Below are positions 1 to 64,000 of a stretch of 64,000 nucleotides of DNA, piece after piece. The stretch is from Bdellovibrionales bacterium RIFOXYC1_FULL_37_79. GTDB taxonomy: Bacteria; Bdellovibrionota; Bacteriovoracia; Bacteriovoracales; Bacteriovoracaceae. The position numbers and the translations under genes are program-made. The stretch covers positions 1 to 64,000 of the forward strand of contig MEQB01000039.1 of the NCBI GenBank assembly GCA_001770015.1. The letters are read 5' to 3'. The first letter of the stretch is position 1. Every line of letters starts with the position of its first letter. The notes under the pieces were generated by a model, which was not told where the DNA came from, did not search any database, and saw only the letters and a list, made by a program, of their open reading frames with translations.

Positions 1-85
1 AAAGATTATTCCTTATCAGGCAAACTCGGCCAACAAAAAAAATCTAACAAGGCCTGTCTTTTGACAAAAAAAATTTACGTTATGG

Positions 86-631
86 GTGAGCAGTTACTAT
101 TCCGGTACTACAGTATCACCATTAATGGCCGCAATTGATTGGAATGTTTCTATTACAAAGAAAGCATTGATTGAATTATTACTATCTTCGGGGGCCAGAG
201 TTGATTTTAAAGATGAGGATGGAAGCGATGCCCTCTTATATTTGGCGTCTAGCTTTTGCTCAGGTGTGGGTATAATTGAAGGTATGGGGTGGCTTGAAAT
301 GCTTGTTGATAAAGGGTCCAACGTGAACACATCGAATAACTACGGGATCACCCCCTTAATGCATATTGCTCGATGTGGAGGTAATGAGGAGTTTAACTAT
401 TTAATAAATAACAATGCTAATATTTATGATAAAAATTCTGACGGTAAAACCGTTTTAATGTATGCGGCGTGCGATAACAGGCTTGATGATTATAAAGTAC
501 GAAGGTTGCTTGAAAAAGGTGCCGAAGTAAATGCTAGAGATAATAGAGGACAAACTGCGCTTTACTACGCAACAAAATGTAATATTTCTAAAATTATAAA
601 GGCCATTGTCCAATTTGGTGGCACGTTTTAA
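86..631 (+). CDS. Ankyrin-repeat protein (N-terminus uncertain)
   Basis: A 181-residue protein made almost entirely of about five ankyrin repeats. Repeat hallmarks such as TPLM, TVLMYAA and TALYYA, each followed by a helix and a G-A-x-V-N type turn, fall near residues 9-43, 45-83, 85-115, 118-152 and 154-181. Ankyrin repeats mediate protein-protein contacts; the partner is unknown. The first possible start is the GTG used here. An in-frame stop lies only about 22 bases upstream and no good ribosome-binding site is visible. The protein lacks the signal peptide that the second ankyrin protein of this window (56732) has, and it begins inside a repeat. The true gene may therefore start upstream in another frame (frameshift or 5' truncation) beyond the window edge. 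The repeat identification is firm; the start is not. Confidence 0.7.
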   Translation: MSSYYSGTTVSPLMAAIDWNVSITKKALIELLLSSGARVDFKDEDGSDALLYLASSFCSGVGIIEGMGWLEMLVDKGSNVNTSNNYGITPLMHIARCGGNEEFNYLINNNANIYDKNSDGKTVLMYAACDNRLDDYKVRRLLEKGAEVNARDNRGQTALYYATKCNISKIIKAIVQFGGTF

Positions 632-773
632 TTGTTTCTTGTATGGATTGTTTTTTTAATTTTGGTTCGTTCCTTGTTGGCATCCCATCGTCTGATGCTG
701 GTCGAACCGTATTTTTTTAATGTGATTTTAAACTGTTATGGCAGCGTTATAGTCGAAATTTCGTAAAAAAAAG

Positions 774-849
774 TGGTGGAGATGACAAGGATCGAACTTG
801 CTACCTTCTCGCTGCCAGCGAGACGCTCTCCCAGATGAGCTACACCCCC
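774..849 (-). tRNA. tRNA-Ala, anticodon GGC
   Basis: Read on the minus strand, this folds into a complete cloverleaf: a 7-bp acceptor stem, a D-arm with GCUC/GAGC stem, a perfect 5-bp anticodon stem around the loop CUGGCAG (anticodon GGC), a 5-nt variable loop and a T-arm with loop UUCGAUC. The acceptor stem carries G3-U70, the classic alanine identity element, so sequence and anticodon agree. The CCA end is encoded (774-776). A TACAAT -10-like hexamer lies 12 bases upstream (861-866). A run of T follows the 3' end but without a convincing hairpin. No integrase or attachment-site duplication is seen beside it. Confidence 0.95.
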
Positions 850-860
850 ACGGAATCTAT

Positions 861-866
861 ATTGTA
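861..866 (-). promoter_or_regulatory. Possible -10 box of tRNA-Ala promoter
   Basis: On the minus strand the hexamer TACAAT lies 12 bases before the first base of the mature tRNA, giving a leader of about 5 nt. No clear -35 hexamer stands at 16-18 bp upstream. Confidence 0.35.
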
Positions 867-1017
867 TCTAATCTAATTAATAAATTGTGAATTTTCAAGT
901 ATAAATAAAGAAAAAGAAGAATCTCTTGAAGTAAAAATGGCGGACGAGATTATTTTAATGGTTTTCTTACATGATGAGTTGTATATTCCGGATCCAATTG
1001 GAAGACGAGGGGGATTT

Positions 1018-1818
1018 ATGGGGAAAATAGGTTGCGGGCTAGTTGTTTTATCAGCGGTGATGTCGTTTCAAGCAAGTGCAAATTTTGAAGTTTTGCAGTC
1101 GATTAGAGATGCGGTGGTAGTGATACCATCTGGATATTATATCATGGGTAGCCCAGTGGAAGAGCCCGGGCGGTTTTTTAATGAAAGACAGCATGAGGTG
1201 GAAATTTCCAGGGACTTCGAGTTAATGTCAAAAGAGGTCAGTCAGCTGCAGTGGTTTTCCATTATGGGTGATAATCCTTCCAAGTTTAAAAATAGAGAAC
1301 ATTGCAAAGACTATCAAGTGATCAATGATGTTTCGATGTGCCCTAATAATCCTGTCGAAAATATTTCTTGGTATCAAACCAAGACGTTTATTAAAAAATT
1401 AAATGAAAAGGAAGGTAAGGAATTATATCGGTTACCAACTGAAGCCGAGTGGGAATATGCAACGAGGGGAGGCACCAAGACTGCTTACTCGTTTGGTAAT
1501 GATCCGGCCCAGCTTCGTGATTTTTCGTGGTATTTTGAAAATGCAAACAGGATGACTCATTCGGTAGATACAAGAATGGTTAATCAATTTATGTTGCGTA
1601 ATATGCATGGAAACACTTGGGAGTGGGTGGAGGACTGGTACACGGATTTTCCTGCAGGTGGTATAGATCCCAAAGGGCCGGTTCACGGGAACTTGAAAGT
1701 GATTCGGGGTGGTGGCTGGTTAAGTCTTAAAGAGGCTTTGCGATCGGCTTTCCGGTTTTATGTGAAACCAGGATGTGGTTATCATGATGTTGGATTTAGA
1801 TTAGTGAGAATCCAATAG
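1018..1818 (+). CDS. Secreted FGE-sulfatase (SUMF1) fold protein
   Basis: A 266-residue protein starting at the ATG preceded by GAGGGGG. An upstream in-frame ATG at 937 would add 27 residues in front of the signal peptide and is disfavoured. Residues 1-22 form a signal peptide ending in QASA. The rest is a formylglycine-generating-enzyme/C-type-lectin-like fold: PSGYYIMGSP (37-46), NPVENISWYQ (111-120), RLPTEAEWEYATRGG (138-152), MHGNTWEWVEDWY (196-208), VIRGGGW (228-234) and VGFRLVR at the C-terminus. The cysteine pair that makes catalytic FGE an oxidase is absent: the segment after VIRGGGW has no CxxxxC. This is therefore more likely a binding or structural member of the family than a true FGE. 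The gene stands alone and converges with the DJ-1 gene. Family assignment is strong; the role is unknown. Confidence 0.85.
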   Translation: MGKIGCGLVVLSAVMSFQASANFEVLQSIRDAVVVIPSGYYIMGSPVEEPGRFFNERQHEVEISRDFELMSKEVSQLQWFSIMGDNPSKFKNREHCKDYQVINDVSMCPNNPVENISWYQTKTFIKKLNEKEGKELYRLPTEAEWEYATRGGTKTAYSFGNDPAQLRDFSWYFENANRMTHSVDTRMVNQFMLRNMHGNTWEWVEDWYTDFPAGGIDPKGPVHGNLKVIRGGGWLSLKEALRSAFRFYVKPGCGYHDVGFRLVRIQ

Positions 1819-1840
1819 TATAGGGTAGTGGTTTTCAATA

Positions 1841-2383
1841 TTAGTAAAGCAAATCTTTCTTAAGATTGTTGCAGATATTTTTTCCCATAAAGAATTTAAC
1901 AATTTCGAGCGCAAATTCCATGGCGGTGGCAGGTCCTTTGGAAGTCATGATATTTTTATCAATAATGACGTTTGGACTTTCTTCATAATGAGGTGATTTA
2001 ATCTGATCCTGGAGCCCAGGATAGCAGGTGAATCGGCCCTTTAGAACTTGGGCCGTATCCAGTGCCAGAGGAGCCGCACAGATGGCCCCAATGGTCTTAG
2101 TCTGCTGATTTAATTCTTTGATGAGACCTTGGACGTATTGGTTTTGGCACAGCCCTTGGGTTCCTTGCATTCCACCTGGAAGAAGTATCATATCAATTTG
2201 GTCTGCAGTGACGTTTTTTATCAAAGTGTCAGTTTTTATTTTGATTTGATGACTACCTTCAATCCATTCTTCATTAACACCGGCAATGATGACGTTGATC
2301 TTGGCCCTTCTTAAAATATCAATCAAGGTGATGGCCTCTAATTCTTCAAAACCGCGAGCAAGAGGGATGCAGATGGTAGGCAT
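1841..2383 (-). CDS. DJ-1/PfpI (ThiJ) family protein
   Basis: A 180-residue protein of the DJ-1 branch of the glutamine-amidotransferase-like superfamily. The nucleophile elbow GAICAAP places the reactive cysteine at residue 102. The conserved glutamate that polarises it in DJ-1 is E16 in GFEELEA. LLPGG near residue 70 forms the family's glycine-rich turn, and SKGPATAMEFAL near the C-terminus is typical of DJ-1/YajL. Relatives act as deglycase or redox-stress chaperones, or bind oxidised cysteine; which activity applies here cannot be told. It is a single gene, divergent from the response regulator at 2528. Confidence 0.9.
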   Translation of the reverse strand: MPTICIPLARGFEELEAITLIDILRRAKINVIIAGVNEEWIEGSHQIKIKTDTLIKNVTADQIDMILLPGGMQGTQGLCQNQYVQGLIKELNQQTKTIGAICAAPLALDTAQVLKGRFTCYPGLQDQIKSPHYEESPNVIIDKNIMTSKGPATAMEFALEIVKFFMGKNICNNLKKDLLY

Positions 2384-2473
2384 AGAAACTCCTTATGTTT
2401 CACGATACATGGTTTATTATATGGAAGAAAAACCAAAATTAAAGCAAAACTCTCGCAAAATTGGCAAAATTAA

Positions 2474-2482
2474 TGCTATAAT
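2474..2482 (+). promoter_or_regulatory. Extended -10 promoter element TGCTATAAT
   Basis: A perfect extended -10 (TGC followed by TATAAT) lies 45 bases before the GTG start of the response regulator. No good -35 hexamer is present, as is usual for extended -10 promoters. Confidence 0.5.
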
Positions 2483-2527
2483 TTTTGGCATTGGTGATAA
2501 GAAAATAGAAGGATTTTGGAGAATTAG

Positions 2528-3196
2528 GTGGAAAAAAATAACCGAATCTGGATATTGGAAAATGACCGGCAAGTAATTGATCTTTATAAAATTATTTTTG
2601 ATGTGAGATTTGAAACGACCTACTTTGATAAATTTTCCCAGTTTCAAGCGTATTATGAAAAAAATAAAGAAAATAATGTACCCGCCATGCTTATTAGTAC
2701 GTTGTCATTAAGCGATGGAAATTTAATAGAGTTTTTTAATAATCACAGGGATATTTTTGCGGAAATATCATTCTATATTGTGGCAGATATTGATGACCTG
2801 GAGATAATGAGATTTTTTTATAAGAATAAGGCCATGGGTTATCATATTAAACCAATCAATTCAAATGAGTTGATTGCCAATCTTGAATGGGTGCTTAGTA
2901 AAAACCAAATTTTAAAAAAAATGGAATTGCCGGTGGAAGAAAAACCGACCTTTATTTTCAGTGAATTAACCTCCAAGGAGCAGCAAATATTTGATTGTTT
3001 GTTAAGTAGCAAGGATTATATTTGTAGTAGGGAGGCCATTACGGATAAAATTTGGCGAGGATTAATGGTGCATGAAAAAACCTTTGATGTTCATTTATGT
3101 AATTTAAGAAGTAAATTATCCAAACGAGGAATAAAAATTCAAAAACTCGGTCAGGGAAATTATCTGCTCGAAAATATCGAAAAATTCTTAAAATAA
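2528..3196 (+). CDS. Atypical OmpR-type response regulator without phospho-acceptor
   Basis: A 222-residue protein with an N-terminal receiver-like domain (about 5-120) and a C-terminal OmpR/PhoB winged helix (about 145-218, ending with the K-L-G-Q-G-N-Y-L-L wing). The receiver is degenerate. The acidic pair is reduced to ENDR, and the segment that should hold the phosphorylated aspartate reads LISTLSLSDGN, with threonine at that place; a lysine before proline (HIKP) is kept near residue 109. It is therefore probably not controlled by ordinary phosphotransfer. The start is a GTG with GGAG about 7 bases upstream. No kinase gene is adjacent. It most likely binds DNA constitutively or responds to another signal; its targets are unknown. 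Confidence 0.8.
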   Translation: MEKNNRIWILENDRQVIDLYKIIFDVRFETTYFDKFSQFQAYYEKNKENNVPAMLISTLSLSDGNLIEFFNNHRDIFAEISFYIVADIDDLEIMRFFYKNKAMGYHIKPINSNELIANLEWVLSKNQILKKMELPVEEKPTFIFSELTSKEQQIFDCLLSSKDYICSREAITDKIWRGLMVHEKTFDVHLCNLRSKLSKRGIKIQKLGQGNYLLENIEKFLK

Positions 3197-3218
3197 ATCT
3201 TATACGGATGCTAAAAAA

Positions 3219-3245
3219 GTTAAGAAGGTTAAGAAAGTTAAGAAA
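3219..3245 (+). repeat. Three tandem copies of GTTAAGAAR
   Basis: A 9-bp unit is repeated three times head to tail (GTTAAGAAG, GTTAAGAAA, GTTAAGAAA). It lies between two convergent genes and overlaps the stop codon of the minus-strand XRE gene. No hairpin forms, so it is not a terminator of the usual kind. Confidence 0.7.
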
Positions 3246-3516
3246 CTTTCAGGTCCTTGCTTGAAGAATTAGTCGCACTTAAAACATATAGGTCATGGAG
3301 AAAATTAATAACTTCAGCTTTAGGGGTTTGAGTGGCCTCAATAATTAAACTAAACTCGTTAGATGGAATGATTTGGGAAGCCGATTCATATTCCTTGATA
3401 TCCTTGGTCAAAATGCCGGTTTTAGCAGACAAATCTTCAATGCTGAAACCACAACGTTGTCTGGCGTTTTTGATAAATGCGGAAAATTCTAAATAATAGT
3501 ATTGGGATAGATCCAT
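3238..3516 (-). CDS. Small XRE-type helix-turn-helix protein
   Basis: A 92-residue protein. Residues 10-70 fit the lambda-repressor/Cro-like helix-turn-helix: FIKNARQRCGFSIEDLSAKT followed by a recognition helix (GILTKDIKEYES) and IPSNEFSLIIEAT. There is no extra domain, so it is probably a small DNA-binding regulator, perhaps of a neighbouring gene. It is transcribed away from the glycerophosphodiesterase gene behind it by a 96-base gap and ends against the response regulator. No toxin or partner gene is adjacent, so an antitoxin role is not supported. Confidence 0.7.
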   Translation of the reverse strand: MDLSQYYYLEFSAFIKNARQRCGFSIEDLSAKTGILTKDIKEYESASQIIPSNEFSLIIEATQTPKAEVINFLHDLYVLSATNSSSKDLKVS

Positions 3517-3612
3517 AAAAATCCTTCATAAAACTTTACTATAAAAATAGCGTTACTGAGTGAATTATTCAAGTAAATTTATTCAAAATTTTCTTAACTA
3601 AATTGATTTTCC

Positions 3613-4368
3613 TTATAGATGCTCAAGGCAGCGGGTGGGGTAATTGGTGGTGATGTAGTCGACTGAGAGTGAAATAAATTTTTTTATATCCAGTGGATGA
3701 TCCACCGTCCATACCCCAACTTGTTTATTGTGTTTTTTTAGTTCCACGATATTGGCTGCACTGGTGTTGTTGTATAAAAGGTTGACCCCATGGAAAGAGG
3801 TGGTATGTGAAGGGTATTTTTGCAGATGCAGTAAAGTCGCTTCTTTTAAGATACCTCTCTCTTTAATTTCAAGATAGAGCCAAAATAGATAAGATGCAGA
3901 AAAAGAAATAAAATAAACTCTTTCTGGAAAGTGTTTGTAATAGTCGTAAATAAGGCGAAGATCAAAACTGGTGGGGGGATCTTTGACCTCGATGAAAATT
4001 TTTATGGGATATTGAGAGAGTGTTTTCAAGGCCGCTTCGAGAGTCAAAATGGGTTCGCCGTTTAAAAGTCGGCAGTGGCGAAGATCATTAAGCGTAAGCG
4101 TAGTGATTTTATTTTCCCTTGGGCAAAGAGGGGAGTTCAGAGTGACTCTTTTTAAATTTTCGTCATGCAGAAGAATGGTGGTTTGATCAGAGGTGTGCCG
4201 AAGGTCAAATTCAACGCCATGAGTTTTGATTTCAGCAGCAGATTGAAGGGCCGCTTGGGAGTTTTCCAAAAAAGTGGAACTATTGCCCCGATGAGCAACG
4301 CATTCGACAGCATCAGTGGCAGAATATCCAAGGTTAAAAAGGAACAACCAAAAAAGAAAATATCTCAT
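3613..4368 (-). CDS. Secreted glycerophosphodiester phosphodiesterase
   Basis: A 251-residue GDPD-family TIM barrel behind a signal peptide (residues 1-16, hydrophobic FWLFLFNLGYSA). The metal and catalytic motifs are present: AHRGN near residue 26, GVEFDLRHT and LLHDENLKRVT in the first third, and FIEVKDP in the middle. The C-terminal GVWTVDH and DYITTNYP motifs are also typical. The enzyme splits glycerophosphodiesters (deacylated phospholipids) to glycerol-3-phosphate and an alcohol, here in the periplasm or outside the cell. Its length is normal for the bacterial short form. It lies 37 bases beyond the hybrid kinase gene on the same strand and may be co-transcribed with it. Confidence 0.9.
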   Translation of the reverse strand: MRYFLFWLFLFNLGYSATDAVECVAHRGNSSTFLENSQAALQSAAEIKTHGVEFDLRHTSDQTTILLHDENLKRVTLNSPLCPRENKITTLTLNDLRHCRLLNGEPILTLEAALKTLSQYPIKIFIEVKDPPTSFDLRLIYDYYKHFPERVYFISFSASYLFWLYLEIKERGILKEATLLHLQKYPSHTTSFHGVNLLYNNTSAANIVELKKHNKQVGVWTVDHPLDIKKFISLSVDYITTNYPTRCLEHL

Positions 4369-4405
4369 AGTTTACTGTAGCAAAAAAGTAAAAAAAATAA
4401 AAGTT

Positions 4406-6850
4406 TTAATTAGGAGGGGTATGTTTATAGAGAACCTGAATTTCTTTTATCAGATTTTCCCTGGTGAAAGGCTTTTTGAGCAAGTTAATATTTTTCTTTT
4501 TTAGAAAATCAACAATTTTGGCATCATTTAGTTCACCAGTAATGATCAGTATTTTGGGGCATTCTTTTTTATTATAATCAATAATTTTTTGCACTAATTC
4601 ATCACCACTCATCTGAGGCATTTTTAAGTCAGTTAAGATAAGGTCGAAGTCATTTTTTTGATATTGATTAAAGGCCTCTAGGCCATTGGAGGCAGCCGTG
4701 ACGGTGGCCTTTTCCAGTTCCAGAAAATCCATCAGGATTTCTCTGATATCATCTTCATCATCTACTACCAAGATTTTTTTACCTGCTAATGAAACACTGA
4801 ACTCCGGCATGGTTGATTGGGAGGTGATGTTTTCATTTTCTATATAATCGGCCAGTGGCAGGGAGATAAAAAAGGTGGTTCCTACGTTCAGGGTACTTTC
4901 AAAATCAATACTACCCCCGTGATTATTAATGATGGTCTGGCAAATGCTAAGTCCCAGTCCGGTGCCAACTCCGGCAGGTTTGGTGGTATAGAAGGATTGA
5001 AATATTTTGCTTCTAGCATGTTCGGGAATACCTGAACCATTATCGGAGATGGCAAGAATGACCTTTTTGCCTATGACTTTACAGTTGATGGTGATATTTC
5101 GATGATATTTTTTGTCTTTCAGAGCATCTTTGGAATTGTTGATAAGATTTAAAAGCACTTGCTGGATTTGATCCTTGGAGCATTGGATATAGGCTTTTTC
5201 TTTGGAGTAATTCATCATCAGATGAATGCCTTCTTTTTCATAAATAATATTGATAAGGTTGAAGTTTTCTCGGATAATTTCATTGGCATCCCATATTTGG
5301 GAAGCACTACTTTCACTTCGAGAAAGCCCTTTCATGCCCTGGATGACTGATTTTATTCTTTCGATGGCGGTGGTGATGGTTGCCAGGTGTTTGCTTACGC
5401 TATTGGCGATGCCCTGGTCAGCATGGATTTTGCTTTTCATGATTTCCAGATTGCCCATAATAATGGATAAAGGATTGTTTACTTCGTGGGCCACTCCCGC
5501 AGCTAATTCTCCAACTGCTGCCAATTTGGTAGAATGAAGTAATTTTTTATTCATTTCCTCTTTTTGTTTTTCCGCATTCTTTTTTTCAGTGATATCCTTA
5601 TCGACACCGATAAATCCCTGTAAAACACCTTTTTCATCAAAGGTCGGAACACCATTTTTTTGAAAAATTTTTATTTGTCCGTCCTTCGTCAATACCTGAT
5701 TTTCATAATCCACTATTGGATTTTCTCTTTGATAGAATATTTCTAGGTCCTTAATGAATTTATTTTTACAGGCGTGATCAATTACCAATGAACAGTGCTG
5801 GTTTTGGAGTTCGTTCACGCTATAGCCAATTTGCCTATCAACGGCATTTGAGATATAAGAATAATTGCCGTTTCGATCAATTTCCCAAAACCAATCGGCA
5901 GTACTCATAATAATATCATGGAGCCGTTGCTCATTTTGGGCCAGGGCTTTTTCTGCTTTTTTCAAACTGGTTATATCAACCAGAGTCTCTAACATATATT
6001 TTTTCCCATGCATCTCGATTACAATGGCATGTTTAATCATATGGATGGTTTCATTTTTTCGATTGATAATATCGATTTCTTTAATTTTTTGTTCGGGACT
6101 TCCCTTATTGAGGGGACAGGATGCTAGTCCTTTGCAAAAAAAGGTATAGCATTTTTTATTAATAATTTCGTCTCTAGGTAGCCCAAATAAATCTTCAGTT
6201 GCCTTGTTGACTTGAATAATCATTTGCTTGTCGTCAATGAGCAGAAATCCTGTGGGACTGCTTTCAATCAACTTTTCAAAACGGCGATTGCTCATCTCCA
6301 AATCAGATAGTGATTTTTCTCTCTTGGTAATTTCTCCGAGTAATCCCAAATAGGTTTCGATGAGATCCTTGGATTTTAATTTTACGGATGCTTCATATTT
6401 TAACATTCCATAGGCCATCAGTGTCTGCTGATTGGTTAAAAAGAAAAGAAAATTGCTTTCATCAGTGGTTTTGGTTATGGGTATTTTCAACTTGCTTAAA
6501 GCATCAACTTGCTTGGTGGATAGATCATTTAGGTCGATAAGATTACATGCCAAGGGCAACTCAAAATCTTTTATCAGTCTCATATCAAAAGGAATATCGT
6601 TGGTTATATTTATGATGGAATTTGATTTTGATACTTGATATTGAGATAACTTGGTTACATCAATGCCTTCAATGATAGACAATAATACCTGATCGGCGTT
6701 TGAAATAATTAACAGGTTACGGGTCAATTGTTGGAATACTGAATTGCCGTATAATCCCGAGCAACTAATAATGGTATTATAAATAATACGAAATAATTTA
6801 TTTCTTTCTTCAAATATTTTTAAAGATTTTTCGCTGTATTTGAGATTCAA
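4406..6850 (-). CDS. Hybrid sensor histidine kinase (PAS-PAS-HisKA-HATPase-REC)
   Basis: An 814-residue cytoplasmic kinase with no membrane segments. Residues 1-180 are an unassigned, possibly GAF-like input region. PAS1 (about 190-300) carries the cysteines C234, C239 and C245, a pattern common in PAS domains of anaerobes. PAS2 spans about 305-425. HisKA has its phospho-histidine at H455 (GVAHEVNNPL), followed by an HATPase_c domain with N, G1 and G2 boxes. A C-terminal receiver starts around 690 with ILVVDDEDD and the phospho-aspartate in LILTDLKMP. The start is a TTG preceded by AAGGAA, overlapping the end of the upstream YeeE gene, so it is translated with the sulfur-transport genes. By context it may sense a sulfur or redox signal; that is inference. 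Confidence 0.9.
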   Translation of the reverse strand: MNLKYSEKSLKIFEERNKLFRIIYNTIISCSGLYGNSVFQQLTRNLLIISNADQVLLSIIEGIDVTKLSQYQVSKSNSIINITNDIPFDMRLIKDFELPLACNLIDLNDLSTKQVDALSKLKIPITKTTDESNFLFFLTNQQTLMAYGMLKYEASVKLKSKDLIETYLGLLGEITKREKSLSDLEMSNRRFEKLIESSPTGFLLIDDKQMIIQVNKATEDLFGLPRDEIINKKCYTFFCKGLASCPLNKGSPEQKIKEIDIINRKNETIHMIKHAIVIEMHGKKYMLETLVDITSLKKAEKALAQNEQRLHDIIMSTADWFWEIDRNGNYSYISNAVDRQIGYSVNELQNQHCSLVIDHACKNKFIKDLEIFYQRENPIVDYENQVLTKDGQIKIFQKNGVPTFDEKGVLQGFIGVDKDITEKKNAEKQKEEMNKKLLHSTKLAAVGELAAGVAHEVNNPLSIIMGNLEIMKSKIHADQGIANSVSKHLATITTAIERIKSVIQGMKGLSRSESSASQIWDANEIIRENFNLINIIYEKEGIHLMMNYSKEKAYIQCSKDQIQQVLLNLINNSKDALKDKKYHRNITINCKVIGKKVILAISDNGSGIPEHARSKIFQSFYTTKPAGVGTGLGLSICQTIINNHGGSIDFESTLNVGTTFFISLPLADYIENENITSQSTMPEFSVSLAGKKILVVDDEDDIREILMDFLELEKATVTAASNGLEAFNQYQKNDFDLILTDLKMPQMSGDELVQKIIDYNKKECPKILIITGELNDAKIVDFLKKKNINLLKKPFTRENLIKEIQVLYKHTPPN

Positions 6851-6851
6851 A

Positions 6852-7391
6852 TCAATTCCTTTTTAAGCTAAGTAACGTATACCACACCATGGCCCCCAGT
6901 ACGCTTGGAAATATAATATAACCCGGATCAATATTGATTAGTCCTGGCAAAATGATATTTTGTACATGGTAGCTATGGTTTAAAAGGGGGTTAAGGATAA
7001 AAACCACTAAGGCCATACCAGGTATAAAGGATAAAAGAACAATTAAAAATAGCAGGTTTCCTTCACCGAGCTGACGGAGAGTACCCAGAATGCATCCTCC
7101 ATTTAAAATAATACCAGCGCCAAAAATCATGCCTGACAGGAGGTTATAAAAACCAAAACCGCGCAGTTCTCCGATCGGTTTTAAACCAAGCTCAGGAGAT
7201 ACAAATGAGGATAGATAAAAGCCCAGCGCTGAAATAATAAAAATAAGCAAGGTCATTCTAATTATACGTTTGGGTTTGCCTATAAAAATTTCTCCCAGAC
7301 CATGGGCAAAACACAGCCCTGCTCTTTGAATAAAAAAACCAAGTCCTATCCCAAATAAAAAACCAAAGGTTAATAGTAAGGAAAATGTCAT
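6852..7391 (-). CDS. YeeE/YedE-type sulfur-transport membrane protein, first half
   Basis: A 179-residue hydrophobic protein with about five membrane segments. It carries the two signature patches of the YeeE/YedE (TsuA) family: GFFIQRAGLCFAHG near the N-terminus and IILNGGCILGTLRQLGEGN in the middle. These cysteines relay thiosulfate-type sulfur in characterised family members. Full-length YeeE has two such halves in one chain; here it is about half that length and a second half-length relative follows in the same operon. The gene is preceded by GGGGG and is contiguous with the kinase gene. Together with TusA this forms a thiosulfate-sulfur import and relay module. Confidence 0.85.
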   Translation of the reverse strand: MTFSLLLTFGFLFGIGLGFFIQRAGLCFAHGLGEIFIGKPKRIIRMTLLIFIISALGFYLSSFVSPELGLKPIGELRGFGFYNLLSGMIFGAGIILNGGCILGTLRQLGEGNLLFLIVLLSFIPGMALVVFILNPLLNHSYHVQNIILPGLINIDPGYIIFPSVLGAMVWYTLLSLKRN

Positions 7392-7404
7392 ATTAATGAA
7401 CCCC

Positions 7405-7842
7405 CTATTTGGTTAAGTTTTTTTTGATGATCACCAGATAGACGATGTATCCACCAATGAAGATGCCTGCTCCAGATATAAATGATGAAATGGAGAGCAT
7501 GGGAAAACCAATGACAAAAGAAGTGGTGCAGGTGCCCGGTGCTAGGGTGATGCCAATTCCAATCAATACTCCACCAATAATGGCCTTGGGGATGTCCTTT
7601 GGCCTGGGAATTTTCAAGTTAAATTCTTTTGACATCATGGCGCCGCCGAAGGCCCCGACGATCACGCCCATGTTGACCAAGAAAGCAAATAAGAAAGCAT
7701 TGTTGGGACCAAAGTTACCAATCATTGGTAAGAAGCTACTGCCGCCAATCCAAAATTTTTTAATACTAAAGTACATAATGATATTGAGAGTGCTAAACAG
7801 GATAATCATGATCATGCTTTTATTAAAAAGCTGTTTTAACAT
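7405..7842 (-). CDS. YeeE/YedE-type sulfur-transport membrane protein, second half
   Basis: A 145-residue membrane protein with about four hydrophobic segments and the YeeE signature GGVLIGIGITLAPGTCTTSF, whose cysteine corresponds to the sulfur-relay cysteines of the family. I place the start at the ATG preceded by GAGG (7 bases away) rather than the TTG four codons upstream that overlaps tusA. It lies between tusA and the other YeeE half, with gaps of 8 and 13 bases, so all three should be co-translated. The two half proteins probably assemble into one transporter. Confidence 0.85.
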   Translation of the reverse strand: MLKQLFNKSMIMIILFSTLNIIMYFSIKKFWIGGSSFLPMIGNFGPNNAFLFAFLVNMGVIVGAFGGAMMSKEFNLKIPRPKDIPKAIIGGVLIGIGITLAPGTCTTSFVIGFPMLSISSFISGAGIFIGGYIVYLVIIKKNLTK

Positions 7843-7850
7843 GCAAAACC

Positions 7851-8075
7851 TCAACTTTTATTTATGGTTATTTCCCAGTAGGAAGTTATTTTTTTAATAC
7901 ATATTTTTAAGTCGGCATAGTCAGATAGTTCTTCGGGAATGGATTTAAGCGCCAGTGGATCATCAATTTGAAAGGAAACACTTTCTAAAGGATTCATTTC
8001 ATCCACGATACTGATGACTTCCATGATGGGAAAGGGACACACCTTTCCCCGCAGATCAATGGTTCTATTTTTCAT
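7851..8075 (-). CDS. tusA: TusA-family sulfur carrier protein
   Basis: A 74-residue protein with the TusA/SirA fold and the sulfur-accepting motif CPFP at C13 (canonical CPxP). TusA proteins carry a cysteine persulfide to downstream acceptors. Next to YeeE-type transporters they take sulfur from imported thiosulfate. It is the first gene of the module tusA-yeeE-yeeE-kinase. A TATAAT lies only about 13 bases before the ATG, and an inverted repeat lies some 40-55 bases upstream. Because [FeFe]-hydrogenase assembly demands much iron-sulfur cluster synthesis, the location just downstream of that island is suggestive but unproven. Confidence 0.88.
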   Translation of the reverse strand: MKNRTIDLRGKVCPFPIMEVISIVDEMNPLESVSFQIDDPLALKSIPEELSDYADLKICIKKITSYWEITINKS

Positions 8076-8112
8076 AGCTATGATTATAACAATGAATTAT
8101 AAATATTTAATA

Positions 8113-8131
8113 ATAGGAACTATTGTCCTAT
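8113..8131 (-). promoter_or_regulatory. Inverted repeat upstream of tusA
   Basis: ATAGGA and TCCTAT arms (6 bp) are separated by 7 bases in the 94-base gap between asnB and tusA. A TATAAT-rich stretch follows toward tusA. There is no T-run, so an operator is more likely than a terminator, but such a short repeat could be chance. Confidence 0.3.
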
Positions 8132-8169
8132 CTATCAAAGGGATTAGGCGATTTTGATCCTTATCCGAG

Positions 8170-10068
8170 CTAATTGATGTGATAATATTCTTTCCACATC
8201 TGGTAAACTATCAATGACCAGAGCACATGATTATGATTGGCACGGCATTGCAGATGTTCATTAATAAGTTGGTTCACCTCTTTAGGATTTAAAAAGGGGT
8301 CGGTTTTTAAGCTGGCTTCGTTTAAATAATGATCCAGCAGGTACTTAAGATCAGTTCTAATCCATTGTCTCATGGGAATAGAAAAACCTTGTTTTTTTCG
8401 ATTGGTTATGATTGGTGGAAGTTTTTTTGCTAACAGTTTTCTTAAAAGGTATTTTTTAATCCCATTTTTATATTTTAAATGAGGATGCAAATTTTTTGAA
8501 AAATCAAACAAGTCATTATCTAAAAAAGGCACCCGGGCCTCAAGGCCATGCGCCATGGAAGCACGATCGGTTTTTTGTAAAACTGTGTCAGTTAAAAAAG
8601 TTGATTGAAAGAGTAGTTCAATTTGATGAAAAAGAGACCTATTTTTTAATTGCTCACACAGCTGGTGGAAGTGAGTAGTGTGATCAAAACCTGAAAGGTT
8701 GACGATTTGTTTGAGTCGAGGCATTTGCATGGGACCAATGGTTCCGATAAAATACATAAAAAATTCTTCACTATTTTTAAAAGATAAGATGTCGCAGAAC
8801 TTATAAATTTGTTGAAGAGTTAGGGGTAATTGACCGGGGGCCAGGTAAATTACTTTTTGGAGAAGTTTTAAAAATGCTGATCGAAGCGGCAGGGGGATAT
8901 GTTTTAATGCGTTTAAATGAAGCATCATGGATTGATAAGTATAACCAAAAAATAACTCATCACCTCCGTCTCCCGAGAGCGCAACGGTCACCTTTTTTTT
9001 GGCCTGTTCACATAACAACATGGTGGGCAGCATGGTGGGATCACTAAATGGTTGATCAAAATATTGGGGGATATTGGGTATTTGGTCGAATAAATCTTTG
9101 GGTTCCACTAAAATTTCGTGGTGATCCGTTTGCAGGTGTTTTGCCACTATTTGGGCGTAGCTTGATTCATCAAATTCCTCTTCCTTATATTTAATAGAAA
9201 ATGTGGATATCCGTTGGTTGACATTTTCAAGGTAACTGGCAGTCAGCAGGGAGCTATCAATCCCGCCGCTTAAAAATATTCCAACTGGTACATCGCTGAT
9301 TGATTGTCTCTTAATACTTTTACCAAGCAAAATTTCACATTGAGTAAGCGCCTCATTTTCCGTTATATCTAAATAATTGGGTTTGGTTTCAAGGATATTG
9401 AAGTAGCAATGTTCACACAGAGTGGTGCCATCAAATTGGAGAAAGTGCCCAGGTTTAAGTTGATTGATATCAGACAATATGGATAAGGGGGTAGGTACAT
9501 GTCCAAATTTTAAATAATAAAAAAGAACTTCGGGATTGATATTTTTTTTGATCCAATCAATTTGCAGGAGGGGGGCCAGGGTGGAACTGAAAGCCAGTTG
9601 ATTATTTTTACATGAAAAGAAGAGAGGCTTAACACCAAATCGATCTCGGGCGATGGTGAGTATCGGTTTGTCCTTGGATCGATCAAGATGGGCAAATGAA
9701 AAAATACCATTGAGTCTTCCTATGATATCCAGTCCGTAGTGTAAAAGACCTTGAAATAATACTTCAGTATCTCCGGTGGTATTAAAAGTTACCCCCTGGT
9801 TTTGTAATTCATGCCTGATTTCTTTAAAGTTATAAATTTCGCCGTTATAGACCAGGATATTTTTGTGATCGAAAGATTTAAATGGTTGATTGGAACTACT
9901 GCTAAGATCCAGGATTTTAAGCCTGGTGTGAGCGAGACCGATGTTTTTATCGAGATAGGAGCCATTTGTATCAGGGCCTCTATGATGGAGCAATTGATTG
10001 AACATAATTAAAAGTTCAGGTGTAACTTCTTGTCCTTCTTTTAAATAGAGTCCACTAATGCCGCACAT
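8170..10068 (-). CDS. asnB: Asparagine synthase (glutamine-hydrolysing)
   Basis: A 632-residue AsnB-type enzyme. It begins MCGISG, so C2 becomes the N-terminal nucleophile that hydrolyses glutamine. The glutaminase domain (about 1-210) has the NGEIYN and GDTEVL motifs. The synthase domain follows with the ATP-pyrophosphatase loop SGGIDSSLL and SGDGGDELFFGY. Length is typical of the exopolysaccharide-associated AsnB form. GAGG precedes the start, which overlaps the end of the glycosyltransferase gene by 14 bases, so the two are translationally coupled. Many AsnB paralogues next to glycosyltransferases amidate sugars or peptides rather than free aspartate; that alternative applies here. Its place behind hydG and an aspartate-ammonia-lyase gene is unusual. 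Confidence 0.92.
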   Translation of the reverse strand: MCGISGLYLKEGQEVTPELLIMFNQLLHHRGPDTNGSYLDKNIGLAHTRLKILDLSSSSNQPFKSFDHKNILVYNGEIYNFKEIRHELQNQGVTFNTTGDTEVLFQGLLHYGLDIIGRLNGIFSFAHLDRSKDKPILTIARDRFGVKPLFFSCKNNQLAFSSTLAPLLQIDWIKKNINPEVLFYYLKFGHVPTPLSILSDINQLKPGHFLQFDGTTLCEHCYFNILETKPNYLDITENEALTQCEILLGKSIKRQSISDVPVGIFLSGGIDSSLLTASYLENVNQRISTFSIKYKEEEFDESSYAQIVAKHLQTDHHEILVEPKDLFDQIPNIPQYFDQPFSDPTMLPTMLLCEQAKKKVTVALSGDGGDELFFGYTYQSMMLHLNALKHIPLPLRSAFLKLLQKVIYLAPGQLPLTLQQIYKFCDILSFKNSEEFFMYFIGTIGPMQMPRLKQIVNLSGFDHTTHFHQLCEQLKNRSLFHQIELLFQSTFLTDTVLQKTDRASMAHGLEARVPFLDNDLFDFSKNLHPHLKYKNGIKKYLLRKLLAKKLPPIITNRKKQGFSIPMRQWIRTDLKYLLDHYLNEASLKTDPFLNPKEVNQLINEHLQCRANHNHVLWSLIVYQMWKEYYHIN

Positions 10069-11224
10069 GTGAAAGCCTCGTTATAACTTTTTTGGCCATA
10101 TGATCCCAGGTCAATTGGGATAAAACCCGCATATAAGCATTGTTTCCAAGTCTGGAAGCTTCTTGGGGATGGGAAAGGATGAACTTAATCGTAGCCGAAA
10201 TTTCCTCAATGTCAGTAGGGTTTACCAACCACCCAGTTTCTTGATGGATAACGGCATCCGGTATGCCACCGGAGTTACCTGCCAGGGAAGGAACTTTGCA
10301 CAGTGCTGCCTCCAAGAAGACCAGACCAAATCCTTCCACGTTGGGTGTTTGATAATCTTCTCTCGACAGGGTAATAAAGCAATTGGCCAGGTTATAATAA
10401 TCAATTAAAAGTTCTTCAGGGATTTTGCCGATTATTTCAACGGATTCTTCGAGTTTATAATCCTTGATCATTTGTTTTAAAGTATTTAGATAGGGGCCGG
10501 TTCCGCCTATGAGATATTTAAAGGGAAGATTCATATCTTTCAGTTTCGTAAATGCCAAGATAGCGCTGTCGATTCCTTTATAGTCTTCTAGTCTGCTGAT
10601 TGTTAAAAAGCAAAACTTATTATGAAGCTGGTGTTTGTCGAGCAGGAGTGTATTTTTATTTTTAGGAAAAAAAGTTTGGGGATTCGCACCATTATGGATA
10701 ACAAAGATTTTATTATCAGGAACATGACAATATTTTTTTACCAGTTCCTTGGTAAAATGGCTGACACAAAAAATTTCGTATGCATTTCTAAAAATTTGCT
10801 TTTTCAAAGGGGAAAGCATCGCTCGCAGTATTTTTCTAAAAGTTTTATACGATTCAATAACCTCCACCCCATGCACAATTTGAAAGATGGGGATGTTGTT
10901 GGTCCGGGATAACCAGGTGGCAATGCCATCGGGCATCCATAATAGATTTAAAATGGCAAATGGTTTAAAATGTTTAATTTCATCATCGATTGCTTTTTTA
11001 AATTTAAAAATACTTTTAAGGGCAGACGGGGAGGAGAGTCTGACTCTTTTGGTTTGAAAAAAAGAGTGTTGATCACAAAGATTCAGCTTATCAAAAGAAG
11101 GGGCCATGATTTTAACTTCAGTATCTTGTTTGGATAAGGCACAGGCCAGCTCAAAGGCACAAGTGGCCACCCCACCCAGCATGGGTTTATAGTCAAAACT
11201 TACGATCAAAAGCCTTTTTTTCAT
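10055..11224 (-). CDS. Glycosyltransferase family 4 (GT-B)
   Basis: A 389-residue GT-B glycosyltransferase. The N-terminal acceptor half opens with KKRLLIVSFDYKPMLGGVA, the glycine-rich loop of the family. The C-terminal nucleotide-sugar half has FLTISRLEDYKGID, KYLIGGTGPYL and the E-x7-E signature in EGFGLVFLEAALC. It probably transfers a hexose from a nucleotide sugar during surface-polysaccharide synthesis at the inner membrane face. The gene begins 30 bases after hydG with no clear ribosome-binding site and overlaps asnB. Donor and acceptor cannot be told. Confidence 0.9.
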   Translation of the reverse strand: MKKRLLIVSFDYKPMLGGVATCAFELACALSKQDTEVKIMAPSFDKLNLCDQHSFFQTKRVRLSSPSALKSIFKFKKAIDDEIKHFKPFAILNLLWMPDGIATWLSRTNNIPIFQIVHGVEVIESYKTFRKILRAMLSPLKKQIFRNAYEIFCVSHFTKELVKKYCHVPDNKIFVIHNGANPQTFFPKNKNTLLLDKHQLHNKFCFLTISRLEDYKGIDSAILAFTKLKDMNLPFKYLIGGTGPYLNTLKQMIKDYKLEESVEIIGKIPEELLIDYYNLANCFITLSREDYQTPNVEGFGLVFLEAALCKVPSLAGNSGGIPDAVIHQETGWLVNPTDIEEISATIKFILSHPQEASRLGNNAYMRVLSQLTWDHMAKKVITRLSHVRH

Positions 11225-11254
11225 GAGTTAAGTGTAGCATAAGTTTTGCCATTG

Positions 11255-12646
11255 TTAATAGTACACGTCTCGTTTTCCGGCGTCTATTTGATGGATGTTT
11301 TGCAAAATATCAGCTTGCTGGATCATCCCGATATCTTTTTTTAGGATATTTTGGATTAATTTATTTCCGTTTATTTTCAACTCATCATCGGCAAAATCAT
11401 TTAAATATTCCTTGAAGGTAAAGATGGCGTTGGGAAGGCAGTGTTGTTTGATAAGACCTGGTTTTGCCAGATCCATAAAGTCTGCTCCCACTCGTCCCAT
11501 TCGGTAGCATCCTGTGCAAAAGGAGGGAAGGTATCCATGATGAACAATATCTTTGGTGACTTCCAGCAGTGAGCGCGTGTCTCCCAGGGAGAATTGCTCA
11601 TCCATTTGTAAGTTAACATCATTAGTGGCATATCCGCCCGGATTGGTTTTACTGCCAGCAGAAATTTGGGAAACTCCTAAAGCGAAGGCCTCTTTTCTCA
11701 TGGAAGAGTTTTCTCTGGTGCTTAAAATAATTCCGGTGTAAGGGACTGCCAAACGAAGGACCGCAATAATTTTTTTAAAATCTCTATCGGCGACTGGATA
11801 GGGAGGATGGTAGGACAGTCTTGATTCATAAGCAGGTTCAAGTCTTGGAACAGAGATAGTGTGCGGACCGATGCCATATTCCTTTTCCAGATGATTGATA
11901 TGTTGTAATAGTGCCAGGACTTCGTATTTCCAGTCATAAAGACCAAATAAAAGTCCGATTCCGACATCTTTGATGCCTGCACGAAAAGCACGATCCATGG
12001 TACTTAGTCGATAATCAAAATTTGCTTTTGGGCCTTTAGTGTGAAGCATTTTATAGGTTGCTTCATGATAGGTTTCTTGGAATAACTGATAAGTACCAAT
12101 TTTGGATTCGTTTAAGCGCCTGAATTCATCGGTTTCCAAGGGAGCAATATTGACGTTGATTCTTTTAATGCTGTGGTTATTACTCCTGATTGAGTAAATG
12201 GTATTGATAGCATCAAGAATGTATTGAAGACCTTGTTTGCCATAGGCCTCTCCCGCCACTAGAAGAATTCTCTTATGGCCTTGGCCTATCAAATTTTTGG
12301 TTTCATTACCAATTTCATGTTGATCAAGTGCCCTGCGGGATAATTTGTGATTATGGTTTCGAAAGGCGCAATAGAGACATTCGTTATTGCATAAATTGGA
12401 GATGTAAAGTGGGGCAAAAAGCACTAATCTTTTTCCATAGATTTCATCTTTTATATAACTGGCGGTTTGGGATATTACATTTAAAAGACCGGGATCGTTG
12501 GTGTGTAGTAATGAAAGTACTTGGTGGTAAGTTAGCCCTTTCATTTTTTTGGCCTGATCGAGTATTTCCAAAATATAGTTGGGAGATGTGTTGATAGTTG
12601 CATTTAATTCACTCATAATTTGGTCGTGATTGATAATATTGTTCAT
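11255..12646 (-). CDS. hydG: [FeFe]-hydrogenase maturation radical SAM enzyme HydG
   Basis: A 463-residue HydG. HydG lyses tyrosine to make the CO and CN- ligands of the H-cluster, delivering an Fe(CO)2CN synthon. The radical-SAM cluster motif CX3CX2C is C86, C90, C93 (CNNECLYC). The C-terminal auxiliary cluster motif CX2CX22C, which separates HydG from ThiH, is complete: CTGC, then 22 residues, then C in QHC. Length is standard. A strong TAGGAGG ribosome-binding site sits 4 bases before the ATG. It is the last maturase gene of the run hydE-aspA-hydF-hydG, 8 bases after hydF. Confidence 0.97.
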   Translation of the reverse strand: MNNIINHDQIMSELNATINTSPNYILEILDQAKKMKGLTYHQVLSLLHTNDPGLLNVISQTASYIKDEIYGKRLVLFAPLYISNLCNNECLYCAFRNHNHKLSRRALDQHEIGNETKNLIGQGHKRILLVAGEAYGKQGLQYILDAINTIYSIRSNNHSIKRINVNIAPLETDEFRRLNESKIGTYQLFQETYHEATYKMLHTKGPKANFDYRLSTMDRAFRAGIKDVGIGLLFGLYDWKYEVLALLQHINHLEKEYGIGPHTISVPRLEPAYESRLSYHPPYPVADRDFKKIIAVLRLAVPYTGIILSTRENSSMRKEAFALGVSQISAGSKTNPGGYATNDVNLQMDEQFSLGDTRSLLEVTKDIVHHGYLPSFCTGCYRMGRVGADFMDLAKPGLIKQHCLPNAIFTFKEYLNDFADDELKINGNKLIQNILKKDIGMIQQADILQNIHQIDAGKRDVYY

Positions 12647-12654
12647 GGTACCTC

Positions 12655-13881
12655 CTATAGGTAATCCTCAAAAGATGGTAGTTTAAGGTGGTTAAAGCAT
12701 TCTAAAGTTCGCTCAAAAATTCCCAGGGTGTAGGCGATGCACATTCCATAATTGGTAACCGGAATATTTTGATCAAAAAATGGTTGAAGCCTGGTATTGA
12801 CTTCCCTTTTGGTCAGCATGCAACCACCACATTGAATTACTAATTGGTATTGGGAAGTATCCTCCGGCAGAAAATCATTTCCTGATTTGATATCAAAGGA
12901 GAGGTTCTTTCCGGTAAAGTTCCTGATCCATCTGGGAATTTTTACCGTGCCAATGTCATCACCGGCCTGATGATGACTACAAGATTCTAAGATTAATATT
13001 TTATCGTGGTCTTTTAAATTGGCAATTTGTCTGGTGCCCTCCACCAGTTTGAAAAAGGGAGTCTTAAGTCTTGCAAAAAGGATTGAAAAGCTGGTCAGCA
13101 TGATATGCCTGGGAACGCTGGCGGCCACTTTTAAAAAAACCTGGCTATCGGTAATCACCAGCTTAGGCATGAGATTTGATTTTTTAAAAAAGGTGTCCAA
13201 CTCTCTTTCTTTTAGCATCATTACCATGCAATCATTATCCAAAGCATCGCGAATAGTTTGCACTTGTGGTTGAATCAGTCTTTTTTTAGGAGCTTCTTGA
13301 TCAATGGGGGTCACTAATAAAATCAGATCTCCTGTTTGCACCAGATCTCCTAGAATGCTGGAATCGAGGTTTGTTGATTGGGAAAATAAATGGGTAATGG
13401 TTTCAATGACCAGGGGTATAGAGTCCCTGGTCATGGTGGAGAGAGAAATAACCGGGACCTGATAAGTGTTGATTAAAGTTTCAAGCTCTGTCTGGGAAGG
13501 TGAATATAAATCGCTTTTATTCCAGACAATGAACCATGGAATCTTTCTTTTAGTAAATTCGGTAATGATGATTTTATGATCCTTGGTTATTCCCGACTGA
13601 TCGCAGATTAAAATGGACAGATCACAAGAATTAAGAGCATGCATGGTGGATTTAATTCTTTTTTCTCCCAAAACACCTTGATCATCTATACCTGCGGTAT
13701 CAATGATCACCACCGGACCAATCGGCGGAATTTCCATAAACCGTTTCACAGGGTCGGTAGTAGTTCCTGGAATCGAAGAAACGATGGAAGTAATTTGTTG
13801 TCCTATTAAATTGATAAATGAACTTTTCCCAACGTTTCTCAGTCCAAATATCCCAATATGATATCGCATGGATTTTAACAT
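12655..13881 (-). CDS. hydF: [FeFe]-hydrogenase maturation GTPase HydF
   Basis: A 408-residue HydF, the scaffold on which the [2Fe] subcluster is completed before transfer to apo-HydA. The N-terminal GTPase domain shows the P-loop GLRNVGKSS (13-21), DTAGIDD and WNKSD. A middle dimerisation domain follows. The C-terminal cluster domain has the CxH...CxxC pattern: SCSHH, then IQCGGC about 50 residues later. The start has GGAGGAGG upstream and overlaps the aspA stop by 7 bases, indicating coupled translation. Confidence 0.97.
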   Translation of the reverse strand: MLKSMRYHIGIFGLRNVGKSSFINLIGQQITSIVSSIPGTTTDPVKRFMEIPPIGPVVIIDTAGIDDQGVLGEKRIKSTMHALNSCDLSILICDQSGITKDHKIIITEFTKRKIPWFIVWNKSDLYSPSQTELETLINTYQVPVISLSTMTRDSIPLVIETITHLFSQSTNLDSSILGDLVQTGDLILLVTPIDQEAPKKRLIQPQVQTIRDALDNDCMVMMLKERELDTFFKKSNLMPKLVITDSQVFLKVAASVPRHIMLTSFSILFARLKTPFFKLVEGTRQIANLKDHDKILILESCSHHQAGDDIGTVKIPRWIRNFTGKNLSFDIKSGNDFLPEDTSQYQLVIQCGGCMLTKREVNTRLQPFFDQNIPVTNYGMCIAYTLGIFERTLECFNHLKLPSFEDYL

Positions 13882-15320
13882 TTTTCCTCCTCCAGATCCT
13901 TTAATCTAAATCCAAGACTGGTAAGTTTTGAGGGAGTGAGTAGGGCGGTAATAACTTGATCGGGTAGTAGTTTTAAAATGGCATTGGCCTTCAATACATC
14001 TGTCTGGTTTTCTTTCATAAAATTCATTAGTTTCGCAGCTTTTGCATGACCGATGTGAGGGATTAAAGCGGTTACGATCACGGGAGATTTCAGGTAATCA
14101 TGATCATCATCGGTTTTTATAATTTTATTTAAGAGGTTATTACTTAAAGAAAGATTGGCGCTAATAAGTAAGTTAAGTGATTCCAAAAGAGCATGGCCTA
14201 TAATTGGTAGATAAGCATTTAGATCCAAGACACCAAGCCCTGCCATATTGCTGATCAGTTGATCATTGCTTCGAACTTTGTGGCAAATGCTGATGATATA
14301 TTCACATATCACTGGATTATATTTACCTGGCATGATGGAACTGCCTTCTTGCACAGGGGAAAGGCGAAATGCTTGGTGTTTGAATAGATCGCTAGATATG
14401 AGCCGCAAGTCGTTGGCAAGTTTTTCCAGATTGACGGTGTGAGCTTTTAAAATGGCATGTACTTCGACTATTGTATCTAGATTAGAGGTGGTGTCACACA
14501 TATTTTCACTTCTATGCAAGGGGAGATTGGTAAGTCCTTTTAATATTTCAAAAATGCTTACAATAATAAATCGGGGGACAGTGAGTCCCGTACCGATGGC
14601 ACTTCCTCCCAGGTTAATCTGTTTGATACGCTCTTCACATTTGGATACTCGCCACCAATCTCTAGAAAGTGCATCTGAATAATTGGAAAAAAATCTTCCC
14701 CAGGTCGATGGAACCGCCTCTTGCATTTGGGTGTAGGCAATGCGAATACAATTATTGAAGGATTTTTCAAGCATTTCAATTTTTTGCTTTACCTTATCAA
14801 TTTGGGCACTCAGTTCAGCTAATTTCCACATAGTGGCAAGTTTTAAAGCTGAAGGAATAACATCGTTGGTGGACTGAAAGATATTGGCATGATCCAGAGG
14901 GTGAATGAGGGAATAATTACCAAGCGGCTGCTTCAGTATTTCCAGAGCGCGATTGGCAATTATTTCATTGATATTCATATTGATACTGGTGCCTGCTCCA
15001 CCAGTTATTGCTCCAACCACGAAATGATCAAACCATTTACCTTCATAAATTTCTTGAGCGCTTTGAATCAAGGCAGTGATTTCTTTGGCACTTATATTTT
15101 TAAAATGTAAAACAGTGGAGGGGTATTTAATCGTGCTTTCTTTATTAAATTCCATCCAGGCCAGGTAATAGACTTTTTTGATAAGGCCTATGGCCTTGTA
15201 CCAATCCAGGGAAAATTTATCATTGTTGGGAAAATTATTTACCGCTCTTTGGGAATGAATGCCAAAGTAAGCATCAGACGGAATTTCCAGGGTTCCCAAA
15301 CTATCTTGTTCTAATCTCAT
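13875..15320 (-). CDS. aspA: Aspartate ammonia-lyase (aspartase/fumarase superfamily)
   Basis: A 481-residue enzyme that splits aspartate to fumarate and ammonia. It begins with the aspartase-type sequence LGTLEIPSDAYFGIHSQRA. It carries FQSTNDVIPSA, the TQMQEAVPSTWG region and the catalytic loop GSSIMPGKYNP, whose first serine is the superfamily base. The usual GKVNP is GKYNP here. The closely related class II fumarases are the main alternative. The gene overlaps hydE by 4 bases (ATGA) and hydF by 7, so it is translationally embedded in the maturation operon. Ammonia release could feed the nitrogen of the azadithiolate bridge or, with asnB further down, amide formation; this link is inference. 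Confidence 0.9.
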   Translation of the reverse strand: MRLEQDSLGTLEIPSDAYFGIHSQRAVNNFPNNDKFSLDWYKAIGLIKKVYYLAWMEFNKESTIKYPSTVLHFKNISAKEITALIQSAQEIYEGKWFDHFVVGAITGGAGTSINMNINEIIANRALEILKQPLGNYSLIHPLDHANIFQSTNDVIPSALKLATMWKLAELSAQIDKVKQKIEMLEKSFNNCIRIAYTQMQEAVPSTWGRFFSNYSDALSRDWWRVSKCEERIKQINLGGSAIGTGLTVPRFIIVSIFEILKGLTNLPLHRSENMCDTTSNLDTIVEVHAILKAHTVNLEKLANDLRLISSDLFKHQAFRLSPVQEGSSIMPGKYNPVICEYIISICHKVRSNDQLISNMAGLGVLDLNAYLPIIGHALLESLNLLISANLSLSNNLLNKIIKTDDDHDYLKSPVIVTALIPHIGHAKAAKLMNFMKENQTDVLKANAILKLLPDQVITALLTPSKLTSLGFRLKDLEEEKC

Positions 15321-16327
15321 ATTTGATTATTCCTTTTTAAATAATGGAGTGAATCACCCCAATCGTTGATACAAAAAAAGAAATTAGGGGTATTTAAAGC
15401 CATCGAGTTTTTACCAGGATAGAGATCATATTGCGATTTAATCATATCCGGGGTGAGGTTAGTCATGAAGACGTTGGCCCCGGCGCTAAGGGCAGCGCTC
15501 CTTCCATGGGGGGCCATAACCTCAAGGGCCGTGGCAGAGGCAATATTAATATCACAGCATAGGATGCGAAGCAGGGAGATCGTGTTAAGCGTAAGGTCCA
15601 ATCTTTCTGGTTTGGAAAATAAAATGGATGGATGATTCCATAGCGGAGTATCTGGATGTTCGATGTATGGCCCCAGCCCGATCATATCAAGGTCCAGGGA
15701 TTTTAAAAATAAAATGTCCTTGGCAAGGTCTTTTATGGTTTGAAAGGGAAAACCAATTAAAATTCCACTGCCCACCTGGTAATTTAGTTCTTTTAAATGT
15801 TTAAGGGTTTCGAGTCTTTGTTCAAAAGCATGCAATTGATCACATGGATGAATTTTATGATAGAGTCCAATATTGCTGGTTTCAATTCTAAGTAAATACC
15901 GGTGTGCACCGCTTTGTTTCCATTCTTGCAGGGTTTGTCTGGTTTGTTCGCCACAAGAGAGGGTGACATGCATGTTTTGTCTGGTACGAATTGCAATTTC
16001 TTTTAAAATACTAGCTATATAATGGGTAAAAGGGGAGGACTGAATTTCACCTGATTGTAAAACCAGTGAACGGAAACCGTTTTCATAGGCGTTGAGCGCC
16101 AGATCCACCACCAATTCTTTGGACAATTGATAGCGCAAAAGATCGGTGTTTTTTCTGATTCCACAGTAATAGCAATTTTTATGACAAATATTACTCACTT
16201 CTATCAAGGCACGGTTATAAATATTTTTGCCTACCGATTGTCTTTTTATGGCGTCAGCCTTTTGATGAAGGAGATGTTGCTGGCTGCCTTTGGACAGTAA
16301 TAAGTTTTCCAAGTCATGAAGTTGCAT
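15317..16327 (-). CDS. hydE: [FeFe]-hydrogenase maturation radical SAM enzyme HydE
   Basis: A 336-residue HydE of the BioB-like radical SAM family. The CX3CX2C cluster motif is C48, C52, C55 (CHKNCYYC), followed by GIRKNTDLLRY and the SGE motif LQSGE typical of HydE. HydE acts on the organometallic synthon made by HydG to build the [2Fe] precursor. GGAGG lies 5 bases before the ATG. The gap to rex upstream is 61 bases without a terminator, so hydE is probably read from the hydC promoter as well as from any local one. Confidence 0.96.
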   Translation of the reverse strand: MQLHDLENLLLSKGSQQHLLHQKADAIKRQSVGKNIYNRALIEVSNICHKNCYYCGIRKNTDLLRYQLSKELVVDLALNAYENGFRSLVLQSGEIQSSPFTHYIASILKEIAIRTRQNMHVTLSCGEQTRQTLQEWKQSGAHRYLLRIETSNIGLYHKIHPCDQLHAFEQRLETLKHLKELNYQVGSGILIGFPFQTIKDLAKDILFLKSLDLDMIGLGPYIEHPDTPLWNHPSILFSKPERLDLTLNTISLLRILCCDINIASATALEVMAPHGRSAALSAGANVFMTNLTPDMIKSQYDLYPGKNSMALNTPNFFFCINDWGDSLHYLKRNNQI

Positions 16328-16388
16328 GACTGCCTCCGTTTTAACCTAAAATCAAATAACGACAGACTAAAATGAAGAACCGAAAGAA

Positions 16389-17126
16389 TTAACGATCTCG
16401 ATTCTGGATTGCAAAGTAAGCAGCTTTCTCGATGGTGAGCATGATATCAATGTTTTCCACAAAGATATTGTCGGGGACTTTAAGAGGTACATGGGCAAAG
16501 TTGATAAATGCTGAAACGCCCAAGGGAATAAGCATATCAACGATCTCTTGCGCCGACGAAACTGGAACAGCCAAGATGACAATGGATATGTTTTCTTTTT
16601 TAAAAATTTCTTCAAAGTTTGATATATGATAGACATGGCAACCACAAATGACCCGATCAGTTTTTTCCAGACTGGTATCAAACGCAGCGACAATTGGTAA
16701 GTCCTGCATTTTCCCGGAAAAATAGGATAAAATGGCCCGTCCGAGATTTCCTACCCCAAAAATAGCAATTTTTTGGATCTTGGTCTTTCCAAGTATCGCC
16801 GAAATTTGTTCGATGATTTGGGAGACTTTGTAGCCTTTTCTGGGGTTGCCGATGTGTTCTAAAACCATGAGATCTCTTCTGACTTGAGCCGAAGACAGGC
16901 ATGCCAGTTGGGCAATTTCATGGGAATAAATATTCTCACGATTTTGAATTAGCTCATAGGTGAGTAGTCTTCTATAAAGACTGAGTCGTTCTATGGTCTT
17001 ATCTGGAATTTTTTCGTTCAAAGTTTTCACTCCACTTTGAAAGTTGTTAAACCTTGGTTTTACTATATCAAAACTCTTTAAAGCTTTAAAGTGAATAATT
17101 GCACTGTTTTTAAAGCTATACCTCAT
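16389..17126 (-). CDS. rex: Redox-sensing transcriptional repressor Rex
   Basis: A 245-residue Rex. Residues 38-100 form the winged helix (IPDKTIERLSLYRRLL and LSSAQVRRDL). Residues 118-240 form a Rossmann domain with the NADH-binding GVGNLGRA (124-131), and the C-terminal swapped helix ends EKAAYFAIQNR. Rex leaves its operator when NADH rises. The first 37 residues are an extension not usual in Rex, but AAGGGA sits 7 bases before this ATG, so I keep the long start. A matching TGTGA-N6-TCACA site overlaps the hydC promoter at the head of this run, making Rex the likely controller of the hydrogenase genes and its own. Confidence 0.95.
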   Translation of the reverse strand: MRYSFKNSAIIHFKALKSFDIVKPRFNNFQSGVKTLNEKIPDKTIERLSLYRRLLTYELIQNRENIYSHEIAQLACLSSAQVRRDLMVLEHIGNPRKGYKVSQIIEQISAILGKTKIQKIAIFGVGNLGRAILSYFSGKMQDLPIVAAFDTSLEKTDRVICGCHVYHISNFEEIFKKENISIVILAVPVSSAQEIVDMLIPLGVSAFINFAHVPLKVPDNIFVENIDIMLTIEKAAYFAIQNRDR

Positions 17127-17153
17127 TTTCTAGTCCCTTTTTACCAGCGAGAT

Positions 17154-17174
17154 GGCCGCCACAAAATGGCGGCC
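17154..17174 (-). other. GC-rich intercistronic hairpin before rex
   Basis: GGCCGCCA and TGGCGGCC form a perfect 8-bp stem around a 5-base loop in the 57-base gap between a receiver gene and rex. Stem composition is almost all G/C in an AT-rich genome. No U-tract follows in the direction of transcription, so intrinsic termination is unlikely; mRNA processing or 3'-end protection of the upstream message fits better. Confidence 0.65.
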
Positions 17175-17183
17175 GGTCATCTT

Positions 17184-17597
17184 TTAGTTTCCATCGACAT
17201 TAATTTCATCTTTTTTGAGTGCTAAAAGCCGTTTCACTTCTTTTAGCAGTTTTATTTTCTCCACAGGCTTTTCCAAAAAAGCATCTACCGGTAAAAAATT
17301 TCCATCTTTTTTGGGATCACATTTCATGTTTAACTTTTGATTGACTGAAGTAAGCATGAGGATCGGAACAAATTTTAACCCAGGATCTTTTCTGAGCTTG
17401 TAGGCGGTATGAAAGCCCTCGGTGTTGTCATCCATCATCACATCCAATAAAATCAGATCTGGAATTTCCGACTTCGCCTTGGCATACCCTTCATTTCCAT
17501 TCATCGCTACCGTCACGTTGTGTTTTTCGGTCGATAAAATGATTTTACATGTTTCTAAGACGTCTCGATCATCATCAATGCATAAAATCTTTGCCAT
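17184..17597 (-). CDS. Single-domain response regulator (CheY-like)
   Basis: A 137-residue stand-alone receiver. The acidic pocket IDDD lies at residues 7-10, the phospho-aspartate is in LILLDVMMDD, T/S switching is in MLTSV, and the lysine is in FLEKPVEK. There is no output domain. AAGGAGG stands before the ATG. It is one of three receiver proteins lined up behind the H-cluster-fused kinase and probably receives phosphate from it or from the neighbouring receiver-kinase. It lies directly upstream of the hairpin and rex. Confidence 0.92.
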   Translation of the reverse strand: MAKILCIDDDRDVLETCKIILSTEKHNVTVAMNGNEGYAKAKSEIPDLILLDVMMDDNTEGFHTAYKLRKDPGLKFVPILMLTSVNQKLNMKCDPKKDGNFLPVDAFLEKPVEKIKLLKEVKRLLALKKDEINVDGN

Positions 17598-17606
17598 AAG
17601 TCCTCC

Positions 17607-18773
17607 TTAGGTAACTATCTTTGGAGAGATAGTATTGTTTAAATATTTTTTTAATGTTACACAAAAGGTACTGCCAATTCCTTTTTGACTAGTGACGCTG
17701 ACGGTACCCTCATAGAGTGCTGCAATTTTTTTTACCGTGGATAAACCAAGTCCGCTTCCTTGGATGTTCATGGTATCCGTATTTTTAATTCTAACAAAAT
17801 CTTTAAAGAGCTTGTCTTGTTCATAGGGTTCTAGTCCTATGCCAGAGTCCTTGATTTGAATTTCCACTTGAGTGGGGGTGTCATTGACGGTGATATCCAC
17901 GGTGCCATTTGTCCGGTTATATTTGATGGCATTATTAATAAGATTATTTAATATAATTTCCAGTTCAGATTGATCGCCATCCATAGATAGTTCATTGGGG
18001 GAAACGAGGTTTAGGGTGATGCCATTTAGTTTTGCCTCGTACGTGTTTTGTTCAATAAGCAAGTTAATAATCGCTATTAAATTGATCGGTTCAATCTTAC
18101 GAGTTTTTTGTCCTGACTCAATCCTGGTCATATCCAGTAAGTCAAAAATCAGTTTACGCATACCTTCTAACCTGAGCAGACTGCGCTCAATTGCCATTTG
18201 GTAATTTTCACTATCAGGGGTGATACTGCCTTCGTGGAGAAGTTTTAAATATCCATCGATCGCGTTGATCGGGGATTTTAATTCATGGGATAAAACTGAA
18301 ATAAATTCAAATCTGATTTTTCTTTTTTCCTCTTCAAAACTTTTGGCCCTTTTGGCAAGGACAAAACGAGTAGCCGCTTTTCTTACGGAGTTTCGCAGTT
18401 CCTCGGGAGTGAATGGCTTTGCCAAAAAATCGTATGCTCCCAGTTTGGTGGCCTGTACGGCAGTTTCAAAAGTCGCATAGGCAGTCATCATGATGACAAG
18501 GGTTTCTTTGCTTTGTTCATTTAATTCTTGCAAGATATCAAGACCTGAACCGTCCGGGAGTTTATAGTCCAGTAAGATTAAATCATATTTATGATTCACG
18601 ATCTCTGTTTTATATTCTGAATATGAGTGAACGGCTCTGGATGAAAATCCAACTATGATGTTTAGATCATCAATAAAAACCTGGGTGGAGGATAACGCAC
18701 GAGAAGCACCCATGCACATGCCTTCTTCATCATCAATAATCAGTATGTTTAAAACGTCATTAACATTATTCAT
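17607..18773 (-). CDS. Receiver-histidine kinase (REC-HisKA-HATPase)
   Basis: A soluble kinase of about 388 residues with the receiver placed first. Counting two residues more for a possible TTG start at 18779, the receiver spans 10-130 with IIDDEE and the phospho-aspartate D71 (LLDYKLPDGSG). HisKA has H165 (VLSHELKSPINA). The HATPase_c domain has NLINNAIKYN, DSGIGL and GSGLGLS. There is no membrane or PAS input, so its input is most likely phosphorylation of its own receiver, that is, an intermediate in a relay from the H-cluster kinase. The start overlaps the previous receiver gene by 8 bases. Confidence 0.9.
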   Translation of the reverse strand: MNNVNDVLNILIIDDEEGMCMGASRALSSTQVFIDDLNIIVGFSSRAVHSYSEYKTEIVNHKYDLILLDYKLPDGSGLDILQELNEQSKETLVIMMTAYATFETAVQATKLGAYDFLAKPFTPEELRNSVRKAATRFVLAKRAKSFEEEKRKIRFEFISVLSHELKSPINAIDGYLKLLHEGSITPDSENYQMAIERSLLRLEGMRKLIFDLLDMTRIESGQKTRKIEPINLIAIINLLIEQNTYEAKLNGITLNLVSPNELSMDGDQSELEIILNNLINNAIKYNRTNGTVDITVNDTPTQVEIQIKDSGIGLEPYEQDKLFKDFVRIKNTDTMNIQGSGLGLSTVKKIAALYEGTVSVTSQKGIGSTFCVTLKKYLNNTISPKIVT

Positions 18774-19164
18774 TGGCAAGTAATCTCCTTATTTCTCTTA
18801 CCAGTTGCTCGGCCCTGACTGGCTTGGTGAATATGGTGTCTGCTTTAATCCATTTTTTTTCGTTTTCTGTGATGGTGTCAAATTCCAAACCTGTTTGGGC
18901 AGTGACTCCGGTGACCATGATAACTGGAGTTTTAGGCCAGCTGGATTTGATTTGGTAACTTAATACAAAGCCATCATCTTTTTCTTGCATCATCAAATCC
19001 ACGATTGCCAGATCAATCTGCATTTCTTCCAATATTTTTCTGGCCGGTTTGATACTGTGGGCGGTAAACACATTAAATCCTTCTTTCTCCAATTCAAGTT
19101 TTTTTTGAAATAAATAATCAACATCATCATCCACTAATAAAATATTTTTTTTAATCTTGGACAT
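18766..19164 (-). CDS. Single-domain response regulator (CheY-like)
   Basis: A 132-residue receiver starting at the ATG with AAAGGAGAG upstream; a longer in-frame start would reach 15 codons further into the kinase gene and is disfavoured. It has LLVDDDVDYL, the phospho-aspartate in LAIVDLMMQEKDDG, the threonine in VMVTGV and the lysine in FTKPVRAE. There is no output domain. It overlaps the sensor kinase upstream by 14 bases and the receiver-kinase downstream by 8, so its stoichiometry is probably tied to theirs. Confidence 0.92.
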   Translation of the reverse strand: MSKIKKNILLVDDDVDYLFQKKLELEKEGFNVFTAHSIKPARKILEEMQIDLAIVDLMMQEKDDGFVLSYQIKSSWPKTPVIMVTGVTAQTGLEFDTITENEKKWIKADTIFTKPVRAEQLVREIRRLLANE

Positions 19165-21181
19165 ATTCTTCTCTCCTTTTAATGACTTGTTCATATCTGG
19201 GAAGTTCAATAATCACTTCGGTACCGGTTTCTCCCTCTGCACTATTGGTATTGGAATGGACGGTAACGTTGCCCCGATGCATTTTGACTATACCGTAGCA
19301 TACGGGAAGACCAAGCCCCGTTCCTTTACCAATTTGCTTGGTGGTAAAGAAGGGATCAAATATGCGGGGCTTTATTTTTTCGGGGATGCCTGGACCGTTA
19401 TCCTTGACTTTAATAATCAGAGTTGATTCATTTCCATCAATGGTGATGGTAATCTCACCTTTTTGATCATCCAGGGCATCGATGGCATTATTGATAAGAT
19501 TGATTAAGACTTGAGAAATTTGGTCTTTGTCCACTTCGGCGCAGGAGTCGCAATATAAAGTGATGATTTTAATTTTTATGTGATCATTGACGCCAATCGA
19601 ATCGGCACAATGATTGGTCAGATCATAAATGTTAACTTTTTCATAAAGCACTTTATTTTGTCTGGAGAAATTTAAAAGGCCTGAAACAATCTTTTTGCAG
19701 CGATTTGACTGGGACACAATCATCTCCAGGTCGTGGGCGAGATCGGGATCTTGTCCGTGTTGTTCTAAGAGTATGTGCGCATACATGAGCACTACCCCCA
19801 GGGGATTGTTCACTTCATGGGCAATCCCGGCAGCCAATTGGCCCATACTTGCCAATTTTTCACGATGATTCAAGATTTGTTTAACCTTTTTAAGTTCGTC
19901 ATAAGAATATTCCAAATCAGAAATGGTGGTTTTGAGTCGCTCGATAGTGTAAGGAAGACACATTTCATTTTCAGCAACTCCCAGAATAATGGCAACGGCA
20001 TGTTCCTTACAGGTTGAATAACCACAAGCTCCACAGTTAAGTTCATCATCGCTATTTTTCTTACCCAGTTTGAACAAGGTGTTTTTGATCAAGAGTTCGC
20101 TTGGCTTTACCACTCTTTGATTATCTTCGGTAAAAGTGGCACCAAGATCAATACCTTGGGTTTTAATAATATTTTGAGTCCACACCAATTCATCGAAAGT
20201 TTTCATGCGACTTTGGAGATAGCGGCTCATCTCGTTTCTTTTTTTGTATTGGGGAAGTTTTTGAGCAAAGCCTGGTCCCATAATACAACCTTCACAAGAA
20301 AGGGTCTCCAGCAGTTTCGGGCGTAATTCCTCTTTTTTAAAACTACGCAAGGCCTGTACAAAATTGATCCGCCCATCGGCTCTGACAATATCTCCCGTAA
20401 GCAAGTCCTCTTTGAGATGAGCGGTTTGTAATAGCCCGCCACTAATGGCAAATAATCCGCCCGTGTTGGAGTGGGGAGGATCAAACTCACGATCTTTGGA
20501 AAAGCGCCAGTCTATGTTGTTTTTGATGAAATATTCCTTAATTTCCTTAAAGGTGACCGAGAGGTCAATGTCATTATTGCTTATGCGCGCTTCATGCTTT
20601 TTCGCAATACAAGGACCAATAAAGACCACGGATGAATGCTCATCATAAAAAAGTTTGACAATTTTGGCCATGGCAATCATGGGGGACACGATAGGAGCGA
20701 GATGGGGGATTAGTTCCACTTGATATTTTTCAATATAGGAAACTACGGCGGGACAGGTGGTGGCAATCCATGATTTTTTATCGTCTTTTAAGAGTAATTC
20801 CTTATAGGCACCGGCCACTACATCTGCACCAAAAGCCACTTCACAAACATGGTCAAAACCAAGTTCAAACAAAGCACCGATAAAGCGTGTGTAAGGAGCA
20901 TAAGTGAATTCGGCGGGAAAACTGGGAGCGATGATGGCTATCTTTTTTTTAGCTGATCTTAAAATGGTATCTAATTTATCTATTTCATTTAGAATAGTTT
21001 TGGCTTCACGACTGCACACTTTTATACAGTTGCCGCAATGAATACATTTTTCTTGAATAATTTGGGCCTGTCCTTCTGAAATACCAATGGCCCGCGCCGG
21101 ACATTCCCTGACACAAGTATAACATATTTTACATTTTTCTTTGATGGTGGAGATGATGGGTTGTGATAAATATGTACTCAT
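19151..21181 (-). CDS. Sensor kinase with [FeFe]-hydrogenase-like H-cluster domain
   Basis: A 676-residue fusion. Two 4Fe-4S ferredoxin motifs (C17-C20-C23-C27 and C46-C49-C52-C56) lead into an [FeFe]-hydrogenase large-subunit domain (about 75-345). The four H-cluster ligand positions are kept: TTCP (C143), GPC (C191) and CEGC (C296, C299). A further 4Fe-4S domain (CGACGYSTC, C383-C386-C391, with C408) is followed by a coiled linker and a kinase core with H455 in GIAHEVNNPL and an HATPase_c domain. Residues around the cluster differ from catalytic enzymes in the way known for sensory HydS proteins. It probably reads hydrogen or redox state and phosphorylates the adjacent receivers. It is soluble, with no transmembrane segment. 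Confidence 0.93.
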   Translation of the reverse strand: MSTYLSQPIISTIKEKCKICYTCVRECPARAIGISEGQAQIIQEKCIHCGNCIKVCSREAKTILNEIDKLDTILRSAKKKIAIIAPSFPAEFTYAPYTRFIGALFELGFDHVCEVAFGADVVAGAYKELLLKDDKKSWIATTCPAVVSYIEKYQVELIPHLAPIVSPMIAMAKIVKLFYDEHSSVVFIGPCIAKKHEARISNNDIDLSVTFKEIKEYFIKNNIDWRFSKDREFDPPHSNTGGLFAISGGLLQTAHLKEDLLTGDIVRADGRINFVQALRSFKKEELRPKLLETLSCEGCIMGPGFAQKLPQYKKRNEMSRYLQSRMKTFDELVWTQNIIKTQGIDLGATFTEDNQRVVKPSELLIKNTLFKLGKKNSDDELNCGACGYSTCKEHAVAIILGVAENEMCLPYTIERLKTTISDLEYSYDELKKVKQILNHREKLASMGQLAAGIAHEVNNPLGVVLMYAHILLEQHGQDPDLAHDLEMIVSQSNRCKKIVSGLLNFSRQNKVLYEKVNIYDLTNHCADSIGVNDHIKIKIITLYCDSCAEVDKDQISQVLINLINNAIDALDDQKGEITITIDGNESTLIIKVKDNGPGIPEKIKPRIFDPFFTTKQIGKGTGLGLPVCYGIVKMHRGNVTVHSNTNSAEGETGTEVIIELPRYEQVIKRREEYVQD

Positions 21182-21188
21182 ATATTAT

Positions 21189-22904
21189 TTAGTACCCGGT
21201 TCTTGGTTTATATTTGGTATGTAACAGTTCATGTGATTTTTGACTAAGTGGATGCATCAGAAATTCTTCATAAAGCTTGACCACATCCTTATTATGATGA
21301 GATTTTCTGATTTTTTCGTTCTTATCGATTTGATACAAGGCTTTCATACGGGCAACAATTCTATCTTTATCAAGGCCAAACGGTTGTCCGCCACCCGCAA
21401 TGCACCCTCCGGGACAAGTCATGACTTCAATAAAATGATATTGTTTGATACCACGTTTAATATCATCTAATACTAATCGAGCATTTGAGAGACCACTGAT
21501 CACCACTGTTTTTAGGGTGATGCCGGCAATGGTTACTGTCAGTTCTTTTATTCCTTCCAAGTCTCGATATTCGTGAATTTCGTGAACCTGAGAATCATCA
21601 TTGGTTATCAGAAAGGCGGCAGTTCTTAGGGCTGCTTCGGCCACTCCTCCGGTTACCCCAAAAAGTTTGGCCGCAGAACTGTGCTCTCCTAGAGGATCAT
21701 CAGCATCTTCTGGTTTTAATTTGGCTAAATTAATATTGAACATATCTATCATTTTTGCCAGTTCCCTGGTGGTTAAAACTGCATCAATATCGGCCAGCCC
21801 TCCGGTAATCATTTCTTCCCGACCAGCTTCAAACTTTTTGGCCGTGCAAGGCATGATGCTGACTGAATAAACATCGCGAGGGTTTATATTTTTTTTGAAG
21901 GCCCAGTAATTTTTGATTAAAGCCCCCATCATTTGTTGTGGGCTTTTACAGGAAGATAAGTTATTTAAAAATTCAGGATAGAAATGTTCGACAAATTTGA
22001 TCCAGCCAGGTGAACAACTGGTCATCAATGGCAGGTTCTCACCCTTTTTAACCCGATCCACCAGTTCTGAAGCCTCTTCCATGATGGTCACGTCAGCACT
22101 AAAGGATGTTTCGAAAACAAACTGGAAACCCATTTTTCGAAGGGCGGCGGTCATTTGTCCGTTTACGTCACTTCCTGGTTTAAATCCGAATAATTCACCC
22201 AAAGTAACCGAAATGGCTGGAGCATGTTGAACGACCACCACTTTATTCTTGTCAGCTAAAGCGGCCAGCACATCCTTGATATTGTTTTTTTCTACGATGG
22301 CACCGGTGGGGCACACCATGGCACATTGACCACAATTAATGCAGTTAGAAGTATTGAGTCCACCATCAAAAGCCGTGGTGACCTTGGTTTGGCTTCCTCT
22401 TTTAATAAAAGAAATGGCGGATACTGTTTGTCTTTCTTCACAAACCCGGACACATCTTCCACATAATATACATTTTGATGGATCCCTTATTAGAGAAGGA
22501 CTGGATTTATCGATTTCTTTTTCAATTAATTGTTTTGAAAAATTACGATTTCGCACTCCCAGCTCGGCAGATAATTTTTGTAATTCACAAGTATTGTTTT
22601 TATCGCAGTAAAGACAGTCATCGGGATGATTGGAAAGTAGTAATTCCAAGATTGATTTTCTGGCAGCAATCACCCGGTTGGAATGAGTGAAGATTTTCAT
22701 ACCCTCGGTGATTTGGGTGGAACAGCTGGTAACTAGATTTTTATTTCCTGCAATTTCCACTACACACATCCGGCAAGAACCGCTGGGAAATAAATCTTCC
22801 AGATAGCAAAGCGTTGGAATATTTATATTAGCACTTTTGCAGGCATCTAAGATGGAAATGCCTGAGGGCATATTGACTGATTGGTGGTTAATTTCGATTT
22901 TCAT
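21189..22904 (-). CDS. hydA: [FeFe] hydrogenase catalytic subunit HydA (NADH-linked type)
   Basis: A 571-residue catalytic subunit. In order it has a 2Fe-2S domain (C33, C44, C47, C61), a His-Cys3 4Fe-4S site (H93, C97, C100, C106), two 4Fe-4S clusters (C145-C148-C151-C155; C188-C191-C194-C198) and the H-cluster domain with TSCSPGW (295-301), MPCTAKKFE (351-359) and EVMTCPGGCIAGGGQP (493-508). The C-terminus after residue 515 is the usual small-subunit-like tail. With HydB and HydC it forms a cytoplasmic NAD-dependent, possibly electron-bifurcating, hydrogenase. The L1 motif reads TSCSP where monomeric enzymes have TSCCP. It lies 18 bases after hydB. Confidence 0.97.
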   Translation of the reverse strand: MKIEINHQSVNMPSGISILDACKSANINIPTLCYLEDLFPSGSCRMCVVEIAGNKNLVTSCSTQITEGMKIFTHSNRVIAARKSILELLLSNHPDDCLYCDKNNTCELQKLSAELGVRNRNFSKQLIEKEIDKSSPSLIRDPSKCILCGRCVRVCEERQTVSAISFIKRGSQTKVTTAFDGGLNTSNCINCGQCAMVCPTGAIVEKNNIKDVLAALADKNKVVVVQHAPAISVTLGELFGFKPGSDVNGQMTAALRKMGFQFVFETSFSADVTIMEEASELVDRVKKGENLPLMTSCSPGWIKFVEHFYPEFLNNLSSCKSPQQMMGALIKNYWAFKKNINPRDVYSVSIMPCTAKKFEAGREEMITGGLADIDAVLTTRELAKMIDMFNINLAKLKPEDADDPLGEHSSAAKLFGVTGGVAEAALRTAAFLITNDDSQVHEIHEYRDLEGIKELTVTIAGITLKTVVISGLSNARLVLDDIKRGIKQYHFIEVMTCPGGCIAGGGQPFGLDKDRIVARMKALYQIDKNEKIRKSHHNKDVVKLYEEFLMHPLSQKSHELLHTKYKPRTGY

Positions 22905-22922
22905 ATAGATTACCCTTTGTCG

Positions 22923-24896
22923 TTAATTTTTAATGATGGCTCCAAATTTACAAATTTTAAGACACTGGCCACATTTGATACATTTTTCATTATTGATATA
23001 ATGAGGGGCCTTGGGAGAACCTTTAATAGCACCACTTGGACATTTTTTGGCGCACAAGGTGCAACCTTTGCATTTGTCTTCAATAATTTCAAAGTTAATC
23101 AGTTCGCTACACACACCACTTGGACATCGTCTATCAAAAATATGTGCTTCATATTCATGTCTAAAATATTTAAGAGTACTTAATACGGGGTTAGGGGCGG
23201 ACTGGCCCAGTCCACATAAGCTGGTTTCTTTTATAGTATTACTTAATTCTTCAAGCTGTAAAATTCCTTTGAATCTATCTAGCGCATCGTTGCCCTTTTC
23301 ACTGATTCTTCCGCGGGTAATTTTTTCTAAAATATTTTGCATTTGCTTGGTGCCTTCTCGGCACGGAATGCATTTGCCGCAACTTTCTCGTTGAATAAAG
23401 TCCATGAAAAATTTTGCCACATCCACCATGCAATTATCTTCATCCATGACCACTAATCCACCGGAACCCATCATGGCACCAATCGTTTTAAGGGAATCAT
23501 AATCAATTTCAATATTTAAATTTTCGTTGGTGACGCAGCCACCGGAAGGTCCACCAATTTGCACGGCCTTAAATAATTTATCATTTTTAGGTCCGCCTCC
23601 GATATCAAAAATAATCTCTCGCATGGTGATGCCCATGGGAACTTCCACTAACCCGGTGTTTTTAATTTTGCCTGAAAGCGCAAACACCTTGGTTCCTTTA
23701 GAATTGTTATTACCCATGCTATTAAACCACTCACATCCCATTAATATAATGGCAGAAATGTTGGCGAGGGTTTCTACATTATTGATGACGGATGGTTTAC
23801 CATGCAAACCACTGACGGCCGGAAATGGGGGACGAGGGCGTGGCATCCCCCTTTTGCCTTCAATACTATGAATAAGGGCTGTTTCTTCTCCGCATACAAA
23901 AGCTCCCGCACCTTTTTTAATAATAATATCCAGATCAAATCCTGAATCGAAAATATTGCTTCCTAAAATTTTCCATGCATATAAATCGCTAATGGCCTGT
24001 TCCAAATGAGCTATGGCAAGGGGGTATTCGGCCCTTATATAAATATAAGCTTTGGTGGCCTGGATAGCATAAGCAGCGATGATGAGTCCTTCTAACAATT
24101 TGTGAGGGTCGCCTTCTACCACTGCGCGATCCATGAATGCACCCGGATCCCCCTCGTCGGCATTGCAAATAAAGTATTTTTGATCGCTGGGGGTGTTTAA
24201 GGCAAATTTCCATTTTTTGCCGGTTAAAAATCCGCCGCCGCCCCGCCCTTTCAAACCGCTTTTTTCTATGATGGTGCAAACTTCCAGAGGAGTTAGTTCC
24301 TTGAGGGTTTTGGCAAGTGCCAGATAACCATTGTGGGCAACATATTGACCAATGGAGAGGGGATTGATAATGCCACATTGGTTTAAAACAATTCTTTTTT
24401 GTTTTTTAAAAAAGGGATAATCTTCCATAAAGGGTACATTTTCCCAGACCTTCAAATCCTTAGATCGATATTGAAAAAGTGCCTGACATAAAACTTTTTC
24501 ATCCTCTTGTAAGAGGGCCTTAACCATGGATTCAACTTTATCGGAGGTGACATTTCCAAAGCTGATACGGTTTTTACCCGGAAGAAAAATATCCAGAATA
24601 GGTTCCGCAAAACACAACCCGATGCAACCCACTTTAATAATTTCATAGTCCACATTAATGTTTTTTAAAACACCTATGAGTGCCTTTTCGGTATGGAGGG
24701 CACCTGCACCAAGACCGCAAGTTCCTGCGCCTATAAAAAAATAGGGTTTATCAACCGTATCGTTTTTTAATGTTTCAATTTTTTTAGCAATATCTTCCGA
24801 TGTGGGATTGGAAACTTCCGGGAGTAGGCAACTGTTAAAATATTCCAAGTTGCTACCAATCAGATAATTTTCAATTGAGGGTAACCCGTTATTCAT
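22923..24896 (-). CDS. hydB: NADH-linked hydrogenase subunit HydB (NuoF-like)
   Basis: A 657-residue flavoprotein subunit. Residues 50-130 form a thioredoxin-like 2Fe-2S domain with GAGTCG (C60) and GCIGLC (C91, C95). The NuoF core follows, with the NADH/FMN loop GLKGRGGGGFLTGKKW and CNADEGDPGAF. A 4Fe-4S site reads ESCGKCIPCREG. The C-terminus adds a two-cluster ferredoxin domain (CKGCTLCAKKC and CIKCGQCLKIC). It oxidises or reduces NAD(H) and passes electrons to HydA. This domain set is that of the bifurcating HydABC group, but bifurcation itself is inference. It overlaps hydC by 8 bases. Confidence 0.96.
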   Translation of the reverse strand: MNNGLPSIENYLIGSNLEYFNSCLLPEVSNPTSEDIAKKIETLKNDTVDKPYFFIGAGTCGLGAGALHTEKALIGVLKNINVDYEIIKVGCIGLCFAEPILDIFLPGKNRISFGNVTSDKVESMVKALLQEDEKVLCQALFQYRSKDLKVWENVPFMEDYPFFKKQKRIVLNQCGIINPLSIGQYVAHNGYLALAKTLKELTPLEVCTIIEKSGLKGRGGGGFLTGKKWKFALNTPSDQKYFICNADEGDPGAFMDRAVVEGDPHKLLEGLIIAAYAIQATKAYIYIRAEYPLAIAHLEQAISDLYAWKILGSNIFDSGFDLDIIIKKGAGAFVCGEETALIHSIEGKRGMPRPRPPFPAVSGLHGKPSVINNVETLANISAIILMGCEWFNSMGNNNSKGTKVFALSGKIKNTGLVEVPMGITMREIIFDIGGGPKNDKLFKAVQIGGPSGGCVTNENLNIEIDYDSLKTIGAMMGSGGLVVMDEDNCMVDVAKFFMDFIQRESCGKCIPCREGTKQMQNILEKITRGRISEKGNDALDRFKGILQLEELSNTIKETSLCGLGQSAPNPVLSTLKYFRHEYEAHIFDRRCPSGVCSELINFEIIEDKCKGCTLCAKKCPSGAIKGSPKAPHYINNEKCIKCGQCLKICKFGAIIKN

Positions 24897-25377
24897 TAGA
24901 GGCCTCCTTATCCCTAAAGTCTTGAATGATATGTTTAATTTTTTCGGTAGTCAGTTTGGCAAAAAATTCCCCGTTAATGCTCATAACCGGAGCCAAACCA
25001 CAGGCCCCAATACATGCCACAACTTCCAGGGAGAAAAGTCCATCAGGAGTGGTCTCTCCGGTATTAATTTTTAAGTCGCTGATCAAAGCCGCTAAAATCG
25101 TGCTTGATCCTTCCACATGACAGGCGGTACCTCTACAAATTTGAATTTGGTATTTTCCTGGAGGGTGAAATTTAAATTGATTATAAAAAGTGGCCACTCC
25201 GTAAACTTTACTTAAGGGTAATTTTAAAAAGTCACCAATTTCCATCATGGCGTTTTTTGAAAGAAATTTTTCCGCTTCCTGCACGCATTGTAAAATCGGG
25301 ATAAGGTCACCACGATTGGCCTTGGGAAATTTCTTAAGTAAACTGGTCACCGTGATATTTGTATTTTGCTTGGACAT
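24889..25377 (-). CDS. hydC: NADH-linked hydrogenase subunit HydC (NuoE-like)
   Basis: A 162-residue thioredoxin-like 2Fe-2S subunit. The ligands are C81, C86, C122 and C126 in CRGTAC and CIGACGLAP. An N-terminal helical part resembles NuoE (ILQCVQEAEKFLS, VYGVATFYNQF). The start is the ATG with GGAG 6 bases upstream; longer in-frame starts would run through the promoter and Rex operator and are rejected. It is the first gene of the hydrogenase run, 36 bases from the Rex palindrome. It shuttles electrons between HydB clusters in the HydABC complex. Confidence 0.95.
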   Translation of the reverse strand: MSKQNTNITVTSLLKKFPKANRGDLIPILQCVQEAEKFLSKNAMMEIGDFLKLPLSKVYGVATFYNQFKFHPPGKYQIQICRGTACHVEGSSTILAALISDLKINTGETTPDGLFSLEVVACIGACGLAPVMSINGEFFAKLTTEKIKHIIQDFRDKEASNE

Positions 25378-25412
25378 ACAATCTCCATTTTTATCTGTGT
25401 TTAACATCACAA

Positions 25413-25428
25413 TGTGAATAATATCACA
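25413..25428. promoter_or_regulatory. Rex operator (TGTGA-N6-TCACA)
   Basis: A perfect 16-bp palindrome with 5-bp arms and the 6-base centre ATAATA, matching the core of known Rex sites (TTGTGA-N6-TCACAA). On the minus strand its centre is the -10 hexamer TATTAT of the hydC promoter, so bound Rex would block RNA polymerase. The rex gene lies in the same gene run, which supports the assignment. Confidence 0.8.
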
Positions 25429-25446
25429 GATGGAAAATAAGGTCAA
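25418..25446 (-). promoter_or_regulatory. Sigma-70-type promoter of the hydrogenase gene run
   Basis: On the minus strand TTGACC (-35, 25441-25446) is followed after exactly 17 bases by TATTAT (-10, 25418-25423). Transcription would start near 25411, giving a leader of about 34 bases before the hydC ATG. The -10 box lies inside the Rex palindrome. Confidence 0.75.
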
Positions 25447-25575
25447 TATGATCCTAGGAAAAATAATCAGCATGAATACTTTAGTATAAAACAATAAAAT
25501 CGAATATTTATAAATTTAAATGCAAGCTTGGCATTTGTGCAATGAAAATATTTTTTTTGAAATTTATCTATTATA

Positions 25576-25591
25576 TGTGAAAAATATAACA
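25576..25591. promoter_or_regulatory. Imperfect Rex-like site
   Basis: TGTGA-N6-TAACA has the spacing of the Rex operator with one mismatched arm position. It lies about 130 bases behind the hydC -35 box and 140 bases before the plus-strand secreted-protein gene. In sequence this AT-rich it may be chance. Confidence 0.3.
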
Positions 25592-25732
25592 TAAATTTTA
25601 ATTAATAAATAATTATAGTTTAATCATTTGAAAACCATACATCTGTATAATATTTATATTAATTAGTTGTACGCCTATGATTTCTCTGATTATTTGCTAT
25701 TTTATGCAAAATTATCAAGTAGGAATTGAAAT

Positions 25733-26083
25733 ATGTTCAAAGATCTCCTCATTTTATTTGTTTTGTTAATGAGCAGTATTCAGACAATGGCGGCAAATCC
25801 TATGCGCTATGACTGTACCAGCGAAGTTAACCAGATTTTTGAGATTCAAATTTTTGATCTGGAATATAAGCTGGCCTTTTTAAACCAGGCCCATACTGAA
25901 CAAATTGTTTTAAGTTTTAATGAAGAGGGAACATATTTCTTTTCAAAATTTCACCTATACTCAATTACGTTTGATGATCTATCCCTGGTTGACGAGGATG
26001 GAGAGGGACAACTTTCGGGACTTTATAAATTTCCGGCCAATCCAAGTGGTGCTCGGATCACCTGTCAAGCTTTTGGATTTTAA
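25733..26083 (+). CDS. Small secreted protein, unknown function
   Basis: A 116-residue protein with a clear signal peptide (LLILFVLLMSSIQTMAA, cleavage after about residue 22). The mature part has about 94 residues with two cysteines (in YDCTSE and ITCQAF) that could form one disulfide linking the two ends. The pattern of alternating hydrophobic residues suggests a small beta-rich fold. I recognise no family. It is divergent from the hydrogenase run and 75 bases before clpB. A Rex-like site upstream hints at shared redox control, but weakly. Confidence 0.7.
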   Translation: MFKDLLILFVLLMSSIQTMAANPMRYDCTSEVNQIFEIQIFDLEYKLAFLNQAHTEQIVLSFNEEGTYFFSKFHLYSITFDDLSLVDEDGEGQLSGLYKFPANPSGARITCQAFGF

Positions 26084-26122
26084 GAACTCTTTGAGGAAGG
26101 CTTGACGTTTCATAAAATCCTA

Positions 26123-26146
26123 CCATCTTGAGAATGAACAAGATGG
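26123..26146 (+). promoter_or_regulatory. Inverted repeat touching the clpB ribosome-binding site
   Basis: CCATCTTG and CAAGATGG (8-bp perfect arms) flank an 8-base loop. The right arm ends on the first two G of the GGAGGA ribosome-binding site of clpB. It could be a heat-labile RNA hairpin or a repressor operator; its sequence is not CIRCE. A CTTGACG at 26101 upstream could be a -35 of a stress promoter. Confidence 0.55.
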
Positions 26147-26158
26147 AGGAATCAACCT

Positions 26159-28537
26159 ATGAATAAATTTGATTATATTGTGGAAGGCGCACTGACTCTT
26201 GCGCAAAACAAGGTTTTATTGCTGCAAAATAGTGAGTTAAGTAAGTGGCATTTACTCTTTGGACTCATCAGCAATCCTAGTTCGAGATCATCAACTATTT
26301 TAAAAAAACATATAAGCGAAGTGGAGAATTATTTAAATAAATTGCCTCGCTTGGGATATAAAATATTGTTGGAAGAGTTGCGTCCTTCGGGTGATTTTTC
26401 CGAATGGTTAACCTATGCATCGGAACATGCAGTGATGAACAAACGTCAAGAGATCACTGAACCGGATTTACTGCGCTATATTCACCAGATATTCAAGGAA
26501 ATAAAATTTGATTTGGAAAATTTTAATGGTGACCATGCGCCAGACGAAGTTCCAGATTTTTTGATCAATTTAAATGAAGAGGCAAAAAAAGGGAAACTTG
26601 ATCCCGTGATAGGGAGATCAAAAGAAATTAGATCACTCATGGAAATACTGGGTAGAAGAGGAAAGAATAATCCAGTGTTAGTAGGGCCTGCGGGCGTCGG
26701 GAAAACTGCCATAGTGGAAGGCATGGCAGAAAGTATTGTAAAAGGTAGTGTTCCAGACGTACTTTTAAACAAGGTGGTGATGAGTCTTGATATGGGCCAA
26801 CTCATGTGTGGAACCAAATACCGTGGAGAATTTGAAGAAAGAATCCAAAAGCTTTTAAAATATATTAAGGCCCAAAACGGAGAAGTTATACTATTTATTG
26901 ATGAGATTCATCAGCTGGTGGGGGCCGGAAAAACTGAAGGCGCCATGGATGCTGCGAATTTGCTTAAGCCTGCACTTGCCAGAGGGGAACTGCATTGTAT
27001 CGGAGCGACGACCCCTGCCGAGTATCAAAAATACATTTTAAGTGATAGTGCCCTCGATAGAAGATTCAGATCCGTGATGGTGAATGAACCATCCAAGGAA
27101 GATACCATTGAGATCTTGATGGGACTTAGAAAAAAACACGAAATACACCATGGTATTAAGATCACTGATGATGCAATTTACAGCGCAGTGGTTTTGTCGG
27201 AGCAATATATTACCGATAAAAATTTTCCAGATAAGGCCATTGATTTAATTGATGAGGCGTCCAGTGCCCTTAAAATCTCCGTTGAAAACATGCCGGCCAA
27301 ATTGGTGGATTTGGAAAGTGAAATTCGCTCCAAAAAAATATTTGCCCAGATGAATAAAAATAATAAGGATGTTCTTAACGAAATTGAAAAATTATCGGGT
27401 GAATTCAATCAAGGAAAACAAGAGTGGGAGAAAGAAGTCAAAACCATGAAGGAAACCACTAACCTCAAAGCAGAGCTGGATAGACTAAAGTTTGCATACG
27501 ATCAGGCAGAACGCAGCCAGAATTTTGAATTGGCCGGTCAAATAAAATATGCCAAAATTCCAGACATTGAAAAAAAACTTGCCCAGTCATCGGAAAGTTG
27601 GGTATTAAAAACCAGGGATATTGCCAATATTATTGCTCGCCATACAGGGATTCCGGTTAGCAAGATCTTAAAAAGCAAACAGGATCAAATCTTACACTTA
27701 AATGCGTATTTAAAACAAAGGGTTTTTGGCCAGGATGCTGCCTTAAAAGAAATCTGTGATACGCTTTTAACTTCCTATGCTGGACTGTCGGATGAGACCC
27801 GGCCGCTGGGGTCTTTTTTGTTAAAAGGCCCAAGTGGGGTTGGTAAAACTGAAACAGCGAAAGCTCTTGGTGTTTTTTTATTTGAGACCGAGAAGAATAT
27901 GATAAGGCTCGATATGAGTGAATATAGTGAAAAACACTCGGTGGCCAAATTAATTGGTTCTCCGGCGGGCTATATTGGATATGATGACGGTGGTATTTTA
28001 ACTGAAGCGGTCAGACGTAAGCCTTACTCAATTATACTTTTTGATGAAATCGAAAAAGCTCATAGTGATTTTAGCGATATTCTGTTGCAGATTTTAGATG
28101 ACGGAAGGCTGACTGATAACAAAGGTAGAACCATTAATTTTAAAAATACGATCATCTTTTTAACCACCAATTCCAAAGATATTGAAAGAGAATTTAAACC
28201 TGAAGTGTTGGGCCGGATTGATGCCATTTTGGAATATCAAAAATTAAACCATGACATCATGAAATCACTTATCAAAAAACAAATCGACTTGCTTAATGAA
28301 CGATTAAAAGACAAGCTTTTGACCATGGAATTATCAGACAGTGCTTATCAAGAAATTGCTAAGCTGGGGTATGATGAAAGGTATGGTGCCAGACCGCTTG
28401 CCAGAATGTTTACCAAGTATATTATCAAACCGCTTTCGGAAAAAATCTTGTCTGGTCAAATGACCAAAGGTCATTACAAGATATATTTTGATGAAAATGT
28501 AAAAGATCTTCAGTGTCATTTTGAACGGGTCAGTTAA
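26159..28537 (+). CDS. clpB: ClpB-like AAA+ disaggregase
   Basis: A 792-residue Hsp100 protein that unfolds or extracts proteins from aggregates using two ATPase rings. The N-domain spans about 1-140. D1 has Walker [10 protein letters not shown] at 176 and Walker [12 protein letters not shown] ClpB-type coiled-coil M-domain (about 390-500, with [19 protein letters not shown]) precedes D2 with Walker [10 protein letters not shown] at 557 and [11 protein letters not shown]. The M-domain and the lack of a ClpP-docking IGF loop argue for ClpB rather than ClpA/ClpC. D2 is unusual: the stretch between the sensor-1 asparagine (LTTN) and [10 protein letters not shown] has 7 residues where E. coli ClpB has close to 29. 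GGAGGA precedes the ATG within an inverted repeat. This may be a second, divergent ClpB. Confidence 0.88.
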
Positions 28538-28866
28538 TATTTCAATTTGTTTAAAGCATGCTTTTCCTTGAGGGCGAGATAATTTTTGGTTTTTCTAATG
28601 ATCACAATCAGCGGGATATAAATAAGCGAAGCCAGGATGTCTGATACATAAGAAAAATAATGGGTTTTGTAAGCAAAATGGTAGTCATTCAATTCTTTGA
28701 GAATGCCGATGGTGAGTAAAAAGCCAAAAATAAACCGGAGACGATAATTATATTTAAGACCGATTATGGATATGATGGCACCTACTAAAAAATGTAAAAA
28801 TGAATCAAGTGGAATCAGGTCAAAAAGATAGGTGTGGTTAATATAGGCGAAAAAGGATTCGGTCAT
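28534..28866 (-). CDS. Small membrane protein, unknown function
   Basis: A 110-residue protein with about three to four hydrophobic segments (near 20-36, 42-57 and 72-90) and a basic C-terminal tail. The sequence FLHFLVGAIISI with its membrane-embedded histidine and the later KELNDYHF resemble small integral membrane proteins annotated as VanZ-like or DUF families, but I cannot assign one. It overlaps the clpB end by 4 bases in convergent orientation and ends the minus-strand group with the HD-GYP gene (5-base gap). Confidence 0.6.
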   Translation of the reverse strand: MTESFFAYINHTYLFDLIPLDSFLHFLVGAIISIIGLKYNYRLRFIFGFLLTIGILKELNDYHFAYKTHYFSYVSDILASLIYIPLIVIIRKTKNYLALKEKHALNKLKY

Positions 28867-28871
28867 TAAAT

Positions 28872-30158
28872 TTATTCCCCCAGGCCATTTTTAAGTGCTT
28901 CTATGGCCAGTTTGAAATATCCCTGGTGATAGTATTGTTCAAGCGACTCAATGACAATATGGTAGTCGATATCATCCTGACCAAGATTACATATGCTTTC
29001 AGTAAAACGCCTAGCAACGATGAATATCTGGGCCAGCGGGTTTATCATGTTATGTTTTAAACCCATGGGAAAACCACTTCCATCACTTTCTTCGTGATGC
29101 TGTAATATGATTTTTTCTATCTCGCTAGGTAGATTATCAATGGCCTTTATAAGGTCGAGGGTGTTTTGTGGGTGCGGGGTTTCGTTGGGTGGCGACTTAA
29201 ATTCTCCTGGCAACTGGCCAATATCGTAAAGCAGGGATGCCAGGATAAAAATGTCTTGATGTTTTTTATTGGCCGTAAAACTCATATGGGGAAGCATACT
29301 TAAAGAGACCAAGGCGAGGTAAAGACTATGTTTGGCCTGGGTAGGTTCAATATCCCAATCATTTTTCAGATAATTTTTCAGGGTGGTTTTCAGCGCCAGG
29401 CTGGTGATGATTCTCCGACAGGTTTCTAGTAATTTTATACTTAGTTGGTTTAATCCAAATTGGCAAATTCCAAGATAAAGCGAATGATAAGCTAAAATGA
29501 AAAGTTCTGTTTGCATGGACTCACTTTCTTGAGTGAGTGAATCATCCTTTGTTTGGGCCTTGATGAGGTGATAACTGGCAGCAGGAAAATCATTGAGTTT
29601 GACATAAAAATATTTATAACCACTATACCGGTCCAAAAGAGCGTCATTCAGGGGCTGAGAGGCACTAAAGATCTTTTGAAAGAAATGTTCAAAACATTGG
29701 ATATAAAGATCATGACTGGCCAGGGGTATATTTTTAAAAAAATTAATTTTGATTTTTTTATATTTGGGTGGTGGGAGGTCAGTTGAGGTCTTGTTTTGGA
29801 TTCTAAGCAGTCGATTGATCGTGTTGGTAATAACCGTTTCGTCCTTTTCGTAGGAAATCACACTTACGTTTTTTGATTTTGGAATGAGGTGATAAAGTAG
29901 TGCCAGGTCCTGATTGCTGGCGGTGAATAAAACGGGAATGGAAATATTATTGGTAACCAGATAATCAAATAATTCCTGAATATGTTGATCTAGGGGGTAA
30001 GTACAAATCATAATTTGATAGTTTTTATTGGTTTTTACCAAATCCAGGGCGTGTCGCGAGGAGCTCGCCAAATCGGCAGGCTGTTTGGTTATTTGCCAAA
30101 GCGAAGCACTAAATCGCATTTGCAGTGGAGCGGAATCACTTATTATTAAACCATTCAT
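28872..30158 (-). CDS. Degenerate HD-GYP domain protein with receiver-like N-terminus
   Basis: A 428-residue protein. Residues 1-120 look like a receiver without phosphorylation residues. Residues about 280-390 are an HD-GYP domain: the motif ILQHHEESDGSGFPMG keeps the second histidine pair and the GxGxP turn. The metal-binding HD itself is replaced, however, since LLYDIGQL stands where active enzymes have xxHDIG. HD-GYP proteins cleave cyclic-di-GMP. Loss of the histidine suggests a binding or regulatory role, as in other inactive family members of predatory and related bacteria. It follows the CheY-like gene by 12 bases, so the two probably act together. Confidence 0.8.
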   Translation of the reverse strand: MNGLIISDSAPLQMRFSASLWQITKQPADLASSSRHALDLVKTNKNYQIMICTYPLDQHIQELFDYLVTNNISIPVLFTASNQDLALLYHLIPKSKNVSVISYEKDETVITNTINRLLRIQNKTSTDLPPPKYKKIKINFFKNIPLASHDLYIQCFEHFFQKIFSASQPLNDALLDRYSGYKYFYVKLNDFPAASYHLIKAQTKDDSLTQESESMQTELFILAYHSLYLGICQFGLNQLSIKLLETCRRIITSLALKTTLKNYLKNDWDIEPTQAKHSLYLALVSLSMLPHMSFTANKKHQDIFILASLLYDIGQLPGEFKSPPNETPHPQNTLDLIKAIDNLPSEIEKIILQHHEESDGSGFPMGLKHNMINPLAQIFIVARRFTESICNLGQDDIDYHIVIESLEQYYHQGYFKLAIEALKNGLGE

Positions 30159-30170
30159 GTAAGTGCAATG

Positions 30171-30545
30171 TTATTCATTAACAAGGATGATTTCCTTAAC
30201 TTTATTAACCAGTTGTTCATCCGTAAAAGGTTTTTTAAGAAAGCTGACATTTGTCATTTCCAGTTTTCTTTTTTCCAGGTTGTCTGTATAAGCAGAGGTA
30301 AAAATAAGGGGAACGCTGCTTTTTAAGTTTTCCCTAACTTCGTATAAAAGCTCCACGCCATCCATTACCGGCATGTTCAAATCAGAAATGATGAGTACGA
30401 TATTATTTTTTTTTATGATTTTTAATGCCTCTTCTCCATTGGCCGCTTCCAGGATGTTAATTTTTAGTTTACTGAGTGCATTTACAAAAATTTCACGGAT
30501 ATCATCATCGTCATCCACCACAATTAAAGACTTTGCTTTTGCCAT
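30171..30545 (-). CDS. Single-domain response regulator (CheY-like)
   Basis: A 124-residue receiver from the ATG with GGAG 8 bases upstream; a longer start without a ribosome-binding site is disfavoured. It has VVDDDDDIRE, the phospho-aspartate in LIISDLNMPVMDG, the threonine/serine in LIFTSAY and FLKKPFTDE. There is no output domain. It is the first gene of a two- or three-gene minus-strand unit with the degenerate HD-GYP gene, suggesting a signalling pair. It is divergent from the first polysaccharide glycosyltransferase. Confidence 0.92.
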   Translation of the reverse strand: MAKAKSLIVVDDDDDIREIFVNALSKLKINILEAANGEEALKIIKKNNIVLIISDLNMPVMDGVELLYEVRENLKSSVPLIFTSAYTDNLEKRKLEMTNVSFLKKPFTDEQLVNKVKEIILVNE

Positions 30546-30702
30546 TTTTAAAGCTCCAATTGAAAATTTAACTTTTCCTAAATTATACATCAATACCTAG
30601 GATATTAAAGAAGCAAAAATGACAGAAGGAAAAGCTCGGGTATAGGACAAATGATGATTATTTAGTTTATAATGAATGAAAACTTAAAAAAGTGAATCAA
30701 AA

Positions 30703-31836
30703 ATGTTAAAAATTTTGCAGATTGGAAAGTATTACTCCCCGGTAAAAGGTGGCATGGAAACCGTTTTAAAACTATTAGCGGAAGGGTTACAAGAATATGA
30801 CTGCGAAGTGACTGTCCTTTGTTCTGCGGATGGTGGGAGTGCCAAAGAAGAGAAAATCCAAGGAGTAAAAATACATCGACTGGCGAAAATGGCAGATTTT
30901 TTTGGACAGGCCATTAACCCTATGCTTTTTTTTAAAATGAGAAAATTGGCCAAAAGTTGTGATTTAATTCATATTCATTCCCCTAATCCGATTGTGGAAT
31001 TGTGTGCATTATTCTTGCCAGGCAAGCTACCTATGGTGGTGACTCATCATAGTGATGTAGTAAGACAAAGGTTTCTGAAACAAATATATTGGCCGGTGGT
31101 TAAGTTGTTTTTAAGACGAGTAGATCGCATTATTATTCCAACAATTAATCATTTAAAGTATTCCGATGTTTTACCTCCCTTTGAAAAAAAATGCTCTTAT
31201 GCCTCGTTTGGAATCAAACTTAAAGACTATAGGCCTTGCGAAAAAATCAATGCCATTAAAAATACCTTACTTAAAGAGCATGGAGACTTTGGTTTATTTG
31301 TGGGAAGACTGGTGGGATACAAGGGCGTTTTGGTACTTATTGATGCCATGAAAAATGTTGATTTTAAAGTAATTATTATTGGGGATGGGCCTCTTTACAG
31401 TGAATTAAAGGCACAATCAATCCAAAAAGGTGTCAGTGAAAAAGTCGTTTTTCAAGGTGAGGTTGCAAGTGATTTTGAATTAATTGCTTACTATCATGCT
31501 TGCCAATTTTTTGTCTTACCTTCTGTGGGAAGAAATGAAAATTTTGGCATGGTTCAATTGGAGGCCATGATTTGTCAAAAACCTGTTATTGCTACTAACC
31601 TTAAAACTGGCGTTCCTTGTGTGGGAGTTGCTGATGAGACGACTTTACTGGTTAAACCCAATGATCCCCAGGAACTGGCAAGGGCCATGAATAAACTAGT
31701 AAAAGATAAATCCCTGCGCATGAAAATGGGGCAAAGTGCATACGAGCTGGCACTTGCCAAATATGATTGGCTTAAGATGGCCCGGGAATACCATGAGATC
31801 TATGGGGATGTCCTTGCTAAATCGGCCTTGAAATAA
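30703..31836 (+). CDS. Glycosyltransferase family 4
   Basis: A 377-residue GT-B enzyme. The N-terminal loop is QIGKYYSPVKGGMET, the family's acceptor-side glycine loop. The donor side has FVGRLVGYKGV, VIIGDGPLYSEL and the E-x7-E motif in NENFGMVQLEAMIC. It closely resembles polysaccharide mannosyl- or glucosyltransferases. It is the first gene of the plus-strand polysaccharide region. A TATAAT stands at 30668-30673, 30 bases before the ATG. Donor and linkage cannot be inferred. Confidence 0.92.
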   Translation: MLKILQIGKYYSPVKGGMETVLKLLAEGLQEYDCEVTVLCSADGGSAKEEKIQGVKIHRLAKMADFFGQAINPMLFFKMRKLAKSCDLIHIHSPNPIVELCALFLPGKLPMVVTHHSDVVRQRFLKQIYWPVVKLFLRRVDRIIIPTINHLKYSDVLPPFEKKCSYASFGIKLKDYRPCEKINAIKNTLLKEHGDFGLFVGRLVGYKGVLVLIDAMKNVDFKVIIIGDGPLYSELKAQSIQKGVSEKVVFQGEVASDFELIAYYHACQFFVLPSVGRNENFGMVQLEAMICQKPVIATNLKTGVPCVGVADETTLLVKPNDPQELARAMNKLVKDKSLRMKMGQSAYELALAKYDWLKMAREYHEIYGDVLAKSALK

Positions 31837-31881
31837 GGATTACCTCTGGACTTATTTTTCCATGCACTTATATAATTAAGC

Positions 31882-32352
31882 ATGGTCTTAAATAAGCATA
31901 AAATAATCTTTATCAGTCCACATCCCACCTGGGACGCTGATAGGCAGGACAGGATTTTGCAGTTTTTTTTAAAAATGCAAAGTGGAATTGAAATTAAAAT
32001 TTTACCTGCACCGGACATCATAAAAATATTCCAGTCAGCAGTTTTAGGCCCCTTATACTCCAGATGCTTTCTTTTTAGTTTCGCCAGATGGGAGGGGCAG
32101 ATTAGATCAGATGATCAAATTTCGGTTATAAACTTTATAGGTGAGGATCAATTGGACCTTATCTGCTTTCAATTTACAGGTCTTGATCATACCTATTTGA
32201 ATGTATTTAATAATGAAGACATTTTAAATGAGCTGGTCCTGAGAGGATATAGGCCTGATTACTCCCAAGATGTGATTTTAAAATTCCAGGATGAGTTTCA
32301 CTTTTTTTTAGAAACGCAGGTGCAGAAGTTGGTTAAATGCTTGATTCAATAA
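31882..32352 (+). CDS. Hypothetical protein in polysaccharide cluster
   Basis: A 156-residue soluble protein of no family I recognise. It opens with a hydrophobic strand (KIIFISPHPTWDADRQD) like the first beta-strand of a glycosyltransferase or Rossmann fold, but no second motif follows. The last 16 bases overlap the next glycosyltransferase, implying coupled translation and a shared role. It might be a partner or remnant of a GT-B N-terminal domain. A TATAAT at 31871-31876 lies too close to this ATG to serve it normally. Confidence 0.6.
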   Translation: MVLNKHKIIFISPHPTWDADRQDRILQFFLKMQSGIEIKILPAPDIIKIFQSAVLGPLYSRCFLFSFARWEGQIRSDDQISVINFIGEDQLDLICFQFTGLDHTYLNVFNNEDILNELVLRGYRPDYSQDVILKFQDEFHFFLETQVQKLVKCLIQ

Positions 32353-33572
32353 ATCGACAAAGGATTGCCTTGTTTTTTAATACCCAGGAACTGGGCGGGG
32401 CGGAAAGAAGTATCATTGAGCAGATGAGGCAGATCGAGGATGAATTTGAGATTACCTTTTTTATTCCGTTTAATAATCATTTAGGTAATTCTAGTTTGCT
32501 AAGTAGTGCCCTTAAAAATAATAATCAACTTAACATAAAATATTATTGGTACCCACATTTTCTTTATTCAATATCTAGGAGATTTGCAAGTACTAACGTT
32601 ATCAAAATCATGCTTGGAGGATTGGCCTTAATTATGGCCTATGGCAAACTGGTCAGTTTAAAAAAATTTGATATTGTGTATGCCAATGGCACCAAAGCCG
32701 GGGTTTTTTTGATCATCTACCTTTTTTTGTCCAGATATCGTGGATTATTGGTCTGGCATTTTAGGGATTATCCTCCCGCTTGGCGATTTAGCAAGTGGAT
32801 TGATATGCTTTTTCAGTTAAAACGGAGGTTTAAAGTATATTTAATTGGCAACTCGATTTCGGTAAAACAAGAAATAATGAATGTTTTTAAAAAAGCTGAT
32901 CGCTATGATTATGTTTATAATCCGATTGAAAAGCAGATGCATAAAAAAATGCATAACAGGTCACATGGCAAGACCATTGGAGTGGTTTCGATGTTTGCTC
33001 CCTGGAAGGGAATTCATAATATCATTCTGTTTGCCGCATTATACGGGGAAAGATTAAAAGAGATGGGGATCAATAAAATAAAGATTTATGGGAGAAATAT
33101 TTATAAGACTTCCGGCGAACATTGTTTTTATGGGGATCAGATCAAAAAACTGGCAAGTAAATTAGGTGCGGATTTGGTAAGTTTCGATGAAAACAAAAAT
33201 CCGGATGAAATATTCCAAGAAATTGATCTACTTATTCATCCATCAATTAAAAAAGAACCCTTTGGTAGAGTTATTTTGGAGGCATTTCGTTGTGGTATTC
33301 CTGTCTTATCCACGGGTTTAGGGGGGGCCGGGGAACTGGTGATACCTGATCAAACCGGTTTTATATTTAATAAAAATGATTTAGAGTCTCTTTTTTTACT
33401 AATAAAAAAAATCTATTCATCCGAAACAGATCTTGGAGAAATCATTAGGAATGCAAGTGCGTTTGAGGAGTTGGTCACCAACTCAGTGGGAAAAAGGTTA
33501 AAGCTTTTTCTTAAGGGACTTGATTTTGAACAAGAAATTGAGGATGGAAAAGGTAATATTGTCGGATCTTGA
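32337..33572 (+). CDS. Glycosyltransferase family 4
   Basis: A 411-residue GT-B enzyme. It shows FFNTQELGGAERSI near residue 20, the acceptor loop of the family. It also has VVSMFAPWKGIHN and the donor-binding E-x7-E in EPFGRVILEAFRCGIPVLST, with GGAGELV after it. The start overlaps the preceding hypothetical gene and its end overlaps the start of the next gene, so it belongs to a tightly coupled operon. It is probably a sugar transferase for the repeat unit made by this locus. Confidence 0.9.
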   Translation: MLDSINRQRIALFFNTQELGGAERSIIEQMRQIEDEFEITFFIPFNNHLGNSSLLSSALKNNNQLNIKYYWYPHFLYSISRRFASTNVIKIMLGGLALIMAYGKLVSLKKFDIVYANGTKAGVFLIIYLFLSRYRGLLVWHFRDYPPAWRFSKWIDMLFQLKRRFKVYLIGNSISVKQEIMNVFKKADRYDYVYNPIEKQMHKKMHNRSHGKTIGVVSMFAPWKGIHNIILFAALYGERLKEMGINKIKIYGRNIYKTSGEHCFYGDQIKKLASKLGADLVSFDENKNPDEIFQEIDLLIHPSIKKEPFGRVILEAFRCGIPVLSTGLGGAGELVIPDQTGFIFNKNDLESLFLLIKKIYSSETDLGEIIRNASAFEELVTNSVGKRLKLFLKGLDFEQEIEDGKGNIVGS

Positions 33573-35115
33573 TTTACAAGATATTAGAAAGACTTCGCCC
33601 GTTTCCAAGGACCAGATTTCACCTACGATAAGTAATCCTTCGCCACCCAGTACACCGGTGATTAAATTTGCAAAAATTGAAACCAAAAATCCAGAAGAAC
33701 CTGAAAAAGACCAAGTAAAACCAGCTCAACAGGAAAAAAACCCCGTAGCTTTTTCCTCTGTGCTTAAAATGCATGAGATAACCCCCGAGGTGGTTTCAGG
33801 GGAAATTGATCAGACGGCCATCATGGCAAAAATTTCAGACGGAGTTTCCCAGGAAGCGACTTTACCAGAGAAGCAGGTTTCAGACCTGGCCGATCTGGAG
33901 CAGTCTATTAATGATCAATTTAGTATGCAGGCTAAAGGAAGCCGCTTTATTCATCAAAAAGAAGAAGGACAGCGGATTCTCATTAACGATGATGATGCTA
34001 AAATGACCATACGAAATGAGCAAGGACAGGAAGTAACGGATTCTTATCATGGCAAGGCTCAAGGGCCCATGCTTAGTAGGTCGGAAGAAAGCGATGAACT
34101 TAGAGATATTGTAAAAAAATTAAGTAGTTTAAGTCACGTCAAGCAAGTGATTGTGGAAAAGAAAAAATCCCATGAAACTACTAAATTAAAAATGAAGGTG
34201 GATAATCAAAACACTGGAGAGGTGGAGGATATTGATATCACCGCCTTTGATCATCGGGGACAACCCATCGGGATTGATTATCAACAATCAACTGGTCCTG
34301 ATGGCACCAATGAATCACAGCCGTTGCTGGTGGATAGTGATGGTAACATAGCTCCTGGTGAAAATTTTTCAAAAGTCAGCAGTGTTTCGCGTCCTAGACC
34401 GAAAACCAAAGAAGATATGGCCAATGGGCTCCGGCAAATATCTGAAAAATATGAACGAAAAACTAGTCACGAAAAGGCCGTATATAAGCGTACTCCTAAA
34501 GGACACAAAAACGAATATTTCTACAAAGTCAAAAGTCATCAAGAATTATATCAAATTGGGATGAGTTATTATCGGGATATGGCAAATGGTAATAAGAGTA
34601 TGGCATTTATTACTCACGATTCGCATAAGCATTTAAAAGATAGCATTCTGGCAATTGCCAGTTTTATCAAATATCAGGAAGATTTAAAAATATTAATTGT
34701 TTCTTTAGGCCTGGAAAATGGCAGTTACATGCATGTGGTGGATGAATGTAAAAAGAATGGAACCATCGTTGGTGAAAATGATGAAAATATTCCCACCATT
34801 TATGAACATGCAGGCTTGAGCTTCCTGGATTTTAAGGAAATTTTTTCTTTTCGCTCGAAATTTGACGAGACTGGTTACGGTGAATTAATTGATTATTTGG
34901 TCAGTAGCTATGATCTGGTGATGTGGGATGTTCCCAAATTGGATGATTTGAAAGTCAGTAAGGAAGAGTATTTTCCAATTTTTATTGCCTTTGACAAGGT
35001 TTCGATTGTGGTTAAAAAACAGGGTGATAAGTTTGAGGATATAAATGAGATGAAAAAATTTTTCAATAAATATGGCATAAAGATAAAAGGGGTACTGTTT
35101 TGTCCGCCAGGCTAG
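33544..35115 (+). CDS. Kinase-fold protein without P-loop, long disordered N-terminus
   Basis: A protein of about 523 residues. The first 300 or so residues are hydrophilic and low in complexity, rich in P, K, E, S and Q. The last 200 (from about YFYKVKSHQELYQIG) look like the MinD/BY-kinase Rossmann fold that normally follows a Wzz protein: SMAFITHDS in place of the Walker A strand, ILIVSLGLENG, YDLVMWDVPKLDD as a Walker A'/B-like strand and a C-terminal IKGVLFCP. No GxxxxGK[ST] loop and no tyrosine-rich tail is present. It is paralogous to the next gene. The start is uncertain: a TTG at 33520 with AAGGGA upstream is an alternative. It is probably a regulator or structural partner of polysaccharide export. 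Confidence 0.7.
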   Translation: MEKVILSDLDLQDIRKTSPVSKDQISPTISNPSPPSTPVIKFAKIETKNPEEPEKDQVKPAQQEKNPVAFSSVLKMHEITPEVVSGEIDQTAIMAKISDGVSQEATLPEKQVSDLADLEQSINDQFSMQAKGSRFIHQKEEGQRILINDDDAKMTIRNEQGQEVTDSYHGKAQGPMLSRSEESDELRDIVKKLSSLSHVKQVIVEKKKSHETTKLKMKVDNQNTGEVEDIDITAFDHRGQPIGIDYQQSTGPDGTNESQPLLVDSDGNIAPGENFSKVSSVSRPRPKTKEDMANGLRQISEKYERKTSHEKAVYKRTPKGHKNEYFYKVKSHQELYQIGMSYYRDMANGNKSMAFITHDSHKHLKDSILAIASFIKYQEDLKILIVSLGLENGSYMHVVDECKKNGTIVGENDENIPTIYEHAGLSFLDFKEIFSFRSKFDETGYGELIDYLVSSYDLVMWDVPKLDDLKVSKEEYFPIFIAFDKVSIVVKKQGDKFEDINEMKKFFNKYGIKIKGVLFCPPG

Positions 35116-35132
35116 AGCGGATATGAGGAAAT

Positions 35133-35852
35133 ATGGTATTAAATCAAGGGCTGAAATTAAAATTAAAAGAAGAGCTCAAAAACTCTATTGATGATCAAAA
35201 TAGTGCAAGACCTATCGAGGATCGTGATTACCATAAAGTGGTGAAATACTTTTATAAGATATCCAATCATCATGAGTTATATAAGACCGGAAACTCTTTT
35301 TATAATGATTACCGAAAGGGGCTTAAAAGTTTCGCAATTTCATCTACCGGGGACAAGGAAGCGCAACAACGAGTGATTTTAGGACTTGCCAGTTATTTTA
35401 ATCACGAAGAAAACCTGACCATTGCCATTATTTCAGATGCTTTGGAGAAAAATTGCTTTAAAGAACTTTATGAGCAAAGTGAGTTTTTTGAGGCCCAGAT
35501 AGAAGGATGCAGTAAAAAGCTTATTTTGAGCAGGTATGAAAATATTTTTGATTTTTATAATTTGAGTAATATACTTAAGTTTGCCGGACGGGACAAAGTT
35601 ACGCTGGAATACGAGAAAATCATAAGCGCTGTAATCGATAATTATAATGTCTTGTTTTGGGATGTTTCCTCCCTGGATGCGATGAAGAGTGCTACCAATG
35701 TTTACCAGGCATTGATTTCCAGGTTTGATTCACTTAGTATTATTGTAAATGCGTCTGAGTCCAAGGCCTGCGAGGTGGAAAAGATAAGAACCTTTTTTTT
35801 GGATTACGGTATTAATTTAAAAGGGCTGATAATGGATCATAGGAAGAGGTAA
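35133..35852 (+). CDS. Kinase-fold protein without P-loop (paralogue)
   Basis: A 239-residue protein matching the C-terminal domain of the previous gene in order and pattern: YFYKISNHHELYKTGNSFY, SFAISSTGDKEAQ where a Walker A would lie, LTIAIISDALE, YNVLFWDVSSLDA and a final INLKGLIMDHRKR. It likewise lacks a P-loop lysine. The N-terminus is short, without the disordered region. It lies directly before the Wzz-type gene (3-base gap), the position usually held by the CpsD/BY-kinase that controls chain length. Non-catalytic control of Wzz by a pair of such proteins is my inference. Confidence 0.7.
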   Translation: MVLNQGLKLKLKEELKNSIDDQNSARPIEDRDYHKVVKYFYKISNHHELYKTGNSFYNDYRKGLKSFAISSTGDKEAQQRVILGLASYFNHEENLTIAIISDALEKNCFKELYEQSEFFEAQIEGCSKKLILSRYENIFDFYNLSNILKFAGRDKVTLEYEKIISAVIDNYNVLFWDVSSLDAMKSATNVYQALISRFDSLSIIVNASESKACEVEKIRTFFLDYGINLKGLIMDHRKR

Positions 35853-35855
35853 ATT

Positions 35856-37361
35856 GTGTCCAGAGTAAGAAAGTTTAACTCTTTGTTAAATGATGTGACT
35901 ATTTTAAATTTTCCTCTTATTGGAAAGTTACTTAGACGCTATTATTTGATTTCAATAACGATCCCGGTTATGGCCATCGGGGTGTCTGTTTATTTTTATT
36001 CCATTCAAAATGTACTCTATGAAACCAATGTGGGTTTTTCAGATGCATCCACTAAAAACCTTTCACCTACCAATACCATCGCTGATTTGGTCGGTGAAAA
36101 TCAGATTATAATTGCGGAAGAGGATGTCCTGGCCATGCGTAATGACTGGGTTTTCAATCAAAAATTGGCAAAAAAAATTTATAAACTTCCTGATCTTTAC
36201 AGTTTGGATTTCAACGGGGTTGGTACCCGTAATAAAATTTCCACTAATATTCTTTTGGAAAAATGTCAGCATGATGAGGAATGTTCAGTCAGAACCTTGT
36301 TGGGATCGTTACCCAGTTTATATAATATTGTAGCGGAAGCGACCCCAGGGCGCTATCGCTTGATCGTGGTGACGTTGGAGGAAAAAACTTCTAAAATAAT
36401 TCTCAGGGAAGTGGCCAAGTTGATTGAAGAAGATCGGGTTGTCTATTTGAAAAACATTGTTGATAAAAAAATTGAAGCAACTGAAAAGCTTATCAAACAA
36501 CAAAATGTGGATATTGATGCAGATAACATGATGAACCTTTCCAACCGACAGGTTAATTTAAAAAATCAAATTGAGGAAATTAAAAATGGGATGAGAAATT
36601 TATCCCAGAGTATTGCCAATAATAAGCTTCAGTTTAATACCTTGGAATTGGAGTTGGCGCAATTTAATAAATCTAAAAGCATCGGCGCCGCAGACAGTAA
36701 GCGGGTTAATTATGAAAAATATGTTAAATTGAATCAAGAGGTTTTGGATCTTAGAACCAACCTTAGCTTGTTAACCCAAAATACGGCGATGTCTGAATAT
36801 GAAAAAAAGGTTGTGGTGGAGTTGGAAGCCAGGTTACAAACCAAGCTTTCTGAGTTGGAAAAATTGGGTGATGTGAGCAGATCAGTGTCCGGGATCGATA
36901 AGTTTAATGAAACCCAAGACAGTAAATCCAACTATACGCAAAAAGACTATAATGTTTTGCGGGAAAAAATTAAAAAGGAACAAGCTGAGTATGATAAAAC
37001 CAAAGAAGAATTGGATAAGTTACAAGTGGAGCATGCGGAAGTTTCCAGAAAATTAGATGATATGAAGCCCAATACAGGGTATCTTGATTTGCTGGAAAAG
37101 AAATTGATTTCATTAAAGCTGTTATCATCCACCATAACCACCGACTTGGTGGTGGATAATATTGGCAATAATATAAAGATACATAAGAATGCTTCACTCA
37201 GTAAATATCTGGTGTTTGCCACTATTTCTTCCATTTTCTTTATCTTTTTGTTAACCGTCATAAGATATCTATTTGATCAAAAAATCTATAGCGAAGATGA
37301 TGTTAAAGTCTTTTTTGAGGATTTAGAGGTTATTGGTAATACGCCTGAGTTTGAAAAATAA
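35856..37361 (+). CDS. Wzz/GumC-type chain-length determinant protein
   Basis: A 501-residue polysaccharide co-polymerase. A first membrane helix (about 30-50, ISITIPVMAIGVSVYFY) is followed by a periplasmic alpha/beta part. Long coiled coils come next (about 200-430, rich in E, K, Q, L, including NLKNQIEEIKNGMRNL), and a second membrane helix lies near 455-475 (LVFATISSIFFIFLLTVI). These proteins set polymer length and couple it to export. The cytoplasmic C-terminus is short with no kinase domain, consistent with separate kinase-fold proteins encoded upstream. The start is a GTG 3 bases after the preceding stop. Confidence 0.88.
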   Translation: MSRVRKFNSLLNDVTILNFPLIGKLLRRYYLISITIPVMAIGVSVYFYSIQNVLYETNVGFSDASTKNLSPTNTIADLVGENQIIIAEEDVLAMRNDWVFNQKLAKKIYKLPDLYSLDFNGVGTRNKISTNILLEKCQHDEECSVRTLLGSLPSLYNIVAEATPGRYRLIVVTLEEKTSKIILREVAKLIEEDRVVYLKNIVDKKIEATEKLIKQQNVDIDADNMMNLSNRQVNLKNQIEEIKNGMRNLSQSIANNKLQFNTLELELAQFNKSKSIGAADSKRVNYEKYVKLNQEVLDLRTNLSLLTQNTAMSEYEKKVVVELEARLQTKLSELEKLGDVSRSVSGIDKFNETQDSKSNYTQKDYNVLREKIKKEQAEYDKTKEELDKLQVEHAEVSRKLDDMKPNTGYLDLLEKKLISLKLLSSTITTDLVVDNIGNNIKIHKNASLSKYLVFATISSIFFIFLLTVIRYLFDQKIYSEDDVKVFFEDLEVIGNTPEFEK

Positions 37362-37379
37362 CCGGGTGCTAACGAGTGA

Positions 37380-38891
37380 CTAGGCTTTAATCCTTCTGTC
37401 TCTGGATTTACGGCATGAAAGGCCACGGGCACAAAAGTACCAGAAGAAAAAAGCTTCAGGAGTATAAAGCAATCCAACTGCTCCCCAGTTACCAATCAGC
37501 ATGACCACCAACACCGAAAGAGAAACAATCAAGATTTTGGCACTGTAGAAATCCATTTCCTTGAGGGATTTAATAAGTAGATAAAAAAGATATAGGGGAA
37601 TAAAAAAGATAATAAAAAAATAAAATAAAGCACCCAGTCCTAAATCAATCAAAACGGCTAAAAATAAATTATCATAGTGCCAAATAGTCATGGCATCATA
37701 GTTAAGTTGATAGGGGGTAAGGGCGTTGGCAGCACCACTTTTTTCCACCCCGCGTCCGAGAGGATATTCAGTGATGATTTTCTTGGAATTGATCAAAAAG
37801 CGTTCAACGGTAATTCGTTGCTTTTTCATTTTATCAAGGTCATTGAAAATCATAAATCGCTCTATGCTTGATGAAAAATTGATATCTGGAAAGTATATAC
37901 TCATGTGATAGATAAAGTAGGGGATAAATAAAAACCCCAACACAACAACCGGGAGGAATTTCATGGTTCTTTTAAAGCGATATCTTTGTCCCAGGAAAAA
38001 TAGGATATGAATAGTGCCAAACAGGATCACATGCTTGGCAAACGCAGAGCGGACCTGGGAGATAAAAAGGCAAAACCAGTTAAAGGCCACTGTGCAATAG
38101 GTAAGAAATGTTTGAAATGGGGTTTTAACATGCATAAAAAATATGCCCAGTACCAGATAGAAATAGACTGAAATGGCCCCAGGCATGAAACTGGTTCCAT
38201 ATGGCCTGAAGTTTTCCCCTGAAAAAAAACTGCCCCGCAGGGAATGTTGATAAAAAGTAGAAATGGATAATAAGGATTTTTCTTGCAAACGCATCTGATG
38301 AATGGAAAGAAAGGATTCCATGACCACCAGGAACAAAAGTAAATTAATCAGTTGCCGGTCTCTTTTTTCTGACCACTTCCAGTCGGTTAGTAAAAAAAGA
38401 AAGAAAAATAAAAGAGGGAAGATATAAATTTTAGATGCCGCCAGTACCGCAAAAATATTTGCCGAGGCGGGATTAAAAATTTCCACCAAATACCAGCAAA
38501 AATGTAAACCTATAAAAAAGGTTAAAATGGAGGGAATATGATCTTTGGGAAAAAGCTTTTTTGCCTGTATCAAGTGACGAATAATACAAATGGCTAACAC
38601 GATATCGAATATTAATCTGGCCAGGGGATGATATTCCCAGATGATGCGAATTTGTCCTTCAGTAAATAAAAATGAAAGGATAAAAAAAAAGGCCAGGTTG
38701 AAGCGGAAGAAGAACGCACAAAAGATTGTAAAGACCGCTTGTAAAAGATATGGCCATTTTAAAAGCGAAGAGTTTTGCAGGTTAAGATAGAAAATCATCC
38801 CTAGCATGAAGAAATTAAAGATATAGGCATATTTGAATGCTCTTTCCTTAATTTCAATGTACTTGATGGGGTCGATGACTTTTTTTATCAT
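37380..38891 (-). CDS. O-antigen polymerase/ligase-like membrane protein
   Basis: A 503-residue protein with about ten to twelve membrane helices and a large hydrophilic loop around residues 330-410 (including SSIERFMIFNDLDKMKKQR and a PLGRGVEKSG segment). This matches the Wzy_C/O-antigen ligase family. It would join repeat units or ligate finished chains on the outer face of the inner membrane. It is on the opposite strand to its neighbours, converging with the Wzz-type gene (18-base gap) and divergent from the SLBB gene. Polymerase versus ligase cannot be decided from the sequence alone. Confidence 0.82.
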   Translation of the reverse strand: MIKKVIDPIKYIEIKERAFKYAYIFNFFMLGMIFYLNLQNSSLLKWPYLLQAVFTIFCAFFFRFNLAFFFILSFLFTEGQIRIIWEYHPLARLIFDIVLAICIIRHLIQAKKLFPKDHIPSILTFFIGLHFCWYLVEIFNPASANIFAVLAASKIYIFPLLFFFLFLLTDWKWSEKRDRQLINLLLFLVVMESFLSIHQMRLQEKSLLSISTFYQHSLRGSFFSGENFRPYGTSFMPGAISVYFYLVLGIFFMHVKTPFQTFLTYCTVAFNWFCLFISQVRSAFAKHVILFGTIHILFFLGQRYRFKRTMKFLPVVVLGFLFIPYFIYHMSIYFPDINFSSSIERFMIFNDLDKMKKQRITVERFLINSKKIITEYPLGRGVEKSGAANALTPYQLNYDAMTIWHYDNLFLAVLIDLGLGALFYFFIIFFIPLYLFYLLIKSLKEMDFYSAKILIVSLSVLVVMLIGNWGAVGLLYTPEAFFFWYFCARGLSCRKSRDRRIKA

Positions 38892-38967
38892 AGAAAGTTG
38901 GACAACCTCTTAAGTTTTGGTAAACTAGATTTGGATTAAAATAACTTCCTCAGCATAAGTTTAACAT

Positions 38968-39540
38968 ATGACAAAATTATTTAAAGAAATTATTAGATTA
39001 TTATTAGTTTTTATTTTGATGAACTCCACTCATGTCAGGTGGTCTCTGGCAAACGAAGCGATACCGGACAAAAAGGTGGAAAAAGCCGACTCCCTGGATG
39101 ATTTGACCCTGCCTTCAGATTTAGGGGATTTTAAATTAAATGGAGGAGGAGCTGTTTATTACTCACCCGTGATTAAAAATAGGATTCTTATTCCAGTTTA
39201 TTTTTGGGGTGAAGTGCAAAAGGCTGGACTTCATTACATTCCGGCGGGCACCAGTTTTGTGAAAGGATTATCGATTGCCGGCGGGCCAACCAGTCTGGCG
39301 CTTATGAAAAATGTTAAAGTTTTTCGAACGGAAGAAGGCAAAAGTCAAACTTTTGTTTTTGATCTGCAGGATGAATCAAAAGAACAGGTGTTTCACGATT
39401 TTATTTTTAAGCCTTCAGATATTGTGAGAATTGATCGGGATGATTATTTTCAAAACCGGGCCTATTACACTTCGCTAATTGGGATCGGAGTGACGGTATT
39501 ATCGGGGATTTTAACTTTTCAGGCCATTAAAAATGATTAG
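38968..39540 (+). CDS. SLBB-domain polysaccharide export protein
   Basis: A 190-residue protein. A signal sequence (about 1-29) precedes a disordered stretch, then one SLBB domain (about 73-120, VYFWGEVQKAGLHYIPAG with GLSIAGGPTS). A following strand region has DIVRIDRDD, and a C-terminal membrane helix spans about 165-185. Unlike Wza it has no poly_export domain and is half the length. It may form a periplasmic or inner-membrane ring that links to the export channel. It probably works with the Wzz-type and polymerase proteins next to it. Confidence 0.82.
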   Translation: MTKLFKEIIRLLLVFILMNSTHVRWSLANEAIPDKKVEKADSLDDLTLPSDLGDFKLNGGGAVYYSPVIKNRILIPVYFWGEVQKAGLHYIPAGTSFVKGLSIAGGPTSLALMKNVKVFRTEEGKSQTFVFDLQDESKEQVFHDFIFKPSDIVRIDRDDYFQNRAYYTSLIGIGVTVLSGILTFQAIKND

Positions 39541-39552
39541 TAGTGTTTTTTT

Positions 39553-40695
39553 GTGAAAAGCAAAATACTTTATATATTTCCCAGTCACCTTCCCTTGTCT
39601 GAAGCCACATTTTTTTTTGATTTGGCCTTGGAGCAGATAAGGACTGCCAAACATTTGCCTCATGTTTTATTTTTACAAGATCATGTGAGTGTAGAAATTG
39701 CCCGGAGAAAAAAAATTCCCTTTACTGTGCTTAATCATAAAGTTTCTGCAATGAAAATCTTCTGGCCATTCAAAATAAGAAAAATAATAAAACGTAACCA
39801 GTTTGAGGTGATCTTGGTGGTGGGATCAAATCATTTTTTAATGTTGTTTGTATCCACTTTTTTTCAAAATACCAAAAAAATATGGATAAATCATGGCCCA
39901 TCTCATTGGGCCGCTAGCTTTATTTCTCATTTTTTACCGTGTTACTCAACCTTGTTTTTTTCAAATGTGGTGAAAGAACAAAGTAAAAATGCTTTTGGTA
40001 TAATACCGCAGGGGGGATATTGGAAGATTCCCTTTGGAGTATTTGAAAGGGAGATTGATGAGATTGCTTTGCAAGAAATCCATCAAAAATATAAAAATCG
40101 GAAACAACTGATCGGGATTGTCGGTGATATTGGTCCAGACGGTGGGCAGATGACCTTGGTTGATACGATTCATTTGTTAAAAAAAACCATCGGAGATAAT
40201 CTTTTTAATCAGTTAAATTTTATGGTGTTGGGGACGGCAAAAAATAAAAAAGACCTGAAATTTTTCAAAAAGCTGCTTGATAAAATTCATCAATATCAAT
40301 TGGATCAATACATTTATTTTTTGGGAGAAAAGGAAAATATCCATGTTTATTTGAATGCCATTGATGTATTGGTTTTTGCCAATGAAAAGGCCTTTGATGT
40401 GCAGAGGGATCTCATGCAGGCCATATTACAAAATACTTTAATAGTTACCAACGATCGAAGCTGGCCGGTGGAGGTGATTGATAATTACATTACGGGTATT
40501 AGATATCAAGGCAATGCGCAAGTGCCATCCCTTTTGTTAAAAGATATTATTATTAATTATGTGGAAAAGAAACCACCGCTTACCAGTTCAAAAATTGAAA
40601 GCATCCTGCTAAACGCCAAAGAAAAAATACTCAGTGATTATAACCGCGAAAAAATGATCCAAAAATTTAACGAGGTCTTTGATATGATAAGCTAG
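39553..40695 (+). CDS. GT-B glycosyltransferase
   Basis: A 380-residue protein with the two-domain GT-B plan: N-terminal ILYIFPSHLPLSEATFFFDLAL and IWINHGPSHWA, then a donor domain with IGIVGDIGPDGGQM, FMVLGTAKNKKD and YFLGEKENIHVYLNAIDVLVFA. The E-x7-E motif is weak: the expected place reads NEKAFDVQRDLMQAIL. The donor site is therefore atypical. The start is a GTG without a good ribosome-binding site, 12 bases after the SLBB gene. It ends overlapping the WecA-like gene by 4 bases, in convergent orientation. Confidence 0.8.
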   Translation: MKSKILYIFPSHLPLSEATFFFDLALEQIRTAKHLPHVLFLQDHVSVEIARRKKIPFTVLNHKVSAMKIFWPFKIRKIIKRNQFEVILVVGSNHFLMLFVSTFFQNTKKIWINHGPSHWAASFISHFLPCYSTLFFSNVVKEQSKNAFGIIPQGGYWKIPFGVFEREIDEIALQEIHQKYKNRKQLIGIVGDIGPDGGQMTLVDTIHLLKKTIGDNLFNQLNFMVLGTAKNKKDLKFFKKLLDKIHQYQLDQYIYFLGEKENIHVYLNAIDVLVFANEKAFDVQRDLMQAILQNTLIVTNDRSWPVEVIDNYITGIRYQGNAQVPSLLLKDIIINYVEKKPPLTSSKIESILLNAKEKILSDYNREKMIQKFNEVFDMIS

Positions 40696-41924
40696 CTGGC
40701 CTGTTTGTAGTCATTTTTTTTCCTTGAAGCTAATTTTAAAATCCGGGTGGGGGATGACCAGTGATCATGATAGGTGCTATGGTCGTTAACATCCACTGTA
40801 GAAGGCAAATGTTGGTGATGAGCAAACCAATTCTTTCTGGCAAGCATGCAAGATAAGATGGTGATGCTGATAAAAGATAAGGGAAAGGCCACGATGGGGT
40901 ATAAATAGTAGGAAAGGGTGAAGGATAAAATGATGATAGAGACATTAAATATCCCATATAAACTGGCGGCGGTGGAAGCACTCAGGTGAAAATTCTCTTT
41001 TAATAAAAAATGCAAGTGATAACGGTCTCCCTGTAAGGGAGCTTTGTGATTTATGATACGCCTGGAAAAACTGATAAATAATTCAGCAATCGGAAGAACC
41101 GCCGGTAATAATACCAGTGCCATGGCACTTAAGGCATGCATTTTGGTGTTAATTGAATTAAAGGTCAGACAGGCCAAGAAAACATAGGTGAATCCAATGG
41201 AGATGCTGCCGATTTCTCCCAGGTAGATTTTGGCCGGTTCTTTGTTATAAAAATAAAATCCGGTCAAGGCCGAAGCGCATAAAAGTGATACCGCCATGGC
41301 CGAAGAACTTTGAGCATAAGCGCTTAGAAGAAAATATCCCAAATAACTTCCCATCGCCAGTTTGAAACTGAGCGTATCCAGTCCATCCAAAACATTGGTT
41401 CCATTTATAATGGCCACGGAAAGAATAAAGATAAAGGGGGTGGCCATGGAAATGCTGTGTGGATATAGAATATAAGATGAAAGAAAAGAAAAATTGAGGA
41501 TAATCAGTGATTGAAATACTAATTTGGATGCTGGGGCAATTTCGTTGCGATCATCCACATAACCGTAGAGGGAGGTCCCGATAAATCCTAGTATGCCAAA
41601 ACGGAACAAACTGTATTCTTCTGGAGTTAGAAAATCCATATTTTTTAAGATGTAAATTAGTCCGACGGCAAGGAGAGTGATAAATGGAAATCCGCCCAAT
41701 TGATAAGTTTCACCGGGGGATTTGGGAGAGGTTATGTGAAAAAATCTTTTTATCCATTTATTTTTGATCTTTCTGGCCTGATAAAAAAAGATATAAAAAA
41801 CGATAGAGGAGAGTGCAATGATTACACTGAACTCGATAACCGATCCTCTCATTTCAATATCCGCAAAGATAAAGGATAAATTATGTAAAAATGTAAAAAG
41901 ATCCTTCATCCGTTTAATCTCCAA
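40692..41924 (-). CDS. WecA/MraY-family polyprenyl-phosphate sugar-1-phosphate transferase
   Basis: A 410-residue protein with about ten to eleven membrane helices. The cytoplasmic loops hold the family's catalytic and metal residues: GYVDDRNEIAP, NGTNVLDGLDTLSF and the GDRYHLHFLL histidine loop. It starts repeat-unit synthesis by loading a HexNAc-1-phosphate or similar onto undecaprenyl phosphate. The hydrophilic C-terminal tail of about 50 residues (from ARKNWFAHHQHLP) is longer than usual. Its neighbourhood argues for a WecA-type role rather than MraY of peptidoglycan synthesis. Confidence 0.88.
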   Translation of the reverse strand: MEIKRMKDLFTFLHNLSFIFADIEMRGSVIEFSVIIALSSIVFYIFFYQARKIKNKWIKRFFHITSPKSPGETYQLGGFPFITLLAVGLIYILKNMDFLTPEEYSLFRFGILGFIGTSLYGYVDDRNEIAPASKLVFQSLIILNFSFLSSYILYPHSISMATPFIFILSVAIINGTNVLDGLDTLSFKLAMGSYLGYFLLSAYAQSSSAMAVSLLCASALTGFYFYNKEPAKIYLGEIGSISIGFTYVFLACLTFNSINTKMHALSAMALVLLPAVLPIAELFISFSRRIINHKAPLQGDRYHLHFLLKENFHLSASTAASLYGIFNVSIIILSFTLSYYLYPIVAFPLSFISITILSCMLARKNWFAHHQHLPSTVDVNDHSTYHDHWSSPTRILKLASRKKNDYKQAS

Positions 41925-42023
41925 TCATAATCTTCAGTTTCATGTATCGACCATAATGTCGAAAATGTTTATGGTTATTTATGATTATATTGTAAAGGTA
42001 ATTTTCTACGGGGTAGTGGGCGG

Positions 42024-43478
42024 TTACTGACAACCATTTCTCATTATCCTTACATATTTGGTCAGGGTTACTACAAAGGGGGTATTGTCCCAGTCGGGAG
42101 GGTTTACCTTTTTATCATTTTCTTTAACTAGTCCGTCATAAACTTTCCTGGCCATTTTTTTTCTAAGGGAGACGACCAAGGCGTGACCTGGGCGTGGATT
42201 AATTTGTTTAGGGTCGTTGGTACAAGTGGAATTAGAAATTTCTTCACTATCTAAGAGAGTTTGCATCTCCTCCCAGTTTTTACCAGAAGCCGCCAAAATG
42301 TGTGTCACAAAGGCGTGGGTGTAACTGGGATCGGGGATTGGTTCGAGCTTCCTGTCAATTGGTAAATTTGTTGGTAGTGGATTTGAACTGAGCTTTTCTT
42401 TTTCTTGTTGTTTTAATTTATCTTGTAAAAAATTTTCGACAGCCTCATCAGCTTCTTTGATGGTTTTTCCATCAAGAAGTGTCATATTAGCATGTAAGGC
42501 AGCCAGTTCATCGTTATGTTTTTCTTTTAAAATTATAAACGGGTCTTTTTGAATCTGGGTTAACATAAATTTTTTGAGCTCTTGTTGGATTTGTTCCTCG
42601 GTGACGTTCCGGTTAAAGTACATTCTGGCCCTGATCCCAGCTAATTCACCTCGATATTTTTCTTTTAAAAAAGACTCTTCGTCTTTGGTTAAATCTCGGT
42701 TTATAATCGTGGTTTTGTTCATGGTTGTGGGAGTGTTTAACTTAAGATTGGTTGTTTGTGCATATAATGTTTGTGCTTCCGGAAATACTTTAAGTAATTC
42801 GTAAAGGCTAATTTGGCAATTTTGGTCACATTGATTTTTATTTTCGATCAAAGCAAAAAGGGTTTTTTGTAAATTCTCAAAACTGGGCTTGATTGGAGAG
42901 GGATGGGGGGGATTTTGTGTTGGTGTGATTGAAAAACATTCGCGACATTTTTTTCCATCTTGTAAAGCATTGTAACAACAATCACGACACGCATCAGATA
43001 GGTTACTTTTTAATGCTCTAGATTTAGCGGTCGGGTTATATTTTGCTAATACTGCATTGAAAACTTTTACTTCATTAATATATTGATTATCAATTTTGAT
43101 GGTTAAGGGGTTAATATAAAGGGCATCCTTGGGTTTTTCTTTTATTTTACCACAGTAAACCAGGAAAGGTTTCGTGATATTCGTTCTTAGTTGATTAGAA
43201 ATATGTGAATGATCGTTAGGAGTTAAACAGGAGTCTAGGTAATTTTCAAGTCGTTGAGAGGTTAACTTTATAAGTACATTTTTTACGGGTGGGTTTGAAT
43301 TGGGATAATTAAAAAAGCAACTGTCATGGAAATAAATCAAGTTTGAATCTTTTTGGTAACCCAGTTTGTCGTAATTTATATCAGGGAAGGGGGAGCTGGT
43401 GCTGGTGCATTGTTCTTTCCCTAAGCATACCTTGGAGTTTGACATTATTATACTCAGTAAAAAGACTAATATTTTCAT
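42024..43478 (-). CDS. Secreted cysteine-rich protein with internal repeat
   Basis: A 484-residue protein with a signal peptide (about 1-20, KILVFLLSIIMSN). The N-terminal half has scattered cysteines, including the cluster CRDCCYNALQDGKKCREC near residue 160. The middle (about 265-360) contains two related segments of about 45 residues, FLKEKYRGELAGIRARMYF and ILKEKHNDELAALHANMTL, each continuing as a helical acidic-basic stretch. The C-terminus ends with VTLTKYVRIMRNGCQ. I recognise no family. The many cysteines and export signal suggest an extracellular, disulfide-stabilised protein. It is flanked by polysaccharide genes but is not in an operon with them. Confidence 0.7.
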   Translation of the reverse strand: MKILVFLLSIIMSNSKVCLGKEQCTSTSSPFPDINYDKLGYQKDSNLIYFHDSCFFNYPNSNPPVKNVLIKLTSQRLENYLDSCLTPNDHSHISNQLRTNITKPFLVYCGKIKEKPKDALYINPLTIKIDNQYINEVKVFNAVLAKYNPTAKSRALKSNLSDACRDCCYNALQDGKKCRECFSITPTQNPPHPSPIKPSFENLQKTLFALIENKNQCDQNCQISLYELLKVFPEAQTLYAQTTNLKLNTPTTMNKTTIINRDLTKDEESFLKEKYRGELAGIRARMYFNRNVTEEQIQQELKKFMLTQIQKDPFIILKEKHNDELAALHANMTLLDGKTIKEADEAVENFLQDKLKQQEKEKLSSNPLPTNLPIDRKLEPIPDPSYTHAFVTHILAASGKNWEEMQTLLDSEEISNSTCTNDPKQINPRPGHALVVSLRKKMARKVYDGLVKENDKKVNPPDWDNTPFVVTLTKYVRIMRNGCQ

Positions 43479-43559
43479 ACAAACACCTCTGGGTTATTTC
43501 GGAATAAACGAGGATTATAATTAATTTATTATCTTTTTTTGCTTCTTATTGAGCAATCT

Positions 43560-43568
43560 TGCTATAGT
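43560..43568 (+). promoter_or_regulatory. Extended -10 promoter element TGCTATAGT
   Basis: TGC followed by TATAGT, 75 bases before the GTG of the next glycosyltransferase. The surrounding TTGAGC and TTGCTATA are shared with the promoter at 56694. Confidence 0.4.
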
Positions 43569-43643
43569 ATTGAATCTGTTTATGAATTAGGTATTATGAT
43601 TTATAATATAATAACACCAAAGGCCTCAAACAGGTGAGTAAAT

Positions 43644-44834
43644 GTGTCTGGTATTGGTATGCAAAAAGTTTTAGTAATTTGTCCCTCCTATGGTAAATCG
43701 ATAGAGGCCTTGAGTGTACATACCAAATTAATGAAGCAATTTTTTTTAAGAAATTATCAGGTGGCGGTTCTAACAACCGCTGGTTTGGTTTCTTATGATG
43801 AAACGGAAAGTGTTCAGACTCATGAGCAGATCATCGAGGTGAACGGTGAATGGAATTTTATTAATTTAATGAAAAAGACCAAGGAGATCAGAGATTTCAA
43901 TCCAGATAAAATTTTTATACAATATGTTCCCTTTTTGTACGGCAGAGGAGGCATTAATTTTTCTTTTCCCTTGTGGGTGATGCTGATGCGGCTATTGGAT
44001 AAGGCCAAAATAGAAATCTATTTCCATGAACTTTATTATCCCTTTGAAATGAAAATAAAATCGATGGTGATGAATGTGAGTCATATCATCATGCTCTTTA
44101 TTCTTGGTCTTAGTGCGCATCACATATTGGTCACCACCAAAGCTTTTGAAAAAATTCTGAGACGGATTTTTTTTTTAAAAAAATACATCCATTTTTTGCC
44201 GGTAGGTCCTAATATTGAAAAACATCGTATCGATCATAATGCATGTGAGGAGTTTAGAAAAAAGCATAATATTTCCTCGGTAGATCTGGTGCTTGGATCC
44301 TTTGGGACTTTTCATCCATCTAAAAACTATCATCTGATTTTTGAAATACTGAAAAAAATCAAAACAAAGGATAAGATGCCAGTCAAATTTATCATGATCG
44401 GGCAAGACCGGACAGATTTATTGAACTATTTGGGGGAGGATGATTTTAAGCAACTTGAAGATATTGTGATCGCCACCGGAAGTCTTAATGATTCCGAAAT
44501 CAATCTAGCTTTTGCCGTGATGGACGCATATCTTGGTTATTTTATGGATGGATTAAGTGCCCGCAGAGGCTCGATCATGGCTGCCATGCAAGCGGGACTT
44601 CCGATTATATCAACTATCAGTAAAACTACCGAGGAATGTTTTGTCAAACAAGCGCAAGTTTATCTGTATGATCCTGATGAAAATATATTTTCCGATGGGG
44701 TAAGGGAATTAATCAAACATTATGGTTATCATATTAAAAAAACTGGTAAAATTAAGCATGTGGTGTTTGAGGATTTTTTTGCATGGGAAAAGATATTTCA
44801 GACCTATGAAAAATATAATGGTGAAATGAAGTGA
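43644..44834 (+). CDS. GT-B glycosyltransferase
   Basis: A 396-residue protein with a GT-B layout: KVLVICPSYGKSIEA at the N-terminus, FIQYVPFLYGRGG in the acceptor half, then LVLGSFGTFHPSKNY and VKFIMIGQDRTD in the donor half. The end of the donor site (SARRGSIMAAMQAGLPIIST) replaces the usual E-x7-E with R and A residues, so donor binding differs from standard GT4. The start is a GTG with AGGTGAG 5 bases upstream; an ATG five codons later is possible. It overlaps the next glycosyltransferase by 4 bases. Confidence 0.82.
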   Translation: MSGIGMQKVLVICPSYGKSIEALSVHTKLMKQFFLRNYQVAVLTTAGLVSYDETESVQTHEQIIEVNGEWNFINLMKKTKEIRDFNPDKIFIQYVPFLYGRGGINFSFPLWVMLMRLLDKAKIEIYFHELYYPFEMKIKSMVMNVSHIIMLFILGLSAHHILVTTKAFEKILRRIFFLKKYIHFLPVGPNIEKHRIDHNACEEFRKKHNISSVDLVLGSFGTFHPSKNYHLIFEILKKIKTKDKMPVKFIMIGQDRTDLLNYLGEDDFKQLEDIVIATGSLNDSEINLAFAVMDAYLGYFMDGLSARRGSIMAAMQAGLPIISTISKTTEECFVKQAQVYLYDPDENIFSDGVRELIKHYGYHIKKTGKIKHVVFEDFFAWEKIFQTYEKYNGEMK

Positions 44835-45988
44835 ATAAGAAAATGAAACTGGCCATTTTTGTGCATGATTTACATATGGAGCTAGGCCACAGTCGGGCAT
44901 TGATTGAACAAATTGGAAATATTCCTTCGATCTTGATCGAGGAAATAAAAATATTTACCTATACTTGCTCTGCGCCGGAAAAAATTTTCCCCCAGCATAA
45001 GGGCAAGGTGACGGTCATCAGTAGTCCGGTTAAGAATCTATATCCTTTTTTGCTTAAAACGTGGTTTTATCATGGGTGGGTATGGTGGAGGTTGAAAAGA
45101 AATGAGCTGGATGGATTTATAAAAATTGGCATAGGAGTGGCCAGTTTAAAGGTGGATGTGGTTAATATCCAGTTTGTCCAATGTCAGTGGGAAGAGGCCT
45201 TCTTCAAGCTTTTCAAAATGAATCTGCTGGTGAAAGCATATAAAAAAATCATGTATTTCTATTTTAGGAAATGTGAAGAGTATTTATATACTCAAAAAAA
45301 TGTGAAAATTTATGTATTATCCCAGTTTGTTTATGACTATATGAGAAGTCGTTTTAATATTAGTCAGGATCGTTTGGCACTGATTTATTCTGGCATCAAT
45401 CTTGATCAATTCCAGCTCTTGCCAATCGAAAGAAAGGAGATATTTAGTATTTTAACAAGTGAATACCCGCAGCTAAATCTTTTGAATCCCAGTCGTCCCA
45501 CTTATTTATTTGTGGGTGCCTACGAACGAAAAGGATTGGCAACGGTGCTTGAGTATCTTGGTCATTTAGAAGAATATCAGCTGATCGTGGTGGGGGAAAA
45601 AGACTCGACCGGATCAATTATTTTTTCAGAAAATCCAAAACATATCACTGTCAGAATTAAATATACCAATCGGATTGCTGATTTTTATGCTATCAGTGAT
45701 TCCTTTTTCTTTCCCACCATGTACGAGCCTTTTGGTCTGGTAATTTTAGAAGCTGCTGCCATGGGGTTGCAAATTATCACCCGTCGACAAGAGGTTGGTG
45801 CCAGTGAATTGTTGGTGGGATTACCCGAGGTTTATTTTATTGATGATAAGGACAGTCGGATGCCAACCATTAGATATCTTAATCGGCAGGATAAGGAAAA
45901 AATTCGCTGTGAGCGTTTAGCGAGATTTCAAAGTTATACTTGGCTAAAATCATCAGAGCAGCTTTTAAAATTTTTAAAAAATATATAA
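44831..45988 (+). CDS. Glycosyltransferase family 4
   Basis: A 385-residue GT-B enzyme. It has LAIFVHDLHMELGHSRA at the N-terminus, VYVLSQF-like acceptor strands (KIYVLSQFVYDYM), YLFVGAYERKGLATV and YQLIVVGEKDS. The donor signature is YEPFGLVILEAAAMGLQIITR with both glutamates kept. The GTG start overlaps the end of the previous gene (GTGA), so the two transferases are made together and may act in sequence on the same repeat unit. Confidence 0.9.
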   Translation: MNKKMKLAIFVHDLHMELGHSRALIEQIGNIPSILIEEIKIFTYTCSAPEKIFPQHKGKVTVISSPVKNLYPFLLKTWFYHGWVWWRLKRNELDGFIKIGIGVASLKVDVVNIQFVQCQWEEAFFKLFKMNLLVKAYKKIMYFYFRKCEEYLYTQKNVKIYVLSQFVYDYMRSRFNISQDRLALIYSGINLDQFQLLPIERKEIFSILTSEYPQLNLLNPSRPTYLFVGAYERKGLATVLEYLGHLEEYQLIVVGEKDSTGSIIFSENPKHITVRIKYTNRIADFYAISDSFFFPTMYEPFGLVILEAAAMGLQIITRRQEVGASELLVGLPEVYFIDDKDSRMPTIRYLNRQDKEKIRCERLARFQSYTWLKSSEQLLKFLKNI

Positions 45989-46100
45989 CCCGAGTATTTA
46001 AGTATATGCTACTTATGCAAAGAAATATTTTTAGCATTTACAAATATTAACAAGGCCCTAGAATCAGTATATATGATTGAAATTGATTTTAGGAGTAAGA

Positions 46101-47348
46101 GTGAAAATTCATAAAAGCATTCTTTGGTTGAATATTTTTGTTGTGTTGATTTTGGTGATTAATATCAATTTAATGTATGTTGCCGACCGTAAAATGACCA
46201 TGGTGATGCTGAATCTAGGGGTGATTTTAGGTATTATTGGTGCAACTTTTTGGCAACTAAGCTTGGTTGGAAAATGCAAAATGAAATTATCGGAACAAAT
46301 AAATCGTTTTATGGGTATTACTGATTCTCTAAAAGAAGGAACTAACAATTTATCAAAAAGAACTAGTGATCAAGCAGCTTCTTTGGAGGAAACGGCTTCT
46401 ACTATGGAAGAGATCACCGCTACCGTCAAACAAAACGGTGAACATGCCAGACTGGCAGCCAGTTTGACCAATCAAGCTCAAAATGTGGCCCAGGAAGGGA
46501 CCCAGCTTTCCAAAGAGGTGCAAGGGGCCATGGATGAAATATCCCAAAGCAGTAATAAAATTTCAGATATTGTTGGACTAGTGGAAGAAATCGCCTTTCA
46601 GACCAATATTTTAGCAATCAATGCGGCGATTGAAGCTGCCAAGGCGGGAGAGGTTGGCAAAGGTTTTGCGGTGGTTGCCATAGAGGTTAGGGATTTAGCA
46701 CAGCGGTCGTCAAATGCCGCTAAAGAAATCAAAAATTTGATCGATAATAGTATTGCTAAGGTGGAAAAAGGATCTGGATTGGTGGTTTTGAGCAATCAAA
46801 ATTTACTTGGTATCGCAGAAGGAATTCAAAAAGTTGCAGACATCATGGGAGATGTTTCTTCTGCTACCAACGAACAATTTACCGCCATTAATCAGATTAG
46901 CGATACAGTTATCCAACTGGATACGGCCACCCAGGATAATACCTCCCTGGTAGATTCGCTGACCAATTCAAGTGATCAATTAAAAAATATTGTCTCTGGA
47001 TTAAACTCGGTGGTTACAGCTTTTTTACCGAGTGATAAGTCAGCGGTGAGTGATAAAAAAACTATCGTTAACAAAATCGGGATAAAAAAACCGGAGGCTA
47101 AAAAACCAGTAGTTAAAAAAACCGTGGCAAAGGTTAACCAACCTAAAAAGCTAGTGCCAGTACCAGAGCATCAAGCTGGGATTATCAATTCGACAATGTC
47201 TGCAACAAAAGATGGAGATAAACCCGTTGTTGTGGAAAAACTGGTTAAAACAACCGTTAAAAAAGTTCAACGTAAAGGTGGTGATGATATAGTGGAATCA
47301 ATCTTATCGAGAGATCCTAACTTCTTTGAATCGGGTGAGGATTTTTAA
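46101..47348 (+). CDS. Methyl-accepting chemotaxis protein, no periplasmic domain
   Basis: A 415-residue chemoreceptor. Two membrane helices (about 6-26 and 31-52) are joined by only a few residues, so there is no periplasmic ligand domain and no HAMP. The signalling domain follows, with the highly conserved hairpin tip (EEIAFQTNILAINAAIEAA, GKGFAVVA, EVRDLAQRS). The C-terminal 100 residues are a K/V/P-rich linker ending SILSRDPNFFESGEDF. It may sense the membrane or cytoplasmic state, or act through partner proteins. The start is the GTG with AGGAG 5 bases upstream; an earlier TTG is disfavoured. No che genes are near. Confidence 0.92.
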   Translation: MKIHKSILWLNIFVVLILVININLMYVADRKMTMVMLNLGVILGIIGATFWQLSLVGKCKMKLSEQINRFMGITDSLKEGTNNLSKRTSDQAASLEETASTMEEITATVKQNGEHARLAASLTNQAQNVAQEGTQLSKEVQGAMDEISQSSNKISDIVGLVEEIAFQTNILAINAAIEAAKAGEVGKGFAVVAIEVRDLAQRSSNAAKEIKNLIDNSIAKVEKGSGLVVLSNQNLLGIAEGIQKVADIMGDVSSATNEQFTAINQISDTVIQLDTATQDNTSLVDSLTNSSDQLKNIVSGLNSVVTAFLPSDKSAVSDKKTIVNKIGIKKPEAKKPVVKKTVAKVNQPKKLVPVPEHQAGIINSTMSATKDGDKPVVVEKLVKTTVKKVQRKGGDDIVESILSRDPNFFESGEDF

Positions 47349-48750
47349 AAATATAGAGATGTTTGTATTGTTTAATAAGCCTTAACCGGTGTCGGTTAGC
47401 AAATTCATTCATACATTTGATCTTAAATGCATTGGCTTCTTTGAGTAAGATGGCAAAATAAAATGATTTAGTAAAAAGTTCATCGTAAAGATAATCTAGG
47501 TTTTTCGCTGAAAAAGTAAAGTAGGACCAAGCGTAATTTTGGGTGTCATCTTTTGGAATACCAAAAAGCTTGATAAGTGTTTTAGTGGATAAAATCACCG
47601 AGTTTTCCGGAATTTCGTTGGAGATAATTTCCTTATATTCAATTAGCTCGCGTAGGTGCTGATCATGGAATTTAAAAAGCATAAAATTGGCAAACAACAG
47701 TATGGTAGCGGTAAAAATAAGACCAGGTTTAAAATATTTCCATTTCACTAAGAAGCGATTGAGCACCAAAATAAAACTAAGGCACCAAAAGGGGAGTGCA
47801 ATCTGTAAAAGCCGAGGCCCGATTATCAGGTTTTTAAAAAAGTTATTGGATGAATCATGGTAATAATAAAACAACAAAAATAGCAGATAAAACAGGGCAA
47901 TAGATGAAATGAGCGGGGTGTATTTGTTAAATTTAAAAAATGGAGCGATAACCATGCCCGGCCAAATAAGTGCCAGAGCCAAAGCGTAAAGGCCAATATT
48001 TTCTTTAAAAAATGAAACATGAAAAGTTCCGACATTATCGACTAATCCGAAAGGGGATTGGAATAAAATAAAATTATATAAGATCGCAAGTAGGATGAAA
48101 CATAATCCTGAGGAAAAACAAATTAGACCTTTTTTAAAATCAATTTTAGCTAGGTTAAAATAAAAATAAAAGATTGAAAAAAACACCAGGGCAAAAGCTG
48201 CATGATTGCGGGCAAGGCTTGCCAGTCCAATCAACATTCCACTCAAAAAAGGCCCATATTTTTTTGATTTTATGGTAAAAAATAAGCCACCAAGCAAAAG
48301 GGCAGCAGCTAGAGTGTCAGCCATGACGGTTCTTGAATAAAGGGACAGGGTGGGATGCAGTAAAAGAAAGATTGCATAAAGGGGGGAGATGGCAAAGTGA
48401 AGTAGAATCAGTCCACAGAGAACAGTTAAAACAAGATGGATGAGAAGTGATGAATAAAACATACCATCCAGTTGTTTAATCCAGATAAAAGGTAAAAGAG
48501 TAACCGACTTAAGTGGATTTCTGATGAAGACAAAGTGACCATTATGTTCGCCAATATCTCCTAGAAATTTACCATCTAGAAAAGGAGAGTCAAGGGTGAT
48601 TTTTTGATGAGTCCATAAAATGGCCTGGTTGATAAAGCCTATCTCATCTTCTATGCCGGATATCGGAGGGTAGTAAATGATGTAAATAATCGTAAAGATA
48701 AAAGCGAAAAAAAATAAAATAATCCAATCTTTTTTTAGATACTGTTGCAA
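47317..48750 (-). CDS. PMT/ArnT-like membrane glycosyltransferase
   Basis: A 477-residue protein with about eleven to twelve membrane helices. After the first helix a hydrophilic periplasmic loop contains YYPPISGIEDEIGFINQAI, whose acidic pair matches the catalytic E/D of GT-C enzymes (PMT, ArnT, GT39/GT83). A later ARNHAAFALVFF helix and a C-terminal soluble part of about 90 residues also fit. Such enzymes use polyprenyl-phosphate sugars on the outer face of the inner membrane. Its end overlaps the chemoreceptor coding end by 32 bases in convergent orientation. Confidence 0.75.
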   Translation of the reverse strand: MQQYLKKDWIILFFFAFIFTIIYIIYYPPISGIEDEIGFINQAILWTHQKITLDSPFLDGKFLGDIGEHNGHFVFIRNPLKSVTLLPFIWIKQLDGMFYSSLLIHLVLTVLCGLILLHFAISPLYAIFLLLHPTLSLYSRTVMADTLAAALLLGGLFFTIKSKKYGPFLSGMLIGLASLARNHAAFALVFFSIFYFYFNLAKIDFKKGLICFSSGLCFILLAILYNFILFQSPFGLVDNVGTFHVSFFKENIGLYALALALIWPGMVIAPFFKFNKYTPLISSIALFYLLFLLFYYYHDSSNNFFKNLIIGPRLLQIALPFWCLSFILVLNRFLVKWKYFKPGLIFTATILLFANFMLFKFHDQHLRELIEYKEIISNEIPENSVILSTKTLIKLFGIPKDDTQNYAWSYFTFSAKNLDYLYDELFTKSFYFAILLKEANAFKIKCMNEFANRHRLRLIKQYKHLYIFKNPHPIQRS

Positions 48751-48760
48751 AACTTTTCTC

Positions 48761-50071
48761 CTAAAAAAGAGTGGAGCTAGTTAGATTGAAGTCTTGGACA
48801 ATGACGGATGGCATATAGTTTGGATAGTTCCAAACTTGTTCACGCCTAGGAAGACCCACTTCCTTAATGCGATCAAACATCAGCATGGGAGAGTCATTCC
48901 ATCTAAAGTGAGTGGCACCAGATTTTATTTTTCCATCCTCGATATAAAAAAGAGCATTTCTCGTCATTCCGGTCAAAGTGAGATTTTCAGGGTTTACCAT
49001 TCGGATATACCAAATATCTTTAATATAAAAGCCTCGTTCAATTTTTTGCATGAGCAAATCATCTGAAAGCTGACCACCATCCATTATTAAATTGCTAATA
49101 GCAAAAGCTGGAAGCTTATTTTGATGCCCCCAAAATCTGGAGGTAGGTAAGTTTTTTAATATTCCATTTTCAATAAGTATATTTTTAGATAAGGCCAGCC
49201 CGTCGTTCATAAAAGGTTTGCATGCGGCGTGAGAAAAATTGGGGTCAGTGTAGAGATTTACGTGTTTGGGAGCAATTTGGGTACCGATCTTGTTATTATA
49301 AGCGCTATATCCTTTGTCATAGGCCTTGCGATCCATTCCGTAGCCAGCACCGAGATTTAGTTCGGCATAAGCGTGACTGGAAAAGAGTACATCATATTTA
49401 CCGGGAGGCAAGGTCGTTTTATTTTGCATAAGTTCGACATCCTTAATTCCTTCCGCGGTTGTCTCTTGATAATTTAGATCTGTAAGGGTCATGGAACTAG
49501 CTCGACAATTGGTCTGTTCATTATTTTTATCAAAGGTCGCAGAGAATGCGCATTCTGATTGAATGTGAAATTTTTGTAAATGGTTTTTGGTGGCAACGCC
49601 TACATGATTAACAGAGGATTGAAAAGTTCCCGCAGCGGTAGTTTGGTGTTTGACAGCCTCATTGATAGCAAAACCGGCCACAGCTGAGCGCTTAGATGGT
49701 GATAGATCAAGTAAATTTTCATCTAAATGATGATGGATGGTTTGTTGATCATGCTTTAAAGAGGGGAGGTATTCCACGTCTTTCATGGATTTTTTAGCTA
49801 TAGCTTCTGATCTTTTTATAAGTTCTTTAATTCCTCCCTCTGAAAGGTTGGCGGTTTGCAAAGTGGCTTTCTTAGCATCAAACCAGGATGTTAAATAAAC
49901 TTCTTCATATTCGTTTTCAATATTTTGGGTAAGCATATTGTCGGCAAAACGAGTTAGATTATTTTTGGTTCCTAGATAATTTATTTGATAATCGTCGGCA
50001 GCAGAATATTTTTTCAGGAGTTCAACTATTTTATTAAAACTATTTTGATAATTCATATTAATCTCCAACAT
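48761..50071 (-). CDS. tldE: TldE/PmbA, non-catalytic partner of TldD
   Basis: A 436-residue protein of the U62 family. It has the family fold signatures, for example LFSSHAYAELNLGAGYGMDRKAYDKG and the C-terminal RNALFYIEDGKI and FRWNDSPM, but no HExxxH. TldE forms the other half of the TldD/TldE heterodimeric metalloprotease, which degrades unstructured peptides and in some bacteria processes modified peptides. The start overlaps the TldD gene by 14 bases, fitting 1:1 production. It lies 10 bases before the membrane glycosyltransferase on the same strand. Confidence 0.9.
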   Translation of the reverse strand: MLEINMNYQNSFNKIVELLKKYSAADDYQINYLGTKNNLTRFADNMLTQNIENEYEEVYLTSWFDAKKATLQTANLSEGGIKELIKRSEAIAKKSMKDVEYLPSLKHDQQTIHHHLDENLLDLSPSKRSAVAGFAINEAVKHQTTAAGTFQSSVNHVGVATKNHLQKFHIQSECAFSATFDKNNEQTNCRASSMTLTDLNYQETTAEGIKDVELMQNKTTLPPGKYDVLFSSHAYAELNLGAGYGMDRKAYDKGYSAYNNKIGTQIAPKHVNLYTDPNFSHAACKPFMNDGLALSKNILIENGILKNLPTSRFWGHQNKLPAFAISNLIMDGGQLSDDLLMQKIERGFYIKDIWYIRMVNPENLTLTGMTRNALFYIEDGKIKSGATHFRWNDSPMLMFDRIKEVGLPRREQVWNYPNYMPSVIVQDFNLTSSTLF

Positions 50072-51494
50072 TTATATTTTTGAACCTGGCAGGGGCACTT
50101 CCGTGGATCATGGTATGACGTTGAGCGGGTTGTCCTTTGCCGCAGTTAAGCACTCCCCAATATTCAAAAAAACGGTGATCACAGATTTTATCGCAACTAT
50201 TCCAAAAATCAGGTGAAATAGACCGATAGGTTAAATTTCTTACGACTTCGCCTAGCTTGCCATTTTTAATTTCCCGTACGAAGTTTCCGCTAAATTGAAA
50301 ATTATACCTTTTTTGATCAATGGAATAACTATCCCTGCCATCAATGATGAGTCCATCCTCGGTATCAGCGATTAGATCTTTTAAGGAAAGTTTTTCTTTG
50401 CCGGGCAGTAAAAATAAATTAGGAATACGGTTGATCGGTTGTAACTGCCAGGTACTGGCAAAATTGCATCCATAGCTTTGGTTTTTTCCAATATAGTGGG
50501 CCACTTCTCGGGTGGTTCCATAATTGACCAGTTTTCCGTTCTTAATTATATCCCACTTTTGAGCAGGTACCCCGTCATCATCCCATCCTTTCGATGATAA
50601 TCCGGAGGCGACGGTATTATCTGCTCTAAAGTTAACAATGGGGGATCCGTATTGAAATTTACCAAGTTTTTCAGTGGTTGCAAAACTGGTGCCGGCGAAA
50701 TCGGCTTCCCAGCCCAGCACGCGGTCAAGTTCCGTCGGGTGTCCCACCGATTCATGCATAGTTAAAAAGAGGTTGCTGGGAAGAATGATAAGATCTTTTT
50801 TACCTTTTGGGATGGTGGTGGAATTTAGTTTCATTATAGCTTCATCACATAATCGCAAAATATCATATTGGTCAAAATGATGAAGAACCCATTCATAACC
50901 GGCCATTTTAGGACGTTCTTGAATGCGACGATTTTGAAAACCGCCGTTACCTACCGCTTGAACGTCGAAACTTCCAGAAGAGATCACATATTCATTTTTC
51001 AAAACACTTCCTTCGGTATTCATCAGCAATTGGTGGTGTTTCCAGAATAACAAAAGACCGTCAGTTTTTTTGATAAGAGGATTTGTTTTAGCTTTTTTAT
51101 CCAGTTCAAAAAGTAGGTGCATTTTTTCTTCTGGAGAAATTTTAAACGGATCAATTTTATATGGACCTTGGTAATGACCTATGTGTGATTTTTCCTTAGT
51201 AAGTATAATATCTTTGGTGCCGATATTTTTACCTGATTCACTTATTTCTACTGCGCGCTTCAACGCTTTATCCAAGTTTATGGGATCTAGTTTATCGGTA
51301 GCACAAAAACCCCAACGGCCATTTTTTAAAACGCGAATGCCAACGCCTACGCTGTCGGTAAGTAAATAATGCTTTAACACATCATCGGTGGTTTGAATGG
51401 TTTCCTCGTTGAGGGATTTGTATCTGATATCACAAAAACTCACACGGTATTTAGTGCGGGATCTATCAAGTAAATCTTGTATTATCTTTTTCAT
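50058..51494 (-). CDS. tldD: TldD metalloprotease subunit
   Basis: A 478-residue catalytic subunit of TldD/TldE. The zinc motif HESVGH (HExxxH) lies near residue 247 within LFLTMHESVGHPTELDR. A cysteine for the third ligand is found near the C-terminus (NSCDKICDH / NCGKG region). The N-terminal domain shows the family's LLTDSVGVGIRVLKNG. Length is normal. It is the first gene of the pair and is divergent from the pseudouridine-synthase gene. There is no peptide-modification gene nearby, so a general peptidase role is more likely than bacteriocin maturation. Confidence 0.93.
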   Translation of the reverse strand: MKKIIQDLLDRSRTKYRVSFCDIRYKSLNEETIQTTDDVLKHYLLTDSVGVGIRVLKNGRWGFCATDKLDPINLDKALKRAVEISESGKNIGTKDIILTKEKSHIGHYQGPYKIDPFKISPEEKMHLLFELDKKAKTNPLIKKTDGLLLFWKHHQLLMNTEGSVLKNEYVISSGSFDVQAVGNGGFQNRRIQERPKMAGYEWVLHHFDQYDILRLCDEAIMKLNSTTIPKGKKDLIILPSNLFLTMHESVGHPTELDRVLGWEADFAGTSFATTEKLGKFQYGSPIVNFRADNTVASGLSSKGWDDDGVPAQKWDIIKNGKLVNYGTTREVAHYIGKNQSYGCNFASTWQLQPINRIPNLFLLPGKEKLSLKDLIADTEDGLIIDGRDSYSIDQKRYNFQFSGNFVREIKNGKLGEVVRNLTYRSISPDFWNSCDKICDHRFFEYWGVLNCGKGQPAQRHTMIHGSAPARFKNINVGD

Positions 51495-51565
51495 GGAGTT
51501 ATCCTGTTAGACTATTTAAAACTAGGAAGATTACCTTATCGTATGCTTGCTAAAAAGTCTATGAA

Positions 51566-52273
51566 ATGCATGAAACCATAATGGAAGAAGTTACAATTTT
51601 GTACCAAGATGAGGACCTGATATTTGCCAATAAACCAAGTGGGCTTTTGGTGCACCGGGATCAAGGGCATGCACAGGATAAAGTGACATTGATGGGCCTA
51701 CTTCGGGATCAAGTTGGGCAATACGTTCATGCCATTAACCGGATTGATCGGCCAGTTTCTGGAATTGTATTATTCACAACCAAACGGGAACTGATAAATA
51801 TCATTAAAAATGACTGGACCGGTGAAAAAACCCATAAAGAATATATTGCCCTTGCCAAAGGCAAGAAACTCGAAAAGGGAACTTTTGCCTTTGCTTTAAA
51901 AAGCGATGATGGTTCATTAAAAGAAGCGAGTACCGAATTTATTCCACTTTTTGAATTTGCCACTACCACTCTTTATAAAATCAAAATAAATACGGGCAGA
52001 AAACATCAGATCAGAAGACACTTTTCCCGACGTTGTATGAATATTATTGGTGATACTTGCTATGGCAAGGGAGAGTTTAATCGTTATTTTCGCAGCGAAT
52101 TTGGATTGTATCGAATATTTTTACACTCATACCGGCTTAAAATGATTCATCCGGTAAGTCTGATGCCCATGGATATAATCTGTAAATTGCCTTTGGAATT
52201 GGTCGAAGTTTTAAGGAAAATGGGACTTTCTTCAGATGAGCTTTACCAGTTGATAGAACAAAGTCGTTGGTGA
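51566..52273 (+). CDS. RluA-family pseudouridine synthase (TruC-like)
   Basis: A 235-residue enzyme converting uridine to pseudouridine in RNA. It shows the opening YQDEDLIFANKPSGLLVHRD (motif I), the catalytic motif INRIDRPVSGIVLF with D61, KEYIALAKG (motif III) and GRKHQIRRHF (motif IV). The short size without an S4 domain fits TruC (tRNA U65) or a related tRNA/rRNA enzyme. A second in-frame ATG five codons downstream is an alternative start; neither has a strong ribosome-binding site. It stands between the divergent tldD and the convergent lipoprotein gene. Confidence 0.9.
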   Translation: MHETIMEEVTILYQDEDLIFANKPSGLLVHRDQGHAQDKVTLMGLLRDQVGQYVHAINRIDRPVSGIVLFTTKRELINIIKNDWTGEKTHKEYIALAKGKKLEKGTFAFALKSDDGSLKEASTEFIPLFEFATTTLYKIKINTGRKHQIRRHFSRRCMNIIGDTCYGKGEFNRYFRSEFGLYRIFLHSYRLKMIHPVSLMPMDIICKLPLELVEVLRKMGLSSDELYQLIEQSRW

Positions 52274-52284
52274 TTTTTTTATTT

Positions 52285-53103
52285 TTACCAGGCAAATCCT
52301 AGCGAAAAATCTAGTGCATCAATGCTTTGGGACGGACCTTTTAGAATATGGCCATGGCTGCGACCAACTTCCATTTGGGTAAAAACATTAATCGAGTTAA
52401 AGTTGGTATGGACTCTACCTCCGACGGTGCCTGAAAAATATTCGCTCTCAGCTAGGACAAAAGTAGGTTTTGAATTAACATTTAAAGTGGCCCTGGAATC
52501 CACATGAGTATAAGAAGCAGCGCTGAACAAAAGGAAAAAATTAGTAAAACGATATCCTAATATTAAGGCCAATTCTCGTTGTTTCATGAGAATCTCGCCG
52601 CTTACATTGTCAAAAGTATCTGCAGTCTGGTCTTCAATCGAAACAGAAAAATGCCCTTCTTCGGTGTCTGTGCCTTGACCATATAAAGCTGCTACTGCCA
52701 GCTTTAATCCATTTTTTCTTTCTTTGAATGAATCTCCCACAATTTGTAATTTCAACCCATGCAGGGTGGGTGATTCAGAGTGACTTTTTAAAACGTAATC
52801 AAGCCTTTTCAAAAGTCCCAGGGTGCCTTTGATACCCGTTCCCCCGGAAGGCTCTAACGTCTTGGTGGTATCGACTTCTGTATTGGAGACATATCCAAAC
52901 AGAGAGGATTGGGTGGATTTTACTAGATTGATTTTATGATCAGTATGAAAATTCACCGGTTCTAAGGAGCCACCAAGGAAATGACCATTTGATTCAGGAA
53001 TAAGTCCCATGGTGGATGAAATGTGATGATCAACATTTAAGACTTTATGGGAACAGGAAATAAAAAAGGTTAGTAAAAAAACACTTAATGATACTTTCAA
53101 CAT
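52285..53103 (-). CDS. Putative lipoprotein / outer-membrane protein
   Basis: A 272-residue protein with a lipoprotein signal (SVFLLTFFISC, lipid cysteine at about residue 17). The mature part alternates polar and hydrophobic residues in strands (LKLQIVGDSF, ALILGYRFTNFFLLFSAASY, GTVGGRVHTNF) and ends in an aromatic residue (LGFAW), a common mark of outer-membrane beta-barrels. I recognise no family. Its ATG is only 35 bases from the start used by the divergent YigZ gene. Confidence 0.65.
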   Translation of the reverse strand: MLKVSLSVFLLTFFISCSHKVLNVDHHISSTMGLIPESNGHFLGGSLEPVNFHTDHKINLVKSTQSSLFGYVSNTEVDTTKTLEPSGGTGIKGTLGLLKRLDYVLKSHSESPTLHGLKLQIVGDSFKERKNGLKLAVAALYGQGTDTEEGHFSVSIEDQTADTFDNVSGEILMKQRELALILGYRFTNFFLLFSAASYTHVDSRATLNVNSKPTFVLAESEYFSGTVGGRVHTNFNSINVFTQMEVGRSHGHILKGPSQSIDALDFSLGFAW

Positions 53104-53138
53104 GATTAATGGTAATAAATTTATTATTATTATTCAAT

Positions 53139-53708
53139 ATGAAATTAGTAAGAGATGAGAGCATTGCCACGACCGAAGTAAATCGATCCAAGTTTATCGC
53201 TCACTTGTTCCCGTTTGAGCATTTCAAAAAAAAACTGGATCAGTTAAAAACCGATCACCCTAAGGCCAGGCATTTTGTCTATGCCTACCGATATTTTAAT
53301 GAACTAAATCAGATTGTGGAAAACCAAAGTGATGATGGGGAACCCAAAGGGAGTTCCGGCCGGCCAGTTTTAAATGTTTTAAGAGGCAATGAAATGATTA
53401 ACACGGCGATCATCATTGTGAGATATTTTGGTGGTACCAAACTGGGAGTAGGTGGCCTGGTACGGGCCTATACGGAAAGTGTCCATCAAGTGTTACAAAA
53501 ATCCAATTTATTAGACTATAAAAGAAGGATTTCTAAAAGCATTACAGTCGGGTATAGGGACGTGGGATTGGTTGAACACATATTAAAACAGTATGCCAAT
53601 ACCAGCTGGGAAAAAAAGTTTGCAGAAAAAAATGTGGAAATATGCTTTAATGTAGATGAAGAAGATTGTGAATTGATTATGAATCGGTTTAAGGAAATAT
53701 GTTATTGA
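53139..53708 (+). CDS. YigZ/IMPACT-family protein
   Basis: A 189-residue protein of the UPF0029 (IMPACT) family. The hallmarks are NRSKFIAHLFPF near the N-terminus, HFVYAYRY, DDGEPKGSSGRPVLNVL and IIIVRYFGGTKLGVGGLVRAY, followed by a small C-terminal ferredoxin-like domain. Members are thought to bind RNA or translation factors; the bacterial role is unsettled. I take the second ATG, which matches the usual N-terminus; an ATG at 53109 would add ten hydrophobic residues. It is followed 16 bases later by the next gene. Confidence 0.88.
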   Translation: MKLVRDESIATTEVNRSKFIAHLFPFEHFKKKLDQLKTDHPKARHFVYAYRYFNELNQIVENQSDDGEPKGSSGRPVLNVLRGNEMINTAIIIVRYFGGTKLGVGGLVRAYTESVHQVLQKSNLLDYKRRISKSITVGYRDVGLVEHILKQYANTSWEKKFAEKNVEICFNVDEEDCELIMNRFKEICY

Positions 53709-53724
53709 TGGAAGGGGGACTGGG

Positions 53725-54168
53725 GTGTTTAAGATTGATGGAGAAATAATTCAGGATTTGATCAAGACTTCGGAATCTATTTTAAGTGAGCTTGAAAAAG
53801 TGATGAATGAATTAAAAATGAGTCCGGCCAATAAAGAATTATATGAAAAATTTGGACAACAGATTGATCGAATTTATGGAACGCTGTCAACCATTGGTAT
53901 GACGAACATTGCGGAATATACCATGATGCTAAAAAAGGTGGGCTATGCGTGTTCCCAGTATGAAGAAAAAACTGGGCGGGCAAGAACTATGAATCTCATG
54001 GAGAACGCTGTCGCTAATTTGAAAATATTTAATGATTTTTTAAAAAATCCTAAAGACAAGGAGAAGGCGAAATTACTCAAGATCGTCGTTGACCGAGAGA
54101 AAGACAAGGCCATATTGTTGATGAATACGATCTACAAGGGCATTACCAGAACCACCACTAATAAATAA
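53725..54168 (+). CDS. Helical protein, possibly HPt-like without the histidine
   Basis: A 147-residue all-helical protein. The stretch FGQQIDRIYGTLSTIGMTNIAEYTMML resembles the central helices of histidine phosphotransfer (HPt) domains around the xHxLKGxxxxxG motif, but an aspartate stands where the histidine should be. If this is right, the protein cannot relay phosphate and may be a receiver-binding or structural protein. The C-terminal 60 residues are strongly charged (KDKEKAKLLKIVVDREKDK). The start is GTG with GGAAGGGGG upstream. The HPt link is an inference from a short match. Confidence 0.6.
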   Translation: MFKIDGEIIQDLIKTSESILSELEKVMNELKMSPANKELYEKFGQQIDRIYGTLSTIGMTNIAEYTMMLKKVGYACSQYEEKTGRARTMNLMENAVANLKIFNDFLKNPKDKEKAKLLKIVVDREKDKAILLMNTIYKGITRTTTNK

Positions 54169-54246
54169 TATCACATATAAACATTTTAATTCTTTATTAA
54201 CTTTGATAAGATAGCTTCCAAATAGATGACAAATAAGGTGGGAACA

Positions 54247-56649
54247 ATGGACTATTGCTTTAGTGAAATTGAAAAAAAATGGCAAGCATTCTGGGAGGCC
54301 AATAAAACTTTCAAAACCAATACCGATTTAAAAAAAGAAAAATACTATGCGCTGGATATGTTCCCTTATCCCTCTGGGGATGGGTTGCATGTGGGACATC
54401 CGGAGGGTTATACGGCAACTGATATTATCAGCCGTTATAAGAGGATGAGGGGATTCAATGTGCTTCACCCGATGGGATTTGATTCCTTTGGACTGCCGGC
54501 CGAAAACTATGCTATCAAAACCGGAACCCATCCTGATACGATTACCAATAAAAATATTGCCACTTTTACCAGACAACTTAAAATGCTGGGTTTTTCCTAC
54601 GATTGGGAAAGGGTGGTGGCTACCAGCCACAAGGATTACTATAAGTGGACCCAGTGGATCTTCACCAAGCTTTATAATCAAGGGCTGGCCTACGAAGCCG
54701 AGATTTCTGTCAATTGGTGTCCCAATTTAAAAACGGTGCTGGCCAATGAAGAAATTGTTGACGGTAAAAGCGAAATTGGTGGACATCCGGTGATTCGAAA
54801 ACCTATGAAACAATGGATGTTAAAGATTACGGAATATGCCCAGCGGCTTTTAGATGACCTAGAGGGTTTGGACTGGCCGGAAAGCATAAAGGAAATGCAA
54901 AGGAATTGGATTGGACGAAGTGAAGGTGCCAGTATTAAGTTCAAGGTGGCCGGTCATGATCAATTACTGGAAGTGTTCACCACCCGCAGTGATACTTTGT
55001 TTGGTGCCACCTACATGGTCATCGCACCCGAACATGTATTAGTAGAGGTGATTACCGTAAAAGACAAAAAAGATGAGGTAAAAAAATATTTAGAAACCAC
55101 CCAGCGAAAAAGTGATTTGGAGAGGACTGATCTTAATAAGGATAAAAGTGGTGTTTTCACTGGTGCATATGCCATTAATCCGGTAAATGAAAAAAAGATT
55201 CCCATTTATATTGCCGATTATGTTTTAAATTCCTACGGGACTGGTGCCATCATGGCTGTGCCTGCGCACGATCAAAGAGATTATGAATTTGCCAAAAAAT
55301 TTAATCTGGACATTATTCAAGTATTGGCAGGCGGCAATATTTCCGAGTGCGCTCATGAAGGGGAAGGTGATCACCTTAATTCGCGATTTTTAGATGGTAT
55401 GGATAAGGCCACTGCCATAGCGACCATGAATGATTGGTTGGTAAATAAAAAAATTGGCAAGAAGACCATAAATTTCAAATTAAGAGATTGGATATTTTCC
55501 AGACAGCGCTATTGGGGGGAACCTTTTCCTTTGATTAAATATGAGGATGGCAGTATTCGATGTCTGGATGAGGACGAGTTGCCAGTGGTACTTCCAGAGG
55601 TGTCGAAGTATGAACCCTCAGGAACTGGAGAGAGTCCTTTGGCCAACATTGATGAATGGCTTTATTTTATTGATGCAAAGACTGGAAAAAAGGCCAAAAG
55701 AGAAACAAACACGATGCCCCAGTGGGCAGGGAGCTGTTGGTACTATCTAAGATTTTTGGATCCCCAAAATTCAAAGCAACCGTGGGATAAGGGGATCGAA
55801 AAGCATTGGATGCCCGTGGATTTATATGTCGGAGGTGTGGAGCATGCGGTTTTGCATCTGTTATATGCCAGATTTTGGCATAAGGTCCTTTATGATCTAG
55901 GCCATGTTTCCACTAAAGAACCCTTTAAAAAATTGGTCAATCAAGGCATGATTCTTGGTGAAGACGGCGAAAAAATGAGTAAAAGCCGCGGCAATGTTAT
56001 CAATCCCGATGAAGTGGTGAAAAATTTCGGAGCAGATACTTTAAGATTATATGAAATGTTCATGGGCCCTTTTGAAAAAGTAAAACCCTGGAGCACCCAG
56101 GGAATTCATGGTGTGCATAATTTTTTAAATCGGGTTTACCGGTTTTATTCTGAAAGTCAAAATATATGCTTGGAAAGTGAGAGTGAAGAAACCACCAAAC
56201 TTCTGCACAAAACTATCAAAAAAGTCACCGAGGATATTGAGAATTTGAGATTTAATACAGGTATCAGCCAGATGATGATTTTTACCAATCATTGCTACAA
56301 AGTTCATGGCGTCACCAAGGAGACGGCCCGAAGTTTTATTAAATTGCTTTATCCTTATGCCCCTCATATGTGTGAGGAATTATGGAATCAATTGGGGCAT
56401 CCTACAACCATGACTTATGAAACTTGGCCTGTCTTTGATCCTGATCTGATCGAAGATGAGGTCATGATTATTACCGTGCAAGTCAATGGCAAGAAAAGGG
56501 CAGTGCTGGAAATTGAAAAGGGAACTAGTAAAGAAGAAATTTTACAAATGGCCAAGCTTGATCCTGCAGTTAAAAAACATATGGAGGGATTGAGTCTCAT
56601 AAAAGAAATTTATGTTCCTGAAAAAACTTGTAATTTGGTGGTTAAGTAG
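54247..56649 (+). CDS. leuS: Leucyl-tRNA synthetase
   Basis: An 800-residue class I synthetase that charges tRNA-Leu and edits mischarged products. The HIGH motif reads HVGH (48-51) within [12 protein letters not shown]. The editing domain (about 220-420) has the threonine-rich [14 protein letters not shown] and [13 protein letters not shown] with its catalytic aspartate. The KMSKS loop is intact near 576 ([10 protein letters not shown]). The leucyl-specific [11 protein letters not shown] and C-terminal anticodon-binding parts are present. I use the ATG with AAGGTGGG upstream, seven codons after a first possible ATG. It is a housekeeping gene and points to a chromosomal location. Confidence 0.97.
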
Positions 56650-56693
56650 GAGTTAAAACGTCTTTTATGGGGGTTTAATTTTGAGCATTGGTT

Positions 56694-56702
56694 TGCTATA
56701 AT
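56694..56702 (+). promoter_or_regulatory. Extended -10 promoter element TGCTATAAT
   Basis: A perfect extended -10 lies 29 bases before the ATG of the second ankyrin gene, in the 82-base gap after leuS. It is the same nonamer as at 2474. Confidence 0.55.
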
Positions 56703-56731
56703 TTGATGAAATATTTTGGGGGACGATACAT

Positions 56732-57523
56732 ATGAAAAATTTACTGGTTCTTTTGATCTTTTTAACCATTATACTAAGTGAAAATCTTTTCTCAGCAGGA
56801 AGAGATATTTTTATGTATATAGATAATAATGATTATGAAAATGTGATTCGTGAAATAGAAAGCATGAATGACGTCAACATTACTGACCATGAAAGCTTCA
56901 ATAACACTCCTTTAATGGAGGTGGCCTTTAAATTAGAAAATGAGGATAGCCGATATCAATCGATTGCGCTGATGCTTTTAAAAAAAGGGGCCAATCCGAA
57001 TTATAGAAACGCTTTTGGCACAGATGCTCTCCATTATGCGGTTAAATTGCATTCGACTGACACTTTCCTCGCTAACTGTCATCAATATGGGGCAGATCTG
57101 GAGACGAGGTATTATCTCAATCAGGAAACACTTCTTCATTCAGTGATGGAAAATAACCACTATCAAGCTTTTGCTATAATCAAATATTTGATTAATCATA
57201 CTAAATTGGTCAATGTTCCCACCAAGCGTGGACTAACCCCGCTCATGCTGGCCATGATGAATAACTGTAGACCTTATGAGGGTTGTGGATTTAAAAGAGA
57301 GCAAATTAGAGATCTGGTTAATGGTGGCGCCTTGGTGGAGGTGGAGGATTTTTTCTACCATTATACTGCCTTGGAATTTGGGGTTGAAAGTATGAATGAA
57401 ACCTATGTTGACGATTTTCAAGATCTGGCATTTTTGATTGATCATGGTGCAGTGGTTGATCAAGATGCACTGGCCTTGGCCCACAGGCCTGGGTTAATAG
57501 AGTTTTTAAAGAGATATTTATAA
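56732..57523 (+). CDS. Secreted ankyrin-repeat protein
   Basis: A 263-residue protein with a signal peptide (about 1-22, LLVLLIFLTIILSENLFSA). About five to six ankyrin repeats follow, for example NNTPLMEVAFKLE, FGTDALHYAVKLH, QETLLHSVMENNHYQ and RGLTPLMLAMMNN, and the last is degenerate. The repeats are interspersed with longer loops than in consensus ankyrins. Export and the fold suggest a periplasmic or extracellular binding protein. It is related in style to the protein at 86. The promoter is an extended -10 just upstream. Confidence 0.88.
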   Translation: MKNLLVLLIFLTIILSENLFSAGRDIFMYIDNNDYENVIREIESMNDVNITDHESFNNTPLMEVAFKLENEDSRYQSIALMLLKKGANPNYRNAFGTDALHYAVKLHSTDTFLANCHQYGADLETRYYLNQETLLHSVMENNHYQAFAIIKYLINHTKLVNVPTKRGLTPLMLAMMNNCRPYEGCGFKREQIRDLVNGGALVEVEDFFYHYTALEFGVESMNETYVDDFQDLAFLIDHGAVVDQDALALAHRPGLIEFLKRYL

Positions 57524-57589
57524 AGAAATATATTGATAATTCCGCTTTTTGATTTACCCTAATACCCGCTTAATTAACTCAAGCTTCAA

Positions 57590-57609
57590 AAGTTAAGAAA
57601 TCTTAACTT
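57590..57609. promoter_or_regulatory. Inverted repeat AAGTTAAGA-N2-TCTTAACTT
   Basis: Perfect 9-bp arms with a 2-base centre lie 60-80 bases upstream of the SHOCT-protein gene. A hairpin with a 2-base loop is unfavourable and no T-run follows, so a dimeric-repressor operator is the better reading. The outer CTCAAG (57578) and CTTGAG (57607) add partial symmetry. Confidence 0.5.
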
Positions 57610-57668
57610 GAGAAGATTGGCGTACTCAGTGATGATTAAGTTAGATTGCAACAGGAAGTATATTGGGC

Positions 57669-58133
57669 ATGACCTCTTTTAAAATCGAAGGCATTAAAGA
57701 ATATCTGGAAGTATTTGATGATAAAATTGTGTTATCTCCCAAAGACAAAGAAACTTATTATTCGCAAGAAAAAAAATTGGAGCAAGAGTCCCAGATTTTA
57801 TTCGAACAAATATTTAAGATAGATTTTGAATCGGCCGGAAAATTCACGAATGGTTATATCCATTTTATTCTTAAGGACAAATTAGATGAGAATGTTTTTG
57901 CTGATGCTCATAAGGATGGATGTGTTTTTTTATTTGACTTTTTTCGTAATGAAAAGATGAAGGATATAGTTAGAATCATCACCAATAGAATCAGTGATCA
58001 AGTAGGCCCTCAACCGCATGATACAAAAAAAATGATCAAAGAATTAATGGAGATTAAGGATTTACACCAAAAAGGTGCTTTAACCAAAAAAGAATATGAT
58101 GAACAATTAAAAAATTTGGTTAAAAAAATATAA
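57669..58133 (+). CDS. SHOCT-domain protein
   Basis: A protein of about 154 residues with a two-part plan. The N-terminal region (about 5-110) resembles the small PH-like DUF4429 domain, with IVLSPKD, a basic/aromatic strand pair and GYIHFILKDK. The C-terminal SHOCT motif (about 122-152) reads IKELMEIKDLHQKGALTKKEYDEQ. SHOCT is an oligomerisation helix pair found at the ends of many otherwise unrelated bacterial proteins. The function is unknown. A TTG two codons earlier with AGGAAG at closer spacing is an alternative start. An inverted repeat upstream may be its operator. Confidence 0.75.
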   Translation: MTSFKIEGIKEYLEVFDDKIVLSPKDKETYYSQEKKLEQESQILFEQIFKIDFESAGKFTNGYIHFILKDKLDENVFADAHKDGCVFLFDFFRNEKMKDIVRIITNRISDQVGPQPHDTKKMIKELMEIKDLHQKGALTKKEYDEQLKNLVKKI

Positions 58134-58183
58134 TATTTTTTTAGCTTATTTATCTTCGTACCATTTAAAATAAAATAACTTAG

Positions 58184-58317
58184 CATGTGAAGAATAAAAG
58201 GAGATAACGCCAGGTAGCATCGATTAAAAATATATGGTTATAACGGTTAAGTGTGAAATAAATTTTTAATCAACTTCACGAAATGTGAAAAATAAAAATA
58301 GATTATGTGAAAAATAA
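58184..58317 (+). repeat. Spaced direct repeats TGTGAARAATAA upstream of a secreted-protein gene
   Basis: Three near-identical copies of ATGTGAAAAATAA start near 58185 (with G at one place), 58283 and 58305, and a shorter variant, GTGTGAAATAA, is at 58251. All are in the same orientation within the 263-base gap before the secreted-protein gene at 58397. A similar TGTGAAAAATA occurs at 25576. They could be binding sites for one regulator; AT-richness makes some matches expected. Confidence 0.5.
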
Positions 58318-58396
58318 CTTGTCAACCAAAGAGGTCGTTGATAAAACTTTTCCCATGAAAACAAAGTTATTATTAATTTTCTCGAGGGGGGATTTT

Positions 58397-58882
58397 ATGA
58401 AAAAAATGATTCTTTTAGCTTCTCTTTTGGTTTCTTCATTTGTATTTGCTGGCGTTAATGCTGATTCCTCATGGAGCCAGATTCGTAAGGCCGGTTATGA
58501 TTTTGACATGCCAAAATACTGGGTTGGTGGAAATACCAACGTTCCAGCATCTGAAGTTTGTCAAACTGCTGATGCGATTAGAACATTAACCGATCGAAAA
58601 GTATGTGTTGAGCACCGATATGTTGGTGGAGATGAGGGATGGATTTGTGCCAGATATGAAAATCAGTACCTCTATGGTAACAAATATATCACTCAAACTC
58701 TTTGCAGAGAATTCAGTGGAACCGATGGCAATTGTATTGATGAGTACGAAATTACGATCGACCTTGCTCTAAGCTATGATATCAATGTTTACAAAATTAT
58801 TGGTAGAACTGGTGATGGTGATGTGATCAGAGCTCCTTTTGCTGCTTTTACAAAGAAATTGGTTGTTCCGGCCTGCGAATAG
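58397..58882 (+). CDS. Secreted protein of unknown function
   Basis: A 161-residue protein. I start at the ATG with GAGGGGGG upstream; a GTG at 58307 would put 30 hydrophilic residues before the signal peptide. Residues 1-19 (KKMILLASLLVSSFVFA) are the signal peptide. The mature part has six cysteines (in SEVCQT, RKVCVEH, GWICARY, QTLCREF, GNCIDEY and VPACE), probably forming three disulfides. Aromatic residues are frequent. I recognise no family. A hairpin terminator follows 19 bases after the stop, so it is a single-gene unit, with direct repeats in its promoter region. Confidence 0.82.
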   Translation: MKKMILLASLLVSSFVFAGVNADSSWSQIRKAGYDFDMPKYWVGGNTNVPASEVCQTADAIRTLTDRKVCVEHRYVGGDEGWICARYENQYLYGNKYITQTLCREFSGTDGNCIDEYEITIDLALSYDINVYKIIGRTGDGDVIRAPFAAFTKKLVVPACE

Positions 58883-58900
58883 TTAAAAAATGATCGATCG

Positions 58901-58938
58901 AGAAAGGGGATGCATGGTCATCCTCTTTCTTGTTTTTT
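58901..58938 (+). terminator. Intrinsic terminator
   Basis: AGAAAGGGGATG and CATCCTCTTTCT form a 12-bp stem (one G-U pair) around a 6-base loop. Two bases and then six T follow. It closes the secreted-protein unit and separates it from the TIGR02147 gene. Confidence 0.85.
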
Positions 58939-58956
58939 ATCAAGGGTTTTTTTAAT

Positions 58957-59832
58957 ATGTCGTTAGAGACAGCAAAAACAATAAAAGGCAAAAATAAATC
59001 AAAAATTTCCATTTTTGATTTTCGTGATTTCAAAGACTATCTTAATGCAGTTGGTTTCCCAGATGGTAATTACAATCACCAGTCAAATACGCTAACCAAA
59101 TGGGCCAAGAGACTCGGTTACCGTTCACCCAGTTCACTGACCATGGTGTTAAAGGGACAAAGACTACCCAGTTCAGAAATGGTGCGTACTCTTATTGATG
59201 ATTTAAAATTGCAAGGCAAAGAAAAGGAATATTTTGAGTTGTTAGTAGAACATGGGCGGCTTCAAAAGAGACAAAAAAGTAGTGATTCGGTTTTAAATCG
59301 TCTGAGTAAACTGCATAATAAAACCGAATATTTCCAAATTGATATGGGCCAGTTTAATACGATCGCCAAGTGGTATTATCTGGTGATCAAACAACTGGTG
59401 AGTGCCCCTGATTTTATTGAAGATATCGACTGGATTGTCAAAAAGCTCAGGCGAAAAGTTACAGCCGCTCAAGTCAAGAAGGCCATCACAGATTTGGAGA
59501 CACTCGGACTTATTAAAAGACAAGATGGAAAAATTATTAAATCCGAGCAGGCGGTAATGACCAGTAATGATATTCCGTCATCAGCGATCAAGGAACATCA
59601 TGCTGGCATGATGCAAATGGCAGCTGAAGCACTTTACGAGCAACCGATAGAAAAAAGACAGATCAGTTCTTTGACCTTTAAAATGGATACCAAGAAGCTT
59701 CTCCAAGCGAAAGAGGAGCTTATGAATTTTTTGAATGACTTTAATGAAAAATATTCAGATGTGCTGGCATCTGAAGTTTATCAATTGAATTTACAATTAT
59801 TTTCTCACACTAGAGAGGAAATAGAGCAATAG
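58957..59832 (+). CDS. TIGR02147 (DUF4423) family regulator
   Basis: A 291-residue protein of the TIGR02147 family, which is abundant in Bdellovibrio-like bacteria and Fibrobacter. The N-terminal part has the DFRDFKDYL opening, then LTKWAKRLGYRSPSSLTMVLKGQRLPS, which reads as a helix-turn-helix. The middle and C-terminal DUF4423 domain includes KWYYLVIKQLVSAPDF, AALTDLETLGLIKRQ-like winged-helix text (KAITDLETLGLIKRQDG) and a C-terminal SLTFKMD segment. It is probably a transcription factor. AAGGG lies about 10 bases before the chosen ATG. It is 10 bases upstream of the metalloprotease-like gene, so it may regulate its own secreted neighbours. Confidence 0.9.
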   Translation: MSLETAKTIKGKNKSKISIFDFRDFKDYLNAVGFPDGNYNHQSNTLTKWAKRLGYRSPSSLTMVLKGQRLPSSEMVRTLIDDLKLQGKEKEYFELLVEHGRLQKRQKSSDSVLNRLSKLHNKTEYFQIDMGQFNTIAKWYYLVIKQLVSAPDFIEDIDWIVKKLRRKVTAAQVKKAITDLETLGLIKRQDGKIIKSEQAVMTSNDIPSSAIKEHHAGMMQMAAEALYEQPIEKRQISSLTFKMDTKKLLQAKEELMNFLNDFNEKYSDVLASEVYQLNLQLFSHTREEIEQ

Positions 59833-59842
59833 GGGAATTTTT

Positions 59843-60829
59843 ATGTTTAAAACGAATTATCTTCTGTCTGCTTTAATATTGGTTTTTATCCAAGGCCTGG
59901 TCCTGGCGAGTGATTATAAAATAATCATTCCGGAAGAAGTGATCAAACAATTAAATATTTCTGACCAGCTAAAAGCGATGCTGGCATCTGGGGATCTTGT
60001 AGGAAACGGGGGAGGTATTGGTGAGCAAAATTTCCGCTATGTTTATCAAAAACTACCAACCTATATTCAAAAATGCACAGGTAGTAATTTATGCCCAATT
60101 GGTAAAAAGTATCAAACCTTGCTACGGGAAATGATCCCACTAATTAATAATAATTTAAAAAACAAGGACGCCATCATTTTCTTGTCAGAAAAACGGTATC
60201 CAGGTTTTTTTCATGACCAAAATGATCCCGAGGAGAGAGTTGCCAAAACGGCCTATCTAAAAGGGTCACCTATCTTTATCAATCTGGATTTTGTTTACCG
60301 GGATGTCATGAAGTCTCATATGCCGCTTCATGAAATGGCCGGAATTTTGGTACATGAACTGGGACATCAGTTGGGAGAGTTGAGCCACAGCATGCTGGAT
60401 GATTTGAGTGCCCAGTTTAGATCGGTCATCACCGATTCCCTGATTGAGGATAATACCACGGTATTTGATAATCTGGTAGAGATTGACATTTACAACTCTG
60501 TTGACGACAGCCAGCGGTCGTTGATTGAGTTGAAGATTAATAACAGGTTGATGAATATTCAAAAGAAAGTTGATAGTAAACTGGTATGTGAAAAGGGGAG
60601 GGTTTTTGGGTACAGGATCACTAATACCCATTGGGAAAGGCCCTATGATAATCAAAGTGGTCAACTTGTCGTTAATTACAAGGGATGGATTGATTATTTG
60701 TGTATGGATGAAAAGGGGCTGCTTTGGAGTTATAACAAGGATATCACGTTTATAATGAATTTTATGGTTTTGAATTTTGATTCCTTTAGTCTCTACAGAT
60801 ACCAAGAGTTGTGGGTGGAGATTCAATAA
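59843..60829 (+). CDS. Secreted zincin-like protein (HELGH)
   Basis: A 328-residue protein with a signal peptide (about 1-23, LLSALILVFIQGLVLA). Residues 171-175 read HELGH in ILVHELGHQLGELSH, the HExxH zinc motif. A histidine follows at 182, one place beyond the metzincin spacing HExxHxxGxxH, so the third ligand is uncertain. An N-terminal GNGGGIGEQNF patch is a feature I associate with secreted Bdellovibrio-type proteins. It is probably a periplasmic or extracellular metalloprotease. It is co-transcribed with the TIGR02147 gene. Confidence 0.8.
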   Translation: MFKTNYLLSALILVFIQGLVLASDYKIIIPEEVIKQLNISDQLKAMLASGDLVGNGGGIGEQNFRYVYQKLPTYIQKCTGSNLCPIGKKYQTLLREMIPLINNNLKNKDAIIFLSEKRYPGFFHDQNDPEERVAKTAYLKGSPIFINLDFVYRDVMKSHMPLHEMAGILVHELGHQLGELSHSMLDDLSAQFRSVITDSLIEDNTTVFDNLVEIDIYNSVDDSQRSLIELKINNRLMNIQKKVDSKLVCEKGRVFGYRITNTHWERPYDNQSGQLVVNYKGWIDYLCMDEKGLLWSYNKDITFIMNFMVLNFDSFSLYRYQELWVEIQ

Positions 60830-60978
60830 GTTTTAAGCGGATATAAAAATTGTAATCATCGGTCCCTGCCATTTTCAGATTGTGTAATGTTTACAAACCA
60901 GTAATTAACAAAATTACAAATGTTGCGTTTTATAGTAAAAAGTGGTCCAAGTCAAACGACTGAAGGAGACTTATCATC

Positions 60979-61998
60979 ATGAGACATGCAAACCCCATAT
61001 TATTTTTTCTTTTGTTTATCTGTTTGAATGTAACTTCAGGAATCTCGGGTTTTTCTAAATGCACCAGTGGCGAGGAATCATTTTCCATGATGCTTGCAAA
61101 AAGTGAACAGGCACCATCCCAGTTAACCATTGATAAGTTTAAAAAACAAGTTCCCTCGTTTACGGTGGTTTCGCCTGGTGGCCATTTTAATTTACGGTTG
61201 GATTTATGTCTCGGGGACAAAACCCGGCTGGACTCGGTTATATATGCCACCCAATATGTGAATCCTAAGGATTATCAATTTGTTAAGACGGATATACCAA
61301 GTTCTGCGTGGGAAGATGTCATTGGGGGAGATTTGCATGGTCTGGTGGGCATGATTGAGCTTGCTAATAAGGAAGATGCCTCTATGGCGGAAATTTTGTA
61401 TTTGGTGCCAGCGCAAATTGGTGATGTCACCGGTTTGGCAATTGTGGATGTTGATAAAAAGTTGAAAGTAGAATCTATTGAAGTTCTTCTTGGCAACTTA
61501 ATTGAAGGTGATCCCTTTCACGATAATAAATGTCAATTTGGTCAACAGGAAGCTCCCATTAAGTTTATGCTTGGTAGCGCATCCTTTACCGGGGAAGCTT
61601 GTACTTTTCTAGGCGGTGGTGAAACCACCGGATATGAAATTATTTCTTTAACTGTTCATGATACCAATCCGCTGGGTGGTAAAGTTTTGTTTTCCAAAGA
61701 GGATATTGTAAAACAAAACGCCCTAAAATATCAGTGGAATCATCATAATGGGTGCGATTCCATGATGGTAAAAACTCCCTTCGCGACTTATGCCATGACC
61801 TCTGCACCAATTGCGGGATGTGGAAAGATTCTTGAAGGTGCTCCTCAAAGAGACATGCTGGATAACAATCCAAACGTGATTTATACAGTTAAATACAAAG
61901 GAAAAAAAGAAACCACCCACGAACTTAAATGTGGTCACTATTTATTTGGTTGCCAGACGCACACTGATTTTAATGATCTGGTCGAGATAACCAACTGA
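60979..61998 (+). CDS. Secreted protein of unknown function
   Basis: A 339-residue protein with a signal peptide (about 1-24, PILFFLLFICLNVTSGISG). It has about nine cysteines, mostly in the second half (CQFGQ, ACTFLGGG, GCDSM, GCGKI and KCGHYLFGCQT), and a beta-rich composition. GAAGGAG precedes the ATG. The segment IGGDLHGLVGMIELANK and the C-terminal CGHYLFGCQTHTDFNDL are distinctive, but I recognise no family. It lies 20 bases before the dikinase-like gene, suggesting a two-gene exported set. Confidence 0.78.
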   Translation: MRHANPILFFLLFICLNVTSGISGFSKCTSGEESFSMMLAKSEQAPSQLTIDKFKKQVPSFTVVSPGGHFNLRLDLCLGDKTRLDSVIYATQYVNPKDYQFVKTDIPSSAWEDVIGGDLHGLVGMIELANKEDASMAEILYLVPAQIGDVTGLAIVDVDKKLKVESIEVLLGNLIEGDPFHDNKCQFGQQEAPIKFMLGSASFTGEACTFLGGGETTGYEIISLTVHDTNPLGGKVLFSKEDIVKQNALKYQWNHHNGCDSMMVKTPFATYAMTSAPIAGCGKILEGAPQRDMLDNNPNVIYTVKYKGKKETTHELKCGHYLFGCQTHTDFNDLVEITN

Positions 61999-62018
61999 TC
62001 AAGTAAGGTAGGTAGCAA

Positions 62019-64000
62019 ATGCATAAGTTAAAAATGATGGTGATTTTATTAATTGGTGCCTTATCATGCGGGTTAGTTATGGCAAAATTGCCAAACTATT
62101 TAGATCAGGTCAAAAGCTTGGAAGATTATCAAAAATTATCCAGGGTACAAAACGGTTTAAGCTTTATCAAAATCACCTATGAATTCACCTCAGCAGAACA
62201 AAATATCTATTTTCAAAATACCCAAAAATATGAATTTCATTTTCCTTTCTTAAAAGATAATATTGCCACTTACAAGAACATCACCTATGCAGATTTTGAA
62301 AATCTGGTTTTTTTAGAAAATGAAAAAAAACTTATTGTCGGGGCGATCTATTATAATGAAAAAGAAAAGGCGCTGGCCTTTAATATCTATTTTGGAAAGG
62401 AAATTAATCTAGAGCAGATTGTAAAAACCAAAATCAAAATTGAATCGGCAACTCCATTTGTATCGGGAAAAATTATTTATATCTTTCCAACTCAGATAGA
62501 ATATTTGAAAAATCAAAAGCAACTTCGGGCAATGGGGGTTGAATCCACTTCTTTAAAAAAGTACATGGATGCCTTGGATAAGGCCATTGTTTATAGCGAA
62601 AACCTGTCTTACGGATATTTAAAAACGCTTACCGCCAAACAGTTTGAGGCCGGTGAATATAATGCCAAAGATATTATTATTTTAAATAGTGTACCTTTGG
62701 ATATTGGACCTACCTCCGGGATCATAACTACCGAGCCGCAAATTCCCCATTCGCATGTGATTCTTCGAGCAATCAATCAAAAAATACCTGATGTTTATAT
62801 TCCAAACGCCATTAGCGAAACTGCCATCGTAGATCATTTAAATCAGTTAATCCAATTTGAAACCAAGTCCGATGGAAGCTATACCATCAAAGGCGAAGAT
62901 CAGTTCACGTCAGGTGAGCTTGCGCAGCTGGCAAATGACTACTTTATGCACAGAATTCCCAACTTACCAACTCCGAAGTTTGATTTGGCGGTGGAGGATT
63001 TCCTGGCCTTAAATGATATACCTGTTCCCAAAAATGCGGTGAAGGCCTATGGTGCCAAAGGTAGCAATTTTGCCCAGCTTGATCTCATTTTAAGAAATCA
63101 TGCAATTGATCGTTTGGATTTCAAGGGAGCTTTTTTGATACCCTTTTCGTTTTATAATAATCATCTTAATCAGACCTTATTATCAGAGGCATGTGCCAAG
63201 GCCCAAAAAGCTTGTAGCAAGGAAAATTTGGAAGATGTTTGTGTTGATCCCATTCAAAAATGTGAATTGGCAGCAGGTAAAGAGCAAACCCTGAAAGCTT
63301 TTATCAAGTCACAAACCACCAAAGAAAATATCACCAAAATGCTGGCAGATGCTAAATTTAGAAAGGCAAGCTTAATCGTGATCCAAAAGATCATAGAGAA
63401 AACTGAAATGAATAAAGTGGATAAGACCAAGATTAAAACCTTGATTAAAAATAATTTTCCCGTAGATAGACGGATACGCTTCCGTTCCAGTACTAATGCG
63501 GAAGATCTTCCAGGATTAAATGGGGCCGGGCTTTACGATTCCAATTCCGGATGCCTGGCAGACGAAGATAAACCTGACGACGCTCTTTCCAGATGTTTAA
63601 CCAAGCTGGAGATCAAAAGAAAAGAAGCCTTGATAGCGGAATTGCAAAATCAAGATCCGATAAAAAATGAGGCGCTCATTCAAAAAATACAAAAATCCCT
63701 GACTGATAAAAAGACCATTAGTTCTGCCATCAGAGACGTTTTTGCCAGCCTTTGGAGTGAAAAGGCCTTTCTCTCAAGAGATTATTACAATATCGATCAT
63801 AGTAAAATATTCATGGGTATTTTGGTGCACCCGGCGTTTATAGACGAGTCGGCCAATGGTGTAGTAATTGCTAAAATTCAAGACAACGGTCAACTGAATC
63901 TTAATATTGTTGCTCAGGTGGATGATATCAGTATCACCAATCCAGAGCTGCCGGGAAGTATTTCTGAACAGACGATCGCCACCTTTGAAAATGATCAGCT
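62019..64000 (+). CDS. Secreted PEP/pyruvate-dikinase-like protein (3' end beyond window)
   Basis: An open frame of at least 660 codons running off the window, starting at an ATG with AAGGTAGG upstream. Residues 1-23 form a signal peptide (VILLIGALSCGLVMA). Around residue 230 a swivelling-domain-like motif reads GIITTEPQIPHSHVILRA, then QKIPDVYIPNA. From about 340 follows a PPDK_N/PEP-synthase ATP-grasp-like region with AVKAYGAKGSNFAQL and the diagnostic FRSSTNAEDLPGLNGAGLYDS. The order (swivel before ATP-grasp) and export are unlike cytoplasmic PpsA or PpdK, which would lack ATP in the periplasm. Related secreted PEP/pyruvate-binding proteins occur in predatory and myxobacterial genomes; their function is unknown. 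Confidence 0.85.
   Translation, partial: MHKLKMMVILLIGALSCGLVMAKLPNYLDQVKSLEDYQKLSRVQNGLSFIKITYEFTSAEQNIYFQNTQKYEFHFPFLKDNIATYKNITYADFENLVFLENEKKLIVGAIYYNEKEKALAFNIYFGKEINLEQIVKTKIKIESATPFVSGKIIYIFPTQIEYLKNQKQLRAMGVESTSLKKYMDALDKAIVYSENLSYGYLKTLTAKQFEAGEYNAKDIIILNSVPLDIGPTSGIITTEPQIPHSHVILRAINQKIPDVYIPNAISETAIVDHLNQLIQFETKSDGSYTIKGEDQFTSGELAQLANDYFMHRIPNLPTPKFDLAVEDFLALNDIPVPKNAVKAYGAKGSNFAQLDLILRNHAIDRLDFKGAFLIPFSFYNNHLNQTLLSEACAKAQKACSKENLEDVCVDPIQKCELAAGKEQTLKAFIKSQTTKENITKMLADAKFRKASLIVIQKIIEKTEMNKVDKTKIKTLIKNNFPVDRRIRFRSSTNAEDLPGLNGAGLYDSNSGCLADEDKPDDALSRCLTKLEIKRKEALIAELQNQDPIKNEALIQKIQKSLTDKKTISSAIRDVFASLWSEKAFLSRDYYNIDHSKIFMGILVHPAFIDESANGVVIAKIQDNGQLNLNIVAQVDDISITNPELPGSISEQTIATFENDQ

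Follow-up and report, generated by a model that had tools for sequence, protein, structure and literature searches.

A kinase-fused sensory [FeFe]-hydrogenase and a putative receiver relay encoded beside hydABC in a Bdellovibrionales bacterium

Background

In the HoxBC-HoxJ-HoxA and HupUV-HupT-HupR systems the signal passes from an H2 sensor to a histidine kinase and then to an NtrC-type receiver, which is also the order that we propose here for a cassette of genes beside an [FeFe]-hydrogenase locus. They differ from the cassette in that the sensor is a [NiFe] protein in separate subunits and in that the NtrC-type receiver bears sigma-54 and DNA-binding domains, not a kinase. These sensors belong to [NiFe] group 2b and are histidine kinase-linked (PMC5037454).

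A closer match is the kinase-fused HydS encoded downstream of hydA, which a 2024 paper described as BfuT sub-type V from Hydrogenedentota, Caldithrix abyssi and some Bacteroidota, and placed nearest to C3 ('group C3') (PMC11406978). This sub-type is defined by an H-domain joined to a histidine kinase, beside hydA of a trimeric group A3 hydrogenase, and the sensor kinase described below (HydS-HK) has the same composition and the same neighbour. Several of our loci also come from the same groups (Hydrogenedentota, Calditrichota and Perlabentimonas). The main text of PMC11406978 makes no mention of a receiver, a response regulator or a second kinase; the present analysis contributes the relay partners, the spread over 22 phyla and the heptad-quantised linker. 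The first-pass annotation had regarded the cassette as a candidate for an undescribed system. This does not hold for the sensor, which is already published; the relay around it, consisting of the receivers and the receiver-kinase, is absent from the literature searched.

The locus

The window, that is, the whole stretch of DNA analysed, comprises positions 1-64,000 of contig MEQB01000039.1 from Bdellovibrionales bacterium RIFOXYC1_FULL_37_79 (GCA_001770015.1; Bacteriovoracaceae). The genes below all lie on its minus strand, where hydC-hydB-hydA precedes HydS-HK, a lone receiver (RR1), a receiver-kinase (RR-HK), another lone receiver (RR3), rex and the H-cluster maturases:

25413..25428, minus: palindrome TGTGA-N6-TCACA, candidate Rex-type operator before hydC (one match in the window, 0.02 expected by chance)
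24889..25377, minus: hydC, NuoE-like, probable start ATG 25377 (PF01257)
22923..24896, minus: hydB, NuoF-like, FMN (PF01512, PF10589)
21189..22904, minus: hydA, catalytic subunit of an NADH-dependent/bifurcating-type [FeFe]-hydrogenase (NF040763, 831 bits, cut-off 765)
19151..21181, minus: HydS-HK sensor kinase, 676 aa (Pfam, 61-member alignment, motifs, AlphaFold2, Foldseek)
18766..19164, minus: RR1, lone receiver, 132 aa, phospho-Asp D56 (PF00072)
17607..18773, minus: RR-HK, receiver-kinase, 388 aa, with receiver D69, HisKA H163 and HATPase (Pfam)
17184..17597, minus: RR3, lone receiver, 137 aa, D52 (PF00072, receiver tree)
17153..17175, minus: GC-rich hairpin just past RR3, candidate break ahead of rex
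16389..17021, minus: rex, redox-sensing repressor (NF003995, 187 bits, cut-off 126)
15317..16327, minus: hydE, H-cluster maturase (TIGR03956, 279.6 bits, cut-off 254.6)
13875..15320, minus: aspartate ammonia-lyase-like gene within the maturation cluster (PF00206)
12655..13881, minus: hydF, H-cluster maturation GTPase (TIGR03918, 497 bits)
11255..12646, minus: hydG, H-cluster maturase (TIGR03955, 497 bits)

The run from hydA to RR3 is held together by overlaps or gaps of 8-9 bp. The most likely start of RR1, ATG 19164, gives a 14-nt overlap with the sensor gene; RR-HK (ATG 18773) overlaps RR1 by 8 nt, and RR3 begins 9 bp beyond RR-HK. The lone receiver, receiver-kinase and lone receiver that the first-pass annotation had described as three overlapping or abutting genes are all present. 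Judging from homologue starts, rex probably begins at TTG 17021 (or GTG 17030) rather than at 17126, which would leave it without tight coupling to RR3, and the hairpin possibly marks a break between the two. The aspartate ammonia-lyase-like gene is found in the maturation clusters of relatives as well.

A PAS-less sensory hydrogenase fused to a kinase

HydS-HK contains Fer4 (13-60), Fe_hyd_lg_C (78-303; E 2e-44), FeS PF04060 (381-410), HisKA (446-508) and HATPase_c (551-662) domains. Pfam and the 61-homologue alignment agree with the earlier description of a sensor-kinase fusion with all four H-cluster cysteines and an extra 4Fe-4S domain: the cysteines (C143, C191, C296 and C299) are invariant, and the C-terminal [4Fe-4S] motif is an exact Cx2Cx4Cx16C (C383, C386, C391 and C408). 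The last two H-cluster cysteines are spaced Cx2C (SCEGC) in HydS-HK versus Cx3C (CPGGC) in the neighbouring HydA, and the CxGC of the homologues likewise has one residue fewer between the two. A missing fourth cysteine (Ser at the CpI C499 position by C-terminal register) was considered and ruled out, since CxGC is invariant in the 61 homologues. The AlphaFold2 model (pLDDT 88.9) matches [FeFe]-hydrogenases and ZraS in Foldseek, and the kinase is of the AtoS/ZraS type, with a complete core and H455 as the phospho-His.

By the residue criteria for group C (M2f), taken from PMC8163306 and PMC10055695, HydS-HK has the N-terminal, H-cluster and C-terminal motifs; its proton-relay Cys (CpI C299) is replaced by Thr (L1 TTCPA), and the M353 position is Gly (L2 FIGPC, with GPC invariant in the alignment). 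It shares these features with the group C protein TmHydS, which has two N-terminal 4Fe-4S clusters, the H-cluster ligands, the same C-terminal motif and Gly for M353, and has also lost the proton-relay Cys (PMC10055695). The PAS domain expected after the C-terminal cluster in group C is, however, absent from HydS-HK and from 60 of the 61 kinase-fused homologues; TmHydS has the PAS domain and no fused kinase, HydS-HK the reverse (PMC10055695). TamHydS (group D, M2e) resembles HydS-HK in having a C-terminal 4Fe-4S motif without PAS and Leu at the M497 position, and in adjoining a bifurcating hydrogenase (PMC8163306, PMC13104023). It lacks a fused kinase, and the M353 position is Ser/Thr in group D but Gly in HydS-HK, which in this respect does not fit group D despite the missing PAS domain.

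In 75 proteins the last Fe-S cysteine (C408) and the phospho-His (H455) lie 33, 40, 47 or 54 residues apart and at no other distance, with at least six changes on the tree, each a multiple of seven. Four further spacings between motifs of these proteins vary freely; of their 92 departures, 2 are multiples of seven. A linker restricted in this way implies that a coiled coil must join the cluster and the kinase, and AlphaFold2 places a helix (409-433) directly after C408, followed by a weakly predicted hinge and the DHp helix.

The receivers and the receiver-kinase

The receivers of RR1, RR-HK and RR3 all retain the acidic triad, the phospho-Asp and the Lys. These residues are conserved in 64-66 of 66 RR1 relatives, and among 69 RR-HK relatives the catalytic residues are near-invariant and the kinase His invariant. 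In RR-HK the receiver is directly followed by HisKA and then HATPase, with a Lys-to-His spacing of 44 in 47 relatives; many RR-HKs carry an extra PAS domain. Its receiver is of the NtrC/AtoC type: the best NCBIfam match is AtoC, the nearest solved receivers are NtrC-family, and in the receiver tree it groups with sigma-54 regulators. There is, however, no sigma-54 AAA+ or DNA-binding domain behind it, as there would be in an NtrB/NtrC-type pair. Since an NtrC/AtoC-type receiver matches the AtoS/ZraS-type sensor kinase, the usual DNA-binding output appears to have given way to a kinase, and on these domain types we favour a wiring from the sensor kinase to the receiver-kinase.

A precedent for such wiring is LvrA-LvrB-LvrC, in which a kinase activates a REC-DHp-CA kinase that phosphorylates a further receiver protein, and in which the signalling helix is also organised in heptads; its sensor and output differ, and it has no hydrogenase part (PMC13269768). 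Judged by its residues, RR-HK appears to be of the LvrB type: its domains run REC-DHp-CA, the phospho-Asp and phospho-His are both intact, and the signalling helix is regular. RR3 belongs to a different subfamily from RR1 in the receiver tree; its LPVDxFxEKP motif occurs in 26 related loci, including the window, and in several lineages the gene for an RR3-type receiver immediately precedes hydC. No Hpt domain was found among the cassette proteins scanned.

Conservation across genomes

A search with the sensor N-terminus alone, the neighbours never serving as query, identified 79 kinase-fused sensors assigned to 22 phyla. HydA lies directly upstream in 54 of 65, and RR-HK follows the sensor in 61 of the 68 loci with downstream room, 54 of them with a lone receiver too; eight loci have the sensor kinase and RR-HK without an adjacent lone receiver. 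Junctions are short or overlapping, with medians of 15, 14 and 4 bp. Because the arrangement recurs in dozens of genomes although the neighbours were not in the query, it goes far beyond chance. Beside hydABC, the hydrogenase-like sensor kinase and the receiver-controlled second kinase are conserved as one unit. In a set of 59 relatives, every genome with a strong RR-HK orthologue also encodes an [FeFe]-hydrogenase. One genome of the same family (G039) has RR-HK and RR3 but neither the sensor kinase nor RR1, which means that RR-HK is not dependent on HydS in every case. In the same genome, locus L106 encodes a naturally fused protein that joins a receiver, a GcvH-like domain and HydC; no such fusion was found elsewhere in the phylum in 241 sampled genomes, a sample without a positive control.

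DNA-binding partners

The suggestion that no partner binds DNA is correct locally except for Rex, whose gene adjoins the cassette in the window and in 29 of 78 related loci, and fails in some relatives. NtrC-type (sigma-54) regulators lie nearby in L018, L081, L082, L084 and L095 and LuxR-type regulators in L017 and L026, with similar regulators in L043, L059 and L060. In two relatives a DNA-binding regulator directly follows the sensor kinase. A sigma-54 response regulator takes this place in L084 and L095, its gene overlapping that of the sensor kinase.

The Rex-type palindrome overlaps a promoter-like extended -10 site (25446-25418) ahead of hydC. The palindrome is solid in the window, but its conservation across loci is not: sites at two mismatches or fewer, although commoner than in shuffles (0.4%), occur in only 3 of 54 upstream regions before rex or hydC, and family-wide conserved operators were rejected.

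Proposed mechanism and alternatives

The cassette probably informs the cell of the level of hydrogen or reducing power. From its parts, their conservation, the intact catalytic residues and the heptad-quantised linker, all read from sequence, we infer a scheme that we consider slightly on the probable side and that extends to the ligand (H2), the succession of phosphotransfer steps and the output. HydS-HK would be a PAS-less, group-C-like sensory [FeFe]-hydrogenase whose H-cluster reads H2 or an H2-coupled redox state, and the signal would be a change in a parallel coiled coil running from C408 straight into the kinase dimerisation domain. Because H2 does not reduce the C-terminal cluster of the related TamHydS (PMC13104023), HydS-HK would have to rely on a conformational signal. 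H455 would then phosphorylate D69 in the NtrC/AtoC-type receiver of RR-HK, switching its second kinase (H163) as in Rec-controlled kinases such as LvrB, and RR-HK would phosphorylate or dephosphorylate the lone receivers. RR1, paired with the sensor kinase, may be a partner or a phosphate sink; RR3, paired with hydABC, may carry the output. The net effect would be an adjustment of HydABC activity or expression, parallel to Rex, which reads NADH/NAD+. A doubtful end point is the hydrogenase itself: phosphorylated RR3 would bind to HydABC, not act on DNA, and would adjust the activity or the bifurcation bias of the enzyme, as hinted at by the RR3-type receivers before hydC and by the receiver/GcvH-like/HydC fusion.

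An output through a DNA-binding regulator encoded elsewhere, such as a genomic sigma-54 activator, would make the cassette a classical H2-responsive two-component system controlling transcription. The regulators near some relatives' cassettes and the at least nine strong sigma-54 activator domains in the window genome fit this reading, but it is somewhat unlikely: most of the 78 loci have no adjacent DNA-binding response regulator, no sigma-54 promoter above chance precedes hydC, and the receiver-bearing sigma-54 regulator that was inspected (L110) adjoins its own kinase. A few sigma-54 regulator neighbourhoods of the genome yielded no convincing orphan partner. It is unlikely, too, that the system is branched, with HydS-HK phosphorylating RR1, RR3 and RR-HK directly. 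In that case RR1 would be a phosphate sink or an adaptor, and the main role of RR-HK would be to act as a phosphatase or to integrate a second signal. RR-HK is the steadier partner of the sensor and its receiver type fits the sensor's kinase type, even though RR1 is the sensor's immediate neighbour and disappears with it in G039, and the extra PAS domains of many RR-HKs suggest a second input. Distance-matrix co-divergence singles out no kinase-receiver pair: the sensor DHp scores 0.39 with RR1 and a similar 0.43 with the receiver of RR-HK.

The remaining alternative concerns the input. The ferredoxin domain with its two N-terminal 4Fe-4S clusters is intact and could deliver ferredoxin-level electrons, with the H-cluster as a redox gauge rather than an H2 sensor, and the residues for fast catalysis are altered, as in slow sensory enzymes (PMC8163306, PMC10055695). 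We regard this as quite unlikely, given that the H-cluster ligands are invariant, that the maturases are encoded alongside and that TamHydS, a relative, binds H2 with high affinity (PMC8163306).

Implications

This family offers a direct and testable answer: a single chain unites the sensor, the cluster, the signalling helix and the kinase, its linker changes only by whole heptads, and the likely partners belong to the same gene cluster in about 20 phyla of anaerobes. A second kinase in place of an NtrC-type DNA-binding output would show in an instructive way how two-component signalling can be rewired. If RR3 does act on HydABC, this would be a phosphorelay with allosteric action on a redox enzyme. 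If the scheme is true, it links the H2 level to the control of electron-bifurcating hydrogenases, which are central to fermentation and syntrophy.

Gene order in the window

The genome that holds the window is 4.36 Mb in size, and its hydABC genes are read from the minus strand together with four signaling genes in the following order:

24889-25377, minus strand: hydC, first in transcription order
22923-24896, minus strand: hydB, second, after hydC
21189-22904, minus strand: hydA (NF040763, 831 bits)
19151-21181, minus strand: HydS-HK, an H-cluster domain fused to a histidine kinase, after hydA
18766-19164, minus strand: RR1, a lone receiver, after HydS-HK
17607-18773, minus strand: RR-HK, a receiver-kinase, after RR1
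17184-17597, minus strand: RR3, a second lone receiver, after RR-HK

Two of the junctions are overlaps, of 14 nt between HydS-HK and RR1 and of 8 nt between RR1 and RR-HK; at the third, 9 bp separate RR-HK from RR3. The gene-level observation of the first-pass annotation, an H-cluster kinase followed by three receiver proteins without DNA-binding output, is confirmed. After RR3 come rex, hydE, an aspartate-ammonia-lyase-like gene, hydF and hydG, in that order and on the same strand. A GC-rich hairpin (17153-17175) lies in the gap of about 160 bp between RR3 and the probable start of rex (17021), so that rex may belong, together with the maturation genes, to a second transcription unit. A perfect palindrome, TGTGA-N6-TCACA, precedes hydC (25413-25428; 0.02 expected in the window) and coincides with an extended -10 promoter; since rex adjoins, it is a candidate Rex operator. 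The aspartate-ammonia-lyase-like gene within the hydE-hydF-hydG cluster (13875-15320) scores below the aspA equivalog cut-off, and such a gene likewise occurs inside maturation clusters of several distant phyla.

Conservation and spread of the cassette

GTDB species genomes were scanned with the N-terminal 420 residues of the sensor only, so that neighboring genes could not bias the scan, and the best 80 of 582 loci were combined with loci from the window's own phylum (79 kinase-fused sensors). In this set, 68 sensors have more than 1.8 kb of sequence behind them; 61 of these have RR-HK among the next genes, and 54 have both a lone receiver and RR-HK. HydA directly precedes the sensor in 54 of the 65 with upstream room. 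The loci span at least 22 phyla named in record titles, 18 of which, by our count, have the hydA/sensor/receiver/RR-HK set. The exact order described at first pass (sensor, RR1, RR-HK, RR3-type receiver) was found at 11 loci of the set, including the window; RR1 and RR3 are distinct subfamilies, each keeping its own position.

Within the own phylum the distribution is patchy, with a HydS-like sensor in 4 of the 39 genomes first searched, kinase-fused in three of the four. In the sensor tree, the window sequence lies beside a Melainabacteria sequence and another family of its phylum, and the two other same-family genomes are placed elsewhere, a grouping that, at moderate tree support, fits horizontal transfer.

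Kinase-fused HydS downstream of hydA has already been reported in Hydrogenedentota, Caldithrix and Bacteroidota as BfuT sub-type V, group C3, in a paper whose main text makes no mention of a receiver or response regulator (PMC11406978). HydDB lists groups C1 (histidine kinase-linked), C2 (chemotactic) and C3 (phosphatase-linked) as putative sensors (PMC5037454). We found no paper on the receiver and receiver-kinase partners of HydS-HK in the open-licence literature searched.

A proposed path from the Fe-S cluster to the second kinase

The domains assigned to HydS-HK at first pass are correct. Across 61 homologues the four H-cluster ligands (C143, C191, C296 and C299), the eight ferredoxin cysteines, a C-terminal Cx2Cx4Cx16C motif (C383-C408), H455 and the kinase N and G boxes are all invariant. 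The final two H-cluster cysteines form Cx2C in HydS-HK, whereas they form Cx3C in HydA. The proton-relay cysteine is replaced by threonine, and the M353 position by glycine, as in TmHydS, a PAS-type group C sensor; residues of fast catalysis are altered as in characterised sensory enzymes (PMC8163306, PMC10055695). HydS-HK is a putative H2 sensor. Its kinase is of the AtoS/ZraS type, and in an AlphaFold2 model (pLDDT 88.9) the front part resembles [FeFe]-hydrogenases and the back part the ZraS kinase. No PAS domain was found in HydS-HK of the window or in 60 of the 61 kinase-fused homologues.

The spacing from C408, the last Fe-S ligand, to the phospho-histidine is only 33, 40, 47 or 54 in 75 proteins, and changed at least six times on the tree, each time by a multiple of seven. 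No such restriction holds for four other inter-motif lengths of these proteins (2 of 92 departures from the mode are multiples of seven); with unconstrained lengths, six such changes running would have a chance of about (1/7)^6, or roughly 1 in 100,000. The heptad-only changes and a modelled helix at 409-433, followed by a weakly predicted hinge and the DHp helix, argue for a coiled coil as the mechanical link between the C-terminal cluster domain and the kinase, with no PAS domain as go-between. Such coupling fits the behavior of TamHydS, a group D sensor in which H2 is reported to give a secondary-structure change without reduction of the C-terminal cluster (PMC13104023).

The receiver of RR-HK is nearest to AtoC/LuxO/NtrC-type receivers and clusters with sigma-54 response regulators of related loci. 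AtoS/ZraS kinases usually partner AtoC/ZraR-type regulators, and in L084 (Chloroflexota) and L095 (Firmicutes), where RR-HK is absent, the sensor kinase gene overlaps a sigma-54 regulator. In the simplest reading, a second kinase would stand where an NtrC-type DNA-binding output is the rule. RR-HK itself is a Rec-controlled kinase in which Asp and His are intact; 47 PAS-less members have a Lys-to-His spacing of 44, and a second class, which carries a PAS domain, has one of about 170. LvrA-LvrB-LvrC is a biochemically worked precedent for such a kinase (PMC13269768). The first-pass interpretation, a hydrogen-sensing phosphorelay, is supported in part and improved by the evidence on linker lengths and receiver type; a co-divergence comparison did not distinguish between a linear and a branched relay.

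Kinase-less HydS copies

Ten Bacteroidota loci (L041, L047, L048, L052, L054, L055, L056, L087, L091 and L094) have a hydABC operon with two HydS genes, HydS-HK after hydA and a kinase-less HydS beside a gene of about 394 aa, which encodes a SpoIIE-type phosphatase in L041, the locus tested. Since the kinase-less copies fall among kinase-fused ones on the tree, the pair suggests duplication with a changed output. Two bfuT genes were reported in three such species (PMC11406978). In the kinase-less copies of L041 (3312-5165) and L094 one H-cluster cysteine of motif L3 has been lost (YHSGC, YNKGC); some 'H2 sensors' may therefore fail to bind a complete H-cluster. Another genome of the window's family (G012, locus L016, 14895-17794) has a different HydS of 567 aa, with no kinase and an L3 motif CPGGC, behind its own hydABC and before a 399-aa gene resembling the phosphatase partner; output type appears to have been exchanged within one family.

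Possible proximity of the proposed relay to the hydrogenase

The DNA-binding protein most often nearby is Rex (29 of 78 loci); LuxR-type or sigma-54 regulators lie near the cassette in a minority of loci. In L061, L066, L067, L068, L071 and L073 (Ignavibacteriota, Bacteroidota), an RR3-type receiver and a second hydCBA set, whose HydB is shorter, come immediately after the cassette; one relay may thus serve both hydrogenases.

RR3-type receivers are frequently located right before hydC. Also, a same-family genome, G039, encodes a fusion at locus L106:

447-2720 (G039:C2): 757-aa protein with a receiver, a GcvH-like (glycine-cleavage-H-like) domain and the HydC [2Fe-2S] subunit

Downstream are HydB with a GltD-like extension, HydA, an RR3-type receiver, RR-HK and maturases. 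Neither HydS nor RR1 was found in the G039 genome; RR3 and RR-HK are present. The position of RR3-type receivers and the presence of RR3 and RR-HK in this genome suggest that the site of action of these two proteins is near the hydrogenase, with HydS-HK and RR1 as one possible input.
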